Position numbers and translations under genes: made by a program. From Lachnospiraceae bacterium C7 (GTDB taxonomy: Bacteria; Bacillota; Clostridia; Lachnospirales; Lachnospiraceae), in the NCBI GenBank assembly GCA_900113385.1, contig FOPE01000006.1, positions 1 through 64,000 of the forward strand: a DNA stretch of 64,000 bases, given 5' to 3'. The notes beneath the pieces were generated by a model. The model did not search any database. It was not told the origin of the DNA and saw nothing but the letters and a program-made list of their open reading frames with translations. The number at the start of each line of letters is the position of its first letter. Position 1 is the stretch's first letter. Positions 1 to 64,000 of this stretch are shown piece by piece.

Positions 1-90
1 TTTTATTGCGACTATAACCAGACAATGGACCGTCGTGTACATAGAGGCTTTAAAGAATGTCGTTCTGAACTAGAAGCGATGTTCATGTAA
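1..90 (+). CDS. C-terminal end of an unidentified protein (partial)
   Basis: The first 90 bases read open in frame 1 and end at a TAA, giving 29 residues that finish ELEAMFM. The start lies outside the window. The tail is charged and arginine-rich, with no motif I recognise, so no function is proposed. A weak hairpin (AAGAAGT/ACTTCTT, about 115-137) follows the stop and may end its transcript. That this is a coding tail is inferred from the clean stop and non-repetitive composition only. Confidence 0.5.
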   Translation, partial: FYCDYNQTMDRRVHRGFKECRSELEAMFM

Positions 91-148
91 CTTATAAACA
101 AGGTCACTTTGAAGAAGTATTTACACAAACTTCTTTACACAATCTACC

Positions 149-193
149 AAAATAATAAATACTAAAATAATAAATATTGAAATAATAAATATT
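149..193. repeat. Three tandem copies of a 15-bp AT-rich unit
   Basis: Three consecutive 15-mers close to aaaataataaatatt lie at 149-163, 164-178 and 179-193, with one base change in the first and one in the third. They fill the gap before the MarR gene and encode nothing. Confidence 0.8.
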
Positions 194-224
194 AAATTAA
201 TAAGATAGAAAGCAGAGGGCAGGT

Positions 225-764
225 ATGTTAGATAATTTTGAAAAAAATTGCAATAAAAATTTTAATAAGAATGAAGGGGGAAATTGTAAAAAAAAGATAC
301 GAGAAGTAGGAAAAGAGTTTGGCTTTTGTTTTAGAAAAATAAATATAATGATAGAAAAAATATGGGCAAATCACTGGAAAAATTCTCCAAATGATGAAAA
401 AGTAACCTCAGTACAAGGGGCAACTCTAAGATATATAATAGAAAATAATGATAGAAATGTATTTCAAAAAGATATAGAAAAAAAGTTTAATATAACAGGT
501 GCAACTGCAACAAATATTTTAAAAAATTTAGAAAAACGTGGGATGATAATTAGAACACCTTTAAAGGAAGATGGCAGATTAAAAAAGATAACAGTTACAC
601 AAAGTGGATATGACCATGATAAAAGTGCAGAAGAAATGATCATTAAAATTGAAGAAAAAACGAGAAAATATTTTACTGATGAAGAACAAATTTTATTTTT
701 AAAAATGCTTGATAAGTGTATAGATAACCTAGAAGAATTAATGGAAGAAGAAGGAAACGAATAA
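225..764 (+). CDS. MarR-family transcriptional regulator
   Basis: A 179-residue protein with a MarR winged-helix core. Residues about 60-140 hold the recognition helix (DIEKKFNITGATATNILKNL) and the wing (RGMIIRTPLKEDGRLKKITV), followed by dimerisation helices. MarR proteins are usually about 140-150 residues; this one carries an extra Lys/Asn-rich stretch of about 30 residues at its N-terminus. The start at 225 has AGAGGGCAGG just upstream; a later start near residue 41 (MIEKIW) would give a more typical length but has no good ribosome site. It stands alone. nrdD downstream has its own promoter, so co-regulation is not implied. The ligand and targets are unknown. Confidence 0.85.
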   Translation: MLDNFEKNCNKNFNKNEGGNCKKKIREVGKEFGFCFRKINIMIEKIWANHWKNSPNDEKVTSVQGATLRYIIENNDRNVFQKDIEKKFNITGATATNILKNLEKRGMIIRTPLKEDGRLKKITVTQSGYDHDKSAEEMIIKIEEKTRKYFTDEEQILFLKMLDKCIDNLEELMEEEGNE

Positions 765-805
765 AAATAAATAAAATATAAAATACAAAATGTTGTAATT
801 ACAAA

Positions 806-833
806 TTGACATAACCACAATATATAGTATAAT
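806..833 (+). promoter_or_regulatory. nrdD promoter, sigma-A type
   Basis: TTGACA (806-811), a 16-bp spacer and TATAAT (828-833) form a near-consensus promoter. Transcription should begin near 840, giving a leader of about 400 nt before nrdD. Confidence 0.8.
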
Positions 834-868
834 TAAAGGGAAGATAAGGAATGCACAAGATAGTGTAT
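815..868 (+). promoter_or_regulatory. Two NrdR-box-like sites in the nrdD promoter
   Basis: The known NrdR box resembles acaCwAtATaTwGtgt. Bases 815-830 (ccacaatatatagtat) match at 14 of 16 positions and sit between the -35 and -10. Bases 853-868 (gcacaagatagtgtat) match at about 12 of 16 and lie just after the expected start point. Centre spacing is 38 bp rather than the usual 31-32, so the second site is less certain. NrdR repression of ribonucleotide reductase genes is established; its use here is inference. Confidence 0.6.
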
Positions 869-896
869 TGTTTTTCTATGTCACTATTAACAAAAC

Positions 897-1160
897 AAAG
901 GGCCGGTCTTTGTTAAAATATTACTATTGACAAAGATGTTTTTTTGTAAATAAACATCAAAAGACACAAAAATAAGTAATAAAGGTTTTGTCACCTTGAT
1001 TATGATAATACTAATAGCGTATAATATCGTTTGTACGCAATTTATTATATCTCAGATGAGATGGCCCCGCTTCTAAGAAAAGCATAGGTGCGGGCAAGAG
1101 ACTTAAATAGGTGAAGTAAGTTAAGATATAAGATAGTCATATAGGTTTTCTTATATCTAT
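897..1160 (+). promoter_or_regulatory. Structured 5' leader of nrdD
   Basis: The 410-bp gap before nrdD holds a run of hairpins on the transcribed strand: AACAAAG/CTTTGTT near 897-917; aaggt/acctt (982-986/993-997); gcgta/tacgc (1017-1021/1034-1038); atctc/gagat (1049-1053/1058-1062); cccgc/gcggg (1066-1070/1090-1094); and a 10-bp perfect stem agatataaga/tcttatatct (1124-1133/1149-1158) followed by ATTTTTATG. The last may be a weak terminator or attenuator. The layout resembles an aptamer plus expression platform, but I do not recognise the class. Confidence 0.5.
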
Positions 1161-1243
1161 TTTTATGAAATTATTGCGTGTTAGAGGCGAAAAATAAGGC
1201 TAAAAAGCCTATATATAGTATAAATAAGAGAGAGGAAATGATT

Positions 1244-3427
1244 ATGAAGATTATCAAGCGTAGTGGTAGCGAGGAGATGTTTGACGCATCAAAAATTGTA
1301 GCAGCAGTTAGTAAGGCAAACGAATCAGTTATAGACTACGAGAAGGTTGATGAAGAACAAATTAAAAAAATTGCCCAAAGTGTTGAAGTTGCTTGTGAAA
1401 ACATGAAGCGTTCAGCAAGTGTAGAAGAGATTCAAGATATGGTTGAGAATCAATTAATGAACCAAAGAGCGTTTAATGTTGCAAGAAATTACATCACTTA
1501 TAGATACAAAAGAGCTTTAGTTCGTAAGTCTAATTCAACAGATGAGAGAATTTTAAGCCTTATTGAATGTAATAACGAAGAAGTAAAACAAGAAAATTCA
1601 AACAAGAATCCTACAGTAAGTAGTGTTCAAAGAGATTACATGGCTGGTGAAGTAAGTAAAGATATTACAAAAAGATTCTTATTACCAGAGGATATTGTAG
1701 AAGCTCATGAAAAAGGAATTATCCATTTCCATGATTCAGATTATTTTGCTCAGCATATGCATAACTGTTGTCTTGTAAACTTAGAAGATATGTTACAAAA
1801 TGGCACTGCAATTAGCGAAACTATGATTGAAAAGCCAAAGAGTTTTTCGACAGCATGTAATATTGCAACACAGGCAATTGCTCAGATTGCAAGCTCTCAG
1901 TACGGTGGTCAAAGTATTTCACTTGCACACCTTGCTCCATTTGTTGAAGTAAGTAGACAAAAATTCCGTCGTCGTGTTAGAGAAGAGTTTGAATCAGCAG
2001 GCTTAGAATTAGACGATGAAAAAATCAATAAAATCGTAGAGCTTCGTGTAAAAGAAGAAATTAACCGCGGTGTACAGATGATTCAGTACCAGGTTATTAC
2101 TCTTATGACTACTAATGGACAAGCACCATTTGTTACAGTATTTATGTATCTTGACGAAGCACCAGAAGGACAGACAAGAGATGACCTTGCAGCTATTACA
2201 GAAGAGATGCTTAGACAAAGAATTAAAGGTGTTAAAAATGAAAATGGTGTATATATTACACCAGCATTTCCAAAGCTTATATATGTACTTGAAGAAGATA
2301 ATATCCATGAAGACTCTAAGTATTGGTACTTAACACAACTTGCAGCAGAATGTACAGCAAAGAGAATGGTACCTGATTATATTTCAGAGAAAAAGATGAA
2401 AGAGCTTAAAGTGGATAAAAACGGAAACGGAAATTGCTATACATGTATGGGATGCAGAAGTTTCTTGACACCATACGTAGATCCAGAGACTAATAAACCA
2501 AAGTACTATGGTCGTTTCAATCAGGGTGTTGTTACAATTAACTTAGTTGATGTAGCATGTTCATCAGAAGGCGATGAAGAAAAGTTCTGGAAGATATTAG
2601 ATGAAAGATTACAATTATGTTATAGAGCGCTTATGTGTAGACACAAGAGACTTATTGGTACACCATCGGATGTTGCTCCGATTTTATGGCAAAATGGTGC
2701 ATTATCAAGGCTTAAACCAGGAGAGCCAATAGATAAATTGTTGTTTGGAGGATATTCAACAATTTCACTAGGCTATGCAGGATTATGCGAATGTACAAGA
2801 TACATGAAAGGTGTATCTCATACAGATCCACAGGGTACTCCATTTGCACTTAAAGTAATGCACAAATTAAATGATGCATGTGCAGAGTGGAAAGCAAAAG
2901 AAAATATTGACTTTAGTTTATATGGAACACCACTTGAATCTACAACATACAAGTTTGCAAAATGCTTACAGAAGAGATTTGGCGTTATCGAAGGTGTAAC
3001 AGACAAAAACTACATCACCAATAGTTATCATGTTCATGTTACAGAAGAGATTAATGCATTTGACAAACTTAAATTTGAATCTCAGTTCCAAGAATTATCA
3101 CCAGGTGGAGCTATTAGTTATGTTGAGGTTCCAAATATGCAAGATAATATAGAAGCTGTTATTTCAGTAATGCAATACATTTATGAAAATATTATGTATG
3201 CAGAGCTTAATACAAAAAGTGACTTCTGCCAGAAATGTGGATACACAGGAGAAATCCAGATAGTAGAAGAAGAAAACTCAGGAAAGCTTGTGTGGGAATG
3301 TCCAAATTGTGGTAATAGAGATCAAAGTAAGATGAACGTAGCAAGACGTACTTGTGGTTATATTGGAACACAGTTCTGGAATCAAGGTCGTACACAAGAG
3401 ATTAAAGAAAGAGTACTACATTTATAA
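1244..3427 (+). CDS. nrdD: Anaerobic ribonucleoside-triphosphate reductase, class III
   Basis: Reduces ribonucleoside triphosphates to deoxyribonucleotides without oxygen, using a glycyl radical. The N-terminal ~90 residues are an ATP-cone (KRSGSEEMFDASKIVAAVSKAN), the allosteric dNTP/ATP site. The catalytic barrel follows (HFHDSDYFAQHMHNC; GNCYTCMGCRSFL). The C-terminus has a CxxC...CxxC zinc site (CQKCG, CPNCGN) and the radical loop RTCGYIGTQFWNQG. The start is placed at 1244 because GAGAGG lies at 1229-1234; an in-frame ATG at 1238 is possible, and the open frame extends back to 1178 without a ribosome site. The activase gene nrdG, often adjacent, is not in this window. Control is probably by NrdR and perhaps by the leader RNA. 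Confidence 0.97.
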   Translation: MKIIKRSGSEEMFDASKIVAAVSKANESVIDYEKVDEEQIKKIAQSVEVACENMKRSASVEEIQDMVENQLMNQRAFNVARNYITYRYKRALVRKSNSTDERILSLIECNNEEVKQENSNKNPTVSSVQRDYMAGEVSKDITKRFLLPEDIVEAHEKGIIHFHDSDYFAQHMHNCCLVNLEDMLQNGTAISETMIEKPKSFSTACNIATQAIAQIASSQYGGQSISLAHLAPFVEVSRQKFRRRVREEFESAGLELDDEKINKIVELRVKEEINRGVQMIQYQVITLMTTNGQAPFVTVFMYLDEAPEGQTRDDLAAITEEMLRQRIKGVKNENGVYITPAFPKLIYVLEEDNIHEDSKYWYLTQLAAECTAKRMVPDYISEKKMKELKVDKNGNGNCYTCMGCRSFLTPYVDPETNKPKYYGRFNQGVVTINLVDVACSSEGDEEKFWKILDERLQLCYRALMCRHKRLIGTPSDVAPILWQNGALSRLKPGEPIDKLLFGGYSTISLGYAGLCECTRYMKGVSHTDPQGTPFALKVMHKLNDACAEWKAKENIDFSLYGTPLESTTYKFAKCLQKRFGVIEGVTDKNYITNSYHVHVTEEINAFDKLKFESQFQELSPGGAISYVEVPNMQDNIEAVISVMQYIYENIMYAELNTKSDFCQKCGYTGEIQIVEEENSGKLVWECPNCGNRDQSKMNVARRTCGYIGTQFWNQGRTQEIKERVLHL

Positions 3428-3540
3428 AAAATAATATAAAAATAAGACTTGTAAATAAGACATACAAAATGACAAAAATAAGACACTAGAATAAAACAAA
3501 TAAATAGAAAATAAAATACCAATATGAAAATATAGAATTT

Positions 3541-3582
3541 AAAAAAAGGCATCTTTATGTAAGTTATAGAGATGTCTTTTTT
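3541..3582 (+). terminator. nrdD terminator
   Basis: AAAAAAGGCATCT pairs with AGATGTCTTTTTT through one G-T wobble and ends in six T. Its 3' arm contains an in-frame ATG at 3572 for the next gene, which argues against that ATG being the start. Confidence 0.8.
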
Positions 3583-3604
3583 GAGAAAGAGACGGAATAG
3601 ATTA

Positions 3605-4357
3605 ATGTTAGAACAATTTTCACGTACACAGTTGATTTTAGGTCAAGAGGCAGTTGAAAAATTAAATAATTCAAGAGTAATAGTTTTTGGAATAGGTGGA
3701 GTAGGCGGATTTGTTGTGGAAGCTTTAGTTCGTTCAGGAATTGGAGCAATCGATATAGTAGATAACGATGATGTATGTTTATCTAATATAAATAGACAAA
3801 TCATAGCAACACACGACACTGTGGGAAAAGTAAAAGTAGATGCAATGGAAAAGAGAATTTTATCAATTAATCCACAGTGTAAAATTACAAAACATAAATG
3901 CTTCTTTTTACCAGAAACAAAGGAACAATTTGATTTTACACAGTATGATTATATTGTAGATGCAGTAGATACAGTTACAGCTAAAATTGCGTTAGTTATG
4001 GCAGCAAAAGAAGCTAATGTTCCAATAATAAGCAGTATGGGAGCGGGAAATAAAATTAATCCAACAATGTTTGAGGTGGCTGATATCTATAAAACATCAG
4101 TGTGTCCACTAGCAAAAGTTATGCGCAAAGAGTTGAAAAAACGTGGAGTAGAAAAATTAAAAGTTGTTTACTCAAAAGAAAAAGCTTTGACGCCAAAAGT
4201 AGAAAAAAATAGTTCTGATGTTGAAAAAGAAGACGTGAATGATGATTCAAAACGCCGAGCAGTTCCAGGTTCTGTGTCTTTTGTACCACCAGTAGTAGGT
4301 TATATTATTGCTTCAGAAATCATAAAAGATATTACTGGAATTAGAAACGATGCGTAA
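3605..4357 (+). CDS. tcdA: tRNA threonylcarbamoyladenosine dehydratase (TcdA/CsdL-like E1 family)
   Basis: Members cyclise t6A37 of tRNA to ct6A in an ATP-dependent reaction resembling ubiquitin-E1 adenylation. The first ~30 residues give the nucleotide-binding loop VFGIGGVGGFVVEAL, followed by IVDNDDVCLSNINRQI and the SSMGAGNKINPT and VPGSVSFVPPVVG segments typical of the family. The protein is 250 residues from ATG 3605, which begins MLEQFSRTQLILG as homologues usually do. The open frame extends to ATG 3572, but that lies inside the nrdD terminator. The ribosome site for 3605 (GACGGAA) is poor. The region rich in K, D and E near residues 195-220 looks like a flexible insert. Single gene. 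Confidence 0.85.
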   Translation: MLEQFSRTQLILGQEAVEKLNNSRVIVFGIGGVGGFVVEALVRSGIGAIDIVDNDDVCLSNINRQIIATHDTVGKVKVDAMEKRILSINPQCKITKHKCFFLPETKEQFDFTQYDYIVDAVDTVTAKIALVMAAKEANVPIISSMGAGNKINPTMFEVADIYKTSVCPLAKVMRKELKKRGVEKLKVVYSKEKALTPKVEKNSSDVEKEDVNDDSKRRAVPGSVSFVPPVVGYIIASEIIKDITGIRNDA

Positions 4358-4382
4358 AAATTAAATTAATTTATTAAAATAG

Positions 4383-4411
4383 TTGATTATATTTGTAAAA
4401 AGGGTTACACT
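4383..4411 (+). promoter_or_regulatory. Putative rib operon promoter
   Basis: TTGATT (4383-4388), 17 bp, TACACT (4406-4411). Transcription from it would start about 60 nt before the FMN aptamer. Confidence 0.5.
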
Positions 4412-4477
4412 ATAGATGTTTGAAAGAACAAACTATTTATAAGAGAACATTATTTATAGATATGACAATAAAATAAA

Positions 4478-4583
4478 TTCTTCGGGGCAGGGTGCAATTC
4501 CCTACCGGCGGTAAAGCCCGCGAGCCAATAGGTTGATTTGGTGAGATTCCAAAGCCGACAGTATAGTCTGGATGAGAGAAGAA
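4478..4583 (+). promoter_or_regulatory. FMN riboswitch (RFN element)
   Basis: The conserved RFN pieces occur in order: TTCGGGGCAGGGTG, AATTCCCTACCGGCGGT, AAGCCCGCGAGCC, GATTTGGTGAGATTCC, AAAGCCGACAGTATAGTC, GGATGAGAGAAG. Known RFN elements bind FMN and switch off riboflavin genes, which lie directly downstream. Confidence 0.97.
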
Positions 4584-4683
4584 ATATAGCGATGCAACTA
4601 TTTTAGTATTATAAGTATCGTATTTTAATAATATTATTTCATATTAGTAAGTATTATTAAATATTATTTATTAGAAATTTAGA

Positions 4684-4713
4684 CCCTAGGATACATATTC
4701 TAGGGCTTTTTTA
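4684..4713 (+). terminator. FMN riboswitch expression-platform terminator
   Basis: CCCTAG and CTAGGG pair around a 10-base loop, followed by a T run. This is the nearest terminator after the aptamer and probably the regulated one. Confidence 0.8.
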
Positions 4714-4771
4714 ATAAGTAATACTTATATTATGGGATTATTAATTGAAGTTTTATAATATGAAAAACTCT

Positions 4772-4810
4772 AACTCTCTAGCGAAGAAATTTGCTGGAGA
4801 GTTTTTTATT
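4772..4810 (+). terminator. Second terminator before ribD
   Basis: AACTCTCTAGC pairs with GCTGGAGAGTT and is followed by a run of T, about 45 bases before the ribD start. Two terminators stand in series in this leader. Confidence 0.8.
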
Positions 4811-4855
4811 TTTAATAAAAATAGAAAAACGTTAAAAAAATAAAAAGGAGAAAAC

Positions 4856-6076
4856 ATGAGTAAAAATACAGAAGAAAATATAAATCGGAGTATGGATCAA
4901 AATATTGAAAAAATATCAGAAAAATACATGGAAAGAGCCATAGAACTTGCAAAAAAAGGTAAAGGAGCGGTTAATCCTAATCCTTTAGTAGGGGCTGTAA
5001 TAGTGAAAAAAGGAAGAATTATAGGAGAAGGATATCATCAAAAATATGGTGAATTTCATGCAGAAAGAAATGCATTTGCGTCGTTAAAAGAAAGTGCAGA
5101 AGGTGCAACACTGTATGTTACATTATCTCCTTGTTGCCATCATGGAAAACAGCCACCTTGTACAGATGCAATAATAGAAAACAAAATTAAAAAAGTTGTC
5201 ATAGGTTCCTTTGATCCAAATCCATTAGTAGGAAAGAAAAGTGTTGAAACTTTAAAAAAAGCAGGAATAGAAGTAGTTGAAGGCTTTTTAAAGGAAAAAT
5301 GTGATAGTTTAAATGACGTATTTTTTAAATATATTACTAAAAAAAGACCTTATGTTGTTATGAAATATGCTATGACTTTAGATGGAAAAATAGCCACAAA
5401 AACAGGTGAGTCTAAATGGATTAGTGGAGAAAAATCAAGGGCTTATGTTCATAAATTAAGAAATAAATACAAGGGAATAATGGTAGGAATAGGAACTGTT
5501 TTAGCAGATAATCCAATTTTAAATTGCAGACTGAAAAATCAAAAAGTTAGAAATCCTATAAGAATTATTTGTGATTCAAAGCTTCAAATTCCACTTGATT
5601 GCAATATTGTAAAAACAGCAAAAGAACAAGAAACAATAATAGCTTTTGCAAATGATAAATTGCCAGAAGGCTGGATAGTAAATAAAAAAAATGAAGAAAA
5701 TAAAGGAGAAAATAAAGAAGAAATTATAAAAGAAAAAATTTCTTCGTTACAAGAAAAAGGTATTAGACTAATAAATCTTTTTTCTGAAAAAGGGAAGATA
5801 GATTTAGTAAAACTGATGCAATATCTGGCAGATGATGGGATTGATGGAATTTTATTAGAAGGTGGAGGAACATTAAATGATAGCGCAATGGCAAGTAATA
5901 TAGTTGATGAGATAGTAGCCTTTGTAGCTCCTAAAATTTTTGGAGGAAAGAGTTTAAGTCCCGTTATTGGAGAAGGAGTAGAAAAAGTCTCCCAGGCTTA
6001 TCCTTTAGAATTAAAAGAAATTCAACAAGTAGGAGAAGATTTAAAGATTTCATATAAAGTAAAAAATAATATGTGA
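4856..6076 (+). CDS. ribD: Bifunctional diaminohydroxyphosphoribosylaminopyrimidine deaminase / reductase
   Basis: Catalyses the second and third steps from GTP in riboflavin synthesis. The deaminase half (about residues 20-165) has the zinc motif HAERNA near residue 68 and PCCHHGKQPPC near 92-102. The reductase half follows (MKYAMTLDGKIATKTGESKW; GTVLADNP; LLEGGGTLNDS). At 406 residues it is longer than the usual ~360: it has a ~20-residue charged N-terminal extension and a Lys/Glu/Asn-rich insert near residues 275-305. AAGGAG at 4846-4851 supports the ATG. First gene of the rib operon, under the FMN riboswitch. Confidence 0.96.
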   Translation: MSKNTEENINRSMDQNIEKISEKYMERAIELAKKGKGAVNPNPLVGAVIVKKGRIIGEGYHQKYGEFHAERNAFASLKESAEGATLYVTLSPCCHHGKQPPCTDAIIENKIKKVVIGSFDPNPLVGKKSVETLKKAGIEVVEGFLKEKCDSLNDVFFKYITKKRPYVVMKYAMTLDGKIATKTGESKWISGEKSRAYVHKLRNKYKGIMVGIGTVLADNPILNCRLKNQKVRNPIRIICDSKLQIPLDCNIVKTAKEQETIIAFANDKLPEGWIVNKKNEENKGENKEEIIKEKISSLQEKGIRLINLFSEKGKIDLVKLMQYLADDGIDGILLEGGGTLNDSAMASNIVDEIVAFVAPKIFGGKSLSPVIGEGVEKVSQAYPLELKEIQQVGEDLKISYKVKNNM

Positions 6077-6171
6077 AATCAAAATATAATCAAAATAAAA
6101 GCATAATGCAAACAGATAATGGAAAATTTTAAATAGAAAATAAAATTACAACAAGGATAGGAGGTTATGTT

Positions 6172-6822
6172 GTGTTTACAGGAATTATAGAAGAGATAGG
6201 CAAAATTAAAAATATTATTTCTAACGGTAAAAATATGTTGTTAGAAATAGAAGCCCAAAAAGTTCTAGAAGGCACGAAAGTTGGGAATAGTATAGCTGTC
6301 AATGGAGTATGTCTTACAGTAACTAAAATGTCAAAGAAAAGTTTTTTGGCAGATGTTATGGCAGAGACAATGCGAAGAACAGCATTCAAAGAATTAAAAA
6401 AGAATAGTTGCGTAAATTTAGAAAGAGCAATGTTAGCTAATGGACGATTTGGTGGGCATATAGTTTCAGGCCATATAGATGGAACAGGAATTATAGAAAA
6501 GGTACAGCAAGAAGGCAATGCAAAATGGATTTATATTTCAACAGATGAAAAAATTTTAGAGGGAATTGTTGAAAAAGGATCCATTGCAATAGATGGAATT
6601 AGTCTGACAGTTGCATATTTAGATGAAAAAAAATTTGCAGTATCCATAATTCCACATACTCAAGAAGAAACCACTCTTCTAATGAAAAATACAAAATCAA
6701 TAGTTAATTTGGAAAATGATGTTGTAGGAAAATACATAAAAAGATTTATCGAAAAAAAGGAGAGTAAAAAGGAAGCAAAGTCAAATATCACATTAGAATT
6801 TTTACAAGAAAATGGATTTTAA
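6172..6822 (+). CDS. ribE: Riboflavin synthase alpha chain
   Basis: Dismutates two 6,7-dimethyl-8-ribityllumazine molecules to riboflavin. The protein has the duplicated lumazine-binding fold: repeat 1 from the conserved N-terminus MFTGIIEEIG and repeat 2 from about residue 98 (HIVSGHIDGTG). The initiator is GTG at 6172, placed by AGGAGG at 6159-6164; an ATG at 6167 is out of frame. At 216 residues it matches the family, with a short Lys-rich C-terminal tail. Second gene of the operon. Confidence 0.96.
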   Translation: MFTGIIEEIGKIKNIISNGKNMLLEIEAQKVLEGTKVGNSIAVNGVCLTVTKMSKKSFLADVMAETMRRTAFKELKKNSCVNLERAMLANGRFGGHIVSGHIDGTGIIEKVQQEGNAKWIYISTDEKILEGIVEKGSIAIDGISLTVAYLDEKKFAVSIIPHTQEETTLLMKNTKSIVNLENDVVGKYIKRFIEKKESKKEAKSNITLEFLQENGF

Positions 6823-6936
6823 AATATCAAAAATGGATATGACATGCAAAAAACATAGAAGAAGCATGCAAAAAATATAAAAGTCAAAAAGGTATCTAAA
6901 TATAGAAAAATTGTAAGGAGAAAGGAAGTATTAAAT

Positions 6937-8160
6937 ATGAAAACTCAAGAAAAAATTCATAACACAGTAGAGGAGGCTCTAGAGGATTTAAGAAATGGAA
7001 AGGTAGTTTTAGTATCTGATAATCCAGATAGAGAAAATGAAGGAGATTTAATTTGTGCAGCAGAATTTGCAACACAGGAAAATATTAATTTTATGGCAAA
7101 AGAGGCAAAAGGTCTAATTTGTACACCAATGAGTAGTGAAATCGCTATGAAATTAGGGTTATCTTCAATGGTTGCTGAGAACACAGACAATCATCATACA
7201 GCTTTTACCGTTTCAGTAGATCATGTAGATACAACCACTGGAATTTCAGCAAAAGAAAGAGCATATACAATCAGAAAGTGTGCCTCGGAAGATTCAAAAC
7301 CAGAAGATTTTAGACGACCTGGACATACTTTTCCATTAATTTCAAAAAAAGGTGGAGTGCTAGAAAGAAATGGTCATACAGAAGCAACAACAGATTTAAT
7401 GAGACTTGCAGGATTAAAAGAATGTGGGGTGTGTTGTGAAGTAATGGATGAAGATGGAACGATGATGCGCAAAGATAATTTAGTAAAATTTGCCCAAAAA
7501 CACGATTTGACTTTCATTACAATATCTGATTTGCAAGATTACTGTAGAATTCATGACAAACACGTTATATGTGAGGCAAAAGCAAAACTTCCTAGTAAAT
7601 TTGGAAACTTTATGATGTATGGATATGTTAATGATATTACAAAAGAACATCATGTAGCCATCATTAAAGGCGACATAGGAGATGGAGAAAATGTTTTAAC
7701 ACGAGTGCATTCAGAGTGTTTGACAGGTGATGCATTTGGATCATTAAGATGTGATTGTGGAAAACAACTTCAGACAGCTCTTGAAATGATTGAAAAAGAA
7801 GGACGAGGAATTGTCTTATATATGAGACAAGAAGGACGAGGAATCGGATTAATTAATAAAATAAAAGCATATGCATTACAAGAAGAGGGCTACGACACAG
7901 TTGAGGCAAATGTAAAACTTGGTTTTGCCCCAGATTTACGTGAATACTGGGTAGGAGCACAAATATTAAAAGATTTGGGCGTTAAATCAATAGATTTAAT
8001 GACTAACAATCCAGACAAAGTTTATGGTTTAGAAGGCTTTGGAATAGAAATAAAAAAACGTGTTCCACTCGAAATTAAACCACAAAAATTTGATGCATTT
8101 TATCTAAAAACTAAGAAGGAAAAAATGGGACATATTTTTAAAGAAATAGTTCTAGATTAA
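6937..8160 (+). CDS. ribBA: 3,4-dihydroxy-2-butanone-4-phosphate synthase / GTP cyclohydrolase II
   Basis: A fusion supplying both substrates of the pathway. Residues 1 to ~205 are the RibB half ([33 protein letters not shown]). Residues ~206-407 are GTP cyclohydrolase II, with the zinc cluster [17 protein letters not shown] near 259-275 and the [14 protein letters not shown]-binding segment. AAGGAGAAAGG precedes the ATG. Third gene of the rib operon. The operon lacks an obvious riboflavin transporter. Confidence 0.97.
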
Positions 8161-8206
8161 GGCAAATAGATAAAAATTCAAAGAAACAATTTAAAGGAGA
8201 ATAATT

Positions 8207-8680
8207 ATGAGAGAAATCAAAGTGTTAGAAGGAAAAGTAGTTGCACCAGAAGGAATGAAAGTAGCCATTGTGGCTTCAAGATTCAATGAGATTATTGTAA
8301 ACAAGTTGTTAGGAGGAGCTGTTGATGGACTAGTTAGACATGGTGTAGAGGAAGAAAATATTGTAGCAACATGGGTGCCAGGAGCATTTGAAATCCCTGT
8401 AATAGCAAGAAAATTAGCTGAATCAAAAAAATATGATGCAGTTATATGTGTAGGTGCAGTTATTAGAGGAGATACAACACATTATGATTATGTATGTAAC
8501 GAGGTGTCAAAAGGAGTAGCACAGGTAGGATTAAATACAGGTGTTCCAACATTATTTGGAATTGTAACAACAGAAAATGTCGAACAAGCAATTCTACGAG
8601 CAGGAAGTAAAGCAGGAAATAAGGGATATGACTGTGCTTTATCTGCAATTGAAATGGTTAATTTGATTAAACAAATTTAA
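8207..8680 (+). CDS. ribH: 6,7-dimethyl-8-ribityllumazine synthase
   Basis: Condenses dihydroxybutanone phosphate with the aminopyrimidine to make lumazine; it forms icosahedral or pentameric shells in other bacteria. Conserved blocks seen: [43 protein letters not shown] and FGIVTTEN. The 157-residue length is normal. AAAGGAG precedes the ATG. Last gene of the rib operon, closed by a strong terminator. Confidence 0.97.
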
Positions 8681-8724
8681 GAAGAAAAATTTAGATAATT
8701 GATAAAAATATTTCCTTAAATGAG

Positions 8725-8761
8725 AAAAAACGCTATTCAGATAAAAGGATAGCGTTTTTTT
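8725..8761 (+). terminator. rib operon terminator
   Basis: AAAAAACGCTAT pairs with ATAGCGTTTTTTT, ending the ribD-E-BA-H transcript. Confidence 0.88.
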
Positions 8762-8772
8762 ACTTTACTATA

Positions 8773-8801
8773 TTGGAATAAAAAAATAAATGTGATAAAA
8801 T
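8773..8801 (+). promoter_or_regulatory. Promoter of the cation-efflux gene
   Basis: TTGGAA (8773-8778), 17 bp, TAAAAT (8796-8801), about 45 bases before the gene. Confidence 0.45.
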
Positions 8802-8847
8802 TATGAGAGACTAACTAAATTGTGTTTTTTATATTTAGGAGGAAAAT

Positions 8848-9765
8848 TTGAGTAAACCCATTAATAATAAAGAAAAGGTAGAAAAGATGGTATTGCGAAT
8901 TTCGTTCATAGGAAGTGCAGTACTCTCTGTTTCAGAAATTGTTATGGCCATTATTTTAGGGTCATACACAGTGCTAATGGATGGAATTTTTGATACTGCT
9001 GAACTTGCAATGATGGGCCCGTTACTTATATTAGTACCACTTTTATACAAACCAGTTTCAGAAAAAAGACCCTATGGTTATGCACAAGTAGAGTCACTTT
9101 TTTTACTAATCAAATATGGAATACTGTTTACAATTACAGTTGCAATGATTAGCACAAATATACATATTATTTATCAAGGCGGACATAAAGTTAGTGCCTC
9201 GAATATCGCAGGATATGAAATATTCCTTGGAATAGGTAGCATAATAATGTATGTTTGGCTTAAATTTTTAAGCGAAAAGTATGCATCACCTACTATAAAA
9301 TCAGAAATTTATATGTGGAAAACAGATATAGTTGGAAGTATTGGTATTTCGGTTACCTTTTTATTTCAAGCTATATTCGGAGAAACTTACCTTAAATTTT
9401 TAAGCTCGTATATAGACTCAATAGTTGCTATAACTTTATCAGTGTTTTTACTAAAAGAGCCAGTAGTAGTAATGCTGCGTGGCTTTAAAAAACTTGTGCT
9501 TTTTGCACCACCAAAAGAAACTATGGATAGAATAAGAAGTGTGGTAGATAAATCCTTAGAAGAGTATCCCTACGAAATCGCCTTTTTAGATGTTATTCAA
9601 ACAGGACGAAAAACATGGATAGAAGTTTACTTACAGGTAAAAGGTGACAATAAAGTTATAAATTTAGAGCAGTGGGGAGAAATTAGGACAAATATAAAAT
9701 CAAAATTAAAGTATGACTTTGATCAGTTATATGTAGAACTGATTCCAGATATACCAGAAAAATAG
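8848..9765 (+). CDS. Cation diffusion facilitator family transporter
   Basis: A 305-residue membrane protein with six probable transmembrane helices and a cytoplasmic C-terminal domain (from about residue 215), as in proton-coupled divalent metal exporters. Metal-site residues appear as MDGIFDTAE in helix 2 (a DxxxD pair) and KTDIVGS in helix 5. The helix 5 motif lacks the usual histidine, so the metal cannot be predicted. The start is TTG at 8848, set by AGGAGG at 8837-8842. It has its own promoter and is followed by pepF after a 46-bp gap. Confidence 0.85.
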   Translation: MSKPINNKEKVEKMVLRISFIGSAVLSVSEIVMAIILGSYTVLMDGIFDTAELAMMGPLLILVPLLYKPVSEKRPYGYAQVESLFLLIKYGILFTITVAMISTNIHIIYQGGHKVSASNIAGYEIFLGIGSIIMYVWLKFLSEKYASPTIKSEIYMWKTDIVGSIGISVTFLFQAIFGETYLKFLSSYIDSIVAITLSVFLLKEPVVVMLRGFKKLVLFAPPKETMDRIRSVVDKSLEEYPYEIAFLDVIQTGRKTWIEVYLQVKGDNKVINLEQWGEIRTNIKSKLKYDFDQLYVELIPDIPEK

Positions 9766-9811
9766 CGTATCTCAGACAATAAGAAGGGCAAAAAAATTGG
9801 AGGAAAATTAA

Positions 9812-11611
9812 ATGGGAAAAAAATTACTAAAAAGAGATGAAATAGAAGAAAAGTATAAATGGAAACTAGAAGATATGTATGAAAGTGATGAATTATGGAA
9901 TGAAGAATTCGATAAAGCCATGAAACTTTCAGGAGAGTTAAAAGAATTTGCAGGAAAATTAGGAGAAAGTCCTAAGACACTTCTTGATTTCTTTAAGAAA
10001 AGTGATGAATTAGACTATTATGTGAGTAGAGTATATGTTTATGCAAACCAAAGATATCACCAAGATACTGCAGTAGCAAAATACCAAGGATTTTCGGCAA
10101 AAGCAGATACACTATTAGTAGCAGCTAGTGGTGCAACATCCTTTGTTAATCCAGAAATTTTAAGCTTAGATGAAAGTTTAATCAAAGATTTTTATGAAAA
10201 AGAACCAGAACTTATAAAATATAAACGTCTTATTGATGAAATTAATAGAAGTAAGTCCCATGTTTTAACAAAAGATAATGAAGCAATTTTAGCCCAAGCA
10301 GGAGAAATTGCAATGGGACCAGATAATATTTTCCATATGTTTAATGATGCAGATATAAAATTTCCAACTATAAAAGATCAAAATGGTAAAGATGTTACTA
10401 TTAGTCATGGAAACTATATTCATTATATGAAAAATCAAGATAGAAGAGTTCGAGAAGATGCATTTAAGGCAATGTATAATACATACAAAAAATTTGGTAA
10501 TACAGTTGCAGCAATTTTTATTAGCAATTTAAAACAAGAAAACTTCTTTTCAAAAGTTAGAAAGTATTCAAGTTCAAGAGCAATGGAATTAGACCATAGC
10601 AATGTCCCAGAAAGTGTATACGATAATTTAATAGAAACCGTACATAAACATTTACCAGCCATGTACGATTATATGAAGAATAGAAAAGAGACTTTAGGCG
10701 TTGATAAACTTCATATGTATGATATTTATGTACCTCTTGTAGGTGGTGTTGATAAAGAGTATTCATTTGAAGAAGCAAAAGAAATTGTGTCAAAAGCTTT
10801 AAAACCAATGGGAGAAAAATATGTATCTATTTTAACGGAAGGAATGGATAGTCGCTGGATAGATGTTTTTGAAAATGAAAACAAAAGAAGCGGTGCTTAT
10901 TCATGGGGATCTTATGGAACACATCCATATGTTCTTTTAAACTTCCAGGGTAATCTAAATGATGTATTTACATTAGCACATGAAATGGGACATTCAATGC
11001 ATACATATTTTTCAAATAGTACCCAACCTATTACTTACGCAGGATATAAGATTTTTGTGGCAGAGGTAGCATCAACATGTAACGAAGCGCTTTTAATGCA
11101 TTATTTATTAGAAAATACTGACGATAAAAAAGTTAGAAAATATTTATTAAATCATCAATTAGAAGAATTTAGAACTACATTATTTAGACAAACTATGTTT
11201 GCAGAGTTTGAACAAATTGTACATAAAAAAGTGCAAAATGGAGAAACATTAACACAAGAAGAATTAAATAAAATATATCATGATTTGAATGTACTCTATT
11301 ATGGAGACGATGTAGTAATTGATGAAGAAATAGATTATGAATGGATGAGAATTCCTCATTTTTATACACCATTTTATGTATATCAATATGCAACAGGATA
11401 TTCTGCAGCAACAGCTTTTTCTAAATTAATATTAGAAGGAGGCCAAGAGGCAGCAGACAGATATATTAATGAGTTCTTATGCGGTGGTTCATCAAAGAGC
11501 CCAATAGAACTTTTAAAAGGTGCAGGTGTGGATATGAGTAGTCCAGTTCCAGTAGACGAAGCATTGAATGCTTTCGAAGAGTATTTAAAAGAGTACATTG
11601 CAATTGACTAA
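9812..11611 (+). CDS. pepF: Oligoendopeptidase F (M3B metallopeptidase)
   Basis: A cytoplasmic zinc peptidase cleaving short oligopeptides. The HEMGH zinc motif lies near residue 388 (LAHEMGHSMHTYFS), with the downstream glutamate in AEVASTCNEALLM. The N-terminal helical domain and the YQYATGYSAATAFSKLIL segment near the C-terminus are characteristic. The 599-residue length is typical. GGAGG precedes the ATG. No terminator is seen before luxS, so the two may be partly co-transcribed. Confidence 0.96.
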   Translation: MGKKLLKRDEIEEKYKWKLEDMYESDELWNEEFDKAMKLSGELKEFAGKLGESPKTLLDFFKKSDELDYYVSRVYVYANQRYHQDTAVAKYQGFSAKADTLLVAASGATSFVNPEILSLDESLIKDFYEKEPELIKYKRLIDEINRSKSHVLTKDNEAILAQAGEIAMGPDNIFHMFNDADIKFPTIKDQNGKDVTISHGNYIHYMKNQDRRVREDAFKAMYNTYKKFGNTVAAIFISNLKQENFFSKVRKYSSSRAMELDHSNVPESVYDNLIETVHKHLPAMYDYMKNRKETLGVDKLHMYDIYVPLVGGVDKEYSFEEAKEIVSKALKPMGEKYVSILTEGMDSRWIDVFENENKRSGAYSWGSYGTHPYVLLNFQGNLNDVFTLAHEMGHSMHTYFSNSTQPITYAGYKIFVAEVASTCNEALLMHYLLENTDDKKVRKYLLNHQLEEFRTTLFRQTMFAEFEQIVHKKVQNGETLTQEELNKIYHDLNVLYYGDDVVIDEEIDYEWMRIPHFYTPFYVYQYATGYSAATAFSKLILEGGQEAADRYINEFLCGGSSKSPIELLKGAGVDMSSPVPVDEALNAFEEYLKEYIAID

Positions 11612-11658
11612 TATGTAATGATATAATTAGAAAAGTTGAAATTTGGAGGTGCCTTTTA

Positions 11659-12126
11659 ATGGATAGAATAAAAAGTTTTACAATTGATCATGACGTTTTA
11701 GTACCAGGCTTTTATATTTCAAGAGTCGATGGCGACATTATTACATATGATCTTAGAACAAGAAAACCTAACGCCGGAGATTATATGAGCAATGCAAATA
11801 TGCACTCAGTTGAGCATATGTTTGCTACATATGTAAGAAATTCATCGATCGGCGAACATGTAGTATATTTTGGACCAATGGGTTGCCAGACAGGCTTCTA
11901 CCTTGTAGTACAAAAGGAAACTCCACAGAAGGTTTTTGAAATTACAAAAGAAGTATTACAACAAATCGTAGATCATGAGGGACCAGTTTTTGGTGCATCA
12001 GCTATAGAATGTGGTCACTATGAAAATTTAGATTTGAAAATTGCTCAAGATGAATGTACAACATATTTAGATGTATTAAATAAGCAGACAAATATGGAAT
12101 TTAAATACCCTACTAAGGAGGACTAA
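11659..12126 (+). CDS. luxS: S-ribosylhomocysteine lyase (AI-2 synthase)
   Basis: Splits S-ribosylhomocysteine into homocysteine and DPD, the precursor of the AI-2 signal. The metal site is visible as HSVEHMFATYVRN and the distal cysteine in AIECGHYENLDL; FGPMGCQTGFYL gives the catalytic cysteine. The 155-residue length is normal. TTGGAGGTG precedes the ATG. It ends 3 bases before mtnN, which produces its substrate, so the pair forms one unit for detoxifying S-adenosylhomocysteine. Confidence 0.97.
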   Translation: MDRIKSFTIDHDVLVPGFYISRVDGDIITYDLRTRKPNAGDYMSNANMHSVEHMFATYVRNSSIGEHVVYFGPMGCQTGFYLVVQKETPQKVFEITKEVLQQIVDHEGPVFGASAIECGHYENLDLKIAQDECTTYLDVLNKQTNMEFKYPTKED

Positions 12127-12129
12127 ATC

Positions 12130-12825
12130 ATGAAAATTGGCGTAATTGGCGCAATGCAAATTGAAGTAGACAATCTTAAAAAAGCCATGACAGTAGAGAA
12201 AACAGAAGAAGTAAGTTCAGTTAGCTTTACAGTAGGTAAACTTGGCGATGTTGACGTTGTTGCAGCAGTTTGCGGAGTAGGTAAAGTTTTTGCAGCTATT
12301 TGTGCAGAAACAATGATTTTAAAATATGATGTTGATATGGTTATTAATATCGGAGTAGCAGGAAGTCTTACAGATAAATTAAAAGTATTTGATGTAGCTG
12401 TTGCAAAACAAGTAGTTCAGCATGACATGGATACATCACCACTTGGAGATCCAATTGGACTATTATCTGGTATTAATAAAATTTATCTTCCAACAGATGA
12501 AAATATAAGAAACATTTTAGTAGAATGTTTAAAAGAGAAAAAATTAAATTATTTAGAAGGAACTATTGCAACAGGTGATCAGTTCGTTCACGATGATGCT
12601 AAAAAACAGTGGATTTGTGAAAACTTTGATGCAATAGCAGCAGAGATGGAAGGTGGAAGCATCGGACATGTTTGCTATGTCAATAAAGTGCCATTTGTTA
12701 TTCTTCGCACTATTTCAGATAGTGAAGGTGGAGTAATGGATTATCAGACATTTGCAGAAAAAGCAGCTCAGGTTGGAATAGACATAGTAACTTCATTTAT
12801 TAATAAAGTTGGAGCAGATTGCTAA
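12130..12825 (+). CDS. mtnN: 5'-methylthioadenosine / S-adenosylhomocysteine nucleosidase
   Basis: Removes adenine from methylthioadenosine and S-adenosylhomocysteine; the latter gives the LuxS substrate. Visible blocks are GVIGAMQIEV at the N-terminus, GVAGSL, ATGDQFVHD, the EMEGGSIGHVCY substrate-binding segment and RTISDSEGG with the catalytic Asp. The length (231) matches the family. Its ribosome site (AAGGAGG) overlaps the last codons of luxS, indicating coupled translation. Confidence 0.97.
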   Translation: MKIGVIGAMQIEVDNLKKAMTVEKTEEVSSVSFTVGKLGDVDVVAAVCGVGKVFAAICAETMILKYDVDMVINIGVAGSLTDKLKVFDVAVAKQVVQHDMDTSPLGDPIGLLSGINKIYLPTDENIRNILVECLKEKKLNYLEGTIATGDQFVHDDAKKQWICENFDAIAAEMEGGSIGHVCYVNKVPFVILRTISDSEGGVMDYQTFAEKAAQVGIDIVTSFINKVGADC

Positions 12826-12829
12826 TAAA

Positions 12830-12858
12830 TTGTTTGAAAAAAACCGATATGTTATAAT
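12830..12858 (+). promoter_or_regulatory. Promoter of the 44-residue membrane peptide
   Basis: TTGTTT (12830-12835), 17 bp, TATAAT (12853-12858), directly after mtnN. Confidence 0.6.
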
Positions 12859-12899
12859 GATTGAAAGACTAATAGAGTGAACAGAGAAGGAGATCATAT

Positions 12900-13034
12900 A
12901 TGAGCGATGCAGGTATGTTAATTTTTTTAACAGCAGTAGTATTTTTAGTAATCATCGTAGCAGTTATCGCAGTTGTAGCTTCAGTTACAACTTCTGTAGC
13001 AGCTATTGTTGAGGAAGAAGAAGGAGAAGAATAA
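12900..13034 (+). CDS. Small single-pass membrane protein, 44 residues
   Basis: An ATG at 12900 with GAAGGAG at 12885-12891 opens a 44-residue frame ending in TAA. Residues 7-36 are continuously hydrophobic, rich in Val, Ala and Ile (LTAVVFLVIIVAVIAVVA), and the last eight are EEEEGEE-like. This gives one membrane helix with a short acidic tail. It has its own promoter and terminator, which supports a real gene. No family is recognised. Confidence 0.7.
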   Translation: MSDAGMLIFLTAVVFLVIIVAVIAVVASVTTSVAAIVEEEEGEE

Positions 13035-13040
13035 TCCGTC

Positions 13041-13076
13041 AAAAAGGAATTTGTTTTATAAACAGATTCCTTTTTT
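13041..13076 (+). terminator. Terminator after the 44-residue gene
   Basis: AAAAAGGAAT...TGTTT pairs with AAACA...ATTCCTTTTTT. Confidence 0.85.
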
Positions 13077-13152
13077 GATATATAGGTTTATTAGTAGACA
13101 GTTAAAATAACAAAAGTTTTATAAACAGATTTAGGAATAGCGGGGGGAAATT

Positions 13153-16100
13153 ATGATATCTAAATTTAGTGTAAAAAAGCCATATACGGTGTTAGTATGT
13201 GTGCTTTTAGTAATCGTTTTAGGGGTGGTATCTATTTCTAAGATGACAATAGATTTGCTACCTAATATGAGTTTTCCATATGTAATAGTAGTTACAACAT
13301 CAGTAGGATCAAGTCCGGAAGAAGTAGAAAGCAATGTAACTGCGCCTATAGAAGCATCAATGGCTACAACTTCAAATATAAAAAATATTACTTCTTCGTC
13401 TAATAATAGTTATTCAATGGTAATGTTAGAATATGAACAATCTACAAATATGGATTCTACCATAATAGAAATTCAGCAAAAGATAGAACAATTAAAAAGT
13501 GGTTGGGATGATAAAGTTTCATCTCCGATTATAATGCAAATTAATCCAAATATGCTTCCAATTATGACGGCAGCAGTAGATGTAAAAAATTTAAATGCAA
13601 ACGAACTTTCAGAGTATATAGACAACGAAATCAGTCCAAACATAGAAAGTATAGAAGGTGTTGCGTCAGTATCAACAGCAGGTAAATTAGAACAAAAAGT
13701 CAATGTAACTTTGAAACAAGAAAAAGTAGATGAGTTAAATGCAAAAATAAAAGAAGGTATTTCAGCTAAATTTTCTGATGCAAAAAATCAAATGGATTCA
13801 GCATCTAGCCAGATTGAAAATGGAAAGAAACAGATGCAAAATGGAAAAGATACGTTATCAAATACCATAAATGAAACATTGAAACAAAGAGATGAATCAT
13901 ACGAAAAAATTGCAGACATAACAGAGCAGTTAAAAAAACTTGTAGAACAAAAAACCTCATTAATGAAGGTACAAGGTGCAATAGTGGGATATATGTCATC
14001 AGCATCTTACCAAAATTTGCAAAAAAAATTAGAAAGTCTTGCATCACTTACATCAGCTGAGAAAATAACAAATAATGATGCAAGTATAGAAAGTCAGATA
14101 GCAGAACTTCGTAAACAGATAGAAGATGAAAATAGTCAAATAAGACAACAATTTGAATCTCTTAAAAGTATAGGATTAGAAGTAAATGATTATAATGATT
14201 TGATACAAGTTGCAGGAGTTGTTTCAGAAGATCTTGCTACAATTAATACTCAGATAACAACACTTACAACTGCACTTACAGAACTTTCAGCAGGAAATAT
14301 AGCAACATCAGCTATTATAGATACACTTAATTCAAATGCCGCAATCGCTTCGATGGAAATGGCTACAAATTCTGCAACTTTGCAAAGCGCAGCAGATAAA
14401 TTAACAAATTCAAAAAAAGAGATAGAAACAGCAGAAAATTCTGCTATTTCACAGGCAGATTTAAACCAAGTATTATCAGTAGATACTTTAAGTCAAATTT
14501 TAGTGGCTCAAAACTTTGATATGCCAGCAGGATATGTTACAGAAAATAATACAAAATATCTAGTACACGTAGGAAAAAAAGTTAAAGATGTAAAAGCTTT
14601 GAGAAAATTACCTCTAATAGATGTAAAAATGGATAATGTTTCAATGATTAGATTAGAGGATGTAGCAGATATAAAAATGGCGGATAATTCAGATCAAACT
14701 TATGCAAAAGTTAATAATAAACCAGCTATTATGCTTTCAATGGAAAAACAAACTGGTTATTCTACAGGAGACGTTACAAAAAGCTTAAAGGAAAAATTTA
14801 AAAATCTAGAAAAAGACAATAAAAATTTAAAATTTTCAATTTTGATGGATCAAGGAGTTTACATAGATATTATAGTAAAAAGTGTATTGCAAAATATGAT
14901 ATTTGGTGCAATACTTGCAATTTTTATTTTAATGGTTTTTTTACGAGATTATAAAACAACAATAATAATAGGCTGTTCTATTCCATTGTCAGTAATTTTT
15001 GCAGTAGTTTTAATGTATTTTATGGGAATAACATTGAATATAATTTCTATGTCAGGTCTTGCATTAGGAATAGGAATGCTTGTGGACAATTCAATTGTAG
15101 TAGTTGAAAATATTTTTAGAATGAAACAAGAAGGCGAAGAAATAAAGGCAGCATCTGTAGTAGGAACCAACCAAGTTGCTGGCGCAATTATTGCATCAAC
15201 TTTAACAACCGTAAGTGTATATGCTCCAATTGTATTTACAGAAGGAATAACAAGGCAATTGTTTGTTGATTTAGCATTAACAGTAGCATTTACGTTGGTG
15301 GCAAGTTTAGTAGTAGCACTGACAGTTGTTCCAGCTATGTCCTCCGTAATCCTAAAAAATTCAGGTGAAAAAGAAATTAAGTGGTTTACAAAGATAAAAG
15401 ATCAGTATGAAAATTTTTTAGGGCTTTGCCTAAATCACAAAGTAATAGTTTTAAGCGTAACGGTAGCTTTTTTGATAATAAGTGCCATTGCTTCATTGTC
15501 AAAAGGAATGACATTTATGGACATGGATATGGAAACAAATCAAATCTCAGTAACATTATCAAGTAAAGATGATGAAACATTGAAATTTGATGAATTAAAA
15601 AAATTATCAGATGAAGCAATTAAAAGGATAAGAAAAGTAAAGGGCGTAGAAACAGTTGGAGCTATGGCAGGGGGCAATTCGGGAATCTCTGTTCTTAATA
15701 CTGGTAGCAGTACTTCAGCAACGATGTACGTTCTTTTAGATGAAAAATCAGATGAATCTGTTAAAGAGGTATCAAAAAATATTGAAAAAGTTACAAAAGA
15801 CATGAAATGCAAGATAAAAGTAGAATCATCTTCAGTAGAAATGACAGCGGCAACTGGTGATGGAATTGCAGTTCAAATAAAAGGTAGAGATATTGATAAA
15901 TTGCAGAGCATTACTAAAAAGGTCTATAAATTAGTAAAAGAAACAGAAGGAACAATAGATGTTTCAGATGGATTAGATAATGAAATGGATGAGTTTGAGG
16001 TTACAGTTGATAAAGAAAAAGCAGCGGAACATAGTTATACAGTAGCTCAGGCATATCAATTAATTTATAATATTATGAAATCAGAAACCTCAGCAACAAC

Positions 16101-16935
16101 TATAGAAACAGATGTAAAAGATTATAAGGTATATCTTGCTTCAGAAAAACAAAATGATGTAACTTTAGATACAATTAAAAATTTAACATTTACATCAAAA
16201 GATATTTCAGGAGCAGAAAAACAAGTACCACTTAGTGATATTGCATCTTTTAAAAAGACAAAAACTTTAAGCTCAATTGCAAGAGATAGTCAAAGTAGAT
16301 ATTTAACAGTATCTGCTAAAATTGATGACAAACATAATGTAACATTAGTTGGAAACAAAATACAAAGCGAAATAGATAAACTAGATATACCTTCAGGTTA
16401 CAGTGTAAAAATGAGTGGTGAAGACGAAAATATAAAGGAATCTATGGGCCAATTAACCCAAATGTTAGTATTAGCAGTAATTTTTATTTACTTGATAATG
16501 GTAGCTCAATTTCAATCCTTAGTTTCACCATTTATCATTATGTTTACAATACCTCTAGCCTTTACAGGCGGATTTTTAGGTTTATTTATAACAGGAAAAA
16601 CTCTAAGTATTATAGCAATGATTGGTTTTATAATGTTAGCAGGATTAATAGTTAATAACGGAATTGTTTTAATTGATTATATTAATCAGTCAAGAGAAGA
16701 AGGGATGGAAAAAAGAGAAGCCATTATCTCGGCAGGACTTACAAGAATTAGACCAATTCTTATGACTGCTTTAACTACAATTTTGTCGATGATTACAATG
16801 GCTATAGGTGTAGGAGACGGTTCAGAACTTATGCAACCAATGGCAATAACAATTATTGGAGGTATGATTTATGGAACACTTTTAACACTTGTTGTAGAGC
16901 CATGTATATATGATATTGTTCATCATAAAGAGTAA
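13153..16935 (+). CDS. RND-superfamily transporter (AcrB/HAE1-like) with a long coiled-coil insert
   Basis: A 1260-residue membrane protein, larger than AcrB (~1050). Residues 1-35 are the first membrane helix (MISKFSVKKPYTVLVC), followed by porter-domain blocks such as LLPNMSFPYVIV and PMMTAAVD-like segments. The first membrane core is near 565-740 with GMLVDNSIVVVEN near residue 638; the second core near 1095-1258 carries GLIVNNGIVLIDYIN. Between about residues 195 and 440 a helical, Gln/Lys/Ser-rich stretch (IENGKKQMQNGKDTLSN) interrupts the porter region and accounts for the extra length. No membrane-fusion or TolC partner is nearby. Substrate unknown. GGGGGGAAA-type ribosome site before ATG 13153. 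Confidence 0.9.
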   Translation: MISKFSVKKPYTVLVCVLLVIVLGVVSISKMTIDLLPNMSFPYVIVVTTSVGSSPEEVESNVTAPIEASMATTSNIKNITSSSNNSYSMVMLEYEQSTNMDSTIIEIQQKIEQLKSGWDDKVSSPIIMQINPNMLPIMTAAVDVKNLNANELSEYIDNEISPNIESIEGVASVSTAGKLEQKVNVTLKQEKVDELNAKIKEGISAKFSDAKNQMDSASSQIENGKKQMQNGKDTLSNTINETLKQRDESYEKIADITEQLKKLVEQKTSLMKVQGAIVGYMSSASYQNLQKKLESLASLTSAEKITNNDASIESQIAELRKQIEDENSQIRQQFESLKSIGLEVNDYNDLIQVAGVVSEDLATINTQITTLTTALTELSAGNIATSAIIDTLNSNAAIASMEMATNSATLQSAADKLTNSKKEIETAENSAISQADLNQVLSVDTLSQILVAQNFDMPAGYVTENNTKYLVHVGKKVKDVKALRKLPLIDVKMDNVSMIRLEDVADIKMADNSDQTYAKVNNKPAIMLSMEKQTGYSTGDVTKSLKEKFKNLEKDNKNLKFSILMDQGVYIDIIVKSVLQNMIFGAILAIFILMVFLRDYKTTIIIGCSIPLSVIFAVVLMYFMGITLNIISMSGLALGIGMLVDNSIVVVENIFRMKQEGEEIKAASVVGTNQVAGAIIASTLTTVSVYAPIVFTEGITRQLFVDLALTVAFTLVASLVVALTVVPAMSSVILKNSGEKEIKWFTKIKDQYENFLGLCLNHKVIVLSVTVAFLIISAIASLSKGMTFMDMDMETNQISVTLSSKDDETLKFDELKKLSDEAIKRIRKVKGVETVGAMAGGNSGISVLNTGSSTSATMYVLLDEKSDESVKEVSKNIEKVTKDMKCKIKVESSSVEMTAATGDGIAVQIKGRDIDKLQSITKKVYKLVKETEGTIDVSDGLDNEMDEFEVTVDKEKAAEHSYTVAQAYQLIYNIMKSETSATTIETDVKDYKVYLASEKQNDVTLDTIKNLTFTSKDISGAEKQVPLSDIASFKKTKTLSSIARDSQSRYLTVSAKIDDKHNVTLVGNKIQSEIDKLDIPSGYSVKMSGEDENIKESMGQLTQMLVLAVIFIYLIMVAQFQSLVSPFIIMFTIPLAFTGGFLGLFITGKTLSIIAMIGFIMLAGLIVNNGIVLIDYINQSREEGMEKREAIISAGLTRIRPILMTALTTILSMITMAIGVGDGSELMQPMAITIIGGMIYGTLLTLVVEPCIYDIVHHKE

Positions 16936-16956
16936 AAAATAAGTACTAAAAAATAG

Positions 16957-16985
16957 TTGACAAAAATAGGTCCAAAAGGTAACAT
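16957..16985 (+). promoter_or_regulatory. valS T-box promoter
   Basis: TTGACA (16957-16962), 17 bp, TAACAT (16980-16985); transcription would start near 16992, just before stem I. Confidence 0.65.
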
Positions 16986-17021
16986 TTATAAGTAAATAAA
17001 TTATTATAGTTTTTAAAAGTT

Positions 17022-17337
17022 ATGACGAAGAGGAGTACATAAGTTGAAGCTTATTAGAGAGGACATTCATTGGTTGAAAGATGTCTAAGATATATACTTA
17101 TGGAAGGTAGCTTCTGAACTGGATTTTTGAAAGAATGGCTATATTTTTATTATATTAAATTTTAACTATATTAAATCTTAATATAATTTATTAAAGTTAA
17201 AGGTTAGCATTTTATTAGAGAATCTCGGATTAGTCCCCGTTAAAGGATAAGAGATGCATTTTTATTTTTAAGATGCAAAAAAGGTGGTACCGCGATAATT
17301 CGCCCTTTATGTGTAAAAGCATAGAGGGCTTTTTTTA
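17022..17337 (+). promoter_or_regulatory. T-box riboswitch of valS
   Basis: The T-box core AAGGTGGTACCGCG is at 17281-17294. TGGT would pair with an ACCA tRNA end, as expected for tRNA-Val. Stem I (AGTTGAAGC with GCTTC-AACT), an AG bulge and the apical GGTTG are visible. A GTA valine triplet at 17107-17109 sits where the specifier is expected. The terminator GCCCTTTATG/CATAGAGGGC plus seven T is at 17302-17337. Uncharged tRNA-Val should stabilise the antiterminator and allow valS expression. Confidence 0.93.
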
Positions 17338-17377
17338 TGCATACTAATAATATCAACAATATATAAGGAGAGAGAAA

Positions 17378-20026
17378 ATGAGTAAAGAATTAAATAAGAC
17401 TTATGATCCAAAAGATATTGAAGATCGTCTTTACACAAAGTGGGAAAACAATGGATATTTCCACGCAAAAGCAGACAAAAGTAAGAAACCATTTACAATT
17501 GTTATGCCCCCACCAAATATTACAGGACAACTTCACATGGGACATGCCCTTGATAACACAATGCAAGATATTCTTATTAGATATAAAAGAATGCAGGGCT
17601 ATAACGCATTATGGCAGCCAGGAACTGACCATGCTTCAATTGCCACAGAAGTAAAAGTTATTAAAGCATTAAAAGAACAGGGCATTGATAAAAACGAAAT
17701 CGGAAGAGATAAATTCCTAGAGAAATGCTGGGAGTGGAGAGAAGAGTACGGTGGAAGAATCATCAAACAGCTTAAGAAAATGGGCTCATCTGCTGATTGG
17801 GAGAGAGAACGTTTTACAATGGACGAAGGATGTTCAAAAGCTGTAAAACATGTATTTGTTAAATTATACGAAAAAGGTTTAATTTACAAGGGTTCTAGAA
17901 TTGTAAACTGGTGTCCAGTATGTAAGACATCAATTTCTGATGCAGAAGTAGAGCATGAAGAGCAAGATGGATTTTTCTGGCATATTAATTATCCTGTAGT
18001 AGGAGAAGAAGGCAGATTTGTAGAAATCGCTACAACACGTCCAGAGACATTATTTGGAGATACAGCAGTAGCAGTAAATCCAGATGATGAAAGATACAAA
18101 GACATCATTGGAAAAACACTTAAACTTCCATGTACAGATAGAGAGATTCCTGTAATCGCAGATCCTTATGTAGACAAAGAATTTGGTACAGGTTGTGTAA
18201 AAATTACACCAGCTCATGACCCTAACGATTTTGAAGTTGGAAGACGTCATGATTTAGAAGAAATTGTAGTAATTAACGATGATGCTACAATGAATGCAAA
18301 AGCAGGAAAATATGCAGGTATGGATCGTTATGAATGTAGAAAAGCATTAGTAAAAGATCTAGAAGAAATGGGACTTTTAGTAAAAGTAGTTCCACATTCA
18401 CATAACGTAGGTACACATGACAGATGTGGTACAACAGTAGAGCCAATGATTAAAAAACAGTGGTTCGTAAAAATGGATGACCTTATTAAACCAGCAGTTA
18501 AAGCAGTAAAAGAGGGAGAAATTCAATTACTTCCAAAACGTATGGACAAAACATACTTTAACTGGACAGATAATATTAGAGATTGGTGTATTTCAAGACA
18601 GTTATGGTGGGGACATCAAATTCCAGCATACTACTGTGAAGATTGTGGAGAAATGGTTGTTTCAGAGGATGAAGTAAAAGTATGTCCTAAATGTGGAAAA
18701 GCACATATGAAACAGGATCCAGATACACTTGATACTTGGTTTTCATCAGCACTTTGGCCATTCTCTACACTTGGTTGGCCAGAAAAAACAGAAGATCTTG
18801 ATTACTTCTATCCAAACGATGTTTTAGTAACAGGATATGATATCATCTTCTTCTGGGTAATCAGAATGATTTTCTCAGGTTGCGAGCAGATGGGAGAGGT
18901 TCCATTTAAGACAGTATTATTCCATGGTCTTGTACGTGATTCACAAGGAAGAAAAATGTCTAAATCATTAGGAAACGGAATTGATCCATTAGAAGTTATT
19001 GATAAATATGGCGCTGATGCACTTAGACTTACTCTTATCACAGGTAATGCACCAGGTAACGACATGCGTTTCTATTGGGAAAGAGTAGAAGCTTCTAGAA
19101 ACTTTGCCAATAAAGTATGGAATGCTTCAAGATTTATCATGATGAACTTAGAAGGATTTGAACTTACAACTCCTAAGAAAGAAGACTTAAGACCAGCAGA
19201 TAAATGGATTCTTTCAAAATTCAATACATTAGCTAAAGATGTAACAGAAAACATCGACAAATTTGAGCTTGGTATTGCAGTACAGAAAGTACATGACTTT
19301 ATTTGGGAAGAATTCTGTGATTGGTATATTGAAATTGCAAAAGTACGTACATACAAGAAAGATGAAGATAAAGTATCTGCAAATGCAGCATTATGGACTC
19401 TTAAAAATGTACTTATTAAATCACTTAAACTTTTACATCCATATATGCCATTTATTACAGAAGAAATCTTTTGCACAATTCAGTCAGAAGAAGAAACAAT
19501 TATGCTTTCACAGTGGCCACAGTATGAGGAAGAATATAACTTCCCAGAGGATGAGGCAGCAATTGAGCACTGCAAAGATTTAGTAAAAGGTATTAGAAAT
19601 GTTCGTACACAGATGGACGTTCCACCTTCAAGAAAAGCAAAAGTTATTATCGTAGCTGAAGATGATAAGCTTGCACAAACATTTGAAGATAATAAAGAAG
19701 TTTACGTAAATCTTGCATTTGCTAACGAAATCGTAGTACAAAAGACAAAAGATGGCATTGCAGATGATGCAGTATCAGTAGTGATTCCAAGTGCAGTAGT
19801 ATATCTTCCACTTGAAGACTTAGTAGATTTCGAAAAAGAAAAAGAAAGATTAAATAATGAAAAAGCTAAATTAACAAAAGAGTTAGCTCGTTCAAGAGGA
19901 ATGCTTTCAAACGAAAAATTCGTAAATAATGCTAAGCCAGAAAAAGTTCAAGAAGAAAGAGAAAAACTTGCTAAATATGAGCAGATGATGGCTCAAGTAG
20001 AAGAGCGATTAGCTCAAATGAAATAA
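17378..20026 (+). CDS. valS: Valine--tRNA ligase
   Basis: A class I aminoacyl-tRNA synthetase. PPPNITGQLHMGHAL near residue 45-58 is the HIGH motif; GRKMSKSLGNGIDP near 523 is KMSKS. Between them lies the editing domain (FVEIATTRPETLFGDTAV, ITPAHDPNDFE). The last ~65 residues form the Glu/Lys-rich coiled coil typical of ValRS (LNNEKAKLTKELARSRGML). The 882-residue length is normal. AAGGAGAGAG precedes the ATG. Controlled by the upstream T-box and closed by a long hairpin terminator. Confidence 0.98.
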   Translation: MSKELNKTYDPKDIEDRLYTKWENNGYFHAKADKSKKPFTIVMPPPNITGQLHMGHALDNTMQDILIRYKRMQGYNALWQPGTDHASIATEVKVIKALKEQGIDKNEIGRDKFLEKCWEWREEYGGRIIKQLKKMGSSADWERERFTMDEGCSKAVKHVFVKLYEKGLIYKGSRIVNWCPVCKTSISDAEVEHEEQDGFFWHINYPVVGEEGRFVEIATTRPETLFGDTAVAVNPDDERYKDIIGKTLKLPCTDREIPVIADPYVDKEFGTGCVKITPAHDPNDFEVGRRHDLEEIVVINDDATMNAKAGKYAGMDRYECRKALVKDLEEMGLLVKVVPHSHNVGTHDRCGTTVEPMIKKQWFVKMDDLIKPAVKAVKEGEIQLLPKRMDKTYFNWTDNIRDWCISRQLWWGHQIPAYYCEDCGEMVVSEDEVKVCPKCGKAHMKQDPDTLDTWFSSALWPFSTLGWPEKTEDLDYFYPNDVLVTGYDIIFFWVIRMIFSGCEQMGEVPFKTVLFHGLVRDSQGRKMSKSLGNGIDPLEVIDKYGADALRLTLITGNAPGNDMRFYWERVEASRNFANKVWNASRFIMMNLEGFELTTPKKEDLRPADKWILSKFNTLAKDVTENIDKFELGIAVQKVHDFIWEEFCDWYIEIAKVRTYKKDEDKVSANAALWTLKNVLIKSLKLLHPYMPFITEEIFCTIQSEEETIMLSQWPQYEEEYNFPEDEAAIEHCKDLVKGIRNVRTQMDVPPSRKAKVIIVAEDDKLAQTFEDNKEVYVNLAFANEIVVQKTKDGIADDAVSVVIPSAVVYLPLEDLVDFEKEKERLNNEKAKLTKELARSRGMLSNEKFVNNAKPEKVQEEREKLAKYEQMMAQVEERLAQMK

Positions 20027-20061
20027 TTAAAAATAATTAATTTAAAAAGATAATTATCAAC

Positions 20062-20130
20062 AGACTCAAACTTAATGCCGGGTTTTATCAACAAAAAAGT
20101 TGAAAACCCAGATAAGTTTGAGTCTTTTTA
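20062..20130 (+). terminator. valS terminator
   Basis: AGACTCAAACTTA pairs with TAAGTTTGAGTCT, with an inner stem GGTTTT/AAAACC, followed by TTTTTA. Confidence 0.88.
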
Positions 20131-20215
20131 GTGGAAAACATTTAATTATCTGTCAATTATGCCGAAAAATATACCAGTAAAGATAAATTTTTTATTGCAG
20201 TGGGGAGCATTAAAC

Positions 20216-21625
20216 ATGGCAGAGCAGATTAAAAAGAAGGATAATAAAAGAAAACCAAAACCAGTAGTGAGAGTATCCTATGATGAAATGGAAGCTTTTA
20301 TTATGCTTCCAGAGCCTTCAGAAGAAGACGAAATGTACACAAAAGAAGATTTATCAGGAGCTCTTACAGCAGCAGGTGTAAAATATGGAATTAAAGAAGA
20401 GCTTTTAGACAAGATAATAGAGGATAAAGCATTTGGTTTTGACCATTCTATTGCAATAGGAACACCTTCCGTAGATGGAGTAGATGGTTATTTTGAATTT
20501 AATTTCAACTCAGAATTTAGCAGAAAACCAACTGTCAGACCAGATGGATCTGTAGATTATTGGAGCGTTCATTTAGTTGAAATAGTTGAAGAAGGTCAAG
20601 TAATAGCGATATACCATGAACCAATACCAGGAAAGGATGGAATGTCCGTACGTGGCAAATTAAAAAAAGGAAAAAGGGGAAGACCACTTCCTCCCTTAAA
20701 AGGTAAAGGCTTTGATAGATCTGAAGATAATAAGATCTATACTTCAAAAATGGATGGAAAAATTGACAAAAAAAATGACAGAATAGTTATCTCTCCAGTT
20801 TATGAAGTATATGGAAATGCTGATTTATCAACAGGTAATATTGATTTTAATGGCGATGTAATAGTTCACGGTAATGTAACGTCAGGAATGAAAATAAAGG
20901 CTCAAGGCAGTGTGACAGTTGATGGAGTTACAGAAGCATGTGAGATAGAAGCTCAAGGAGATATTGTTTTAAGAGGTGGAATGTTAGGGAAAAAACGTGG
21001 AAGACTTTTTGCAAAGGGTTCTATAATTGCAAAATTTGTAGAGTATGCCATAGTTGAATCCCAAGGACCAATTGAAGCAAATAATTTTTTAAATAGTAAA
21101 GTTTATTGTGAAGAGCTAATTACTATGAATGGAAAAAATGGTAGCATAGTTGGTGGTGAAGTTTCATCTATAAAAGGAATTGTAGCTAATACCTTAGGAA
21201 ATGATGGAGAACTAAAAACAATAATTCAGGTAGGTGTTGGTGTAGAATTATTAAAAAGAGTTAATACCCTAGAAAACGAACTAGGTGAAACTCAATCTTT
21301 AGTAGATAAGATTACAGAAGGTATAAGACAATTTGACGAACTTGGAAAAGAAAAAAATGTAGATGTTAGAAAAGACGAAAGACGTGTTGCTTTAGTTAGA
21401 GCAAAAGTAGCAAAACAGGCTGAACTTGCAGTTAGACAAGAAAAGGTATCACATGTTCACTCATTACTAGAAAGAGCAAAAGGAGCTAACATAAAAGTAA
21501 TGAATCAAGTATTTCCAGGAGTGCAAATTGCAATAGATAGTAATATAATGCCTATAAAGAGTAAGAACAGCTACGTTAAGTTTATAATAAATGAAGAAAA
21601 TATATTAGTTATGGTTCCAATGTAA
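20216..21625 (+). CDS. FapA (DUF342) family protein
   Basis: A 469-residue cytoplasmic protein. After a Lys-rich start it has the FapA N-terminal domain (IYHEPIPGKDGMSVRGK; GKRGRPLPPLKGKG), then a right-handed beta-helix with hexad-like repeats (GNIDFNGDVIVHGNVTSG; KAQGSVTVDGVTEACEIEAQG), then a C-terminal coiled coil (about residues 340-430). The start at ATG 20216 is chosen for GGGGAG at 20202-20207; the frame opens upstream at 20159 but without a ribosome site. FapA-type proteins are linked to polysaccharide, flagellar or cell-surface functions in some bacteria; the role here is unknown. Confidence 0.85.
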   Translation: MAEQIKKKDNKRKPKPVVRVSYDEMEAFIMLPEPSEEDEMYTKEDLSGALTAAGVKYGIKEELLDKIIEDKAFGFDHSIAIGTPSVDGVDGYFEFNFNSEFSRKPTVRPDGSVDYWSVHLVEIVEEGQVIAIYHEPIPGKDGMSVRGKLKKGKRGRPLPPLKGKGFDRSEDNKIYTSKMDGKIDKKNDRIVISPVYEVYGNADLSTGNIDFNGDVIVHGNVTSGMKIKAQGSVTVDGVTEACEIEAQGDIVLRGGMLGKKRGRLFAKGSIIAKFVEYAIVESQGPIEANNFLNSKVYCEELITMNGKNGSIVGGEVSSIKGIVANTLGNDGELKTIIQVGVGVELLKRVNTLENELGETQSLVDKITEGIRQFDELGKEKNVDVRKDERRVALVRAKVAKQAELAVRQEKVSHVHSLLERAKGANIKVMNQVFPGVQIAIDSNIMPIKSKNSYVKFIINEENILVMVPM

Positions 21626-21670
21626 TCATAAAAAATTCACAATTATATATACAAAATTTTGTAAAAATTG

Positions 21671-21698
21671 TTGCATAATAGCGTCACTATATTATAAT
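21671..21698 (+). promoter_or_regulatory. Promoter lying inside a terminator hairpin
   Basis: TTGCAT (21671-21676), 16 bp, TATAAT (21693-21698). The -10 sits in the loop of the terminator that ends the FapA-like gene, and it would serve the small gene at 21775. Confidence 0.55.
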
Positions 21699-21719
21699 AA
21701 GAAAAGGTGGCGCTTTTTT
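21680..21719 (+). terminator. Terminator of the FapA-like gene
   Basis: AGCGTCAC pairs with GTGGCGCT across a long AT-rich loop, followed by six T. Confidence 0.75.
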
Positions 21720-21774
21720 GCGTCTAAAAATATTTTATAAAAGATTATTTATTAAGGTTATGGAGGAAGAATAA

Positions 21775-21918
21775 ATGATTAATTTTGAGGAAGAGTTAAA
21801 GAATTTCAAACCTAGTTTAGAGGTATCAGAAGCTGAGGATGATATTAAAAATCGCGATTTAACAGATGTTGCAGATATTATTGCAGATTTGATAAATGAG
21901 GCTAAAAAAAGCAACTAG
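21775..21918 (+). CDS. Small acidic protein of unknown function, 47 residues
   Basis: ATG at 21775 follows TGGAGGAAG (21761-21769) by a good spacing and opens a 47-residue frame to TAG. The sequence is acidic and helical (MINFEEELKNFKPSLEV; LTDVADIIADLINEAKK). No family is recognised. It lies 48 bases before the zinc-ribbon/TPR gene with no terminator between, so the two probably share a transcript. Confidence 0.75.
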   Translation: MINFEEELKNFKPSLEVSEAEDDIKNRDLTDVADIIADLINEAKKSN

Positions 21919-21966
21919 TGTAAATTGCTAGTTAAAAGTTACAAAATAAAAAAGAGGTAAATAACT

Positions 21967-23484
21967 ATGGTTTGCTATAAATGTGGAAAAGAGATAGGAA
22001 AAGACGACAAATGTCCTTCTTGTGGTGCAGATGTCCAAATTTTTCAGAAAATAAATAAAATTTCTAATTGCTATTACAATGAAGGATTAGAAAGAGCAAA
22101 AGTAAGAGATATGTCAGGGGCAATCAATTACTTAAAACAAAGTCTAAAATTTAATAAAGAAAATATTGAAGCAAGAAATTTATTAGGTCTTGTGTATTAC
22201 GAGATAGGTGAAGTAGTTAATGCTATTGATGAGTGGGTTATTAGCAAAAACTATGTTGAACAGGATAATTTAGCTACAAAATATATTGATGACATTCAAA
22301 ATGGCCACGGTAGATTAGAATCTATTAACAACACTATTAAAAAATATAACCAGGCCCTTCAATATTGTAAGCAAGGTAGTACTGACCTAGCAACAATTCA
22401 ATTAAAAAAGGCAGTATCTATTAATCCAAAAATGCTAAGAGCTCGTCAACTTTTAGCTTTGGTATATATTCAAGATGGAAAGCCAGAACTTGCTAAAAAA
22501 CAGTTAGTAGAAGCTAAAAAATTAGATGCTAACAACATTGTTACTTTAAAATATTTAAAAGAAGTAAAAGGAATTTTAAAAGATAAACCAACTAATGCTA
22601 AGATAAAGAATAAACAATCAGCAGATACTGTTTCTTACCAAAAAGGAAATGATACAATTATTAGACCAAGAAAGTTTAGAGACTTTACAGCAGGATCAGC
22701 TATTTTATATATGGTAATTGGTATTTTAATTGGAGCGGCAGTAGTAGCAGTATTGTTAATTCCTAATGTTAAAAAGAATGCTAATTCAAGTGCAATTAAT
22801 AAGTTAAAAACAGCTAATGAGACAATTTCTACAAAAGAAGGAGAAATAACATCTCTTAAAGATAAAGTTAAGAAATTGAATGATAAGTTAAAGACAGATG
22901 GTACTGCAGCAGATCAGTTAGCTAATACAAAGAGTACATATGAAGCATTAATTAATGCTTATGTATTATATACAAGTAAAGATTATGTAGGTGCTGGAGA
23001 TCAGCTAGCAGCAATTGATACAAAGTATTTAAGTGAAGGTGCTGTAAATACTTATAATACAATTAATGTTCAAATTAGCGAATCTTATATGAGCACATTG
23101 TTTGCTCGTGGTACAACAGCTTATAAAAAGGGTGATATGCAAGCTACAATATCTGATTTACAGAAAGTTGTAAATAAAGATCAAGGTTATAAAAATGGAG
23201 ATGCAGCATTTTATTTAGCACAAGCATTTAATAAAGCAGGCGATGTTCCTTCAGCTCAAAAATATTATCAATATATTATTGATACATATCCAGCTACTAA
23301 GAAGGCTACAACAGCTAAGAACTTTATGATGACTCATCCAGTAGCGCAAGATCAACAGCAGGCAGCAGATCCAAATGCACAGCCACAGGATCAACAGCAG
23401 GCAGCAGATCCGAATGCACAGCCACAGGATCAGCAGCAACCGGCAGATCCAAATGCGCAAGCTCAACAACCAGCAGCACAATAA
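21967..23484 (+). CDS. Zinc-ribbon, TPR-repeat membrane protein
   Basis: A 505-residue protein. Residues 1-25 form a zinc ribbon (CYKCGKEIG, CPSCGA). TPR repeats occupy about 30-200 (DMSGAINYLKQSLKFNKENI; TIQLKKAVSINPKMLRARQ). One membrane helix lies near 242-265 (MVIGILIGAAVVAVLLIP), then a coiled coil, then outside TPRs (about 320-455). The last ~45 residues are three copies of a 13-residue QDQQQAADPNAQP-like unit. The topology (cytoplasmic zinc ribbon and TPRs, extracellular TPRs and Gln-rich tail) suggests a scaffold at the cell envelope. No enzymatic motif. Confidence 0.85.
   Translation: MVCYKCGKEIGKDDKCPSCGADVQIFQKINKISNCYYNEGLERAKVRDMSGAINYLKQSLKFNKENIEARNLLGLVYYEIGEVVNAIDEWVISKNYVEQDNLATKYIDDIQNGHGRLESINNTIKKYNQALQYCKQGSTDLATIQLKKAVSINPKMLRARQLLALVYIQDGKPELAKKQLVEAKKLDANNIVTLKYLKEVKGILKDKPTNAKIKNKQSADTVSYQKGNDTIIRPRKFRDFTAGSAILYMVIGILIGAAVVAVLLIPNVKKNANSSAINKLKTANETISTKEGEITSLKDKVKKLNDKLKTDGTAADQLANTKSTYEALINAYVLYTSKDYVGAGDQLAAIDTKYLSEGAVNTYNTINVQISESYMSTLFARGTTAYKKGDMQATISDLQKVVNKDQGYKNGDAAFYLAQAFNKAGDVPSAQKYYQYIIDTYPATKKATTAKNFMMTHPVAQDQQQAADPNAQPQDQQQAADPNAQPQDQQQPADPNAQAQQPAAQ
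23345..23466 (+). repeat. Three tandem ~39-bp units coding a Gln/Ala/Pro repeat
   Basis: Near-identical units beginning caagatcaacagcaggcagc, each coding QDQQQAADPNAQP or a close variant, make the C-terminus of the TPR protein. Such arrays can change copy number. Confidence 0.85.
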
Positions 23485-23568
23485 TTAACGGTACAGTAAT
23501 TAATAATCCGGCAATTAAACGTTTAATAATTCAGTAATTAACAGCTTAATAAAAAGAGACAAATAAAA

Positions 23569-23604
23569 GAAAAGTGGAATAGCTTTTGCTACTCCACTTT
23601 TTTA
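23569..23604. terminator. Terminator between convergent genes
   Basis: AAAAGTGGAGTAGC-like arm (AAAGTGGAATAGC) pairs with GCTACTCCACTTTTTT. It ends the TPR gene and faces the convergent minus-strand gene. Confidence 0.85.
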
Positions 23605-23701
23605 TTTTGCAAACTACATAGAACTAATAAATAGTTTTATAAAATCATAATTATAAAATCACAATCATAAAATCATATATATAAAAACATATTTATTTAA
23701 T

Positions 23702-24130
23702 CTAATTAAGTACTGCATCATCAATATCGTCTTGATATTTGTCATATAATTTTTTTAATTCTTTAATTTCACTTTCAGATAGTTCAGACTGAGCCATATT
23801 AACGAGTGAAGCAGTGTCTCCCTTTGAGTAATAGGAAACAGCCTTTGAAACATTTGAAGGTGTAATATGGTTTTCAATAATTGTTTCTAATTTTTCCTTG
23901 TCTGATTCGGACATAGAATCCATTACTTTTTTGGCTTTTGCACTATCCTCATCATTTAGCTGAGATTCAATAACTTTTTCCGCTACAGTATCAACAGCTT
24001 TATGTTTTATTGGTTTGTAAAATAAAACACCAACAATGCATATTAATGCTAATAATACAACCAAAAAGATGATGAAATGAAGAAAGTGATGTTTTTTCTT
24101 CTTAATAGGTTTTGACTTGTAATAAGGCAT
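23702..24130 (-). CDS. Small membrane-anchored protein of unknown function
   Basis: 142 residues: a strongly basic N-terminus (KSKPIKKKKHHF), one membrane helix (about 17-40, FIIFLVVLLALICIVGVLFY), then an acidic helical extracellular region (SMSESDKEKLETIIENH; SELSESEIKELKKLYDKY). The helix may be a membrane anchor rather than a cleaved signal. The ribosome site AAAGGAAG precedes the ATG. No family is recognised. It is convergent with the TPR gene. Confidence 0.75.
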   Translation of the reverse strand: MPYYKSKPIKKKKHHFLHFIIFLVVLLALICIVGVLFYKPIKHKAVDTVAEKVIESQLNDEDSAKAKKVMDSMSESDKEKLETIIENHITPSNVSKAVSYYSKGDTASLVNMAQSELSESEIKELKKLYDKYQDDIDDAVLN

Positions 24131-24285
24131 ATTTTTTCTTCCTTTACTAAAAATGCTAGATATAAATCTGCAATGTAATTATATCACATATATCAGCAAA
24201 AAAAATATGCAATATGTGAACTTTTATAGAATTTAGAAGGGATTAAAGCAGGAAAAACTGCGATGAAAGAAAAGAAAAAAATAAA

Positions 24286-24312
24286 TTAGCACTCACCTGT
24301 TGACAGTGCTAA
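24286..24312. promoter_or_regulatory. CIRCE operator (HrcA site) before clpB
   Basis: TTAGCACTC, nine bases, CAGTGCTAA: identical to the consensus inverted repeat except for one base in the right arm. HrcA binds such sites to repress heat-shock genes. Confidence 0.93.
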
Positions 24313-24328
24313 CAAATGGTGCTACATT
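24300..24328 (+). promoter_or_regulatory. clpB promoter overlapped by CIRCE
   Basis: TTGACA (24300-24305), 17 bp, TACATT (24323-24328). The -35 lies inside the CIRCE operator. Confidence 0.75.
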
Positions 24329-24389
24329 AATAACAAGAACAAAGAAGCAGTTATTAAATTAAGTAAAAGGATAGGAGGCAAGGTGATAT

Positions 24390-26975
24390 ATGAACATTCA
24401 AAAGTTTACACAAAAATCGATAGAAGCGATTAATGATTGTGAAAAGTTAGCTTATGAATATGGAAATCAGGAAATAGAACAAGAGCATTTGTTAGTTGCC
24501 CTTTTACAGCAAGAAGATGGTTTGCTTCCAAAGTTAATTGAAAAAATGGAGATTAACAAAGAGCATTTTTTAAATAATGCAAAAGATAAATTGGCTAAAA
24601 GAGTTAAGGTGTCCGGTGGCCAAGTATACATGGGGCAATATCTTAACAAGGTATTGATTAATGCTGAGGATGAAGCAAAACGAATGGGAGACGAATATGT
24701 TTCTATTGAGCATTTATTTTTGGCGCTATTAAAATATCCAAACGGGGCTATGAAGGAACTTATTAGAGAGTATGGAATTACAAAGGATAGATTCCTTAAA
24801 GCATTAGAGTCAGTTAGAGGAAATCATAAAGTAACTTCTGATAATCCTGAAGCCACATATGATACATTAGATAAATATGGATATGACATGGTAGATAGAG
24901 CTAAGAATCAAAAGCTTGATCCAGTTATTGGTAGAGATTCAGAAATCAGAAATGTTGTAAGAATTTTATCTAGAAAAACAAAAAATAATCCAGTTTTAAT
25001 TGGAGAACCAGGTGTAGGTAAAACTGCAGTTGTAGAAGGATTAGCGCAAAGAATTGCAAGAGGAGATGTACCAGAGGGTCTAAAAAATAAAAAATTATTT
25101 TCGTTAGATATGGGAGCTCTTATTGCAGGTGCAAAATATAGAGGCGAATTTGAAGAAAGATTGAAAGCCGTATTAGAGGATGTTAAAGCCTCTGAAGGTG
25201 AAATTATTCTTTTTATTGATGAGCTTCATACCATTGTTGGAGCTGGAAAAACAGATGGAGCAATGGATGCAGGTCAACTTTTGAAACCTATGCTAGCTAG
25301 AGGCGAGTTACATTGTATAGGTGCCACTACTCTTGATGAGTACAGAGAATATATTGAAAAGGATGCAGCATTAGAGCGTAGATTCCAACCTGTAATGGTA
25401 GATGAACCAACAGTTGAAGATACAATATCAATTCTTAGAGGCTTAAAAGAAAGATATGAAGTTTTCCACGGGGTTAAGATTACAGATTCAGCACTTGTGT
25501 CGGCAGCAGTATTGTCAAATAGATATATTAGCGACAGATTTTTACCAGATAAAGCTATTGATTTAGTAGATGAAGCATGCGCATTGATTAAGACAGAGCT
25601 AGATTCAATGCCTACAGAATTAGATGAACTTAATCGTAGAGTTATGCAAATGCAGATAGAAGAGACTGCGCTTAAAAAAGAAACAGACAGTTTAAGTAGA
25701 GAACGTCTTTCAAATTTGCAAAAAGAATTGGCAGAAATAAAAGATCAATTTAACTCTAAAAAAGCTCAATGGGATAACGAAAAATCTGCAATTACAAAGG
25801 TTCATAAATTAAGAGAAAAATTAGAACAAACTAAAAAAGAAGTTGCACAAGCACAGCAAGACTATGATTTAGAAAAAGCAGCAGAACTTCAATATGGAGT
25901 TTTGCCACAGGCACAAAAAGAATTAGAACAAGAAGAAGAAAAATTGAAAGGAAAAGATTTTGGACTTGTTCATGAAAGTGTAAGTGATGAGGAAATTGCA
26001 AGAATCGTATCACGATGGACACAAATTCCTGTTGAGAAACTTACAGAAAGTGAAAGAAATAAAACTTTACACTTAGACAAAGTCTTACATGGAAGAGTTA
26101 TAGGTCAAAATGATGCAGTTACAAAAGTGACAGAAGCTATTATTAGATCAAAAGCCGGAATTAAAGATCCAAGCAAACCAATTGGTTCCTTCTTATTCCT
26201 TGGACCAACAGGTGTAGGTAAAACAGAGCTTGCTAAATCTTTAGCAGAAGCATTATTTGATGATGAAACAAATATGGTAAGACTTGATATGAGTGAATAC
26301 ATGGAGAAATATTCAGTGTCTCGATTAATAGGAGCACCTCCAGGATATGTAGGATATGATGAAGGAGGACAGCTTACAGAAGCCGTTCGAAGAAAACCAT
26401 ATTCAGTTGTACTTTTTGATGAAGTAGAAAAAGCACATCCAGATGTATTTAATATTTTACTTCAGGTATTAGATGATGGTAGAATTACAGATTCACAAGG
26501 TCGTACAGTTGATTTTAAAAATACTATCATTATAATGACAAGTAACCTAGGTTCAAGTGAAATATTAGACGGAATAGGCGAAGATGGAGAAATCGATTCA
26601 AAGGTAGAACAAGAAGTTTCAGATGAATTAAAGCTTCATTTTAGACCAGAATTCTTAAATAGATTAGATGAAATAATTATGTTTAAGCCACTTACAAAGG
26701 ACAATATAGGCCACATTGTTAATTTGCTTATGGATGGTTTAAATAAACGACTCGTTGACAAACAAATTAAAGTAGAATTATCCGAAAAAGCTAAAGATAT
26801 AGTTATTGAAGGCGGATATAATCCGATGTATGGAGCACGACCTCTCAAACGTTATGTGCAAAAATATGTAGAAACAATATCTGCAAAGCTAATCCTAGCT
26901 GATAAGGTAAATGTAGGAGATACCATTTTAATTGATGCAGACGAAAAGTCTAATTTATATGGGAAGGTGAAATAA
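24390..26975 (+). CDS. clpB: ATP-dependent chaperone ClpB
   Basis: A Hsp100 disaggregase working with DnaK. Two Clp N-repeats are in the first ~145 residues. AAA-1 has Walker A GEPGVGKT near residue 206 and Walker [12 protein letters not shown] long middle coiled coil (about 400-530) is the hallmark separating ClpB from ClpA/ClpC. AAA-2 has GPTGVGKT near 606 and [11 protein letters not shown]. No ClpP-binding IGF loop is seen. The 861-residue length is typical. AGGAGG precedes the ATG. Heat-shock control through the CIRCE/HrcA site is expected. Confidence 0.97.
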
Positions 26976-27154
26976 TACAACAAAATATAATAATAAGAAA
27001 TAACACCAAATAATAACAAAAAATAATAACAAATAGAACATATAAAAAACAAAAATAAATAATACAATACACTTAACGCAAGTATAACTAGTAAAGTGTG
27101 AATACAAATCATAAAAACAAAAAACAAAATAAAAATCTCAATTTAACAGCCGCG

Positions 27155-27193
27155 ATAAGAGCAGTACATTTTATATGTACTGCTCTTATTATT
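27155..27193. terminator. Terminator after clpB
   Basis: A perfect 15-bp stem (ATAAGAGCAGTACAT/ATGTACTGCTCTTAT) with a five-base loop. Confidence 0.85.
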
Positions 27194-27233
27194 ATAAGTA
27201 TTAATTTTAAAATAAAAACGACTTATAACATGT

Positions 27234-27585
27234 TATAATAAATAATATAAGTTATAGATATATCAAAATGCACACTAAAACTGTAAAAAAAGCACAGTTT
27301 TTAGTACACAAAGTAGAAAAGAATATTAATGGTAGCTTTAATCTTGTAAAGTGAATGGAAATAGAGTATTCTATTATAAGAATGAAGTTTGGATGATACT
27401 AATCCTTCAAAAATTTATTGGCTTTCCAAGAAAAAATGCTAAACAACGATTAAAAATGCAAGATACGACCTTGAATTATGCAAAAGCGTATATGATTGGA
27501 ATTTGAAAATTAAAAATTTTAAATTTTTTATTTTAAAAATCATGAAAATTTTAAAATAGTGTTTAGCAGGCTATCATATAAAGGA
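27234..27585 (+). ncRNA. Possible structured RNA (6S-like candidate) before rarA
   Basis: About 390 bases without a gene separate the clpB terminator from rarA. A TATAAT at 27234-27239 has no good -35. The stretch holds actaaaactgt/acagtttttagt (27275-27306), ggat/atcc near 27391-27404, atacg/cgtat near 27463-27493, and tgctaaac/gtttagca closing about 27437 to 27569. Known 6S RNA genes of Firmicutes often lie close to rarA, so a 6S RNA is a candidate, but I could not draw its central bubble. It could also be an unstructured leader. Confidence 0.3.
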
Positions 27586-27590
27586 GAAAT

Positions 27591-28913
27591 ATGGATTTAT
27601 TTGATTATATGAGAGAAAAAAATAGCGAGAGAGAAGCTCCTCTTGCTTCAAGACTTAGACCAAGAACATTAGATGAGGTTGTAGGTCAACAACATATTAT
27701 TAGAAAAGATAAACTTTTATATAGAGCCATTAAAGCAGATAAATTAAGTTCGATAATATTATATGGACCACCTGGAACTGGCAAAACAACTTTAGCTAAA
27801 GTTATCGCCAATACGACAAGTGCTGAATTTTTACAGATAAATGCAACATCAGCTGGTAAAAAAGATATGGAAGAAGTTGTTAAAAAAGCTAAAGACAATC
27901 AGGGAATGTATGAAAAAAAGACGATACTCTTTATAGATGAGATACATCGTTTTAACAAAGGTCAGCAAGATTATCTTTTACCATATGTAGAAGATGGTAC
28001 TGTGATTTTAATAGGAGCCACAACAGAGAATCCATATTTCGAAGTAAACAGTGCTTTACTTTCAAGATCAAGTATTTTTGAGTTGAAGAAATTATCTACA
28101 GACGACATCAAGACATTGTTAAAAAGAGCGTTGTCAGACGAAGAAAGAGGTCTTGGCATCTATAATGCGAAGATTGATGATGATGCGTTAGAATTTTTAG
28201 CAGATATGTCAAATGGAGATGCAAGAAGTGCACTTAAAGCTATTGAGCTTGGAGTGCTTACTACAGATAGAAGTGATGATGGAATAATCCACATTACGAT
28301 AGAAGTTGCTAGTGAATGTATTCAAAAAAGAGTAGTTGCTTATGATAAGTCAGGAGACAATCATTATGATACTATTTCAGCTTTTATAAAAAGCATGAGA
28401 GGATCAGATCCAGATGCAGCTATTTATTATTTGGCAAGAATGCTTTACGCAGGCGAAGATATTAAATTTATTGCTAGAAGAATTATGATATGCGCAGCAG
28501 AAGATGTTGGAATGGCTGATCCTAATGCGCTAGTTGTGGCAACATCGGCAGCTCAAGCTGTTGAGAGAATAGGAATGCCAGAGTCACAGATTATTTTAGC
28601 AGAAGCAGTTAATTACGTGGCTACAGCGCCTAAGAGCAATGCATCATATATGTCAGTGGCAAAGGCCATGGATGAAGTGAAAAGAGGGAAAACCCCTCCA
28701 ATTCCAACACATTTACAAGATGCACATTATAAGTCTGCAGCTAAATTGGGACATGGCATAGGCTATAAATATGCTCATGATTACCCAAATCATTATGTTG
28801 ATCAACAATATTTGCCGGATGGACTAGTAGGTAAGAAATTTTATGAACCTACAGAGATTGGTTATGAAGAAAAGGTTCGACAGTATTTTGATAAATTGGG
28901 AAAAAATTCCTAA
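27591..28913 (+). CDS. rarA: Replication-associated recombination ATPase RarA (MgsA family)
   Basis: A AAA+ clamp-loader-like ATPase acting at stalled forks. The N-terminus has the family start (PLASRLRPRTLDEVVGQQHI), Walker A GPPGTGKTT near residue 58, Walker B LFIDEIHRFNK and sensor GATTENPYFEVNSALLSR. The C-terminal oligomerisation domain holds RIMICAAEDVGMADP and PPIPTHLQDAHY. 440 residues, normal. AAGGAG precedes the ATG. It is 52 bases ahead of the aminotransferase with no terminator, so they may be co-transcribed. Confidence 0.96.
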   Translation: MDLFDYMREKNSEREAPLASRLRPRTLDEVVGQQHIIRKDKLLYRAIKADKLSSIILYGPPGTGKTTLAKVIANTTSAEFLQINATSAGKKDMEEVVKKAKDNQGMYEKKTILFIDEIHRFNKGQQDYLLPYVEDGTVILIGATTENPYFEVNSALLSRSSIFELKKLSTDDIKTLLKRALSDEERGLGIYNAKIDDDALEFLADMSNGDARSALKAIELGVLTTDRSDDGIIHITIEVASECIQKRVVAYDKSGDNHYDTISAFIKSMRGSDPDAAIYYLARMLYAGEDIKFIARRIMICAAEDVGMADPNALVVATSAAQAVERIGMPESQIILAEAVNYVATAPKSNASYMSVAKAMDEVKRGKTPPIPTHLQDAHYKSAAKLGHGIGYKYAHDYPNHYVDQQYLPDGLVGKKFYEPTEIGYEEKVRQYFDKLGKNS

Positions 28914-28965
28914 GCCACATAAGTGGTGTGATTTAAGATGAAAAGGAAACTAGGAGGAACACATA

Positions 28966-30294
28966 GTGAGAAAATACCAAGAAATGACAAAAAGCGAATT
29001 ATTAAAGGAAAAAGAACAACTCGAAAGAAGATACAAAGAAATTAGAGAGATTGGTCTTCAACTTAATATGGCTAGGGGAAAGCCTTCTGCAGAACAGTTA
29101 GACCTTTCAATGGATATACTTGATGTCATTGGAAAAGAAGATTCTCTTTTAGCTGAAGATGGAACAGATTGTAGAAATTATGGTGTAATGGATGGTTTAC
29201 CAGAAGCAAAGAGATTAGTTGCCGATATGGTTGATTGTAAACCTGAAAACCTTATTATTTATGGAAACTCAAGCTTGAATATCATGTACGATCAAGTGGC
29301 TAGAGCAGAACTTTTTGGTGTATGTGGAAATACTCCTTGGAGTCAATTAGACAAAGTTAAATTTTTATGTCCAGTACCAGGATATGATAGACATTTTAAA
29401 ATCACAGAGAGTTTTGGAATTGAAATGATTAATATTCCAATGACAGCGGACGGTCCAGATATGGATTTAGTTGAAAAATATGTTAATAATGATGAAGCTG
29501 TAAAAGGTATTTGGTGCGTACCAAAATATTCAAATCCACAAGGTGTTGTATATTCAGATGAAACAGTAAGACGTTTTGCAAATCTACAACCTAAGGCAAA
29601 AGATTTTAGAATTTTCTGGGATAACGCATATGTGGTTCATCATTTATATGAAGATAAACAGGCTAAAATTTTAAATATTTTAGAGGAATGTGCAAAAGCT
29701 GGAAATCCAGATATGGTATATGAATTCTGTTCAACTAGCAAAGTAACATTCCCAGGTGCTGGAATTGCAGCACTTGCTACATCAGAAAATAACTTAGCTG
29801 ATATTAAGAAAAGATTAACAGTTCAAACAATTGGTCATGACAAGATTAATCAGCTTCGTCATGTAAGATATTTTAAAAACATTGATGGAATTAAGGCTCA
29901 CATGGCAAAACAGGCTGATATTATTAGACCAAAATTTGAAATGCTAATCGACATGTTAAATAAAGAGATTAAACCACTTGGAATTGGCCAGTGGATTAAT
30001 CCTGTAGGTGGATATTTCGTATGTTTTGAATCATTAGAAGGTTGTGCAAAAGACATTATTTCAAAATGTAAGGAAGCAGGAGTGACAATGACAGGTGCAG
30101 GAGCACCTTTCCCATATGGAAAAGATCCAAAAGATTCAACAATTAGAATTGCACCAACATATCCTTCAATGGAAGAGTTAAGACAGGCAGCAGAAGTGTT
30201 TGTGGTATGTGTAAAACTTTCAAGCGTAGAAAAACTTTTACAAACATCAGAAAGTACAATTCTCGAAGTTGAAGCAGAAGAAGTATTACAGTAA
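28966..30294 (+). CDS. PLP-dependent aminotransferase, aspartate aminotransferase Ic-like
   Basis: A 442-residue fold-type I aminotransferase. Visible blocks: LNMARGKPSAEQLDLS, DCRNYGVMDGLPEAKRL, VPKYSNPQGVVYS, FWDNAYVVHH (PLP-ring Asp and Tyr) and the lysine in STSKVTFPGAG near residue 260. These fit the group called aspartate aminotransferase Ic. The substrate is not proven by sequence. The start is GTG at 28966 with AGGAGG at 28952-28957. Followed by a terminator. Confidence 0.85.
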   Translation: MRKYQEMTKSELLKEKEQLERRYKEIREIGLQLNMARGKPSAEQLDLSMDILDVIGKEDSLLAEDGTDCRNYGVMDGLPEAKRLVADMVDCKPENLIIYGNSSLNIMYDQVARAELFGVCGNTPWSQLDKVKFLCPVPGYDRHFKITESFGIEMINIPMTADGPDMDLVEKYVNNDEAVKGIWCVPKYSNPQGVVYSDETVRRFANLQPKAKDFRIFWDNAYVVHHLYEDKQAKILNILEECAKAGNPDMVYEFCSTSKVTFPGAGIAALATSENNLADIKKRLTVQTIGHDKINQLRHVRYFKNIDGIKAHMAKQADIIRPKFEMLIDMLNKEIKPLGIGQWINPVGGYFVCFESLEGCAKDIISKCKEAGVTMTGAGAPFPYGKDPKDSTIRIAPTYPSMEELRQAAEVFVVCVKLSSVEKLLQTSESTILEVEAEEVLQ

Positions 30295-30353
30295 TTAATA
30301 GAATATAAGAAAAAGTAATAAAATGCGATAATACATTACTAGTCTTATAATAT

Positions 30354-30397
30354 AAGAGACTGCGAAAATATTTAATTATTTTTGCAGTCTTTTTTTG
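30354..30397. terminator. Terminator between convergent units
   Basis: AGACTGCgAAAA pairs with TTTTTGCAGTCT, followed by seven T. It ends the aminotransferase and stands beyond the minus-strand permease. Confidence 0.85.
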
Positions 30398-30441
30398 TTT
30401 TTACTTAATTTTGTATCATAATTATTCCCTTCTGCGTGTTT

Positions 30442-31620
30442 TTAAATTATTTTATTTGAAATAGTAGCTAGAATTAGAAAAATACAAATCATGGCTACCA
30501 TATAACAAATCTGATCTAAATTTGATACCATTGTTTTAGTAGTTGTTCTTCTTTCATAGGAAAAAGGTATTAATAAAGTTGAAATTAAAAATGATAATAT
30601 AGCGATTAAAAATGCTATTACAACTACTTTTAAAGAAGTTATCAATACCATTGGAATCATTGGTAACAAAAATAAAGAAGTAGCAATTTTTAGTGTATTA
30701 ATTATTTTTTTAAATTTAAAATGTTTTATTTGATCGGCTGTATGAAAGAGTATAAAATTTCCGGTTTCATAAGCAGTTAATTCTATGTAAGTATTAGCAA
30801 ACATATATGATATTGCGGCAGAAAAAGTTATCAGTTGTTTGACTGATTTTTCATTTTCAAGCATAGATAAAAAAATAGTTAATGCAAAAACATATAGAGC
30901 TTCCATAAATTTTATTTTCTTTATGAAAAATAAATAATCTTTTTCTTTTTTAACTATTTTGAAAGAAGACAATTTTTTTATAAGAATTCCATTATGCGTT
31001 GGGCTTTCGATAGAAAGATACTTTAAAGAGAGTAACACGCTAATTGCTGTAATTGCAATCTTGAGAATTCTAAATTTGTGTTCAAAAATTCCGTCGATCG
31101 GAAGAGATATAATTTTATGATTTGTTAAAATAATAGCTCCGAGGAAAGCGAAAGTTATCACACTTTTTATTGTCATTGCAATTTCATTGCTGGTCATAGA
31201 AAAAACAGCAACTTCAATCGCAGTTATAAGTTCAACAAAAGCAATAAATGTTAAACAATCATCTAGATATTTTATTTCAAATGGACATATAAAATAGAGA
31301 AAAAATATTTGAAATACAATATATTTATAATATCTCATGTAAGTTGTGTATTTTTTTGCGTCTAAATTATCAAAAAAGGTTTCTACAAATAGTACATCAT
31401 CATTTTTTATTTTTTTTAGGACAAATTCTATTGCAAAACATACAAATATTATTGTTATAAGCAACATTGTTGCTGTATAATGTTTAAATTTATACATTCC
31501 AAATTTAGGAAGTATAAGTAAAGCTGAAAATATTAGGAAAAATCCGAGACAATTTGCGAAACCGTACATGCTGAATTGTAATCTGAATTTTTCGATTCTA
31601 AATTTAATTACTTCCTTCAA
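30442..31620 (-). CDS. ABC transporter membrane protein of the bacteriocin locus
   Basis: A 392-residue, very hydrophobic protein with about ten membrane helices and few loops. No family is recognised beyond an ABC-2-like permease. Its ATG (31618-31620) overlaps the end of the ATPase gene by 17 bases, so the two are translationally coupled and form one transporter. It lies downstream of the leaderless bacteriocin gene and its regulator, under a promoter almost identical to that of the bacteriocin. In known leaderless bacteriocin clusters, multi-pass membrane proteins with an ABC ATPase give export and self-protection; that role here is inference. Confidence 0.7.
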   Translation of the reverse strand: MKEVIKFRIEKFRLQFSMYGFANCLGFFLIFSALLILPKFGMYKFKHYTATMLLITIIFVCFAIEFVLKKIKNDDVLFVETFFDNLDAKKYTTYMRYYKYIVFQIFFLYFICPFEIKYLDDCLTFIAFVELITAIEVAVFSMTSNEIAMTIKSVITFAFLGAIILTNHKIISLPIDGIFEHKFRILKIAITAISVLLSLKYLSIESPTHNGILIKKLSSFKIVKKEKDYLFFIKKIKFMEALYVFALTIFLSMLENEKSVKQLITFSAAISYMFANTYIELTAYETGNFILFHTADQIKHFKFKKIINTLKIATSLFLLPMIPMVLITSLKVVVIAFLIAILSFLISTLLIPFSYERRTTTKTMVSNLDQICYMVAMICIFLILATISNKII

Positions 31621-32257
31621 AAATTCGTTCCTCCATATCTTTAATAGTTTTTGTATTGGTAAATGTATCTTTTATTTTTCCAGAGTCTAATACAACGAAT
31701 TCATCACATAAATCTACTAGTGTGTCTAAAATATGTGAGGAGATTAAGATAGTTGCACGTTGTTTTATATTTTGTAGTAATTGTTTTAATTTATAAATAT
31801 ATTTAACATCAATACTATTAAAAGGTTCGTCTAATATAATTAAGTCATATTTTTTGCACATAATAGGAATTAGAGTTAGCTTTTTTTGCATACCTTGGGA
31901 TAATTCATCGATAGAGGTTTTTCTTTTTTCCTCCATCTCTAGTAAGGATATGATTTCGTCAACAGACATTTCTGTCGAAGAAAAATCCACAAATAGCTTT
32001 ACAAATTCTTCGACTGTTAAAAAATCATATATTTTTATTTCAGATGGAATAAAACCGATTGTAAATTCTTTTTTTTCTGTTTCAACTTCATATATTTTAT
32101 TTGCCTTCATAAAGCCGCTTAAAATTGACATTAATGTAGTTTTCCCAGCACCATTTTCTCCGACTAAGCCGATTATTTTATTAGATGAAATTTCTAAATT
32201 ATCTATTTCAAGTGAAAACCCTTTTTTATATTCGTGTTTTATTTTTCGTATATTCAT
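31604..32257 (-). CDS. ABC transporter ATP-binding protein of the bacteriocin locus
   Basis: A 217-residue ATPase: Walker A GENGAGKTT, signature LSQGMQKKL, Walker B LIILDEP and the H-loop ISSHIL. The start at 32257 (MNIRKIKHEY) is chosen for the strong ribosome site GGAGGAG just before it; the frame opens 33 bases earlier without a site. It pairs with the overlapping permease gene. Its promoter (32296-32324) shares -35, -10, spacing and upstream operator with the bacteriocin gene, so the transporter should be made together with the peptide. Confidence 0.9.
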   Translation of the reverse strand: MNIRKIKHEYKKGFSLEIDNLEISSNKIIGLVGENGAGKTTLMSILSGFMKANKIYEVETEKKEFTIGFIPSEIKIYDFLTVEEFVKLFVDFSSTEMSVDEIISLLEMEEKRKTSIDELSQGMQKKLTLIPIMCKKYDLIILDEPFNSIDVKYIYKLKQLLQNIKQRATILISSHILDTLVDLCDEFVVLDSGKIKDTFTNTKTIKDMEERIFEGSN

Positions 32258-32295
32258 TTTCTCCTCCAAATCTACAGTATTAAATATCACTTCTC

Positions 32296-32340
32296 AGTAT
32301 ATATGACTAATAGTATTATTTCAAATTTTTGTAACAAAGA
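32296..32340 (-). promoter_or_regulatory. Promoter and putative LytTR operator of the ABC operon
   Basis: On the minus strand: TTGAAA (32324-32319), 17 bp, TATACT (32301-32296). Upstream and overlapping is TTTGTTACAAAAATTTGAAA. A 29-base stretch (32312-32340) is identical to 33087-33115 before the bacteriocin gene. Confidence 0.75.
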
Positions 32341-32360
32341 AAAATTTCATAACATTTGAT

Positions 32361-32801
32361 TTATTGTAGTAAGTGAATTTTTTTATATGGCCCTCTTTTG
32401 CCGCAAGCTAAAAAGGCATCTGGAAATTTGTCGTAAAGATTATCAAGGTATTTAGGTTCAACTGGAATTTTTTTGCCAGATGAAAGAGTAATTTTTTTTT
32501 CGGTAATATTTGCAACAAAAGTACTATTTATAATGTAAGATCTATGAACACGTATAAGAGTAGTATTTTTAAATTCGTGTTCTAGGACACCGAGATTTTT
32601 AGAAATAGTAATTTCATTACAATCAAAAATTAAACTAGAATAACGTCTATAAGCTTTTATATATTCAATATTGCATATAGCAATTTCTTGTTTTTCACCA
32701 TAATAATCAGAATAGCGAAAAGAATGGTTATGAGAGTTAATCAAGTTATTTTTAATAGTTTGTGTTGTATTATCGTCCCTAGTATAAATTACAATAGTCA
32801 T
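32361..32801 (-). CDS. LytTR-domain DNA-binding regulator
   Basis: 146 residues from ATG 32801, which follows AGGAG. The frame opens further upstream (32900) but only this start has a ribosome site. Residues about 40-140 are a LytTR domain (EIAICNIEYIKAYRRYSS; LIRVHRSYIINSTFVANI; LSSGKKIPVEPKYL). The short N-terminus (MTIVIYTRDDNTTQ) is too small for a response-regulator receiver. LytTR proteins activate bacteriocin and quorum genes in other Gram-positives. It lies between the bacteriocin gene and the ABC operon, both of which share an operator-like element. A second, internally deleted copy lies at 33152-33272. Confidence 0.88.
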   Translation of the reverse strand: MTIVIYTRDDNTTQTIKNNLINSHNHSFRYSDYYGEKQEIAICNIEYIKAYRRYSSLIFDCNEITISKNLGVLEHEFKNTTLIRVHRSYIINSTFVANITEKKITLSSGKKIPVEPKYLDNLYDKFPDAFLACGKRGPYKKIHLLQ

Positions 32802-32854
32802 ATAAATATTCTCCTGTGTTGTTATAATGTAATGTTGCATATATTGAATATGAC

Positions 32855-32883
32855 AAAAAGGAATAGCAAAAATTACTATTCCT
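32855..32883 (-). terminator. Terminator of the bacteriocin gene
   Basis: Read on the minus strand, AGGAATAG pairs with CTATTCCT and is followed by TTTTTG, 26 bases after the bacteriocin stop codon. Confidence 0.8.
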
Positions 32884-32908
32884 AAAATTGAAGTTGTCAA
32901 TTTTTAAA

Positions 32909-33040
32909 TTAGCCGAATAAGTCTTTGATTATGTCGTATGCTGCAGAGCTAGCATTAAGAAGCTCCCATTTATGTTTCCAACACCATTTAACGGCTTTAG
33001 TTCCGTACTTAGAAGTAAATTTTAAAAGTTTCGCAAACAT
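32909..33040 (-). CDS. Leaderless class II bacteriocin, aureocin A53/lacticin Q-like (43 residues)
   Basis: A short minus-strand frame with AAAGGAAG eight bases before its ATG. The 43-residue peptide starts MFAKLLKFTSKYGTKAV, continues KWCWKHKWELL and ends YDIIKDLFG. The KYGxKAVxWxWxxKxxxL pattern is that of leaderless bacteriocins such as lacticin Q and aureocin A53 (KYGSKAVQWAWANKGKIL in the former). It has eight Lys, three Trp, net charge about +5 and no leader or double-Gly site. It has a consensus-like promoter, a terminator, a LytTR regulator next door and a co-regulated ABC transporter. It is shorter than known members (about 51-53 residues), lacking part of the C-terminal helix, and has a Cys between two Trp. 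Confidence 0.85.
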   Translation of the reverse strand: MFAKLLKFTSKYGTKAVKWCWKHKWELLNASSAAYDIIKDLFG

Positions 33041-33070
33041 TACATTATCTTCCTTTCATTTGATATATAA

Positions 33071-33115
33071 AGTATATAGTTTCTGAAGTATTATTTCAAA
33101 TTTTTGTAACAAAGA
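33071..33115 (-). promoter_or_regulatory. Bacteriocin promoter and putative LytTR operator
   Basis: On the minus strand: TTGAAA (33099-33094), 17 bp, TATACT (33076-33071), then about 30 bases to the start codon. The upstream TTTGTTACAAAAATTTGAAA is the same as at the ABC operon. Confidence 0.78.
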
Positions 33116-33151
33116 GAATTTCGTGACGAAGAAAATTTCATAACATTTAAT

Positions 33152-33272
33152 TTATTGCAGTAAGTGAATTTTTTATATGGCCCTCTTTTGCCGCAAGCTA
33201 AAAAGGCATCTGGAAATTTGACGTAAAGATTATCAAGGTATTTAGGTCCCTAGTATAAATTACAATAGTCAT
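33152..33272 (-). pseudogene. Internally deleted LytTR regulator
   Basis: The ATG and first nine codons (MTIVIYTRD, same ribosome site AGGAG) are intact, then 319 bases are missing relative to the copy at 32361-32801. The join sits at a shared GT dinucleotide and shifts the frame to an early stop, while the former C-terminal codons remain readable out of frame. A further single T has been lost in the C-terminal T run. The DNA-binding domain is gone, so no function is expected. Confidence 0.9.
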
Positions 33273-33327
33273 ATAAATATTCTCCTGTGTTGTTATAATG
33301 TAATGTTGCATACATTGAATATGACAA

Positions 33328-33356
33328 AAAGGAATAGCAGAATCTGCTATTCCTTT
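33328..33356. terminator. Terminator after the LacI-like gene
   Basis: A perfect 13-bp stem AAAGGAATAGCAG/CTGCTATTCCTTT with a three-base loop; it separates the LacI-like gene from the bacteriocin locus. Confidence 0.8.
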
Positions 33357-33449
33357 AAAATAAGTTTCTTTTTAGTTTAGATAATATATTATTGTTAATT
33401 CATTTCATGATGAAAAACCTAAAAAATATATTTCAGCTTTTTTAAGAAA

Positions 33450-34295
33450 TTAATTGTTTAGTCCATCATAAGTATACATTTTAAGTTTTCCTTTAACTAA
33501 AAAGTCTCTATATTCTTTTTGGTTAGGATGATTCATTTGATAAAGCGCTTGTTCAACAGCTAATTTAACAATTTGATCACTTGGGTGAACTACAGTATTT
33601 ATATTAAGTTGTGTAATTAAATTGTGAGTTTGGTTTCCATATCCGTAGATAGAAATAGGATGGTTAGAAAGTTTAGGAGTATTAAAAAGTAGATAATCTA
33701 CAAAGCGATTTGTAATGCTTGGAGTAGTACAAATAATAGCACCGCACCCTTTATTGATCATTTCTGTTACAAGTCCGCCAGCTCCGAAATTTGGATTATT
33801 AACAACATCATAAATCAAACTTTCATCATAATCTATATGAGACGAATTTAGAGAATCTGCATAAGCTTTTAAAATCTCTTTAGAAGATGAAACTTTTATA
33901 TTTGAACAAACAAAAGCTACCTTATGATGATGGGCAGCACTGTAAGAAACAACAGCTTGATAAAAAGCGCTATAATCATTTTCTAAGATAGCACAATGTG
34001 GAGTGTCTTCAGGTTTATTAACTAAAAAAATAACAGGTAAATCTTTAGGAACAACATCCTCAATTTGAGAATATTTTTCAGCGTTTGAAATTACAATGAT
34101 ACAATCAACAAGGGACGAAAAAGAAGTAAAAAGTTCTCGCTCTCGTTTAATATCATGATTAGTCATTCCCATTATTACTTGGTATCCTTTTTCATAAAAT
34201 TTATTACATAGCGAATCTACAAGAGAGTCTCTATAACTACTATCTATACTTGAAATAATAAAACCTATTTGTTTAGTTGATTTAATATTTGACAT
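33450..34295 (-). CDS. LacI/periplasmic-binding-type sensor protein without a DNA-binding head
   Basis: 281 residues resembling the effector-binding part of LacI/GalR regulators: it begins almost at once with KQIGFIISSIDSSYRDSLVDSL and continues LFTSFSSLVDCIIVIS, VIFLVNKPEDTPH and GCGAIICTTPSITNRF. The ~55-residue helix-turn-helix and hinge that normally precede this are absent, and the region upstream of the ATG (with AAGGAGAGGA) does not encode one. No signal peptide is seen, so it is probably cytoplasmic. It may sense a ligand without binding DNA, or be a relic. It is transcribed divergently from the pilus-like operon. Confidence 0.75.
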   Translation of the reverse strand: MSNIKSTKQIGFIISSIDSSYRDSLVDSLCNKFYEKGYQVIMGMTNHDIKRERELFTSFSSLVDCIIVISNAEKYSQIEDVVPKDLPVIFLVNKPEDTPHCAILENDYSAFYQAVVSYSAAHHHKVAFVCSNIKVSSSKEILKAYADSLNSSHIDYDESLIYDVVNNPNFGAGGLVTEMINKGCGAIICTTPSITNRFVDYLLFNTPKLSNHPISIYGYGNQTHNLITQLNINTVVHPSDQIVKLAVEQALYQMNHPNQKEYRDFLVKGKLKMYTYDGLNN

Positions 34296-34391
34296 ATTCC
34301 TCTCCTTTGTAAATATACTTATTCGTATAAATTTATCGGAAAAACAAAAATAAATCTTTACAAGGAAAAAAAATTATGCTATTATTTCACT

Positions 34392-34431
34392 TGTCGCGAC
34401 ATTCATAAATTCAAAGGTTACAAATCGTAAC
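34392..34431. promoter_or_regulatory. Two palindromes in the divergent intergenic region
   Basis: TGTCGCGACA (34392-34401, perfect) and GTTAC-aaatc-GTAAC (34417-34431) lie between the LacI-like gene and the pilus-like operon. They could be operators. No regulator can be assigned. Confidence 0.4.
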
Positions 34432-34483
34432 ATATTCACAAACATTATTATATTATTTATTACAAGTAAAAAAGGAGATCAAA

Positions 34484-34675
34484 ATGAAAGAAATTTTTGA
34501 ACAGTACGGTGGTGTTTTAATTACAGTTGTAGCAATTTTATCTGTTATTGCAGTTATTATTTTTGTAATTGGACAAGGAAGAGATAGTGTTATTGCACAA
34601 GCATTTATTGGGATTATTAATAACTTTGTAAATAAGGCAAATTCTAATGCAGGAATTAGTGCAAAATTGTTTTAA
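34484..34675 (+). CDS. Small pilin-like membrane protein, 63 residues (paralogue 1)
   Basis: Begins MKEIFEQYGGVLITVVAIL, a short polar segment ending EQYGG followed by a hydrophobic helix (about 10-30), then an amphipathic tail (FIGIINNFVNKANSNAG). The size and pattern recall Flp-type pilins, but the basic leader and cleavage site of classical Flp prepilins are not obvious. Three further proteins in this operon start with the same motif. AAAGGAG precedes the ATG. First gene of the pilus-like operon, 15 bases before its ATPase. Confidence 0.8.
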   Translation: MKEIFEQYGGVLITVVAILSVIAVIIFVIGQGRDSVIAQAFIGIINNFVNKANSNAGISAKLF

Positions 34676-34690
34676 ATATGAGGTATAAAT

Positions 34691-35773
34691 ATGCAGTTAG
34701 GAAAAGAATATTTTGGACCGTTATGGAAGTTTATATCTGATGAAAAAATAACAGATATAGATTATAATGGTAAACAAATTTGGCTCACAAACACAGATAA
34801 TGAGCGATTTGAAGTAGAAAAAGATTTTTTAGAGCAATATATTACACCACAATTTATCGAGCAATTTACTCAAAGAATTGCAAACGTGGTTAGTCGTCAA
34901 TTCAATAAATCAAATCCAGAACTCGAAGCAGAAACCCCAGAACTTAGAATTACAATTATACATGAATCAGTTTCACGTCAAGGAAGAAGTATATGTATTA
35001 GAAAGACCCCACCAGTTATACGACTTACAGAAGAAAAAATGATAGAAAGCAATTATTGCACAAAGGAAATATTAAAATTATTAGTTAATTGTGTAAAAGG
35101 AAAAATGAATTTTTCTTTTGCAGGTGAACCAGGTGTAGGTAAAACAGAATGTCTAAAATTTTTCTCACAATTTATTCCAGCAAACGAAAGAGTAATTACA
35201 ATAGAAGACACATTAGAACTTAGATACCCAACTACGAATCCTAACAAAGACTGTGTTGAAATGAAGGTAGATGAGAAACTTTTTACATATTCAGATGCTT
35301 TAAAAGCAAGTTTAAGACTTAATCCTAAATGGATTATGCTTTCAGAAGCACGTTCAAAAGAAGTAAAGTATTTGCTTGAAAGTTGGTCAACAGGTGTACG
35401 AGGAATGACAACCTTACATACTTCTGATGTTAGAAATATTCCAGATAGAATTTTGAATATGCTAGAAAACAGAATGGACGCAGATAGAATGGAAAATGAC
35501 ATTTATCAGGCACTTGATGTTGGAATTTTAATTCGAAAGAAACAAAGAGAGGATGGCGAAATGTATCGTTACATAGACCAAATTTGCTTTTTTATTAGAG
35601 AAAATGGAGAAAATAAGATAGAGATGGTTGTAAAAAATGGCCAGTTACTTTTAGATAAATTGCCAAAGCAAGTTGAAGAAAGAATGAAACGAGCTGGGAT
35701 ATCTGATATAGATGTACTTAATTCACGTTTATCTAATAATAGTTTTTCTTCAGAAGATACTATAGGAGTATAA
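34691..35773 (+). CDS. Type II/IV secretion ATPase, CpaF/TadA-like
   Basis: A 360-residue hexameric ATPase. Walker [10 protein letters not shown] near residue 145-153; the Asp/Glu boxes (RVITIEDTLELRYP), Walker B-like KWIMLSEARSKEV and the His box GMTTLHTSDVRN follow. It should power pilus assembly or secretion with the platform protein encoded 2 bases later. It is somewhat shorter than usual CpaF (~450) because the N-terminal forkhead-like region is reduced. The ribosome site is weak (TGAGG). Confidence 0.9.
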   Translation: MQLGKEYFGPLWKFISDEKITDIDYNGKQIWLTNTDNERFEVEKDFLEQYITPQFIEQFTQRIANVVSRQFNKSNPELEAETPELRITIIHESVSRQGRSICIRKTPPVIRLTEEKMIESNYCTKEILKLLVNCVKGKMNFSFAGEPGVGKTECLKFFSQFIPANERVITIEDTLELRYPTTNPNKDCVEMKVDEKLFTYSDALKASLRLNPKWIMLSEARSKEVKYLLESWSTGVRGMTTLHTSDVRNIPDRILNMLENRMDADRMENDIYQALDVGILIRKKQREDGEMYRYIDQICFFIRENGENKIEMVVKNGQLLLDKLPKQVEERMKRAGISDIDVLNSRLSNNSFSSEDTIGV

Positions 35774-35775
35774 AA

Positions 35776-37230
35776 ATGATCTATAAAAAAATTAAAGGGA
35801 AAATCCAAGAACTTGGGTTTTCCTTATCAGTAAAAAATTATATTACAGCAAATATATTAGCTGTAGCACTAGTCTTTTTATTACATTTAGTACTTAAATT
35901 GCAGTGGACATTTACTGTAATTATGGCGATAATAGCTGTTATAATGTTGCCGTTTTACGTATTAGAATATTATAAAAGCAAATACGAAAAGAAACGTTTT
36001 GAAGATGTAGGACTTTATATTGATGGGGTTTTATATGAGTTTTTGCGTACAGGAAAAATTCAAGAAACCTTAAGTGCAGTTAATTCAAGTCTTCAGCCGG
36101 GCAAGATGAAAAATGTAGTTGATATGGCACTAAAACATTTTTTTGAAACTTTTGATGATAGCGATGTTGCAAAAGATGCATTAGATATTATTGCAAAAGA
36201 GTATGATTGCAAACAGATAAAAAATGTACATAAATTTATGTTGCACGTAGAAAGTCACGGTGGAGAAATAGAAAAATCCATAAAGCTATTGCTAGCAGGA
36301 AAAAGTATGTGGGAGTTACGCATAAAAGAAATGCTAGCTGAAAGAAGCAGAATGTTTAAAGAAGTTGTTTTTTCAGCGGTGATTTCACTTTTGATCTGTG
36401 GAATGGTTTTATATATTCCAACAGTAAATGTAGATATTAGTGGAAACTTTGTAGTGCAAGGTCTTAGTGTATTTGTTTTTTTATTAGACAATTTAATAGC
36501 TAAAAAAGCTCAAAAATTTTTAAGTGTTGATTTACTTAAAGTGGATGAAATAAAAGATGATGAGTATTATATTAAAAAAATGAAACAGTGGCACATACAA
36601 AAAGAAGAAAAAATGCCAAGAGCATCAATTATTACAGGAAGTATTGGTGTTTTAGCTGTTGTATTAGCTGTTATAGTTAAAAATCAATGGTTTGTAGGTA
36701 TAGCTATTCTTTTTGCTATCTTTGGTTTCAATCAACATCTTGTAGGAAAAAAATTAGCAGAAAAGGCATTAATGAGAGAAATAAAGAGAGCCTTTCCATC
36801 TTGGTTAATGGATTTAGTTTTATTGCTTCAAACGGAAAATGTTCAAGTTGCGTTAATGAAATCAAAAGAAAACGTGCCAGGAATTTTAAAAGAAGAATTA
36901 GATGAATTGATTTCAAAATTAATGATGGCACCAGAAGAGGCAAAACCATATCATGAATTCTTAAAAGATTTTACAATTCCAGAAATTCAGTCCGTAATGA
37001 ATATGCTATATAGCTTATCTACAGGAAGTGGCGGAGATGCCAATCAGCAGATTGAAAAGCTAATAGATAAAAACCAAAAAATGCTTAACCAGGCAGAAAA
37101 AAATAGATTCAAAGATCTAAATAGTGGGCTATATCTGTTATTCTTAGCGCCAGTATTAACGGCAGGACTTAAGTTGGTAGTTGATATGGCGGTATTTATG
37201 CTTACATTTTTAACGGCAACGCACATATAA
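35776..37230 (+). CDS. Pilus platform membrane protein, apparent TadB-TadC fusion
   Basis: 484 residues with two T2SSF-like halves. Half 1: two membrane helices near 24-65, a cytoplasmic helical part (FLRTGKIQETLSAVNSSLQP; KFMLHVESHGGEIEKSI) and helices near 195-235. Half 2: helices near 275-320, then RAFPSWLMDLVLLLQTENVQ and GGDANQQIEKLIDKNQKML, with a final helix near 455-480. In Tad systems TadB and TadC are separate proteins of ~300 residues; here both appear joined. Starts 2 bases after the ATPase stop. It probably forms the inner-membrane platform. Confidence 0.8.
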   Translation: MIYKKIKGKIQELGFSLSVKNYITANILAVALVFLLHLVLKLQWTFTVIMAIIAVIMLPFYVLEYYKSKYEKKRFEDVGLYIDGVLYEFLRTGKIQETLSAVNSSLQPGKMKNVVDMALKHFFETFDDSDVAKDALDIIAKEYDCKQIKNVHKFMLHVESHGGEIEKSIKLLLAGKSMWELRIKEMLAERSRMFKEVVFSAVISLLICGMVLYIPTVNVDISGNFVVQGLSVFVFLLDNLIAKKAQKFLSVDLLKVDEIKDDEYYIKKMKQWHIQKEEKMPRASIITGSIGVLAVVLAVIVKNQWFVGIAILFAIFGFNQHLVGKKLAEKALMREIKRAFPSWLMDLVLLLQTENVQVALMKSKENVPGILKEELDELISKLMMAPEEAKPYHEFLKDFTIPEIQSVMNMLYSLSTGSGGDANQQIEKLIDKNQKMLNQAEKNRFKDLNSGLYLLFLAPVLTAGLKLVVDMAVFMLTFLTATHI

Positions 37231-37267
37231 ATGGAGATAATAAGTATAGAAAAAGAAAGGACTATAT

Positions 37268-37636
37268 ATGAGTCAAGTTGTAAAAGCGTTTTTAGGTATT
37301 TTTATGATAATGCTATTAGCAGTTACATCAGTTGGAATTTTGACTACTTTTTTAACAATAACAAATGCTCAAGATGAGCATGCTAGGATTATAAATGAGA
37401 TAGAAAATTCCAATTTTTATAGTGAAGTAGTAAAAGAGTGCTCAAAAAATGCTAGAGAAAATGGATACGATGCAGATATTGTGGTGTATTATGATAACGA
37501 AACTAAAGGAGCAGACTTACAACATTTAAATGATACTAAAGATGCAAAAGCTGCAAGAGTAAAATTAAGTGTTCCTGTAAAAATAGGATTTTTTGACTTG
37601 AATTACAATTATAAATTAGATGGCTATGCTAGATAG
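37268..37636 (+). CDS. Pseudopilin-like membrane protein
   Basis: 122 residues with an N-terminal hydrophobic helix (about 5-32, FLGIFMIMLLAVTSVGILTTFLTI) and an extracellular part of mixed helix and strand (KECSKNARENGYDADIVVYY; RVKLSVPVKIGFFDLNYNYK). Shape and place fit a TadE-like or minor pseudopilin, but sequence similarity is not evident to me. Third position after the platform gene; ribosome site AAAGAAAGGA precedes the ATG. Confidence 0.7.
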   Translation: MSQVVKAFLGIFMIMLLAVTSVGILTTFLTITNAQDEHARIINEIENSNFYSEVVKECSKNARENGYDADIVVYYDNETKGADLQHLNDTKDAKAARVKLSVPVKIGFFDLNYNYKLDGYAR

Positions 37637-37693
37637 AAAACATAAAATTTGAAAGAAGCAAAAAATGTAAAATTAGACATAAAAAGTATAGTT

Positions 37694-37743
37694 AAAGCTA
37701 AAGGTTAAAGCTAAAAACTAAAGCTAAAAGTTAAAATTAAAAG
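37694..37743. repeat. 13-bp tandem repeats in the pilus-like operon
   Basis: aaagctaaaggtt, aaagctaaaaact and aaagctaaaagtt stand in a row (37694-37732), followed by a decayed fourth copy. Confidence 0.75.
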
Positions 37744-37752
37744 GAGACTAGC

Positions 37753-37857
37753 ATGAAAGAAGTTATAGAACAATATGGCGGAGCATTTATTTTGATGGTA
37801 GTTGGCAGTGGAATCATTGCATCGTTAGCTATGGTAGTGGAGGCAATGACTAATTAA
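37753..37857 (+). CDS. Tiny pilin-like membrane protein, 34 residues (paralogue 2)
   Basis: ATG 37753 follows AAAAGGAGAC and opens a 34-residue frame starting MKEVIEQYGGAFILMVVG and ending in EAMTN. It is essentially the N-terminal motif plus one membrane helix, matching the start of paralogue 1. Function unknown; likely a minor subunit of the same apparatus. Confidence 0.75.
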   Translation: MKEVIEQYGGAFILMVVGSGIIASLAMVVEAMTN

Positions 37858-37900
37858 AACGAAACTATTTCAGATAAAACGTCAAGAAGGTGTGGTAAAT

Positions 37901-38047
37901 ATGAGAAGAATAATAGAAGAATATGGCCAGACTATTCTAGAAATAGTAGGTGGCTTACTGATGTTTACAGTAGTGTCAGCAATAGTATTAACTAGGTCGG
38001 AAGGCTTTTTAAAGCTATTTGGCACATTACTAAAAGGTGGAATGTAA
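37901..38047 (+). CDS. Tiny pilin-like membrane protein, 48 residues (paralogue 3)
   Basis: ATG 37901 after AAGGTGTGG opens a 48-residue frame starting MRRIIEEYGQTILEIVGGLL. The EEYG-hydrophobic pattern matches the other paralogues; a short amphipathic tail (SEGFLKLFGTLLKGGM) follows, as in paralogue 1. Its stop codon is 1 base before the next gene. Confidence 0.75.
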   Translation: MRRIIEEYGQTILEIVGGLLMFTVVSAIVLTRSEGFLKLFGTLLKGGM

Positions 38048-38048
38048 A

Positions 38049-38564
38049 ATGAAAGAAATAATTGATCAATACTCTGCCACATTGATAGCCGTTGTGGTGG
38101 CTCTAGCTCTCATAGCCATCTATATGGGAACTAGTGGCAATATTTCAGCCTTTTCAGGTGTAGGAAAAACATTGGATAATACCTTTTCATTAGTTAAAGA
38201 AAAAAAGAATAATAGGTCTTTTAATGGAAATATGACAAGAAAAAATCCAAAAATTAAATTTAAAGTCAATAAAAACGTGTATGCTAAAGAAAATATTAAT
38301 ATTAATGATTTATTTTCGGCAGTAGATACAAACGGAAACAATTTAAAAATTGAAGTGTTGTGTATAAAAAATAGTCACAACCAAAATGTAGAAAATTCTA
38401 ATTTAATACATCATGAAAAAATAATAAATTTTGAAGAATCAGGTGTGTATACATTTTATTTAAAAACAATAGATTCTCATAGAAAAGTAACTAAGTCTAA
38501 GATAAAAATTCCAGTAAAAAAAGAAAAAAATCCCATAAACATTTATCAACGCAGATATGGATAA
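38049..38564 (+). CDS. Pilin-like protein with extracellular domain, 171 residues (paralogue 4)
   Basis: Starts MKEIIDQYSATLIAVVVAL at ATG 38049, with AAAGGTGG lying inside the end of the previous gene; an in-frame ATG at 38037 would overlap that gene. The same EQYG-like motif and membrane helix as its neighbours are followed by a Lys-rich linker and a beta-rich domain (about 70-160, IKFKVNKNVYAKENININD; VYTFYLKTIDSHRKVTKSK) that looks like an Ig-like fold. It may be the adhesive or tip member of the set. Confidence 0.75.
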   Translation: MKEIIDQYSATLIAVVVALALIAIYMGTSGNISAFSGVGKTLDNTFSLVKEKKNNRSFNGNMTRKNPKIKFKVNKNVYAKENININDLFSAVDTNGNNLKIEVLCIKNSHNQNVENSNLIHHEKIINFEESGVYTFYLKTIDSHRKVTKSKIKIPVKKEKNPINIYQRRYG

Positions 38565-38584
38565 AAAAGAAAAGAGGTGCAAAA

Positions 38585-39262
38585 TTGAAAAGTATATTTA
38601 TGGGGATTATAAGTTTATTTGTAATCCTTTATACAGGTGTGATTGCATTAAGCATATACAATGTAGATGTAAGGAAAAATCAGATAGATAATACAATATC
38701 TGAGGTGTTGTATCAGCACCTTGAAAATAATTACATTCCGGAAGTTCTAAGAAGTGGTAATTCTAGAAGAGAAATAGAAAATATAGGACCAAATGTATTA
38801 AAGAAAGAACTTAAGGAAAGAATAAAATTTCAGGATAGGATAGATATAAATGTAAAAACCTATAATTTAGATAAAGGAATCATATCAATTGATATTATCG
38901 ATCATTATAGATTTTTTAATGGAAAGACAAAAGATATTAAATCTACTAAAACAATTATAGTAGATCGTGAAGATACAGAAATTAAGGATAAAGATACTTA
39001 TGTAACACTAAAGTTTTACAAAAATGATTCACAAGAAAGTGCTAAGGACAATACTGGTAATTCTCAAAAAAATTTAGAAACTTTTCAAGAAGAATCCCCA
39101 TACAAAATCGTGAAAGTAGAAAAAAATTCAAGCATAATTACACCTTTAATAAAAGGAGAAGACAATGTAAAGTGGGTAAACAAAAAAACAAAAGAATCCA
39201 TTGGCGCAGGCAAAAAAATGGAAGCTCTAGAGGATGCCATTTTTGTGAAAGAAGGTCAATAA
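38585..39262 (+). CDS. Membrane-anchored pilus-operon protein of unknown function
   Basis: 225 residues from TTG 38585, placed by AAAAGAGGTG. One N-terminal membrane helix (about 5-27, GIISLFVILYTGVIALSIY) leads to an extracellular region with a TadE/pseudopilin-like helix (VRKNQIDNTISEVLYQHL) and a beta-rich part. No family is recognised. It ends 1 base before the large secreted protein, so the two are coupled. Confidence 0.65.
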   Translation: MKSIFMGIISLFVILYTGVIALSIYNVDVRKNQIDNTISEVLYQHLENNYIPEVLRSGNSRREIENIGPNVLKKELKERIKFQDRIDINVKTYNLDKGIISIDIIDHYRFFNGKTKDIKSTKTIIVDREDTEIKDKDTYVTLKFYKNDSQESAKDNTGNSQKNLETFQEESPYKIVKVEKNSSIITPLIKGEDNVKWVNKKTKESIGAGKKMEALEDAIFVKEGQ

Positions 39263-39263
39263 A

Positions 39264-41108
39264 ATGTACAGATTTAAGAAGTTTATAGGTAATATAAAAA
39301 GAGTAAGAAAAGTTGCATTTATTGTTGCATTGTTTTTAGTATGTACAGCGTTTATAACTAAAAATGATGTTAAGAAAATAAATGCAGCTAGTTATGATGC
39401 AAAGACTTTTGTGCAAACTTTTGGTGGGCAAGTAAAGTTTATACCAGATGATAATCAAGAAATAACGGATAAATATTTGGCAGATGGACAAATATTATAC
39501 GGTACAGAAGGTACTGCAGCTGTTAGCACTGGAATTAGGTATTCTACAATAGGGTGGAAAGTAAATGTAGATTATACAGATGGAGCTGGAAGACAAAAGA
39601 GACAAGAAATATATTTTAAATTAGGCGGAACGCATATGCAAAGAATTTCCGAAGTGTCTGATAATGGTACTGAATATAATTTATACTCTATTAGGCTTAG
39701 TACTCTAAGAAATAGAATGTCTAATGAAGCGGTAGAGGCAATGAATGCAGGAAGAGTTTCCATTAACCTAGATGCATGTGTAACATTAAGAAAAAACGGA
39801 AGATTACTTTCAGCTATGGATGATAATGGATGTACTTTAGATCCAAAACATTTTTATACGAATCATGCTGGAATTGCCAATGCAGCACCTTGGAGAAAAG
39901 CAACAAAGGATAAATTAAGATCATATTTTAATAAAAATATTGTAGGACTACTAATTAGAGTAGAAGCTGTAGGAGACGAAGGAGTAGCATCTACATCTGG
40001 TTCAGGAGTGTATCTTTATGGAACAAGACTTAATGTTTCCCTTAAAACAAAGAAAGGTTACGACTTTAAGCATTGGAAGGTTACAACCGGAGAAATTGAT
40101 ACAAAGCAAAGAATAACTACTGAAAGTTTCCAAACAGATGCTATTATTAATATTAAATATGTTGCAGTTACGGAAAAGAGAAAAACTAAAGTGGTTTTCC
40201 ATAGAAATATTGCAGAAAATGACACAAAAGAGGAAAGTATGTATATTGCATATGGAGATGTTGATAAGGTGATTCCAAACTTTGGTTGGAGTAAAGAAGG
40301 GTATCATCAAAAAGGATGGAGTCTAGAAGATAGAAATGGACCAGTTAAATTTGATACAAGGGATACAATTTCCACAGAATGGGCGTTAAAAAAGTGGCCT
40401 AGAATCGATTTGTATGGGCAATGGGAGGAAAATTCATATAGAATCGAATACAATGGTAATGGTGCAAGAAGTGGTCATATACCGGGGCTTACAGTAAAAT
40501 ATAATGATTTTTTTACAACAGCTAATAATAAATTTGTTACGCCTATAGAAGAATCAAGTTATTTAGGCTGGAGTACTTCAAATGGTGATTTATTTCCTAC
40601 CATGAAAGAAAAAGAAAATATTTCTGTAGCGGAATTAGTAAATAAGTTAGGAATTTCGCATTCAAATGGTGCCACAATTACTATTTACGCAATATGGAAT
40701 TATTGGCCAGTAGTTGAAACGCAAGATTTATTTTATACTTTAGAAGATGCAAAAAATGGTAAAATAACAGAGCAAGAATTATCAAAAAATGTAAAGGCTA
40801 CAGATCGAGAAGATGGTTTGATTTCCTATGGGGTTCATGAAAAGAATTCATTTACCCTAGTTAACTATTCTCCTGATGAATTCACTAGCTTAACTAGTGA
40901 TGGAGAAGTTACAGAAAATGTTAAAGCCATCGACCAGCACGGAGCTGAAGTTGAAAAACAATTTAGAGTGCATATAGTTGATACAACTCCAGTTAATGGT
41001 AAAGATGTTTTTGGAAAAATAAGATTCATAGATAAAAAACATCGCAATACATTGCAGAAATATTCCGTATGGAAAACGGCAGAATTTTCTTCGCTTCTTG
41101 GGTTTTAA
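39264..41108 (+). CDS. Large secreted surface protein of the pilus-like operon
   Basis: 614 residues. Basic N-terminus then a signal-peptide helix (about 17-35, VAFIVALFLVCTAFI) and a probable cleavage near INAAS. The middle has InlB B-repeat/Flg_new-like beta units (YGTRLNVSLKTKKGYDFKHW; LYGQWEENSYRIEYNGNG; ITIYAIWNYWP). A cadherin-like/DUF5011-type unit follows (KATDREDGLISYGV; VKAIDQHGAEVEKQFRVHIV). No LPXTG sorting motif or C-terminal membrane helix is present, so it is either released or held by the pilus machinery. Last gene of the operon; likely an adhesin. Confidence 0.75.
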   Translation: MYRFKKFIGNIKRVRKVAFIVALFLVCTAFITKNDVKKINAASYDAKTFVQTFGGQVKFIPDDNQEITDKYLADGQILYGTEGTAAVSTGIRYSTIGWKVNVDYTDGAGRQKRQEIYFKLGGTHMQRISEVSDNGTEYNLYSIRLSTLRNRMSNEAVEAMNAGRVSINLDACVTLRKNGRLLSAMDDNGCTLDPKHFYTNHAGIANAAPWRKATKDKLRSYFNKNIVGLLIRVEAVGDEGVASTSGSGVYLYGTRLNVSLKTKKGYDFKHWKVTTGEIDTKQRITTESFQTDAIINIKYVAVTEKRKTKVVFHRNIAENDTKEESMYIAYGDVDKVIPNFGWSKEGYHQKGWSLEDRNGPVKFDTRDTISTEWALKKWPRIDLYGQWEENSYRIEYNGNGARSGHIPGLTVKYNDFFTTANNKFVTPIEESSYLGWSTSNGDLFPTMKEKENISVAELVNKLGISHSNGATITIYAIWNYWPVVETQDLFYTLEDAKNGKITEQELSKNVKATDREDGLISYGVHEKNSFTLVNYSPDEFTSLTSDGEVTENVKAIDQHGAEVEKQFRVHIVDTTPVNGKDVFGKIRFIDKKHRNTLQKYSVWKTAEFSSLLGF

Positions 41109-41147
41109 CATAAACTTTAACAAATATAAATATGTATAAACAGATAA

Positions 41148-41184
41148 TAAACCACCGACAACAGTAGTTGCGGTGGTTTATTTA
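41148..41184. terminator. Terminator of the pilus-like operon
   Basis: TAAACCACCGACAAC pairs with GTTGCGGTGGTTTA, with T-rich flanks on both sides. Confidence 0.88.
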
Positions 41185-41201
41185 TTCAGCAAGTTTATTT
41201 T

Positions 41202-41277
41202 GTAAGCTTAATTTGCAAGTCCAATTTGTAAGTCCAGTTTGTAAGTCCAATTTACAAGTCCAACTTAAAAGTTTAAT
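41202..41277. repeat. 13-bp tandem repeat array
   Basis: Five full copies and a partial sixth of a 13-mer near gtaagtccaattt (41202, 41215, 41228, 41241, 41254, 41267). The last runs into the stop codon of the minus-strand gene. Confidence 0.88.
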
Positions 41278-42547
41278 CTTCTTCAGATTCTGTTTTATGA
41301 GGAAGTTTTATATAAACTCGCTCTATTCGGTTTTTATCTACCTGATTAATTTTTAATAAAACATCATCGTCGTTAATAACTATTTCATTTTTTTCTGGAA
41401 GGTGGTCTAAAAGTCCAAGACAATATCCACCAATTGTTTCGTAATCGTCAGATTCTAAGTTGATATTTAATTTATCAGCTACGTCATCTAGATTAGTTGA
41501 GCCAAGCACAAGATATTCACGTTCATTAAGTTGTGTAATTTCGTCTTCTTCGTCAAAATCATATTCATCACGAATTTCTCCAACGATTTCTTCAAGCAAA
41601 TCTTCAAGAGTAATTAGACCAGCAGTAGCACCATATTCATCAACTACAATAGCCATTGAAATGGAATTCTTTCGCATTTCTAAGAAAAGATCAGCTGTGT
41701 TTTTTGATTCAAAAGTAAAATATGTTTTTCTTAAGATATTTTTCAAACAAAAATGTGAGTCGTCTTTTTGTAATAGTAAATCTTTAACATTTACGATACC
41801 AACTACATTATCTGTAGTATCTTGATATACAGGAAGACGAGTGAATTTATACTCTTCAAATATTTTAATGATGTCATCATAAGTTGCAGTAATTGGCGCA
41901 AAAACCATATCGATTCGTGGAATCATAATCTCTTTTGCTGTAGCATCACCAAAGTCAAATAAGTTATGAATAATATCTCTTTCCTCGTGTTCAATTACAC
42001 CTGTTTCTTGTCCTACATCAACTATAGTACGAATTTCTTCCTCAGTCATAGCCTTGTTAGCTTTGTTAGGATCGACTCTTAGAATGTAAAGAACGATTCC
42101 TGAAAGTTTATTTAAAAGAAAAATAACAGGAGTAAGGATAGTCATCAAAGCTCCTATTATTCTAGCGTATGAAAGAGAATGACGTTCTGCTTCAATAGTT
42201 GCAATAGTCTTTGGTGTTATTTCACCAAAAATCAATATCAAAAATGTAAGAATTCCAGTTATAATTCCTGCTCCATAACTACCAAAATGTTTAATAGCAA
42301 GGGATGTAGAAATTGAAGAAGCTGAAAGATTTACAATATTATTACCAATTAAAATCGCGGAAAGCATTTTTGAGCTATTTGATGTAATTGCTAATACTTT
42401 TTTGGCACGCTTATTACCTGATTCGGCTAATGTTCTCATACGAATTTTATTGACAGTTGTAAGAGCTGTCTCTGCAGATGAGAAAAAAGCAGAAAGAAAT
42501 AATAATATAATTAATATAATCAGATTTCCAATGTCACTAGAGTCCAA
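41273..42547 (-). CDS. CorC/HlyC-type membrane protein (DUF21-CBS-CorC_HlyC)
   Basis: 424 residues. Residues 1-170: DUF21 membrane domain (FLSAFFSSAETALTTVNKIR; GEITPKTIATIEAERHSL). Residues about 195-320: two CBS domains (IMIPRIDMVFAPITATYDD; SISMAIVVDEYGATAGLI). Residues 335-415: CorC_HlyC domain (LVLGSTNLDDVADKLNINL; TIGGYCLGLLDHLPE). Such proteins export or regulate Mg/Co; older annotation calls them hemolysins without evidence. The start is TTG at 42545-42547, after GAGGTG. It sits downstream of guaB but a terminator separates them. Confidence 0.92.
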   Translation of the reverse strand: MDSSDIGNLIILIILLFLSAFFSSAETALTTVNKIRMRTLAESGNKRAKKVLAITSNSSKMLSAILIGNNIVNLSASSISTSLAIKHFGSYGAGIITGILTFLILIFGEITPKTIATIEAERHSLSYARIIGALMTILTPVIFLLNKLSGIVLYILRVDPNKANKAMTEEEIRTIVDVGQETGVIEHEERDIIHNLFDFGDATAKEIMIPRIDMVFAPITATYDDIIKIFEEYKFTRLPVYQDTTDNVVGIVNVKDLLLQKDDSHFCLKNILRKTYFTFESKNTADLFLEMRKNSISMAIVVDEYGATAGLITLEDLLEEIVGEIRDEYDFDEEDEITQLNEREYLVLGSTNLDDVADKLNINLESDDYETIGGYCLGLLDHLPEKNEIVINDDDVLLKINQVDKNRIERVYIKLPHKTESEED

Positions 42548-42617
42548 AAGTGTTCACCTCGTTAATAAATTTTATAAAATCAATTATACACGACTTAAAT
42601 TAAGATGTCTATTTAAA

Positions 42618-42700
42618 AAAGCCCTTTTTACGTAGCGAGCTTTCTTATATAAGTGTAGAAAATATATAAGAATAACAGGATAGTAAAAAGGGCTTTCCTT
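42618..42700 (-). terminator. guaB terminator
   Basis: AAAGCCCTTTTTA pairs with TAAAAAGGGCTTT across a loop of about 50 bases; T runs on either side suit both strands. Confidence 0.8.
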
Positions 42701-42710
42701 ATAAATATAA

Positions 42711-44186
<1,476 letters not shown>

Positions 44187-44227
44187 TTATTACAAATACT
44201 TATAAATTTAATATGAAAAAATAATAA

Positions 44228-44359
44228 ATCTTTACCTTATAAAAAAGATAAAAAATAGACATTCTCAGAAATTCAAACCAGAAATTTTGTTAAAAAGTAT
44301 GAGAAATAGTTTGAAAATGTAAGAAATTACCAGTTTCGTCCCTGATAATTTTCTGAGAA
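44228..44359 (-). promoter_or_regulatory. Structured leader of guaB
   Basis: On the minus strand a perfect 10-bp stem TTCTCAGAAA/TTTCTGAGAA (44359-44350 with 44271-44262) closes a domain of 98 nt. Inside is ATTATCAG/CTGGTAAT around GGACGAAA. After the domain comes ATCTTT/AAAGAT (44249-44228) followed by TTATTATTTTTT, which could be a weak terminator. It does not match the purine riboswitch. Class unknown. Confidence 0.5.
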
Positions 44360-44378
44360 AAAGGTTCTAATTGCAAAA

Positions 44379-44407
44379 AATATAGCAAAATTCTTCTCCA
44401 ATGTCAA
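44379..44407 (-). promoter_or_regulatory. guaB promoter
   Basis: Minus strand: TTGACA (44407-44402), 17 bp, TATATT (44384-44379), directly ahead of the structured leader. Confidence 0.8.
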
Positions 44408-44471
44408 GAATATTTTTTGAAAATAATTATCTATATTTTTAATTAATAGAAAGTATCAAAAAAAGTTAGCC

Positions 44472-44500
44472 TTGTAAAATTCTTTTAAATACTGTATAAT
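44472..44500 (+). promoter_or_regulatory. Promoter of the hisA-glnA-ANTAR operon
   Basis: TTGTAA (44472-44477), 17 bp, TATAAT (44495-44500). The transcript would start near 44507, before the two-hairpin leader. Confidence 0.8.
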
Positions 44501-44529
44501 TTATACGGTAATTTTTACAAGTGAATCTT

Positions 44530-44607
44530 AGTGCAACGGACAACGGAGTCTAGCACTTTTATGACAAAGAAGTCGTTTATAATACGGGTGTTCTTTGTCT
44601 TTTTTTA
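44530..44607 (+). promoter_or_regulatory. ANTAR-responsive antitermination leader
   Basis: Hairpin P1 (44530-44557): AGTGC/GCACT, then GGAC/GTCT closing hexaloop AACGGA. Hairpin P2 (44561-44576): ATGAC/GTCGT closing hexaloop AAAGAA. Both loops have A at position 1 and G at position 4, the signature of ANTAR-binding RNA. The terminator GACAAAGAA/TTCTTTGTC plus T run (44563-44607) uses the P2 bases, so P2 and terminator exclude each other. An ANTAR protein binding P1-P2 should permit read-through. Confidence 0.88.
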
Positions 44608-44668
44608 TATAAAAATTTACTAATCATATTCAAAGTAAAAGAGTTCTAATATAAAAGGGAGAATTATA

Positions 44669-45448
44669 ATGGAGTTTAGACCATGTATAGACATTCATAA
44701 TGGCAAAGTCAAGCAGATTGTAGGCAACAGTCTAAGAGATCAAGGAGATTTTGCTAAGGAAAATTTTGTATCAAAGCAAGATGCAGCTTTTTACGGCAAA
44801 TTATATAAAAGTTGTGGGATACAAGGTGGACACATTATTTTGTTAAACTCTAAAGAAAGTGATTATTATGAAGCGTCAGAGAAAGAAGCCTTAAAGGCCT
44901 TGCAGGCTTATCCAAAAGGATTACAAATAGGAGGGGGAATAACAGATGAAAATTGTACTTTTTTTATTGAAAAAGGTGCAAGTAAGGTTATTGTAACTTC
45001 ATATGTGTTTAAAGACGGACATATTAATTACGAAAATTTAGAGAAAATAACAAATAAAGTTGGAAAAGAAAATCTTGTACTAGACTTAAGTGCAAGATTG
45101 AAAAATGGAAACTATTATATCGTTACAGACCGCTGGCAAAAGTATACCAATGAGATGATTTCTTCAAAATTGTTAGATAATCTTAGCCAATATTGTAGTG
45201 AATTTTTGGTTCATGCAGTAGATGTAGAAGGCAAAGCTAATGGCATAGAAGAAAATTTGGTAAGCATCTTAGGACAATGGGGGAAAATCCCAATAACATA
45301 CGCCGGTGGAGTTAAAAATTTTGATGATTTAAAAAGAATTTTTGAATTAGGTAATAACAAAATTAATGTAACAATAGGAAGTGCTCTAGATTTATTTGGA
45401 GGAAACATGGAATTTTCCAAAGTTGTAGAGTTTTGTAGTTCATATTAA
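44669..45448 (+). CDS. hisA: ProFAR isomerase, eukaryote-type HisA
   Basis: A 259-residue beta/alpha barrel catalysing the fourth histidine-pathway isomerisation (ProFAR to PRFAR). The start [19 protein letters not shown] and blocks [32 protein letters not shown] and [13 protein letters not shown] match the HisA branch found in plants and fungi (HIS6) and some Clostridia rather than the usual bacterial HisA. No other his gene lies in the window. It is the first gene of an operon with glnA (11 bases downstream), downstream of the ANTAR leader. Confidence 0.88.
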
Positions 45449-45459
45449 GGAGAATAGCG

Positions 45460-46791
45460 ATGGCAAAATATACAAAAGAAGATATTATAAGAATTGTAGA
45501 AGAAGAAGATGTAGAATTCATTAGGTTACAATTTACAGATATTTTTGGAACTCTTAAAAATGTTGCAATAACATCGAGTCAATTAAAAAAAGCACTTGAT
45601 AATAGATGCATGTTCGATGGTTCATCTATAGAAGGATTTGTACGAATAGAGGAGTCAGATATGTATCTTTATCCAGATTTAGATACATTTGTGATTTTTC
45701 CATGGAGACCTCAGCAAGGAAAAGTTGCTAGAATTATATGTGACATTTATAGATATGATGGAACACCATTTACAGGTGATTGCCGAAACGTTTTAGAAAA
45801 ACAAATAAAAAGAGCAAAAGATTTAGGGTATACTTTTCAAGTAGGAAGTGAATGTGAATTTTTCTTATTTCACCAAGATGAAAATGGTCAACCTACAACA
45901 ATAAGCCATGAAAAAGGCGGATATTTTGATTTAGGACCAGTGGATTTAGGTGAAAATGCAAGAAGAGATATGGTACTTACTTTAGAAGATATGGATTTTG
46001 AAGTAGAAGCATCTCACCATGAAGTAGCACCAGCACAACATGAAATTGATTTGAAATATACTGAGGCTTTAGAGGCTGCAGATAACATAATGACATTTAA
46101 GCTGGTTGTTAAAACTATTGCTAAAAGGCATGGATTGTTTGCTAGCTTTATGCCAAAACCAAAATGTGGTGTAAGTGGTTCAGGAATGCATGTTAATATG
46201 TCATTAACACATAATGGAAAAAATATTTTCTATGATGAAAATGGAAACTTAGAGCTAAGTAAAGAAGCATATTACTTCATAGGTGGAATCATGAAACATA
46301 TGCGTGGAATGGCTGCTTTTACTAATCCTCTAGTTAATTCATATAAACGTCTAGTACCTGGTTATGAAGCACCAATTTATATTGCATGGTCAGCAACAAA
46401 TAGAAGCCCTTTAATTAGAATTCCAACACCACGAGGGGAAGAGACAAGAGTAGAATTACGTTGCCCAGATCCAGCAGCTAATCCATATCTTATGTTAGCG
46501 GTGTGTTTGGCAGCAGGTTTAGATGGAATTGAAAATAAAATTGAGCCACCTAAAGGAATTCATGGAAACGTTTTTGAACTTACACCAGAGGATAAAGAAA
46601 AACTTAAAATAGATAGACTTCCTGAAAATCTTAAAGAAGCATTAGAAGATTTAGAAAAGGACAAATATATTCAAGATGTAATTGGAGAGCATATTTGTAA
46701 AAAATATTTCACAGCAAAATACGAAGAATGGAACAAATATAGAGAGCAAATTTCAAAATGGGAAATTGATGAGTATCTATATAAAATCTGA
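45460..46791 (+). CDS. glnA: Glutamine synthetase, type I
   Basis: Makes glutamine from glutamate and ammonia. 443 residues. Conserved blocks: [78 protein letters not shown] and [13 protein letters not shown]. The length suits the GSI-alpha group, which is feedback-inhibited rather than adenylylated. AAGGAG precedes the ATG. Middle gene of an operon whose third gene encodes the ANTAR antiterminator expected to act on the operon leader. Confidence 0.97.
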
Positions 46792-46810
46792 TAAACTGTG
46801 AGGTAAAAAA

Positions 46811-47380
46811 GTGAACAATATTGTAGTAGCTTTTCAAAAAGAACAAAATGCAAGAAGTATAAAAAAAATATTGACACAAAGCGGATACACGGTTACATCA
46901 GTATGTCAAACAGGTGCAGCAGCTATTGCAAATGCAAGAAACCTAGAAAGTGGAATTTTAGTGTGCGGTAGTAATTTCGTAGATATGATGTACACAGAAA
47001 TCTATGAATATTTACCGGAAAGCTTTCAAATGCTTCTTGTGGCATCTCCAAATGCTATAGACAACCGCTTTGTGATAAAAGACCCTGAGCGACTTGTTAG
47101 TTTGTATTTTCCAATTAAAGTTCACGAACTATTAGAGACTGTAGAGATGATGGATTATTCTGCAAATAGACGGAGAAAAAAACGAAAACAACAAAAGCGA
47201 AAACAGGGTAGAACTGAAGAAGAAAAAAAATTAATTAGTCAAGCCAAAGGAATACTAATGGAACGAAATAATATGACAGAAGATGAAGCACACCGATATA
47301 TACAAAAGCGTAGCATGGAAAATGGTGTAGGCTTTGTAGAAACCTCGCAAATGATTATTAGTTTGTTAGGACAAGTATAA
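46811..47380 (+). CDS. ANTAR-domain RNA-binding antiterminator with degenerate receiver
   Basis: 189 residues from GTG 46811 (GAGGT ahead). The C-terminal ANTAR domain (about 130-187) shows ISQAKGILMERNNMTEDEA, with the conserved Ala, Lys, Gly, Leu and Met and the following HRYIQKRSMENG. The first ~115 residues resemble a response-regulator receiver (VVAFQKEQNARSIKKIL; FQMLLVASPNAI), but where the phosphate-accepting Asp is expected the strand reads ILVCGSNFVD. A Lys/Arg-rich linker joins them. It should bind the leader at 44530-44576. Last gene of the operon. Confidence 0.88.
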   Translation: MNNIVVAFQKEQNARSIKKILTQSGYTVTSVCQTGAAAIANARNLESGILVCGSNFVDMMYTEIYEYLPESFQMLLVASPNAIDNRFVIKDPERLVSLYFPIKVHELLETVEMMDYSANRRRKKRKQQKRKQGRTEEEKKLISQAKGILMERNNMTEDEAHRYIQKRSMENGVGFVETSQMIISLLGQV

Positions 47381-47459
47381 AATCTACAAGTGTATAAATT
47401 TGTTAGGACAAGTATAAAATCTACAAGTGTGTATAAATTTGTTAGGTCAAGTATAAACT
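47363..47459. repeat. 37/39-bp tandem repeat at the end of the ANTAR gene
   Basis: Units starting ttgttaggacaagtataa occur at 47363, 47400 and 47439 (third partial). The first includes the last codons and stop of the ANTAR gene, so the repeat arose by copying the gene's 3' end. Confidence 0.88.
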
Positions 47460-47515
47460 AAAGTTCTATTAATATTTTTTAGATAAATCAAAGTAAAAAG
47501 AATAGGAGAACAATT

Positions 47516-48730
47516 ATGGTAACAGTAAACGAGAATTATTTAAAATTACCAGGTAGCTATTTATTTAGTACAATTGCAAAAAAAGTTTCAGCATTTGAAG
47601 CATCAAATCCAGATAAAAAAATTATACGTTTAGGAATTGGTGATGTAACACAACCACTTGCACCAGCGATTATTGATGCACTCCATAAAGCTGTTGATGA
47701 AATGGCTAGCCCTGAAACATTTAGAGGTTATGCTCCAGATTTAGGATATGAATTTTTAAGAAAAGCAATCGTAGAAAATGATTATAAAGCAAGAAATTGT
47801 GCCATTGAAGAAGATGAAATTTTTGTCTCAGATGGAGCAAAAAGCGATTCAGGCAACATACAAGAATTATTTGGACAAGATTGTAAAATTGCAGTATGTG
47901 ATCCAGTTTATCCAGTATATATTGATTCAAACGTTATGGCTGGAAGAACGGGTGTATATGATAAAGCAACAGAAGTGTGGAGCAATGTAATTTACATGCC
48001 AACAACAGCAGAAAATAATTTCGTTCCAGAATTTCCAAAAGAAACACCTGACGTAATTTATTTATGCTTACCAAACAATCCAACAGGTACAACATTAAGC
48101 AAGACAGATTTACAAAAATGGGTTGATTATGCTAATAAAAATAAAGCTGTTATTATTTATGATGCTGCTTATGAAGCGTATATCAGCGAAGATGATGTTG
48201 CGCATTCAATTTATGAGTGCGAAGGTGCAAGAACATGTGCTATTGAAATTAGAAGTTTTTCTAAAAATGCTGGATTTACAGGTGTTAGATTAGGATTCAC
48301 AGTAGTTCCTAAGGACTTAAAAGTTGGAGAAGCTTCATTACACGATATGTGGGCAAGACGTCACGGAACTAAATTTAATGGAGCACCTTACATTGTACAA
48401 AGAGCAGGTGAAGCAGTTTATTCAGATGCTGGTAAGGCACAGCTAAAAGAACAAGTTGCATACTACATGCAAAATGCAAAAATTATAAAAGAAGGATTAA
48501 AAGATGCTGGTTATACAGTGTTTGGAGGAGTAAATGCTCCATATATTTGGCTTAAAACTCCAGACAAAATGACATCATGGGATTTCTTTGATTTCTTATT
48601 AGAAAAAGCTAATGTAGTAGGTACACCAGGTTCAGGATTTGGCCCAAGCGGTGAAGGATACTTTAGATTGACTGCTTTTGGTTCACAAGAAAATTCAATT
48701 AAAGCATTAGAAAGAATTAAAAATTTATAG
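47516..48730 (+). CDS. dapL: LL-diaminopimelate aminotransferase
   Basis: Converts tetrahydrodipicolinate directly to LL-diaminopimelate, bypassing acylated intermediates. 404 residues. Seen: KLPGSYLFSTIAKKV, RLGIGDVTQPLAP, FRGYAPDLGYEFLR, CLPNNPTGTTL, YDAAYEAYIS and the PLP lysine in RSFSKNAGFTGVRLGF. GGAG precedes the ATG. Together with dapA and dapB downstream it supplies lysine and peptidoglycan precursor; it has no lysine riboswitch of its own that I can see. Confidence 0.97.
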   Translation: MVTVNENYLKLPGSYLFSTIAKKVSAFEASNPDKKIIRLGIGDVTQPLAPAIIDALHKAVDEMASPETFRGYAPDLGYEFLRKAIVENDYKARNCAIEEDEIFVSDGAKSDSGNIQELFGQDCKIAVCDPVYPVYIDSNVMAGRTGVYDKATEVWSNVIYMPTTAENNFVPEFPKETPDVIYLCLPNNPTGTTLSKTDLQKWVDYANKNKAVIIYDAAYEAYISEDDVAHSIYECEGARTCAIEIRSFSKNAGFTGVRLGFTVVPKDLKVGEASLHDMWARRHGTKFNGAPYIVQRAGEAVYSDAGKAQLKEQVAYYMQNAKIIKEGLKDAGYTVFGGVNAPYIWLKTPDKMTSWDFFDFLLEKANVVGTPGSGFGPSGEGYFRLTAFGSQENSIKALERIKNL

Positions 48731-48778
48731 AAAAGTAATTTAGTATAAGTTAAACTTCAAAAGTATATTTAACTATAA

Positions 48779-48835
48779 AAAAAGACTAGATGACAAATAG
48801 CAATATTATGCTAATTGTCTCTAGTCTTTTTGTGT
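48779..48835. terminator. Bidirectional terminator, dapL and typA
   Basis: AAAAAGACTAGA pairs with TCTAGTCTTTTT, with inner GACAA/TTGTC; serves the convergent genes. Confidence 0.87.
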
Positions 48836-48883
48836 ATATTCATAAAAAATTAATAACTATTATAAACTAATAACTAATAAAAA

Positions 48884-50713
48884 TTATTTTTTGTTATTAG
48901 CACGTTTACGAAGTCTTGGATCAAGAATTCTCTTACGGATTCTTAAGCTTTCTGGAGTAACTTCAAGTAACTCGTCTGTATCGATGAAATCAATAGCTTG
49001 CTCTAAGCTTAATACACGAGGTGGAACAAGTGTTAAAGCTTCATCAGATGATGATGTACGAGTATTTGTAAGATGTTTTTTCTTACATACATTAATCTCG
49101 ATATCTTCAGCACGTGAGCTCTGTCCAACAATCATACCAGAGTAAACTTTTTCACCTGGTTTGATGAATAATGTACCACGATCCTGAGCAGCAAATAATC
49201 CATAAGTAACAGCTTCACCATTCTCAAATGCAATAAGAGAACCTGTTGAACGGTAAGAGATGTCACCTTTGTAAAGATCATAACCATCGAACATAGTATT
49301 TAAGATACCATTACCTTTAGTATCTGTCATAAATTCTCCACGGTAACCGATTAAACCTCTTGAAGGAATTCTAAACTCAAGTCTTGTATAACCTCCTGTA
49401 ATAGAACCCATGTTACGAAGTTCACCTTTACGTTGTTGTAATTTAGAAATTACTGCACCAGAGAATTCATCTGGAACATCAACGTAAGCGATTTCCATTG
49501 GCTCAAGTTTTTTGCCGTTTTCATCAGTTTTGTATAAAACTTCAGCTTTACTTACTGCAAATTCGAAACCTTCACGACGCATGTTTTCGATTAATACAGA
49601 AAGATGTAATTCACCACGGCCTGAAACTTTGTAAGTATCTGGTGTTTCACCTTCTTCAACACGAAGAGAAACGTCAGTATTTAATTCGCTAAATAGACGA
49701 TCACGGATGTGACGAGAAGTTACATATTTACCTTCCTGTCCAGCAAGTGGGCTATCATTAACGATGAAGTTCATAGAGATAGTTGGCTCTGAAATTTTCT
49801 GGAAAGGAATGGCAACTGGATTCTCAGGTGCACAAATTGTATCTCCAATATGAAGATCAGCAATACCAGAAATAGCTACGATAGAACCAATTTTAGCTTC
49901 TTCAACATCTACTTTTTCAAGGCCTTCAAATTCATATAATTTACTAATACGAACTCTTTGTTTTTTATCTGGGTCATGGTGGTTAACTACAACAGCTTCT
50001 TGGTTAACTTTGATAGAACCGTTATCAACTTTACCAATACCAATACGACCAACATATTCGTTGTAATCGATTGTAGAAATAAGAACCTGTGTATTTTCAT
50101 CAGGATCTCCTTCTGGAGCTGGGATATGGTTGATGATTGTCTCGAATAATGGAATCATATCCTTTGGTTCATCATCAGGATTGTACATACAGTAACCATT
50201 ACGAGCTGATGCATAAAGGAATGGGCAATCAAGCTGTTCATCAGAAGCATCAAGATCCATAAATAACTCTAATACTTCATCAACAACTTCATCAGGTCTA
50301 GCTTCTGGACGGTCAATCTTGTTTAAGCAAACTACGATAGGAAGTCCTAAAGCTAAAGCTTTCATAACTACGAATTTAGTCTGAGGCATAACACCTTCAA
50401 ACGCATCTACTACTAAAACAACACCGTTAACCATTTTAAGTACACGCTCAACTTCGCCACCGAAATCGGCATGTCCTGGTGTATCGATGATGTTAATTTT
50501 AACGTCTTTGTATTGAACGGCTGTATTCTTTGAAAGAATTGTGATACCTCTTTCTTTTTCGATATCATTTGAGTCCATTACACGTTCTTGTACTTCTTGG
50601 TTTTCACGGAATACACCACTTTGTTTTAAAAGTTGATCAACTAAAGTAGTTTTACCATGATCTACGTGGGCGATGATGGCAATATTACGAATATCGTCTC
50701 TTGTTGTTTTCAT
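48884..50713 (-). CDS. typA: Ribosome-associated GTPase TypA/BipA
   Basis: A translational GTPase of the EF-G type, involved in stress and ribosome assembly. 609 residues. GTPase motifs [25 protein letters not shown] and [13 protein letters not shown] in the first ~150 residues; then domains II, III ([19 protein letters not shown]), V and the TypA-specific C-terminus ([32 protein letters not shown]). The ribosome site AAGAAGGA precedes the ATG. Single gene with its own promoter. Confidence 0.97.
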
Positions 50714-50764
50714 TTATTTATCCTTCTTTCTTGGACTTGTTTCTAATGTTTCGTTAATTAAGCG

Positions 50765-50849
50765 ACTATTTTTATATAAATTCCAACAGAAAAGTCAGAA
50801 AAATAGTTAGCTCAACTTTATAATTTTATCATAAAACCCCAAATAAACA
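50765..50849 (-). promoter_or_regulatory. typA promoter and leader hairpin
   Basis: Minus strand: TTGTTT (50849-50844), 16 bp, TAAAAT (50827-50822). Just downstream CTATTTTT pairs with AAAAATAG (50805-50765), a weak leader hairpin. Confidence 0.45.
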
Positions 50850-51134
50850 AGGTAAAAATAATATTTTTTACATTATGTATAAAAAAAAGAAATATAGTCG
50901 TTTTTTTTAGTAAAATAGCCAAAAAACATTGGTGGAAATAAAAAATTATCCATAATAAAAAGCTAGTATAAAAAAAGCACATATAATAGGAAGCTTTGAG
51001 AATGATTATCGGCAAAATATTTATGGAGATATTGCAAAAATAACACTAATGTGGTATTTTACCATTAAGTATGTATTTAATATAGTTTTAAATGTTTATA
51101 ATGTTTTTTTATTGACGATATAATTTTCGACGCG

Positions 51135-51156
51135 TGCACATAAGAATAGATGTGCA
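51135..51156 (+). promoter_or_regulatory. Hairpin next to the ribosome site of the adenosyltransferase-like gene
   Basis: TGCACAT and ATGTGCA pair around an eight-base loop and end directly before AAGGAGG. The rest of the 450-base gap before this gene shows no further gene. TTGACG lies at 51112-51117 without a clear -10. Confidence 0.5.
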
Positions 51157-51168
51157 AGGAGGAACAAA

Positions 51169-51651
51169 ATGACTAAAGGTGTTGTAAAAGTGTATTACGG
51201 AGATGGAAGAGGTAAGTCTTCCTCGGCTTTCGGAAATGCAGTGCTTTCGGCGGCTAAAGGTGATACAGCAATTATGATTGAATTTTTAAAGAAAAAAGTA
51301 TCAATAGAAGGCGAGTATTTAAAGAGATTAGAGCCTGAACTTAAACTTTTTAGATTTGCAAAATCAGAAAAGAGTTTTGCTGAACTTTCTGAAAGCGAGA
51401 AATTAGAAGAAAGCCAGAATCTAAAAAATGGATTCAATTACGGAAAAAAAGTAATTTCAACAGCAGCATGTGATGTACTTGTTTTAGACGAAATATTAGG
51501 CTTAGTAGACGAAAAAATAATTGACATTGAAGACTTAAAAAATGTTTTAGATATGAGACCTGAGGAAATGACAATCATTTTAACAGGTAGAAAATTACCA
51601 GAAGCTATTAAAGATGACGTGGATGAAATTTATTGCATAATGCCAGAATAG
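51169..51651 (+). CDS. Cob(I)alamin adenosyltransferase-like ATPase (CobO/BtuR family)
   Basis: 160 residues of the CobA/CobO/BtuR P-loop family, which transfer adenosyl from ATP to cob(I)alamin. Seen: P-loop YYGDGRGKSSSAFGNAV, VLVLDEILGLVDE (Walker B), MRPEEMTIILTGRKLPEAI. Family members are usually 170-200 residues; the N-terminal corrinoid-binding helix is short here. No cobalamin genes or riboswitch are nearby, so the true substrate is less certain than the fold. AAGGAGG precedes the ATG. Confidence 0.8.
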   Translation: MTKGVVKVYYGDGRGKSSSAFGNAVLSAAKGDTAIMIEFLKKKVSIEGEYLKRLEPELKLFRFAKSEKSFAELSESEKLEESQNLKNGFNYGKKVISTAACDVLVLDEILGLVDEKIIDIEDLKNVLDMRPEEMTIILTGRKLPEAIKDDVDEIYCIMPE

Positions 51652-51692
51652 TATAGATACTTATGCATTAGATTTCTAGTAGACATAAATTT

Positions 51693-51744
51693 AGAGAGAC
51701 AATGAAATTCTTAATAAATCTTAAGATTTTTGTTGTCTCTTTTA
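51693..51744 (+). terminator. Terminator after the adenosyltransferase-like gene
   Basis: AGAGAGACAA pairs with TTGTCTCT, followed by TTTTA; inner AT stem. Confidence 0.8.
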
Positions 51745-51810
51745 TATTGAAATAGAAACGATGTAATGTTAGAATTGTGGAGTGAACAATTACATAAGGG
51801 AGACGTTAAA

Positions 51811-53043
51811 ATGAGTAGGTTAACAAATGTACCTAAGAGAAAATTAACTATCGTTGTAGTTGTATGTATGCTAATTGCTTTGATAGCAGGAATAATCCTA
51901 GTTTTAGGAGGAAATTCAAGAAAACTTTCTATTAAACTTAATGGAGAAAAATCCTTAAAAGTCAAAGCAGAACAAGTATACAAAGACAAGGGGGCAACAG
52001 CGACGTTAGGTGATGGCTGGTTTAAATTTCAAGACAAGGAAGTATCAGTTAAAGCCAAAGGACATGTAGACACCCATAAAGCTGGGGTCTATGAAATCAT
52101 ATATACTGCGAAATGTGGTAATAAAAAGGTAAGCACTACAAGAAAAGTCAAAGTATTATATGATGATAAAGAACCACCAGTTATTACTTTAGATGGTGGA
52201 GAGAATATCACTGTATATCAGAACATCGGTTGGAATGATTCTTACACTGCAACAGACAATCGAGACGGTGATATTACTAAAAAAGTAAAAGTCTCTGGTA
52301 AAGTCAACATGAAAAAGCCAGGAACATACAAGATAAAATATAGTGTTTCAGACAGCAGTGAAAATAAAACTACAGTTACAAGAACCGTTACAGTAAAAGA
52401 AAAGTTGGAAAATGTTCCAACAGAAAAAGTTATTTATCTTACATTTGATGACGGACCTGGGCCATATACAGATAAACTTCTTGATATTCTAAAGAAATAT
52501 AATGTTAAGGCTTCATTTTTTGTAACTAATTTAAGAAGTGATTTCCAAGGCGATATTGCTAGAGAGGCAAAAGAAGGACATACTGTAGGAGTCCATAGTT
52601 ATAGTCATGACTATAAGAAGATTTATGCTAGCGAGCAAGCATATTGGGATGACTTTGATGCAATGGAAAACGTTATAGTTGCTCAGACAGGACAATCTAC
52701 TAGACTTATGAGATTCCCAGGTGGAAGCTCTAACATGGTAAGCAAGTTTAATAGAGGCGTCATGGGTAGATTAACAGCACAAGCTGATCAAAAAGGTTAT
52801 ATATACTTTGATTGGAACGTATCTAGTGGAGATGCAGGTGGTACAACTAATTCTAATGTAGTTTATCAAAATGTGATAAATGGAGTTAAAAGCCATAATC
52901 AATCAGTAGTTCTTTGCCATGATGTAAAGGGTTACACAGTAGATGCAATCGAACCAATTATTGTATGGGGACTTCAGAATGGTTATTCTTTTGAGCCATT
53001 AAATGAAGCTAGCTTTACAGCACATCATCATGTGCAAAATTAA
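51811..53043 (+). CDS. Membrane-anchored polysaccharide deacetylase with Ig-like domains
   Basis: 410 residues from ATG 51811, chosen for AAGGGAGA; an in-frame ATG at 51766 lacks a site. A basic N-terminus and membrane helix (about 15-37, IVVVVCMLIALIAGIILVL) anchor it outside. Two DUF5011-like units follow (about 50-200; YKDKGATATLGDGWFKF; YTATDNRDGDITKKVKVSG). The NodB domain starts near 208: YLTFDDGPGPYTDKLL with the catalytic Asp and metal Asp, HTVGVHSYSHDY with the metal His pair, and RFPGGSSN. It likely removes acetyl groups from peptidoglycan or another surface polymer. Confidence 0.9.
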   Translation: MSRLTNVPKRKLTIVVVVCMLIALIAGIILVLGGNSRKLSIKLNGEKSLKVKAEQVYKDKGATATLGDGWFKFQDKEVSVKAKGHVDTHKAGVYEIIYTAKCGNKKVSTTRKVKVLYDDKEPPVITLDGGENITVYQNIGWNDSYTATDNRDGDITKKVKVSGKVNMKKPGTYKIKYSVSDSSENKTTVTRTVTVKEKLENVPTEKVIYLTFDDGPGPYTDKLLDILKKYNVKASFFVTNLRSDFQGDIAREAKEGHTVGVHSYSHDYKKIYASEQAYWDDFDAMENVIVAQTGQSTRLMRFPGGSSNMVSKFNRGVMGRLTAQADQKGYIYFDWNVSSGDAGGTTNSNVVYQNVINGVKSHNQSVVLCHDVKGYTVDAIEPIIVWGLQNGYSFEPLNEASFTAHHHVQN

Positions 53044-53057
53044 TAGCAAATATAGTG

Positions 53058-53086
53058 TTGACGATGTTTGCTAGAAGTGTTAATAT
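53058..53086 (+). promoter_or_regulatory. dapA-dapB promoter
   Basis: TTGACG (53058-53063), 17 bp, TAATAT (53081-53086), about 50 bases before the lysine aptamer. Confidence 0.65.
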
Positions 53087-53136
53087 TTACGTAAAGTTAT
53101 TAGTAATTTAACGAATTAAAATTGAACACTGTTAAA

Positions 53137-53297
53137 GATAGAGGTTGCGCTTGACAAAAGTAAGTCATATGATGAAGCGAGTTCAGAAGATTATGACTGA
53201 AAGGGGATAGCGCCGAAGGAACTTATTTCGTAGTAAGGATTCCTGGGAGTAAGATTAATAGTCTTGCGACTGTCATCAATGAGATGGAGAGCTATCG
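53137..53297 (+). promoter_or_regulatory. Lysine riboswitch (L-box)
   Basis: Conserved parts seen in order: GATAGAGGTTGCGC, AAGTAAGTCATATGATGAAG, GACTGAAAGGGGATAGCG, CCGAAGG, TTCCTGGGAGTAAG and TGTCATCAATGAGATGGAG. Known L-box RNAs bind lysine and stop transcription of lysine genes; dapA follows. Confidence 0.96.
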
Positions 53298-53313
53298 TAT
53301 ATATATAAATAAT

Positions 53314-53349
53314 TAGCCAGCTCTATCTAGATTTAGAGTTGGCTTTTTA
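53314..53349 (+). terminator. Lysine riboswitch terminator
   Basis: AGCCAGCTCT pairs with AGAGTTGGCT through a wobble, followed by TTTTTA. Confidence 0.85.
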
Positions 53350-53471
53350 TGATTAAAACTAGTTTTTGTAAAGCAGTTACATTGGTGAGATAGGAGTTTA
53401 AGAGTGAAAATTTTTCGCTAAGATGAACATAACTGTGAAAAATAATATGTTAAATGAAAAGAGGAAAAAAT

Positions 53472-54365
53472 ATGAGTATATTTAGAGGCGCAGGAGTAGC
53501 CATTGTTACTCCTATGAAAAATAATGAAGAAGTAGATTACGACAAATTAAAAGAATTAATTGATTTTCAAATTGCAGGTCATACAGATGCTATTATTATT
53601 GCAGGAACTACAGGAGAAAGTGCAACTCTTTCAATGGAAGAGCATGCAGAAGTAATTAAAAAAGCAGTAGAATTTACAAATCATAGAATTCCAGTAGTTG
53701 CAGGAACAGGTTCAAACTGTACAAAGACAGCTATAGAACTTACAAAAGAAGCAGAAGAAGCAGGAGCTGATGGAGCTCTTATTGTAACACCATATTATAA
53801 TAAAGCAACTCAAGTAGGTCTTATTAATCACTATACAAGAATTGCAGAAGAGACAAAACTTCCAATCATTATGTATAATGTACCAAGTCGTACAGGTTGC
53901 AATATTTTACCAGAGACAGCTGCTACATTATTTAAAAATAATGAAAATATTGTAGGAATCAAAGATGCTACAGGAAATATGGCCCAGTCTAGTAAAACTA
54001 TGTATTTAACAGATGGAAAATTAGATATGTATTCAGGAGAAGATGGTTTAGTTTTACCATTAATGTCAATTGGAGCTGTAGGTGTAATTTCGGTATGGAG
54101 TAATGTTGCACCACAAAAAGTACATGACATGTGTGCTAGCTTTTTTGCAGGAGACGTAGAAAAAGCAAGACAGATTCAGCTTGAGGCTTTACCATTAATT
54201 GATGCGTTGTTTAGTGAAGTTAATCCAATTCCTGTAAAACAAGCCCTTAATTTAATGGGCAAAAATGTAGGAATTTTAAGAGCACCATTAGAAGAACTTA
54301 GTCCAGAAAATACTGCAATTTTAAGAAAAGCATTAATTGATTATGGAATTTCTCTTGCCAATTAA
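53472..54365 (+). CDS. dapA: 4-hydroxy-tetrahydrodipicolinate synthase
   Basis: Condenses pyruvate with aspartate semialdehyde, the committed step to diaminopimelate and lysine. 297 residues from ATG 53472 (MSIFRGAGVAIVTPM), with AGAGGA ahead; an ATG at 53454 is less likely. Seen: AGTTGESATLSMEEH, IMYNVPSRTGCN and the Schiff-base lysine in IVGIKDATGN. Controlled by the lysine riboswitch. dapB follows after a 55-bp gap without a terminator. Confidence 0.97.
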   Translation: MSIFRGAGVAIVTPMKNNEEVDYDKLKELIDFQIAGHTDAIIIAGTTGESATLSMEEHAEVIKKAVEFTNHRIPVVAGTGSNCTKTAIELTKEAEEAGADGALIVTPYYNKATQVGLINHYTRIAEETKLPIIMYNVPSRTGCNILPETAATLFKNNENIVGIKDATGNMAQSSKTMYLTDGKLDMYSGEDGLVLPLMSIGAVGVISVWSNVAPQKVHDMCASFFAGDVEKARQIQLEALPLIDALFSEVNPIPVKQALNLMGKNVGILRAPLEELSPENTAILRKALIDYGISLAN

Positions 54366-54420
54366 TAGGTCTGTGGTGTAGAATGTTTAAGATATTGTAT
54401 ATATAGAAAAGAGGATATTT

Positions 54421-55182
54421 ATGGTAAAAGTTATTATGCATGGATGTAATGGTCACATGGGACGCACTATTACAGGGATTTGCGAAAACGATTCAGATAT
54501 AGAGATTGTAGCAGGAGTTGATCCATTTGATGGAGTTGACAATAACTATCCTGTTTTTAAGACAATAAAAGATTGTACAGTTGATGCTGATGTAATTATT
54601 GATTTCTCAAATGCAAAAGCTGTAGATGATTTATTAGAGTATTGTGTTGAGAAAAAAGTTCCAGTTGTACTTTGTACTACAGGATTAAGCGATGAACAGC
54701 TTGCAAAAGCAAAAGAGGCTAGCAAAAATGTAGCAGTTTTACGTTCAGCTAATATGTCTCTTGGAATTAATACAATTATGGAGTTACTTAAAAAAGCAGC
54801 TCAGGTATTTGCTCCAGCAGGTTTTGATATGGAAATCGTAGAAAAACATCACAATCAAAAACTTGATGCACCTAGTGGAACAGCATTAGCACTTGCTGAT
54901 TCATTAAATGATGCATTAGATGAAGATTATGAATATATTTATGATAGAAGTCAAAGACGTCAAAAAAGAGATCCACATGAAATTGGTATTTCAGCTGTTC
55001 GTGGCGGAAATATTGTTGGAGAACATGAAGTTATTTTTGCCGGACTTGATGAAGTTATTACAATTGAACATACAGCATATTCAAAAGGTGTATTTGGAAA
55101 AGGCGCTGTTGAGGCCGCTAAATTCTTGGCTGGTAAAGCAGCAGGTAGTTATGACATGGCAGATGTTATTGCTGCAAAATAA
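54421..55182 (+). CDS. dapB: 4-hydroxy-tetrahydrodipicolinate reductase
   Basis: Reduces the DapA product with NAD(P)H. 253 residues. Seen: N-terminal nucleotide loop MHGCNGHMGRTI, CTTGLSDEQ, SANMSLGINTI, the catalytic EKHHNQKLDAPSGTALAL and EHTAYSKGVFGKGAV. Ribosome site AAAGAGGA precedes the ATG. Second gene of the dapA-dapB unit. With DapL, a short route to LL-diaminopimelate is complete in this window. Confidence 0.97.
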   Translation: MVKVIMHGCNGHMGRTITGICENDSDIEIVAGVDPFDGVDNNYPVFKTIKDCTVDADVIIDFSNAKAVDDLLEYCVEKKVPVVLCTTGLSDEQLAKAKEASKNVAVLRSANMSLGINTIMELLKKAAQVFAPAGFDMEIVEKHHNQKLDAPSGTALALADSLNDALDEDYEYIYDRSQRRQKRDPHEIGISAVRGGNIVGEHEVIFAGLDEVITIEHTAYSKGVFGKGAVEAAKFLAGKAAGSYDMADVIAAK

Positions 55183-55202
55183 CACGTTTGATTATGAATA
55201 AT

Positions 55203-55262
55203 AAAGAGCCTAGGCTAGTGGTTTTTGAGGTTTTCTCATTTGCTAGTCCAAGCTCTTTTTTA
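55203..55262 (+). terminator. dapA-dapB terminator
   Basis: AAAGAGC...CTAG pairs with CTAG...GCTCTTTTTT, a long hairpin. Confidence 0.82.
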
Positions 55263-55298
55263 TAAGTAAAAATAAAGTTAATTATAACATTTGTTAAA

Positions 55299-55327
55299 TT
55301 GCTATGAAAAAAGACTTATGATATACT
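55299..55327 (+). promoter_or_regulatory. pyr operon promoter
   Basis: TTGCTA (55299-55304), 17 bp, TATACT (55322-55327), giving a leader of about 100 nt. I see no clear PyrR-binding loop or attenuator in it. Confidence 0.6.
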
Positions 55328-55439
55328 TGTAATAATAAAAAACGTAGACCTATGTTTGAATATGAGATATAGGAGCAAAAATATTTCACCGATATACTAG
55401 ATATATTTAAGTATATGGAAAATGAAGTGGGGGAAGCAT

Positions 55440-56762
55440 ATGACAATACTTATAAAGAATGGTAGGGTAATTAATCCTGCAACAAATCTAGATGAAATAA
55501 AAGATGTTTTAATTATAGGGGAAAAAGTTGAAAAAATAGCAAATAATATTGATGAGAATGGCGTTGATAAAGTAATAGATGCTACTGATTGCTTAGTTAT
55601 GCCAGGTTTTATAGATATGAATTCGAATCTAAGGGATCCAGGTCCTGAAGAAGACGGTACTATTATGACAGAGATGGCAGCAGCAGCTCATGGTGGATAT
55701 ACAACAGTACTTGCAATGCCTAATACACATCCAGTTGTTGATAATCCTGATGCAGTAAACTATGTTCATAATAAGGCAAAAGCTGGAAATTGTATAAATG
55801 TTTTACAAGTAGGAGCTTTAACAAAAGGCGAAAAAGGTGAAGAACTTTGTGATTTTGAAGGCATGAAAAAAGTAGGAGTTAAAGCTTTATGTGAAGCCGG
55901 AAAATCAATTAGAGATACAAATATATTTTATAATGCATTAAAAAAGGCAAAAGATTTAGATTTAGTTGTTTTAGATCATTGCCAAGATACATATTTAGAC
56001 CAAGATGGTGTTATGAATGATGACGAAAACGCTAAAAACATGGATATGCCAGTGCTTTCTAATACAGTGGAAGACGTTATTATAGCAAGGGACTTAATGC
56101 TTGCACACAAAGCAAATGCAAAACTTCATTTATGTCACTGTTCTACACATGGTTCAGTGAAAATGCTTGAGATTGCAAAAGAAATTGGTATTGATGTTAC
56201 AGCAGAAGTTACACCACATCATTTTACTTTAACATCAGATGATATTAAGGAGTTTATTCCAATTCCAGAAAATGGAATTATGATTCCACATGATACAGAT
56301 GCTGATACAGCATTTAAGGTTAATCCACCACTTAGAACACAAAAGGATAAGGAAGAACTTATAAAAGCATTAAAAGAAGGTACAATTGATGTAATTGCAA
56401 CAAATCATGAACCACGTACATTTGATGAAAAGAATACATCAATGAGATATGCACCTTTTGGAATAGTTGGTTTTGAGACAACGGCCGCTATTACATACAC
56501 AGAGTTAGTTTTGAAGGATGTACTTACACCAATGCAAATGGCAGAAAAATTAAGTTACAATCCAGCAAAGATTATTGGAATAGATAAAGGTGATATAAGT
56601 GAAGGAAAAACTGCAGATGTAGTTATTTTTGATACAAGTCACCAATATAAAATTGATAAAAACACATTTCTTTCAAAAGGGAAAAACACACCATTTCAGG
56701 GACGTGAAGTTACAGGTAGCGTAAAGACTACTATATGTGGAGGAAAAGTTGTATTTGAATGA
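55440..56762 (+). CDS. pyrC: Dihydroorotase homologue lacking metal ligands (probable pseudo-dihydroorotase)
   Basis: 440 residues from ATG 55440 (GGGGGAAG ahead; ATG 55422 also in frame) with the dihydroorotase fold: ILIKNGRVINPATNLDEIK, VMPGFIDMN, TVLAMPNTHPVVDNP, EVTPHHFTLTSDDI. The HxH metal pair is replaced by Asn61-Ser-Asn63 (NSNLRDPG). The bridging Asp near 153 is Ala (ALCEAGKS). The catalytic Asp is Asn322 (IATNHEPRT). His180 and the HLCHCST histidines remain. Active bacterial dihydroorotases keep the missing residues, so this protein is probably inactive and perhaps structural, as the inactive PyrC' partner of aspartate transcarbamoylase is in some bacteria. It heads the pyr operon. 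Confidence 0.85.
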   Translation: MTILIKNGRVINPATNLDEIKDVLIIGEKVEKIANNIDENGVDKVIDATDCLVMPGFIDMNSNLRDPGPEEDGTIMTEMAAAAHGGYTTVLAMPNTHPVVDNPDAVNYVHNKAKAGNCINVLQVGALTKGEKGEELCDFEGMKKVGVKALCEAGKSIRDTNIFYNALKKAKDLDLVVLDHCQDTYLDQDGVMNDDENAKNMDMPVLSNTVEDVIIARDLMLAHKANAKLHLCHCSTHGSVKMLEIAKEIGIDVTAEVTPHHFTLTSDDIKEFIPIPENGIMIPHDTDADTAFKVNPPLRTQKDKEELIKALKEGTIDVIATNHEPRTFDEKNTSMRYAPFGIVGFETTAAITYTELVLKDVLTPMQMAEKLSYNPAKIIGIDKGDISEGKTADVVIFDTSHQYKIDKNTFLSKGKNTPFQGREVTGSVKTTICGGKVVFE

Positions 56763-56767
56763 TAAAT

Positions 56768-56813
56768 AAGCAGGCTACTCCAAAAGAGTGATTTTTTTGA
56801 AGAGCCTGCTTTA
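56768..56813 (+). terminator. Hairpin between pyrC-like gene and pyrF
   Basis: AAGCAGGCT and AGCCTGCTT pair, followed by TAAAT. The T run is poor, so it may only partly stop transcription. Confidence 0.65.
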
Positions 56814-56852
56814 AATATAAGTATTTTTATAAAGAGAGGAACTTTAAAAAAG

Positions 56853-57779
56853 ATGATTAACAAGCTTATTGACAAAATTAAAAAAACAGATGCACCAATA
56901 GTTGTAGGATTAGATCCTATGCTTGATTATGTACCATCATGTATTACTAAAAAGGCGTTTAGCGAATATGGTGAAACATTAGAGGGGGCAGCAGAAGCAA
57001 TTTGGCAATATAATAAAGCTATTATTGATGCCACATATGATATTATTCCAGCGGTTAAGCCACAGATTGCAATGTATGAGCAGTTTGGTGTAGAAGGAAT
57101 GAAAGTCTTTAAAAAGACAGTTGACTATTGTCATGAAAAGGACCTTGTTGTCATCGGTGATGTAAAAAGAGGCGATATTGGTTCAACATCTAAAGCTTAT
57201 GCAGTTGGTCATTTAGGAAAAGTGACAGTAGGAAATAATAAAATTAGCCCATTTAACGAGGACTTTGCAACAGTAAATCCATATCTAGGATCAGATGGAA
57301 TTACACCATTTCTTGATATTTGTAAAGAGGAGAAAAAAGGAATCTTTATTTTAGTAAAAACATCTAACCCTTCTAGCGGAGAATTCCAAGACAGATTAAT
57401 TGATGACAAACCATTATATGAACATGTAGGCGAAAAAGTTGCCCAGTGGGGAAGCCAATGCATGGGTGATGAATATAGTTATGTTGGAGCCGTAGTAGGA
57501 GCAACTTATCCAGAAATGGGAGCAGCTCTTAGAAAAGTTATGCCAAAAAGTATGATTTTAGTACCAGGCTATGGAGCACAAGGTGGAAAAGCAAAAGATT
57601 TAAAATGCTTCTTCAATGAGGATGGTCTTGGAGCTATTATTAATTCTTCTCGTGGAATAATTTGTGCATACAAGAAGGAGCAGTACATTGAAAAAGGTAT
57701 AACAGAAGAGAATTTTGCAGATGCATCAAGAATGGCAGTAAAGGATATGATTGAAGATATTAATGGAGCAATTAAATAA
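56853..57779 (+). CDS. pyrF: Orotidine-5'-phosphate decarboxylase, type 2
   Basis: Makes UMP. 308 residues, the longer type 2 form. Seen: VVGLDPMLDYVPSC, AVKPQIAMYEQFG, the catalytic DVKRGDIGSTSKAYA, VNPYLGSDGITPF and LVPGYGAQGG. Ribosome site AGAGAGGAA precedes the ATG. Second pyr gene, 77 bases before pyrK. Confidence 0.96.
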   Translation: MINKLIDKIKKTDAPIVVGLDPMLDYVPSCITKKAFSEYGETLEGAAEAIWQYNKAIIDATYDIIPAVKPQIAMYEQFGVEGMKVFKKTVDYCHEKDLVVIGDVKRGDIGSTSKAYAVGHLGKVTVGNNKISPFNEDFATVNPYLGSDGITPFLDICKEEKKGIFILVKTSNPSSGEFQDRLIDDKPLYEHVGEKVAQWGSQCMGDEYSYVGAVVGATYPEMGAALRKVMPKSMILVPGYGAQGGKAKDLKCFFNEDGLGAIINSSRGIICAYKKEQYIEKGITEENFADASRMAVKDMIEDINGAIK

Positions 57780-57856
57780 AAATTATTAATATAACAATCA
57801 TTAAGATAATCATATTCATTATAAGTAAAGAATGGCGGTTTTAAAGGAGTAAAGAA

Positions 57857-58642
57857 ATGTCGGAGATTTTTAGAGAGCAGGTAAAAATTTTATCTAATGA
57901 AAAACTTTCAGCAGGCGTATATAGTTTAGAATTAGAGACAAAAAATATAGCAAAAAATGCTAAAGCAGGTCAGTTTGTAACAGTTTACTGTAAAGATTCT
58001 AGTCGCTTGTTGCCAAGACCTATAAGCCTATGTGAAATTGATTCGAAAAAAAATACAATTCGTTTAGTGTTTAGAACAGTAGGAGCAGGAACTAAGGAAC
58101 TTGCAGATTATAAAGCAGGTGAAGAACTTACTGTTATGGGACCATTAGGAAATGGCTATGATTTAGATAAGTTTGATGCAAATAAAAAAGCGTTAATTAT
58201 TGGTGGAGGAATAGGAATACCTCCTATGCTTCAAGTGGCAAAGGACGCAAAATGCCAAAAAGAAATTGTAGCTGGTTATAGAAACAAAAATGAATTGTTT
58301 TTATATAAGGACTTAGAAGCTGTAGCTAAGGTGCATGTGGCTACAGATGATGGCAGTTTTGAAACAAAGGGAACAGTAATTGATGCAATAAAAGAAAAAA
58401 GTCTTCAGGCAGATGTTGTATTTGCATGTGGTCCTATGCCAATGCTAAAAGCCTTAAAAATGTATTGTGAAAATAATAATATAGAGTGTTACATTTCATT
58501 AGAAGAGCGTATGGCTTGTGGAATAGGCGCATGTCTAGGCTGTGTAACAAAAACAAAGAAAAAAGATCATCATTTAAATGTAAATAATACTAGAATTTGT
58601 ACAGAAGGACCAGTTTTTGATGCTAGGGAGGTAGAAATATAA
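57857..58642 (+). CDS. pyrK: Dihydroorotate dehydrogenase electron-transfer subunit
   Basis: 261 residues. The FAD domain has RLLPRPISLCEID, the NAD domain has GGGIGIPPMLQVAK and FACGPMPML, and the C-terminal 2Fe-2S cluster ligands are in ERMACGIGACLGCV and a later Cys (TRICTEG). It passes electrons from PyrD to NAD. Its stop TAA overlaps the pyrD ATG by one base (TAATG), so translation is coupled. AAAGGAG precedes the ATG. Confidence 0.97.
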   Translation: MSEIFREQVKILSNEKLSAGVYSLELETKNIAKNAKAGQFVTVYCKDSSRLLPRPISLCEIDSKKNTIRLVFRTVGAGTKELADYKAGEELTVMGPLGNGYDLDKFDANKKALIIGGGIGIPPMLQVAKDAKCQKEIVAGYRNKNELFLYKDLEAVAKVHVATDDGSFETKGTVIDAIKEKSLQADVVFACGPMPMLKALKMYCENNNIECYISLEERMACGIGACLGCVTKTKKKDHHLNVNNTRICTEGPVFDAREVEI

Positions 58643-59544
58643 TGAATACAAGTGTAGATTTTTGCGGCAAAATTTTTAAAAATCCTGTAATTACAGCATC
58701 AGGAACCTTTGGCTCAGGTCAAGAATATTCACAATTTGTAGATTTAAATAAACTAGGTGGAGTTGTAACAAAAGGTGTTGCAAATGTACCATGGGAAGGA
58801 AACCCAACACCTAGAGTAGCTGAAGTATATGGCGGAATGCTTAATGCAGTTGGTTTACAAAATCCAGGCATAGAAACTTTTTGTAATAGAGATATTCCAT
58901 TTTTACAGAAATATGATACTAATATTATTGTAAATGTGTGCGGTCATACAAAACAAGAATATCTTGATGTAGTAGAACGTTTACAACAAGAAGACGTAGA
59001 TATTTTAGAGATAAATATTTCATGCCCAAACGTTACAGCTGGTGGACTTTCCTTTGGTCAAGATCCAAAAGGAGTAGAGGAAATTACAAAGGCGATTAAA
59101 AAAATAGCAAAACAACCTGTTGTAATGAAACTTACTCCAAATGTAACAGATATCAAGGAAATCGCAAAGGCTGCTGAAGCAGGCGGGGCAGATGGAATCT
59201 CACTTATCAATACACTAACAGGAATGAAAATTGACATAAATAGAAGAAGCTTTGTGTTAGCTAATAAAACTGGCGGAATGAGTGGCCCTGCTATTCATCC
59301 AATAGCTGTAAGAATGGTGTATGAAGCTTCACATGCTGTAAATATTCCAGTTCTTGGTATGGGAGGAATAATGAATGCCGATGATGCAATTGAAATGATT
59401 TTAGCAGGAGCATCATTAGTGTCAATAGGAACAGCCAATTTCGTAGATCCAACTACAACAGTTAAAGTGGTAGAGGGAATAGAAGAATACATGAGAAAAT
59501 ATAATGTATCTGACATAAAGGAATTAGTTGGAGCTGTAAGATAA
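58642..59544 (+). CDS. pyrD: Dihydroorotate dehydrogenase, class 1B catalytic subunit
   Basis: Oxidises dihydroorotate to orotate with FMN. 300 residues. Seen: NPVITASGTFGSGQEYSQF, NAVGLQNPGIETF, the active-site Cys in ISCPNVTAGGLSFGQ, KLTPNVTDI and GMGGIMNADDAIEMI. The Cys (rather than Ser) and the adjoining pyrK identify the NAD-linked class 1B enzyme. The ribosome site lies in the end of pyrK (GGGAGG). Confidence 0.97.
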   Translation: MNTSVDFCGKIFKNPVITASGTFGSGQEYSQFVDLNKLGGVVTKGVANVPWEGNPTPRVAEVYGGMLNAVGLQNPGIETFCNRDIPFLQKYDTNIIVNVCGHTKQEYLDVVERLQQEDVDILEINISCPNVTAGGLSFGQDPKGVEEITKAIKKIAKQPVVMKLTPNVTDIKEIAKAAEAGGADGISLINTLTGMKIDINRRSFVLANKTGGMSGPAIHPIAVRMVYEASHAVNIPVLGMGGIMNADDAIEMILAGASLVSIGTANFVDPTTTVKVVEGIEEYMRKYNVSDIKELVGAVR

Positions 59545-59600
59545 AAATAAGGTAATAAGAAAAATAAAATAGAAAAAATAATATAAAAAAAATAATATAA

Positions 59601-59627
59601 AACTTTTATATTTATTTTATAAAAGTT
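59601..59627 (+). terminator. AT-rich hairpin after pyrD
   Basis: AACTTTTAT pairs with ATAAAAGTT. Weak, no clean T run. Confidence 0.4.
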
Positions 59628-59696
59628 GTAAAAACAATACTAAAGCATCTCTAAAAAGCCGATAAAAAAGTATAAAGGTTTAAGGAGGTGCTTTTT

Positions 59697-60449
59697 GTGT
59701 TTAAGGATATTATACGTGGTTTCTTTAATATAACAGAGGACGTGGCAGATCATAATGAAATAAGAGATAGAATTTTATCAGGGGGAAAAGTAACTGGCAC
59801 AAATATGTGTGTAATGGTGTGTGCCGTAATTATTGCGTCTGTGGGATTGAATACTGATTCAGTGGCGGTTATTATAGGCGCTATGCTTATTTCACCACTT
59901 ATGGGAAGTATATTAGCAATAGCCTATGGAACAGAATCAGCTAATGCAAGGCTTGCGGAAAAACATATTTTAGGATTATTATTTCAGATTAATATAAGTG
60001 TAGGAGCAGCAACTATATATTTTGCTTTGTCGCCTGTTAAAAGTGAAACAGAGCAAATTTTAGCTAGAACATCCCCAACATTATTTGATGTTTTAATTGC
60101 GATTGCAGGTGGAATAGCAGGGATAATTGGGCAAACAAGAAAAGATAAGGCCAATAATATTGTTCCAGGAGTTGCCATTGCAACAGCTCTTATGCCTCCA
60201 CTTTGCACCTGTGGATATGCAATAGCAAATGGAAAAATTAAAATGCTTTTAGAAGCAGCATATCTGTTTATAATTAATGCATATTTTATCTTTTTATCTG
60301 CAGCATTGATTTTATCAGTTTTAGAAGTTCCAAAAGTAAAAGAATTAACAGATGAACAGTGGTTAAGATTAAGACGAAGGATGATTAGAAATTCTATAAT
60401 CATTATAATTCCAAGTGTTTTTGCTTTATATAGTATACATATGAAATAG
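59697..60449 (+). CDS. DUF389 family membrane protein
   Basis: 250 residues from GTG 59697. AAGGAGG at 59682-59688 rules out the earlier in-frame GTG at 59688, which overlaps it. It has about six membrane helices with the DUF389 signature (VIIGAMLISPLMGSILAIAYG; PGVAIATALMPPLCTCGYAI). The function of the family is unknown. It lies between pyrD and pyrE in the same orientation. Confidence 0.88.
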   Translation: MFKDIIRGFFNITEDVADHNEIRDRILSGGKVTGTNMCVMVCAVIIASVGLNTDSVAVIIGAMLISPLMGSILAIAYGTESANARLAEKHILGLLFQINISVGAATIYFALSPVKSETEQILARTSPTLFDVLIAIAGGIAGIIGQTRKDKANNIVPGVAIATALMPPLCTCGYAIANGKIKMLLEAAYLFIINAYFIFLSAALILSVLEVPKVKELTDEQWLRLRRRMIRNSIIIIIPSVFALYSIHMK

Positions 60450-60539
60450 TTGCATTCTAGGGCTTTAGGCATATTGTAACATTTTAGATTTTATGGTAGA
60501 CTTAAAATGTTTTAAGAAAGTTTAGCAGGAGGAACTAAA

Positions 60540-61217
60540 ATGGAAAGCTACAAGCAAGAGTTTATTGAATTTATGGTAGAATGCAACGTTTTAAAATTTG
60601 GAGATTTCACTTTAAAAAGTGGCAGAAAATCTCCTTTTTTTATGAATGCAGGAGCATATGTAACAGGTACTCAATTAATGAAATTAGGAGAGTATTATGC
60701 CACAGCTATTCATGAAAATTTCGGTGACGATTTTGACGTTTTATTCGGACCAGCTTATAAGGGAATTCCACTTTCTGTAGCAACAACTATCGCTTTTTCA
60801 AAATTATACGGCAAAGAGATTCGTTATTGTTCTAACAGAAAAGAAATCAAAGACCACGGTGATACAGGTATTTTACTTGGAAGTGATATTAAGGATGGAG
60901 ATAGAGTTGTTATTATTGAAGATGTTACTACATCAGGCAAATCTATCGAGGAGACTTTCCCAATTATCAAAGCACAAGGAGATGTAGAAATCAAAGGCCT
61001 TATGGTTTCATTAAATAGAATGGAAGTTGGCCTTGGGGGAGAAAAAAGTGCCCTTGATGAAATCCGTGAAAAATATGGATTCCCAGCTCATGCAATTGTT
61101 ACTATGAAAGAAGTTATGGAACATCTTTATAATAAAGAGTGCCAAGGAAAAATAGTAATTAACGATGAGGTTAAGGCTAATTTAGATAAATATTATGAGC
61201 AATATGGTTGCAAATAG
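60540..61217 (+). CDS. pyrE: Orotate phosphoribosyltransferase
   Basis: Joins orotate to PRPP. 225 residues. Seen: LKSGRKSPFFMNAGAYVTG, FGPAYKGIPLSVATTIAF, KDHGDTGILLGSDIKDGD and the PRPP loop VVIIEDVTTSGKSIEE. Ribosome site AGGAGG precedes the ATG. Last pyr gene here; pyrB/pyrI and carbamoyl-phosphate synthase are elsewhere. Confidence 0.97.
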   Translation: MESYKQEFIEFMVECNVLKFGDFTLKSGRKSPFFMNAGAYVTGTQLMKLGEYYATAIHENFGDDFDVLFGPAYKGIPLSVATTIAFSKLYGKEIRYCSNRKEIKDHGDTGILLGSDIKDGDRVVIIEDVTTSGKSIEETFPIIKAQGDVEIKGLMVSLNRMEVGLGGEKSALDEIREKYGFPAHAIVTMKEVMEHLYNKECQGKIVINDEVKANLDKYYEQYGCK

Positions 61218-61278
61218 ATTTTATAAATTAATTTGCAACTAAGATTTATAATAAAAAAGTTGCAGGTTGGCTTTTCTT

Positions 61279-61328
61279 ACCAGAAATCCTCTAAAGATTA
61301 AAAAAATAGAGGGTTTCTGGGTTTTTCA
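61279..61328 (+). terminator. pyrE terminator
   Basis: CCAGAAATCCTCTA pairs with TAGAGGGTTTCTGG, followed by GTTTTTC. Confidence 0.85.
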
Positions 61329-61419
61329 TTTAGTTTGATGCAGTTGTATTAAAAGGTTACAACTAATAAAATGTAGTTTGTTTAGTATTATTTTAGTTAA
61401 TAGTTAGAAAGGATATATT

Positions 61420-61749
61420 ATGCCAAGAAGACATGGAAAATATAAATTTACCGGAAAAAAACATTCACGTAAAGGAATGATTGCAACAGGCATTGCTGCG
61501 GCAATGATTTTACTTTTTATAATTGTGATTGTTATGGCATTTGAAGCAGCAGGAAAAATGTCAGCTTATGTTGGAAGTGCAGGTGTTTTAGCTGTATTTG
61601 GAACAGCTATCTCAGTAGTTCTTGCAATTCAAAGTATGCATGAGGAAGATTCCTTTAAACTATTTCCACGAATAGCAATGGTTACTTCTGTTTTAGCAGC
61701 ATTGTGTTGGTTTGGAACATATGCATTAGGATTTTATATGACAGTATAG
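61420..61749 (+). CDS. Small conserved-looking membrane protein, three helices
   Basis: 109 residues: a very basic N-terminus (MPRRHGKYKFTGKKHSRKG) then three membrane helices (about 20-42, 50-70 and 85-108). No catalytic motif. The positive-inside pattern puts the N-terminus in the cytoplasm. It has its own gap upstream and a terminator downstream. Function unknown; small Lachnospiraceae membrane-protein families of this shape exist, but I cannot name one with certainty. Confidence 0.75.
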   Translation: MPRRHGKYKFTGKKHSRKGMIATGIAAAMILLFIIVIVMAFEAAGKMSAYVGSAGVLAVFGTAISVVLAIQSMHEEDSFKLFPRIAMVTSVLAALCWFGTYALGFYMTV

Positions 61750-61762
61750 AAAAATAAGAAGG

Positions 61763-61791
61763 ATCCTTGGTATAATGCCAAGGATTTTTTG
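61763..61791 (+). terminator. Terminator after the three-helix protein
   Basis: ATCCTTGG pairs with CCAAGGAT, followed by six T. It ends only 3 bases before the ribosome site of the next gene. Confidence 0.85.
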
Positions 61792-61806
61792 CAAAGGAGA
61801 AAAAAG

Positions 61807-63855
61807 ATGAAATATAAGGAATTGTATCAAGAAAACAACAAAAACTTACAAGAACGTTATGAACTTGTATCAGAAAAAATTAGGGAAATTGCATCAGAAG
61901 GATATACTGATGCCAACATTGAAGAAAATTATTTAAATTATTTTACAACAGTAGCAAAATACTTAGTAAAGTTAGAAGATGTTTTATGTGCTCAGCAAAA
62001 CGGTGAAATTGCTAAAATGCCTGAGAAGCAAGGAAAAGAATTAATTTATAGCTTATACCAAGAGGTTTATAAAGAAAATTACTTAAATAGCTTTGCTAAT
62101 CCTAGCTATGCAACAAAAGAGTTAGGAGAAAATGGACAGATTTTATCAGCTGTTTTTGCTGAAATAATAGCGATAGGTAAAACAGTATTTCAAGGTGATT
62201 TAACATTTTTATGCATATATGAAGAGATTTTTGCAGAAATTTATACATGCCTTAGAGATAAAGAAAATCTATCTACAAAAGCTGTAAAAGATGCGTATTA
62301 TTGGTTTAAACATGACTATCTTGAAGTGACAATGGAGGATTCAATTAATAAACTTATTAATCCTGATTATGACTATTATACAGATATAGTTTGTGATATG
62401 GACCTTAGTACACCGGATTATTTATACAGATATGGTTTTAATGTTACAGAGGATGAAATTAAAAGTGCAGAATTTTTAGCTACTCTTCCACAAGAAGAAA
62501 TTCAAAAAATGGCAGATACTTATACTGAAGGATACAGAATAGGTTTTGAGGTTACAAGTAAAGATTTATCTATAAAAGATAAAGTCGAAATTCGTTATCC
62601 ATTAGGATTTGAAAGAATTGCAAAAGCATCTGTAGAGAATTTCAAAAAATTAAATTTAAGATCCATTATGAAACCATATACTACACCGGCAAATAAGCAG
62701 TTTAGCTATGACCATAGAGATGATTTAGGTTTAGTTTTAGATAAAGCCTATGTTGAGAGAACATTAGAATGTTACAAGGTGTCTTTTGAAAAAGTAAAAA
62801 AAGAAGCTAGAGGATATGCAGGACCAGCAGTTATAGAAGTCTTTGGAGAAGAACCATTTTCTCCAGAAGCAAAAAAAGAAAATGTTAAATTAACAGATAA
62901 ACAGCAGAAACTTTCTGTATATCGAAAAAGTGAAATGTCACAGATCCTTAATCAATATATTGTGGGAGAAGAAAGAAGTTTTACAATTATAGCTTATCCA
63001 CTTCCATCAATTGGAAAAGATTATGAGAATATTTTTAGAGAAACAGTTAAATTAAATACTCTAGATTACGCATTTTATAGAGATATGCAACAAAAAATTA
63101 TTGATGTATTAGATACAGGAGATAAAGCTCATATTGTTGGAACTAATGGTAATAAGACAGATATTTACGTTAATTTATACAAATTAAATGACCCAACAAA
63201 AGAGACTATTTTTGAAAACTGTGTAGCAGATGTAAATATACCAGTAGGAGAAGTATTTACTTCACCAGTTTTAAAAGGAACAACAGGTAAATTACATGTA
63301 AGTCAGGTTTATTTAAATGGCCTTAAATACTTAAATCTTGAAATCGATTTTGAAGATGGAATGATTAAAGATTATACTTGCACAAACTTCGAATCAGAAG
63401 AAGAAAACAAAAAATACATTAAGGATAACATTTTAATGAATCATGATACTCTACCAATGGGTGAATTTGCTATTGGAACTAATACAGTAGCTTATAAAAT
63501 GGCTGATACTTATAAGATCGCAGATAAGATGCCAATTCTTATTGCAGAAAAAACAGGTCCACATTTTGCAGTAGGTGATACTTGCTATACATATGATGAA
63601 GATAATATGACATATAATCCAGACAAAAAAGCAATTGTAGCAAGAGATAATGAAGTATCAATTTTAAGAAAAGAGGATCCTTCAAAGGCATATTTTAACT
63701 GCCACACTGATATTACAATTCCATATAATGAATTAGGAAAAATCTCTGTAATTACAAAAAATGGAGAGAGTAAAGATATTATTGTTAATGGAAGATTTGT
63801 AGTAGAAGGAACAGAAAGTCTTAACGAGCCACTTGATGAGATGGATCAAAACTAA
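61807..63855 (+). CDS. M29-type aminopeptidase with an N-terminal extension
   Basis: 682 residues from ATG 61807, set by AAAGGAG (61793-61799). The C-terminal ~400 residues fit the M29 aminopeptidases (AmpS/PepS): HIVGTNGNKTDIYVNL, ADVNIPVGEVFTSPVL, LPMGEFAIGTNTVAY and EKTGPHFAVGDTCY supply the Glu and His metal ligands. Usual M29 enzymes have about 400-420 residues, so the first ~260 residues are an added helical domain (NIEENYLNYFTTVAKYLVKL; LNSFANPSYATKELGENG). The role is probably removal of N-terminal residues from peptides; the extension's role is unknown. Confidence 0.82.
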   Translation: MKYKELYQENNKNLQERYELVSEKIREIASEGYTDANIEENYLNYFTTVAKYLVKLEDVLCAQQNGEIAKMPEKQGKELIYSLYQEVYKENYLNSFANPSYATKELGENGQILSAVFAEIIAIGKTVFQGDLTFLCIYEEIFAEIYTCLRDKENLSTKAVKDAYYWFKHDYLEVTMEDSINKLINPDYDYYTDIVCDMDLSTPDYLYRYGFNVTEDEIKSAEFLATLPQEEIQKMADTYTEGYRIGFEVTSKDLSIKDKVEIRYPLGFERIAKASVENFKKLNLRSIMKPYTTPANKQFSYDHRDDLGLVLDKAYVERTLECYKVSFEKVKKEARGYAGPAVIEVFGEEPFSPEAKKENVKLTDKQQKLSVYRKSEMSQILNQYIVGEERSFTIIAYPLPSIGKDYENIFRETVKLNTLDYAFYRDMQQKIIDVLDTGDKAHIVGTNGNKTDIYVNLYKLNDPTKETIFENCVADVNIPVGEVFTSPVLKGTTGKLHVSQVYLNGLKYLNLEIDFEDGMIKDYTCTNFESEEENKKYIKDNILMNHDTLPMGEFAIGTNTVAYKMADTYKIADKMPILIAEKTGPHFAVGDTCYTYDEDNMTYNPDKKAIVARDNEVSILRKEDPSKAYFNCHTDITIPYNELGKISVITKNGESKDIIVNGRFVVEGTESLNEPLDEMDQN

Positions 63856-63992
63856 ATACTTGTGTCTTACTTATTAAAGATATTAGAATTACTAATTTTA
63901 AATATAGGATAAATTAGTATAATATATAAATAGAAAAAATAATATCCCTTAAAAAGGTTCTAATTCTATTGTATATTTTAGGAGGAAAAGTA

Positions 63993-64000
63993 ATGGCACA
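63993..64000 (+). CDS. First codons of a further gene (partial)
   Basis: ATGGCACA follows TTAGGAGGAAAAG, a strong ribosome site, so a gene starts at 63993 and leaves the window. A TATAAT at 63918-63923 may belong to its promoter. Its product cannot be known from here. Confidence 0.6.

Follow-up and report, generated by a model that had tools for sequence, protein, structure and literature searches.

A pyrimidine-operon dihydroorotase homologue lacking most metal ligands is probably kept as a non-catalytic protein in two Lachnospiraceae species that encode an intact second dihydroorotase

The pyrimidine operon of Lachnospiraceae bacterium C7 raises the question of why a gene in the place of a dihydroorotase (DHOase) gene keeps an open frame when its product has lost most of the residues that would hold the catalytic metals. 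This gene, pyrC', lies in a stretch of 64,000 nucleotides (the window) in the local order dapA, dapB, pyrC', pyrF, pyrK, pyrD, a DUF389-like gene and pyrE (Table 1; dapA and dapB named by eye). The frame is full-length, encoding 440 aa from an ATG that is preceded by a strong ribosome-binding site (GGGGGAAG), and the product matches the DHOase model TIGR00857 (pyrC_multi) at 368 bits against a cut-off of 279.05, covering positions 6-409 of 412. Numbered from this ATG, the metal-ligand positions read N61, N63, A153, H180, H233 and N322, and the active-site changes are H61N, V62S, H63N, D153A, D322N and H326R; H180 and H233 are unchanged, as are R65, N95, N295 and H323 on the substrate side, the roles of all these positions being those of class I DHOases. 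An active class I enzyme requires HxH, Asp, His, His and Asp as metal ligands, and this set is absent from pyrC', in which HxH has become Asn-Ser-Asn (61-63). An earlier note on this DNA had reported the change of HxH to Asn-Ser-Asn, of the bridging Asp to Ala and of a further Asp to Asn, and these replacements are real, standing as N61-S62-N63, D153A and D322N in a full-length TIGR00857 protein.

Table 1. Positions in the window of pyrC' and of the features around it.
Feature	Position	Strand	Evidence
Hairpin and T run 3' of dapB, probably terminating the dapA-dapB unit	55203..55262 (hairpin 55203-55258)	+	z -3.2
Promoter-like block (TTGCTA, 17 nt, TATACT, TG before) 5' of pyrC'	55299..55327	+	conservation against L. 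bovis
pyrC' (dead PyrC1 by its residues), class I dihydroorotase homologue	55440..56762	+	ORF, TIGR00857, residues, predicted model
Hairpin in the pyrC'-pyrF gap	56768..56811	+	z -3.7
pyrF, orotidine-5'-phosphate decarboxylase	56853..57779	+	TIGR02127 over cut-off
pyrK, dihydroorotate dehydrogenase electron transfer subunit	57857..58642	+	best model NF000799, under cut-off (243 of 314)
pyrD, dihydroorotate dehydrogenase	58642..59544	+	NF005574 over cut-off
pyrE, orotate phosphoribosyltransferase	60540..61217	+	TIGR00336 over cut-off

The product is like class I DHOases (TIGR00857; 3mpg, 3d6n) in its predicted fold, length, operon place and over-cut-off profile score, and unlike them in that four of the six metal ligands are replaced. 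The AlphaFold2 model, built from eight input sequences, has a mean pLDDT of 80 and a pTM of 0.85 (mean pLDDT 43-64 in the remaining four models), with low-confidence stretches at 69-71, 183-206, 270-295 and 328-339. Its top structural match is the Aquifex DHOase 4bjh_A (Z 53.1, rmsd 2.2, 413 residues), other class I DHOases follow at Z 49-50, and the closest solved structures by sequence are 3mpg and 4yiw; the predicted model has the DHOase fold, a predicted fold not being proof of folding. The score of pyrC' is under the cut-off of every DHOase equivalog shown (best 424 of 575), as is that of the intact PyrC1 orthologue L062 (459 of 575), the sole intact orthologue tested, and NCBIfam equivalog cut-offs were therefore rejected as a means to tell dead from intact PyrC1. 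From its residues, pyrC' is expected to lack DHOase activity; ligand loss is not proof of activity loss, because activity is reported for a PyrC paralogue in which the zinc residues are not conserved (PMC2770081).

The catalytic step can be assigned to another gene. The genome of C7 (2.84 Mb, 91 contigs, 100% complete) holds two TIGR00857 matches, pyrC' on contig C62 and a second gene, PyrC2, on contig C52 (56690-57910, minus strand), whose product of 426 aa has all six metal ligands and is over the NCBIfam equivalog cut-off (638 against 576). The second, intact pyrC for which the earlier note advised a search is thus present. By eye, it lies between MEMO/AMMECR1-like and FUSC-like genes, apart from the other pyr genes. 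PyrC2 would be the working DHOase, and the pathway, for which the genome also encodes PyrF, PyrK, PyrD and PyrE, looks complete without pyrC' because an intact PyrC2, PyrB-PyrI and CarB are present. Since naming by profile (TIGR00857 over cut-off) calls both copies 'dihydroorotase', the catalytic step could be misplaced in annotation. Other amidohydrolases were rejected as the DHOase of this genome, the remaining four of its six PF01979 matches resembling non-DHOases by eye (two are NagA-like, one is like an adenine deaminase and one like SAH deaminase).

Relatives were surveyed in a genus set of 62 genomes, in which TIGR00857 is matched at E up to 0.001 in 61 and over cut-off in 56. A full-length or near-full-length DHOase was read in 54 (that of G055 reaches the contig end), the others (G018, G020, G022, G025, G036, G039, G047, G048) yielding fragments or partial genes, or nothing at all. 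In 52 of these 54, no DHOase that was read lacks any of the six metal ligands, which argues that the ligand loss in pyrC' is not due to chance, and a dead copy occurs only in C7 and in Lachnobacterium bovis DSM 14045 (NCBI family Lachnospiraceae), so that dead copies are known from two genomes, one per species. The L. bovis operon copy is syntenic with pyrC' and reads D61, H63, T65, D95, A153, H180, R233, K295 and D322, its changes being H61D, R65T, N95D, D153A, H233R and N295K; the substrate-side residues R65, N95 and N295, present in C7, are all three lost. The question whether the same substitutions are conserved in relatives, raised in the earlier note, receives a divided answer, as the active site of L. 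bovis is also lost and D153A is common to both, but most of the exact changes differ. L. bovis likewise has a PyrC2 with intact ligands (624 against an equivalog cut-off of 576), and MEMO/AMMECR1-like and GHKL-like genes are close to PyrC2 in both species. Three further genomes (G008, G009 and G013) have PyrC2 and no pyrC adjoining pyrF, with pyrF directly after dapB in G009 and G013, so that PyrC1 has no role which is essential throughout the genus. G039 (L104) and G047 (L105) likewise have no pyrC adjoining pyrF, and at the search levels used they gave no match to PyrC2, absences that may reflect assembly gaps, as these genomes are 86 and 80% complete.

Beyond the genus, no additional dead DHOase was found in the 20 regions read from 13 genomes, which came from a pool of 67 further genomes, out of 250 of the family, that each gave at least two matches at E up to 1e-60; three of these regions are the sole over-cut-off match of their genome. 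At least two over-cut-off matches occur in 11 genomes, the second copy in G252 (279.6 bits) lying outside the residue survey. Departures from the standard six ligand letters are seen in 11 of the 92 family ORFs read, namely the one in C7, two in L. bovis (one a partial copy), two truncated genes and six amidohydrolases, of which four have Glu at the bridging position and two a gap there. Cyclic amidohydrolases with Glu in place of the DHOase bridging Asp are seen in L068, L069, L070 and L113, and the first three adjoin a pyrD-like gene (29-31% identity). A literature search with mostly open-access coverage found no account of dead PyrC copies among these bacteria.

The two dead copies share one origin. 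After removal of nine truncated, duplicate or remote ORFs from the 92, a tree was built from the remaining 83 rows, and in it they form one clade (support 100/100, stem 0.59) within the operon-type PyrC1 group, and the PyrC2 rows form a separate group in which those of C7 and L. bovis are sister (99/93) to those of G009 and G013. The reference for residue changes was a set of 62 intact sequences of PyrC1 type, 49 of them belonging to the genus and 13 from outside, in which 103 columns are near-invariant. At these columns, C7 has changed at 18 and L. bovis at 20, with 11 changed in both; in a leave-one-out comparison, intact sequences depart at 0-9 columns, with a median of 0. At four of these columns, both dead copies carry the same derived residue (E73G, G78E, D153A and G205V), seen in none of the 62 intact orthologues, and the simplest reading of this sharing is that D153A and its companions predate the split of the two species, placing inactivation before it. 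The earlier claim that all changes affect the active site is overstated, as 11 of the 18 changed columns of C7 are no more than five positions away from one of the active-site residues considered and seven are farther away. Clustering of changed columns round active-site residues along the linear sequence is not significant in either species (for C7, p 0.06 at five residues and 0.18 at three).

Since the split, the operon copy has changed in a way that speaks of continued constraint. Identity between C7 and L. bovis is 66% for pyrC', 74% for PyrC2, 81% for PyrF, 69% for PyrK and 84% for PyrD. In a regression over 210 pairs among 21 intact genomes with PyrF and PyrD distances as predictors (the fused G025 gene, L072, excluded), the dead pair differs by 34.2% as against 31.6% predicted, a gap smaller than the residual sd of 5.9. 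Of 42 comparisons between dead copies and intact orthologues, 41 give a distance above prediction, the mean excess being 6.9 points, a sign that the stem branch leading to the dead pair evolved faster. For pyrC' of the two species, NG86 gives dN 0.234 and dS 1.13, and in a pairwise maximum-likelihood (ML) codon fit omega = 1 is worse by 170.6 lnL; as t is at its bound for pyrC', pyrF and pyrD, only this rejection is used and no omega value, and ML dS is saturated in all four genes compared. Omegas of a branch-specific codon model were discarded, as saturation at synonymous sites and uneven GC3 (0.16-0.72 in pyrC1) drove its branch lengths towards the bound (t up to 20). When the dead pair is set beside 19 intact pairs at matched PyrF/K/D divergence, which overlap and so are not independent, overall agreement is 0.658 against an intact mean of 0.718 (0.588-0.784). 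By class of site, it is 0.777 against 0.991 (0.963-1.0) at near-invariant columns, 0.766 against 0.859 at high-conservation columns, 0.555 against 0.572 at middle columns and 0.506 against 0.347 (at most 0.5) at variable columns. Constraint has been lost chiefly at the columns where catalysis had imposed it, a flattened pattern that is also expected under partly relaxed selection.

A decaying gene, left functionless after PyrC2 took over and heading for the loss seen in G008, G009 and G013, is an unlikely explanation of these data, though one that deserves serious weight; the frame would then be open either because too little time has passed since the loss or because selection removes broken frames from the operon. 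PyrC2-bearing relatives that lack PyrC1 beside pyrF are what decay would predict, as are the changes at near-invariant columns, mostly in different directions in the two species, the excess distances to intact orthologues and the flattening of constraint across site classes. Against this stand the four shared residues that place inactivation before the split, synonymous sites that have since become saturated while both frames stayed open, and a within-pair divergence inside the range of intact pairs. In a neutral simulation of 300 copies, which started from the C7 pyrC' gene with an assumed AT-rich composition, only 1.7% are free of stops at 0.1 substitutions per site and none of the 300 at 0.2, where the mean is 8.3 stops, so that neutral change yields many stops far sooner. 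With frames open in both species and omega = 1 rejected, neither the broken frame nor the unconstrained change of a pseudogene is found. On these observations, a pseudoenzyme that is being maintained is more likely than a gene in decay, though selection may be partly relaxed, and to this extent the operon copy looks as the earlier note proposed, that is, selected as a non-catalytic protein.

Signals for expression are found on the 5' side of the gene. The best-kept intergenic stretch in comparison with L. bovis, by eye, is a block before pyrC' (AATTGCTAT, AAAAAA and ACTTATGATATACT, with single differing letters between) that reads as a putative extended -10 promoter. A promoter-consensus scan of the region gave 40 sites as against 39.4 expected in shuffles, hence no excess, and because of this match it is solely the conservation between two species that carries the promoter reading. 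Both the ribosome-binding site and the promoter-like block are present in C7 and L. bovis alike, which suggests that pyrC' is expressed. The L. bovis counterpart of the hairpin after dapB is no better than shuffles (z 0.09). In the pyrC'-pyrF gap, L. bovis has a hairpin of z -3.7 and unrelated sequence (L041 7690-7800), and the gap hairpins of both species are without a clear T run. Maintenance of the frame for translational or operon reasons was considered and rejected, as a gap of 90 bp in C7 and of some 310 bp in L. bovis means that pyrC' and pyrF are not tightly coupled. The promoter of pyrC' may also serve pyrF in C7, since the short gap has scant space for a promoter of its own; such sharing would account for retention of the promoter, not for retention of the protein.

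The explanation that we regard as probable, if well short of certain, is that of a displaced operon enzyme, in which catalysis moved to PyrC2 and PyrC1 was kept as a non-catalytic protein under purifying selection. In this scheme, PyrC1 would be the operon DHOase of the genus, inherited vertically, and the common ancestor with L. bovis would also have had PyrC2, a DHOase only distantly related to PyrC1, by which the catalytic step is now performed. PyrC1 would then have lost its bridging aspartate (D153A) along with other active-site residues, and the remaining site would have been worn down differently in each species afterwards. The protein would still be made, with purifying selection acting on fold and surface, and it would most likely act non-catalytically by binding another protein, the first candidate partners being the pyrimidine enzymes of the neighbouring genes or PyrC2. 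What speaks against a displaced and retained PyrC1, besides the three relatives without PyrC1 beside pyrF and the faster stem, is that the dead copies of C7 and L. bovis have no set of ligand-binding residues in common.

It is quite improbable that pyrC' has instead retained or gained a reaction independent of the two-metal site, for example as a metal-free or one-metal amidohydrolase. Such a reaction could draw on R65, N95, N295, H180, H233 and H323 in C7 and on H63, H180, D322 and D61 in L. bovis, and the ligand-poor paralogue mentioned above, from Pseudomonas, is reported as active (PMC2770081), but the retained residues differ between the species and leave a small common catalytic set.

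The earlier note had also pointed to inactive PyrC' subunits that support aspartate transcarbamoylase (ATCase) in some bacteria. A role of this type, that of the class A2 PyrC' of Pseudomonas, for which the same family, the same kind of ligand loss and the best fit of the predicted model to the Aquifex DHOase from an ATCase complex (4bjh, 3d6n; Z 53, other DHOases 49-50) can be cited, is the least probable of the readings weighed here, because PyrI is present and three relatives manage without PyrC1. In C7, pyrB is on contig C23, outside the operon, with pyrI directly after it, and PyrI scores 100 bits against a PF01948 cut-off of 25; PyrI occurs in 58 of the 62 genus genomes, including G008, G009 and G013, and the pyrB-pyrI locus, which was read in G009 alone of these three (L083), is there 86 and 88% identical to that of C7. 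Of the features of a Pseudomonas-type PyrC', the dead DHOase homologue is found in C7 (by residues only), whereas an ATCase without a regulatory chain and a pyrB beside pyrC' are not. In class A2 enzymes, the DHO chain replaces the regulatory dimers (PMC7053772).

The known dead DHOases, the Pseudomonas pDHO of class A2, serve ATCase instead of regulatory dimers (PMC7053772; PMC4581275). The present protein is like Pseudomonas PyrC'/pDHO in being a class I DHOase homologue that is dead by its residues and is encoded among pyrimidine genes, a working DHOase presumably being encoded elsewhere. It differs in that pyrB is not linked to it but stands with pyrI, from which an E. coli-type ATCase with its own regulatory chain is expected, and in that dead copies were found in a single clade of two species. 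Another example is the pseudo-DHO domain of fungal Ura2-type proteins, which has the DHO fold without zinc ligands and substrate residues (PMC7053772); unlike this domain of a multifunctional protein, pyrC' is a free protein. The predicted pyrC' model also resembles the cyclic amidohydrolase fold of animal CRMP/DPYSL proteins (Z 38-40 for CRMP-5 and CRMP-2). These are non-catalytic proteins with cytoskeletal and signalling roles and, unlike pyrC', belong to animals and to the dihydropyrimidinase branch. A tentative, though by no means far-fetched, extension is that pyrC' represents a pseudo-dihydroorotase unconnected with class A2 ATCases, alongside an E. coli-type PyrB-PyrI and with a new non-catalytic role, for example in linking or regulating the pyrFKD enzymes or PyrC2. 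One genus offers a series, comprising a working operon enzyme, a replacement together with a dead maintained copy, and a lost operon copy, which allows one to ask when a displaced enzyme persists as a pseudoenzyme.

Several further observations concern the window and other genomes. A PyrR-type RNA leader was rejected, the Rfam matches over gathering score in the window being one FMN and one lysine riboswitch. The lysine riboswitch (RF00168, 53131-53302, 110 bits) is 5' of dapA-dapB, and the FMN riboswitch (RF00050, 4474-4587, 124 bits) is 5' of riboflavin-type genes named by eye. The membrane protein gene between pyrD and pyrE (59688-60449) matches TIGR00341 with 95.6 bits, just over the cut-off of 94.75. 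In G025 (contig C13, L072 3097-5820), a 907-aa frame runs from the end of dapB to the C-terminal two thirds of PyrC, with the HxH part absent, and stems either from a deletion that fused the two genes or from misassembly of this 75% complete genome. In G069, from another genus, a PyrC1-type (5209-6531) and a PyrC2-type (7554-8864) DHOase lie about 1 kb apart (L107), both with all six ligands.
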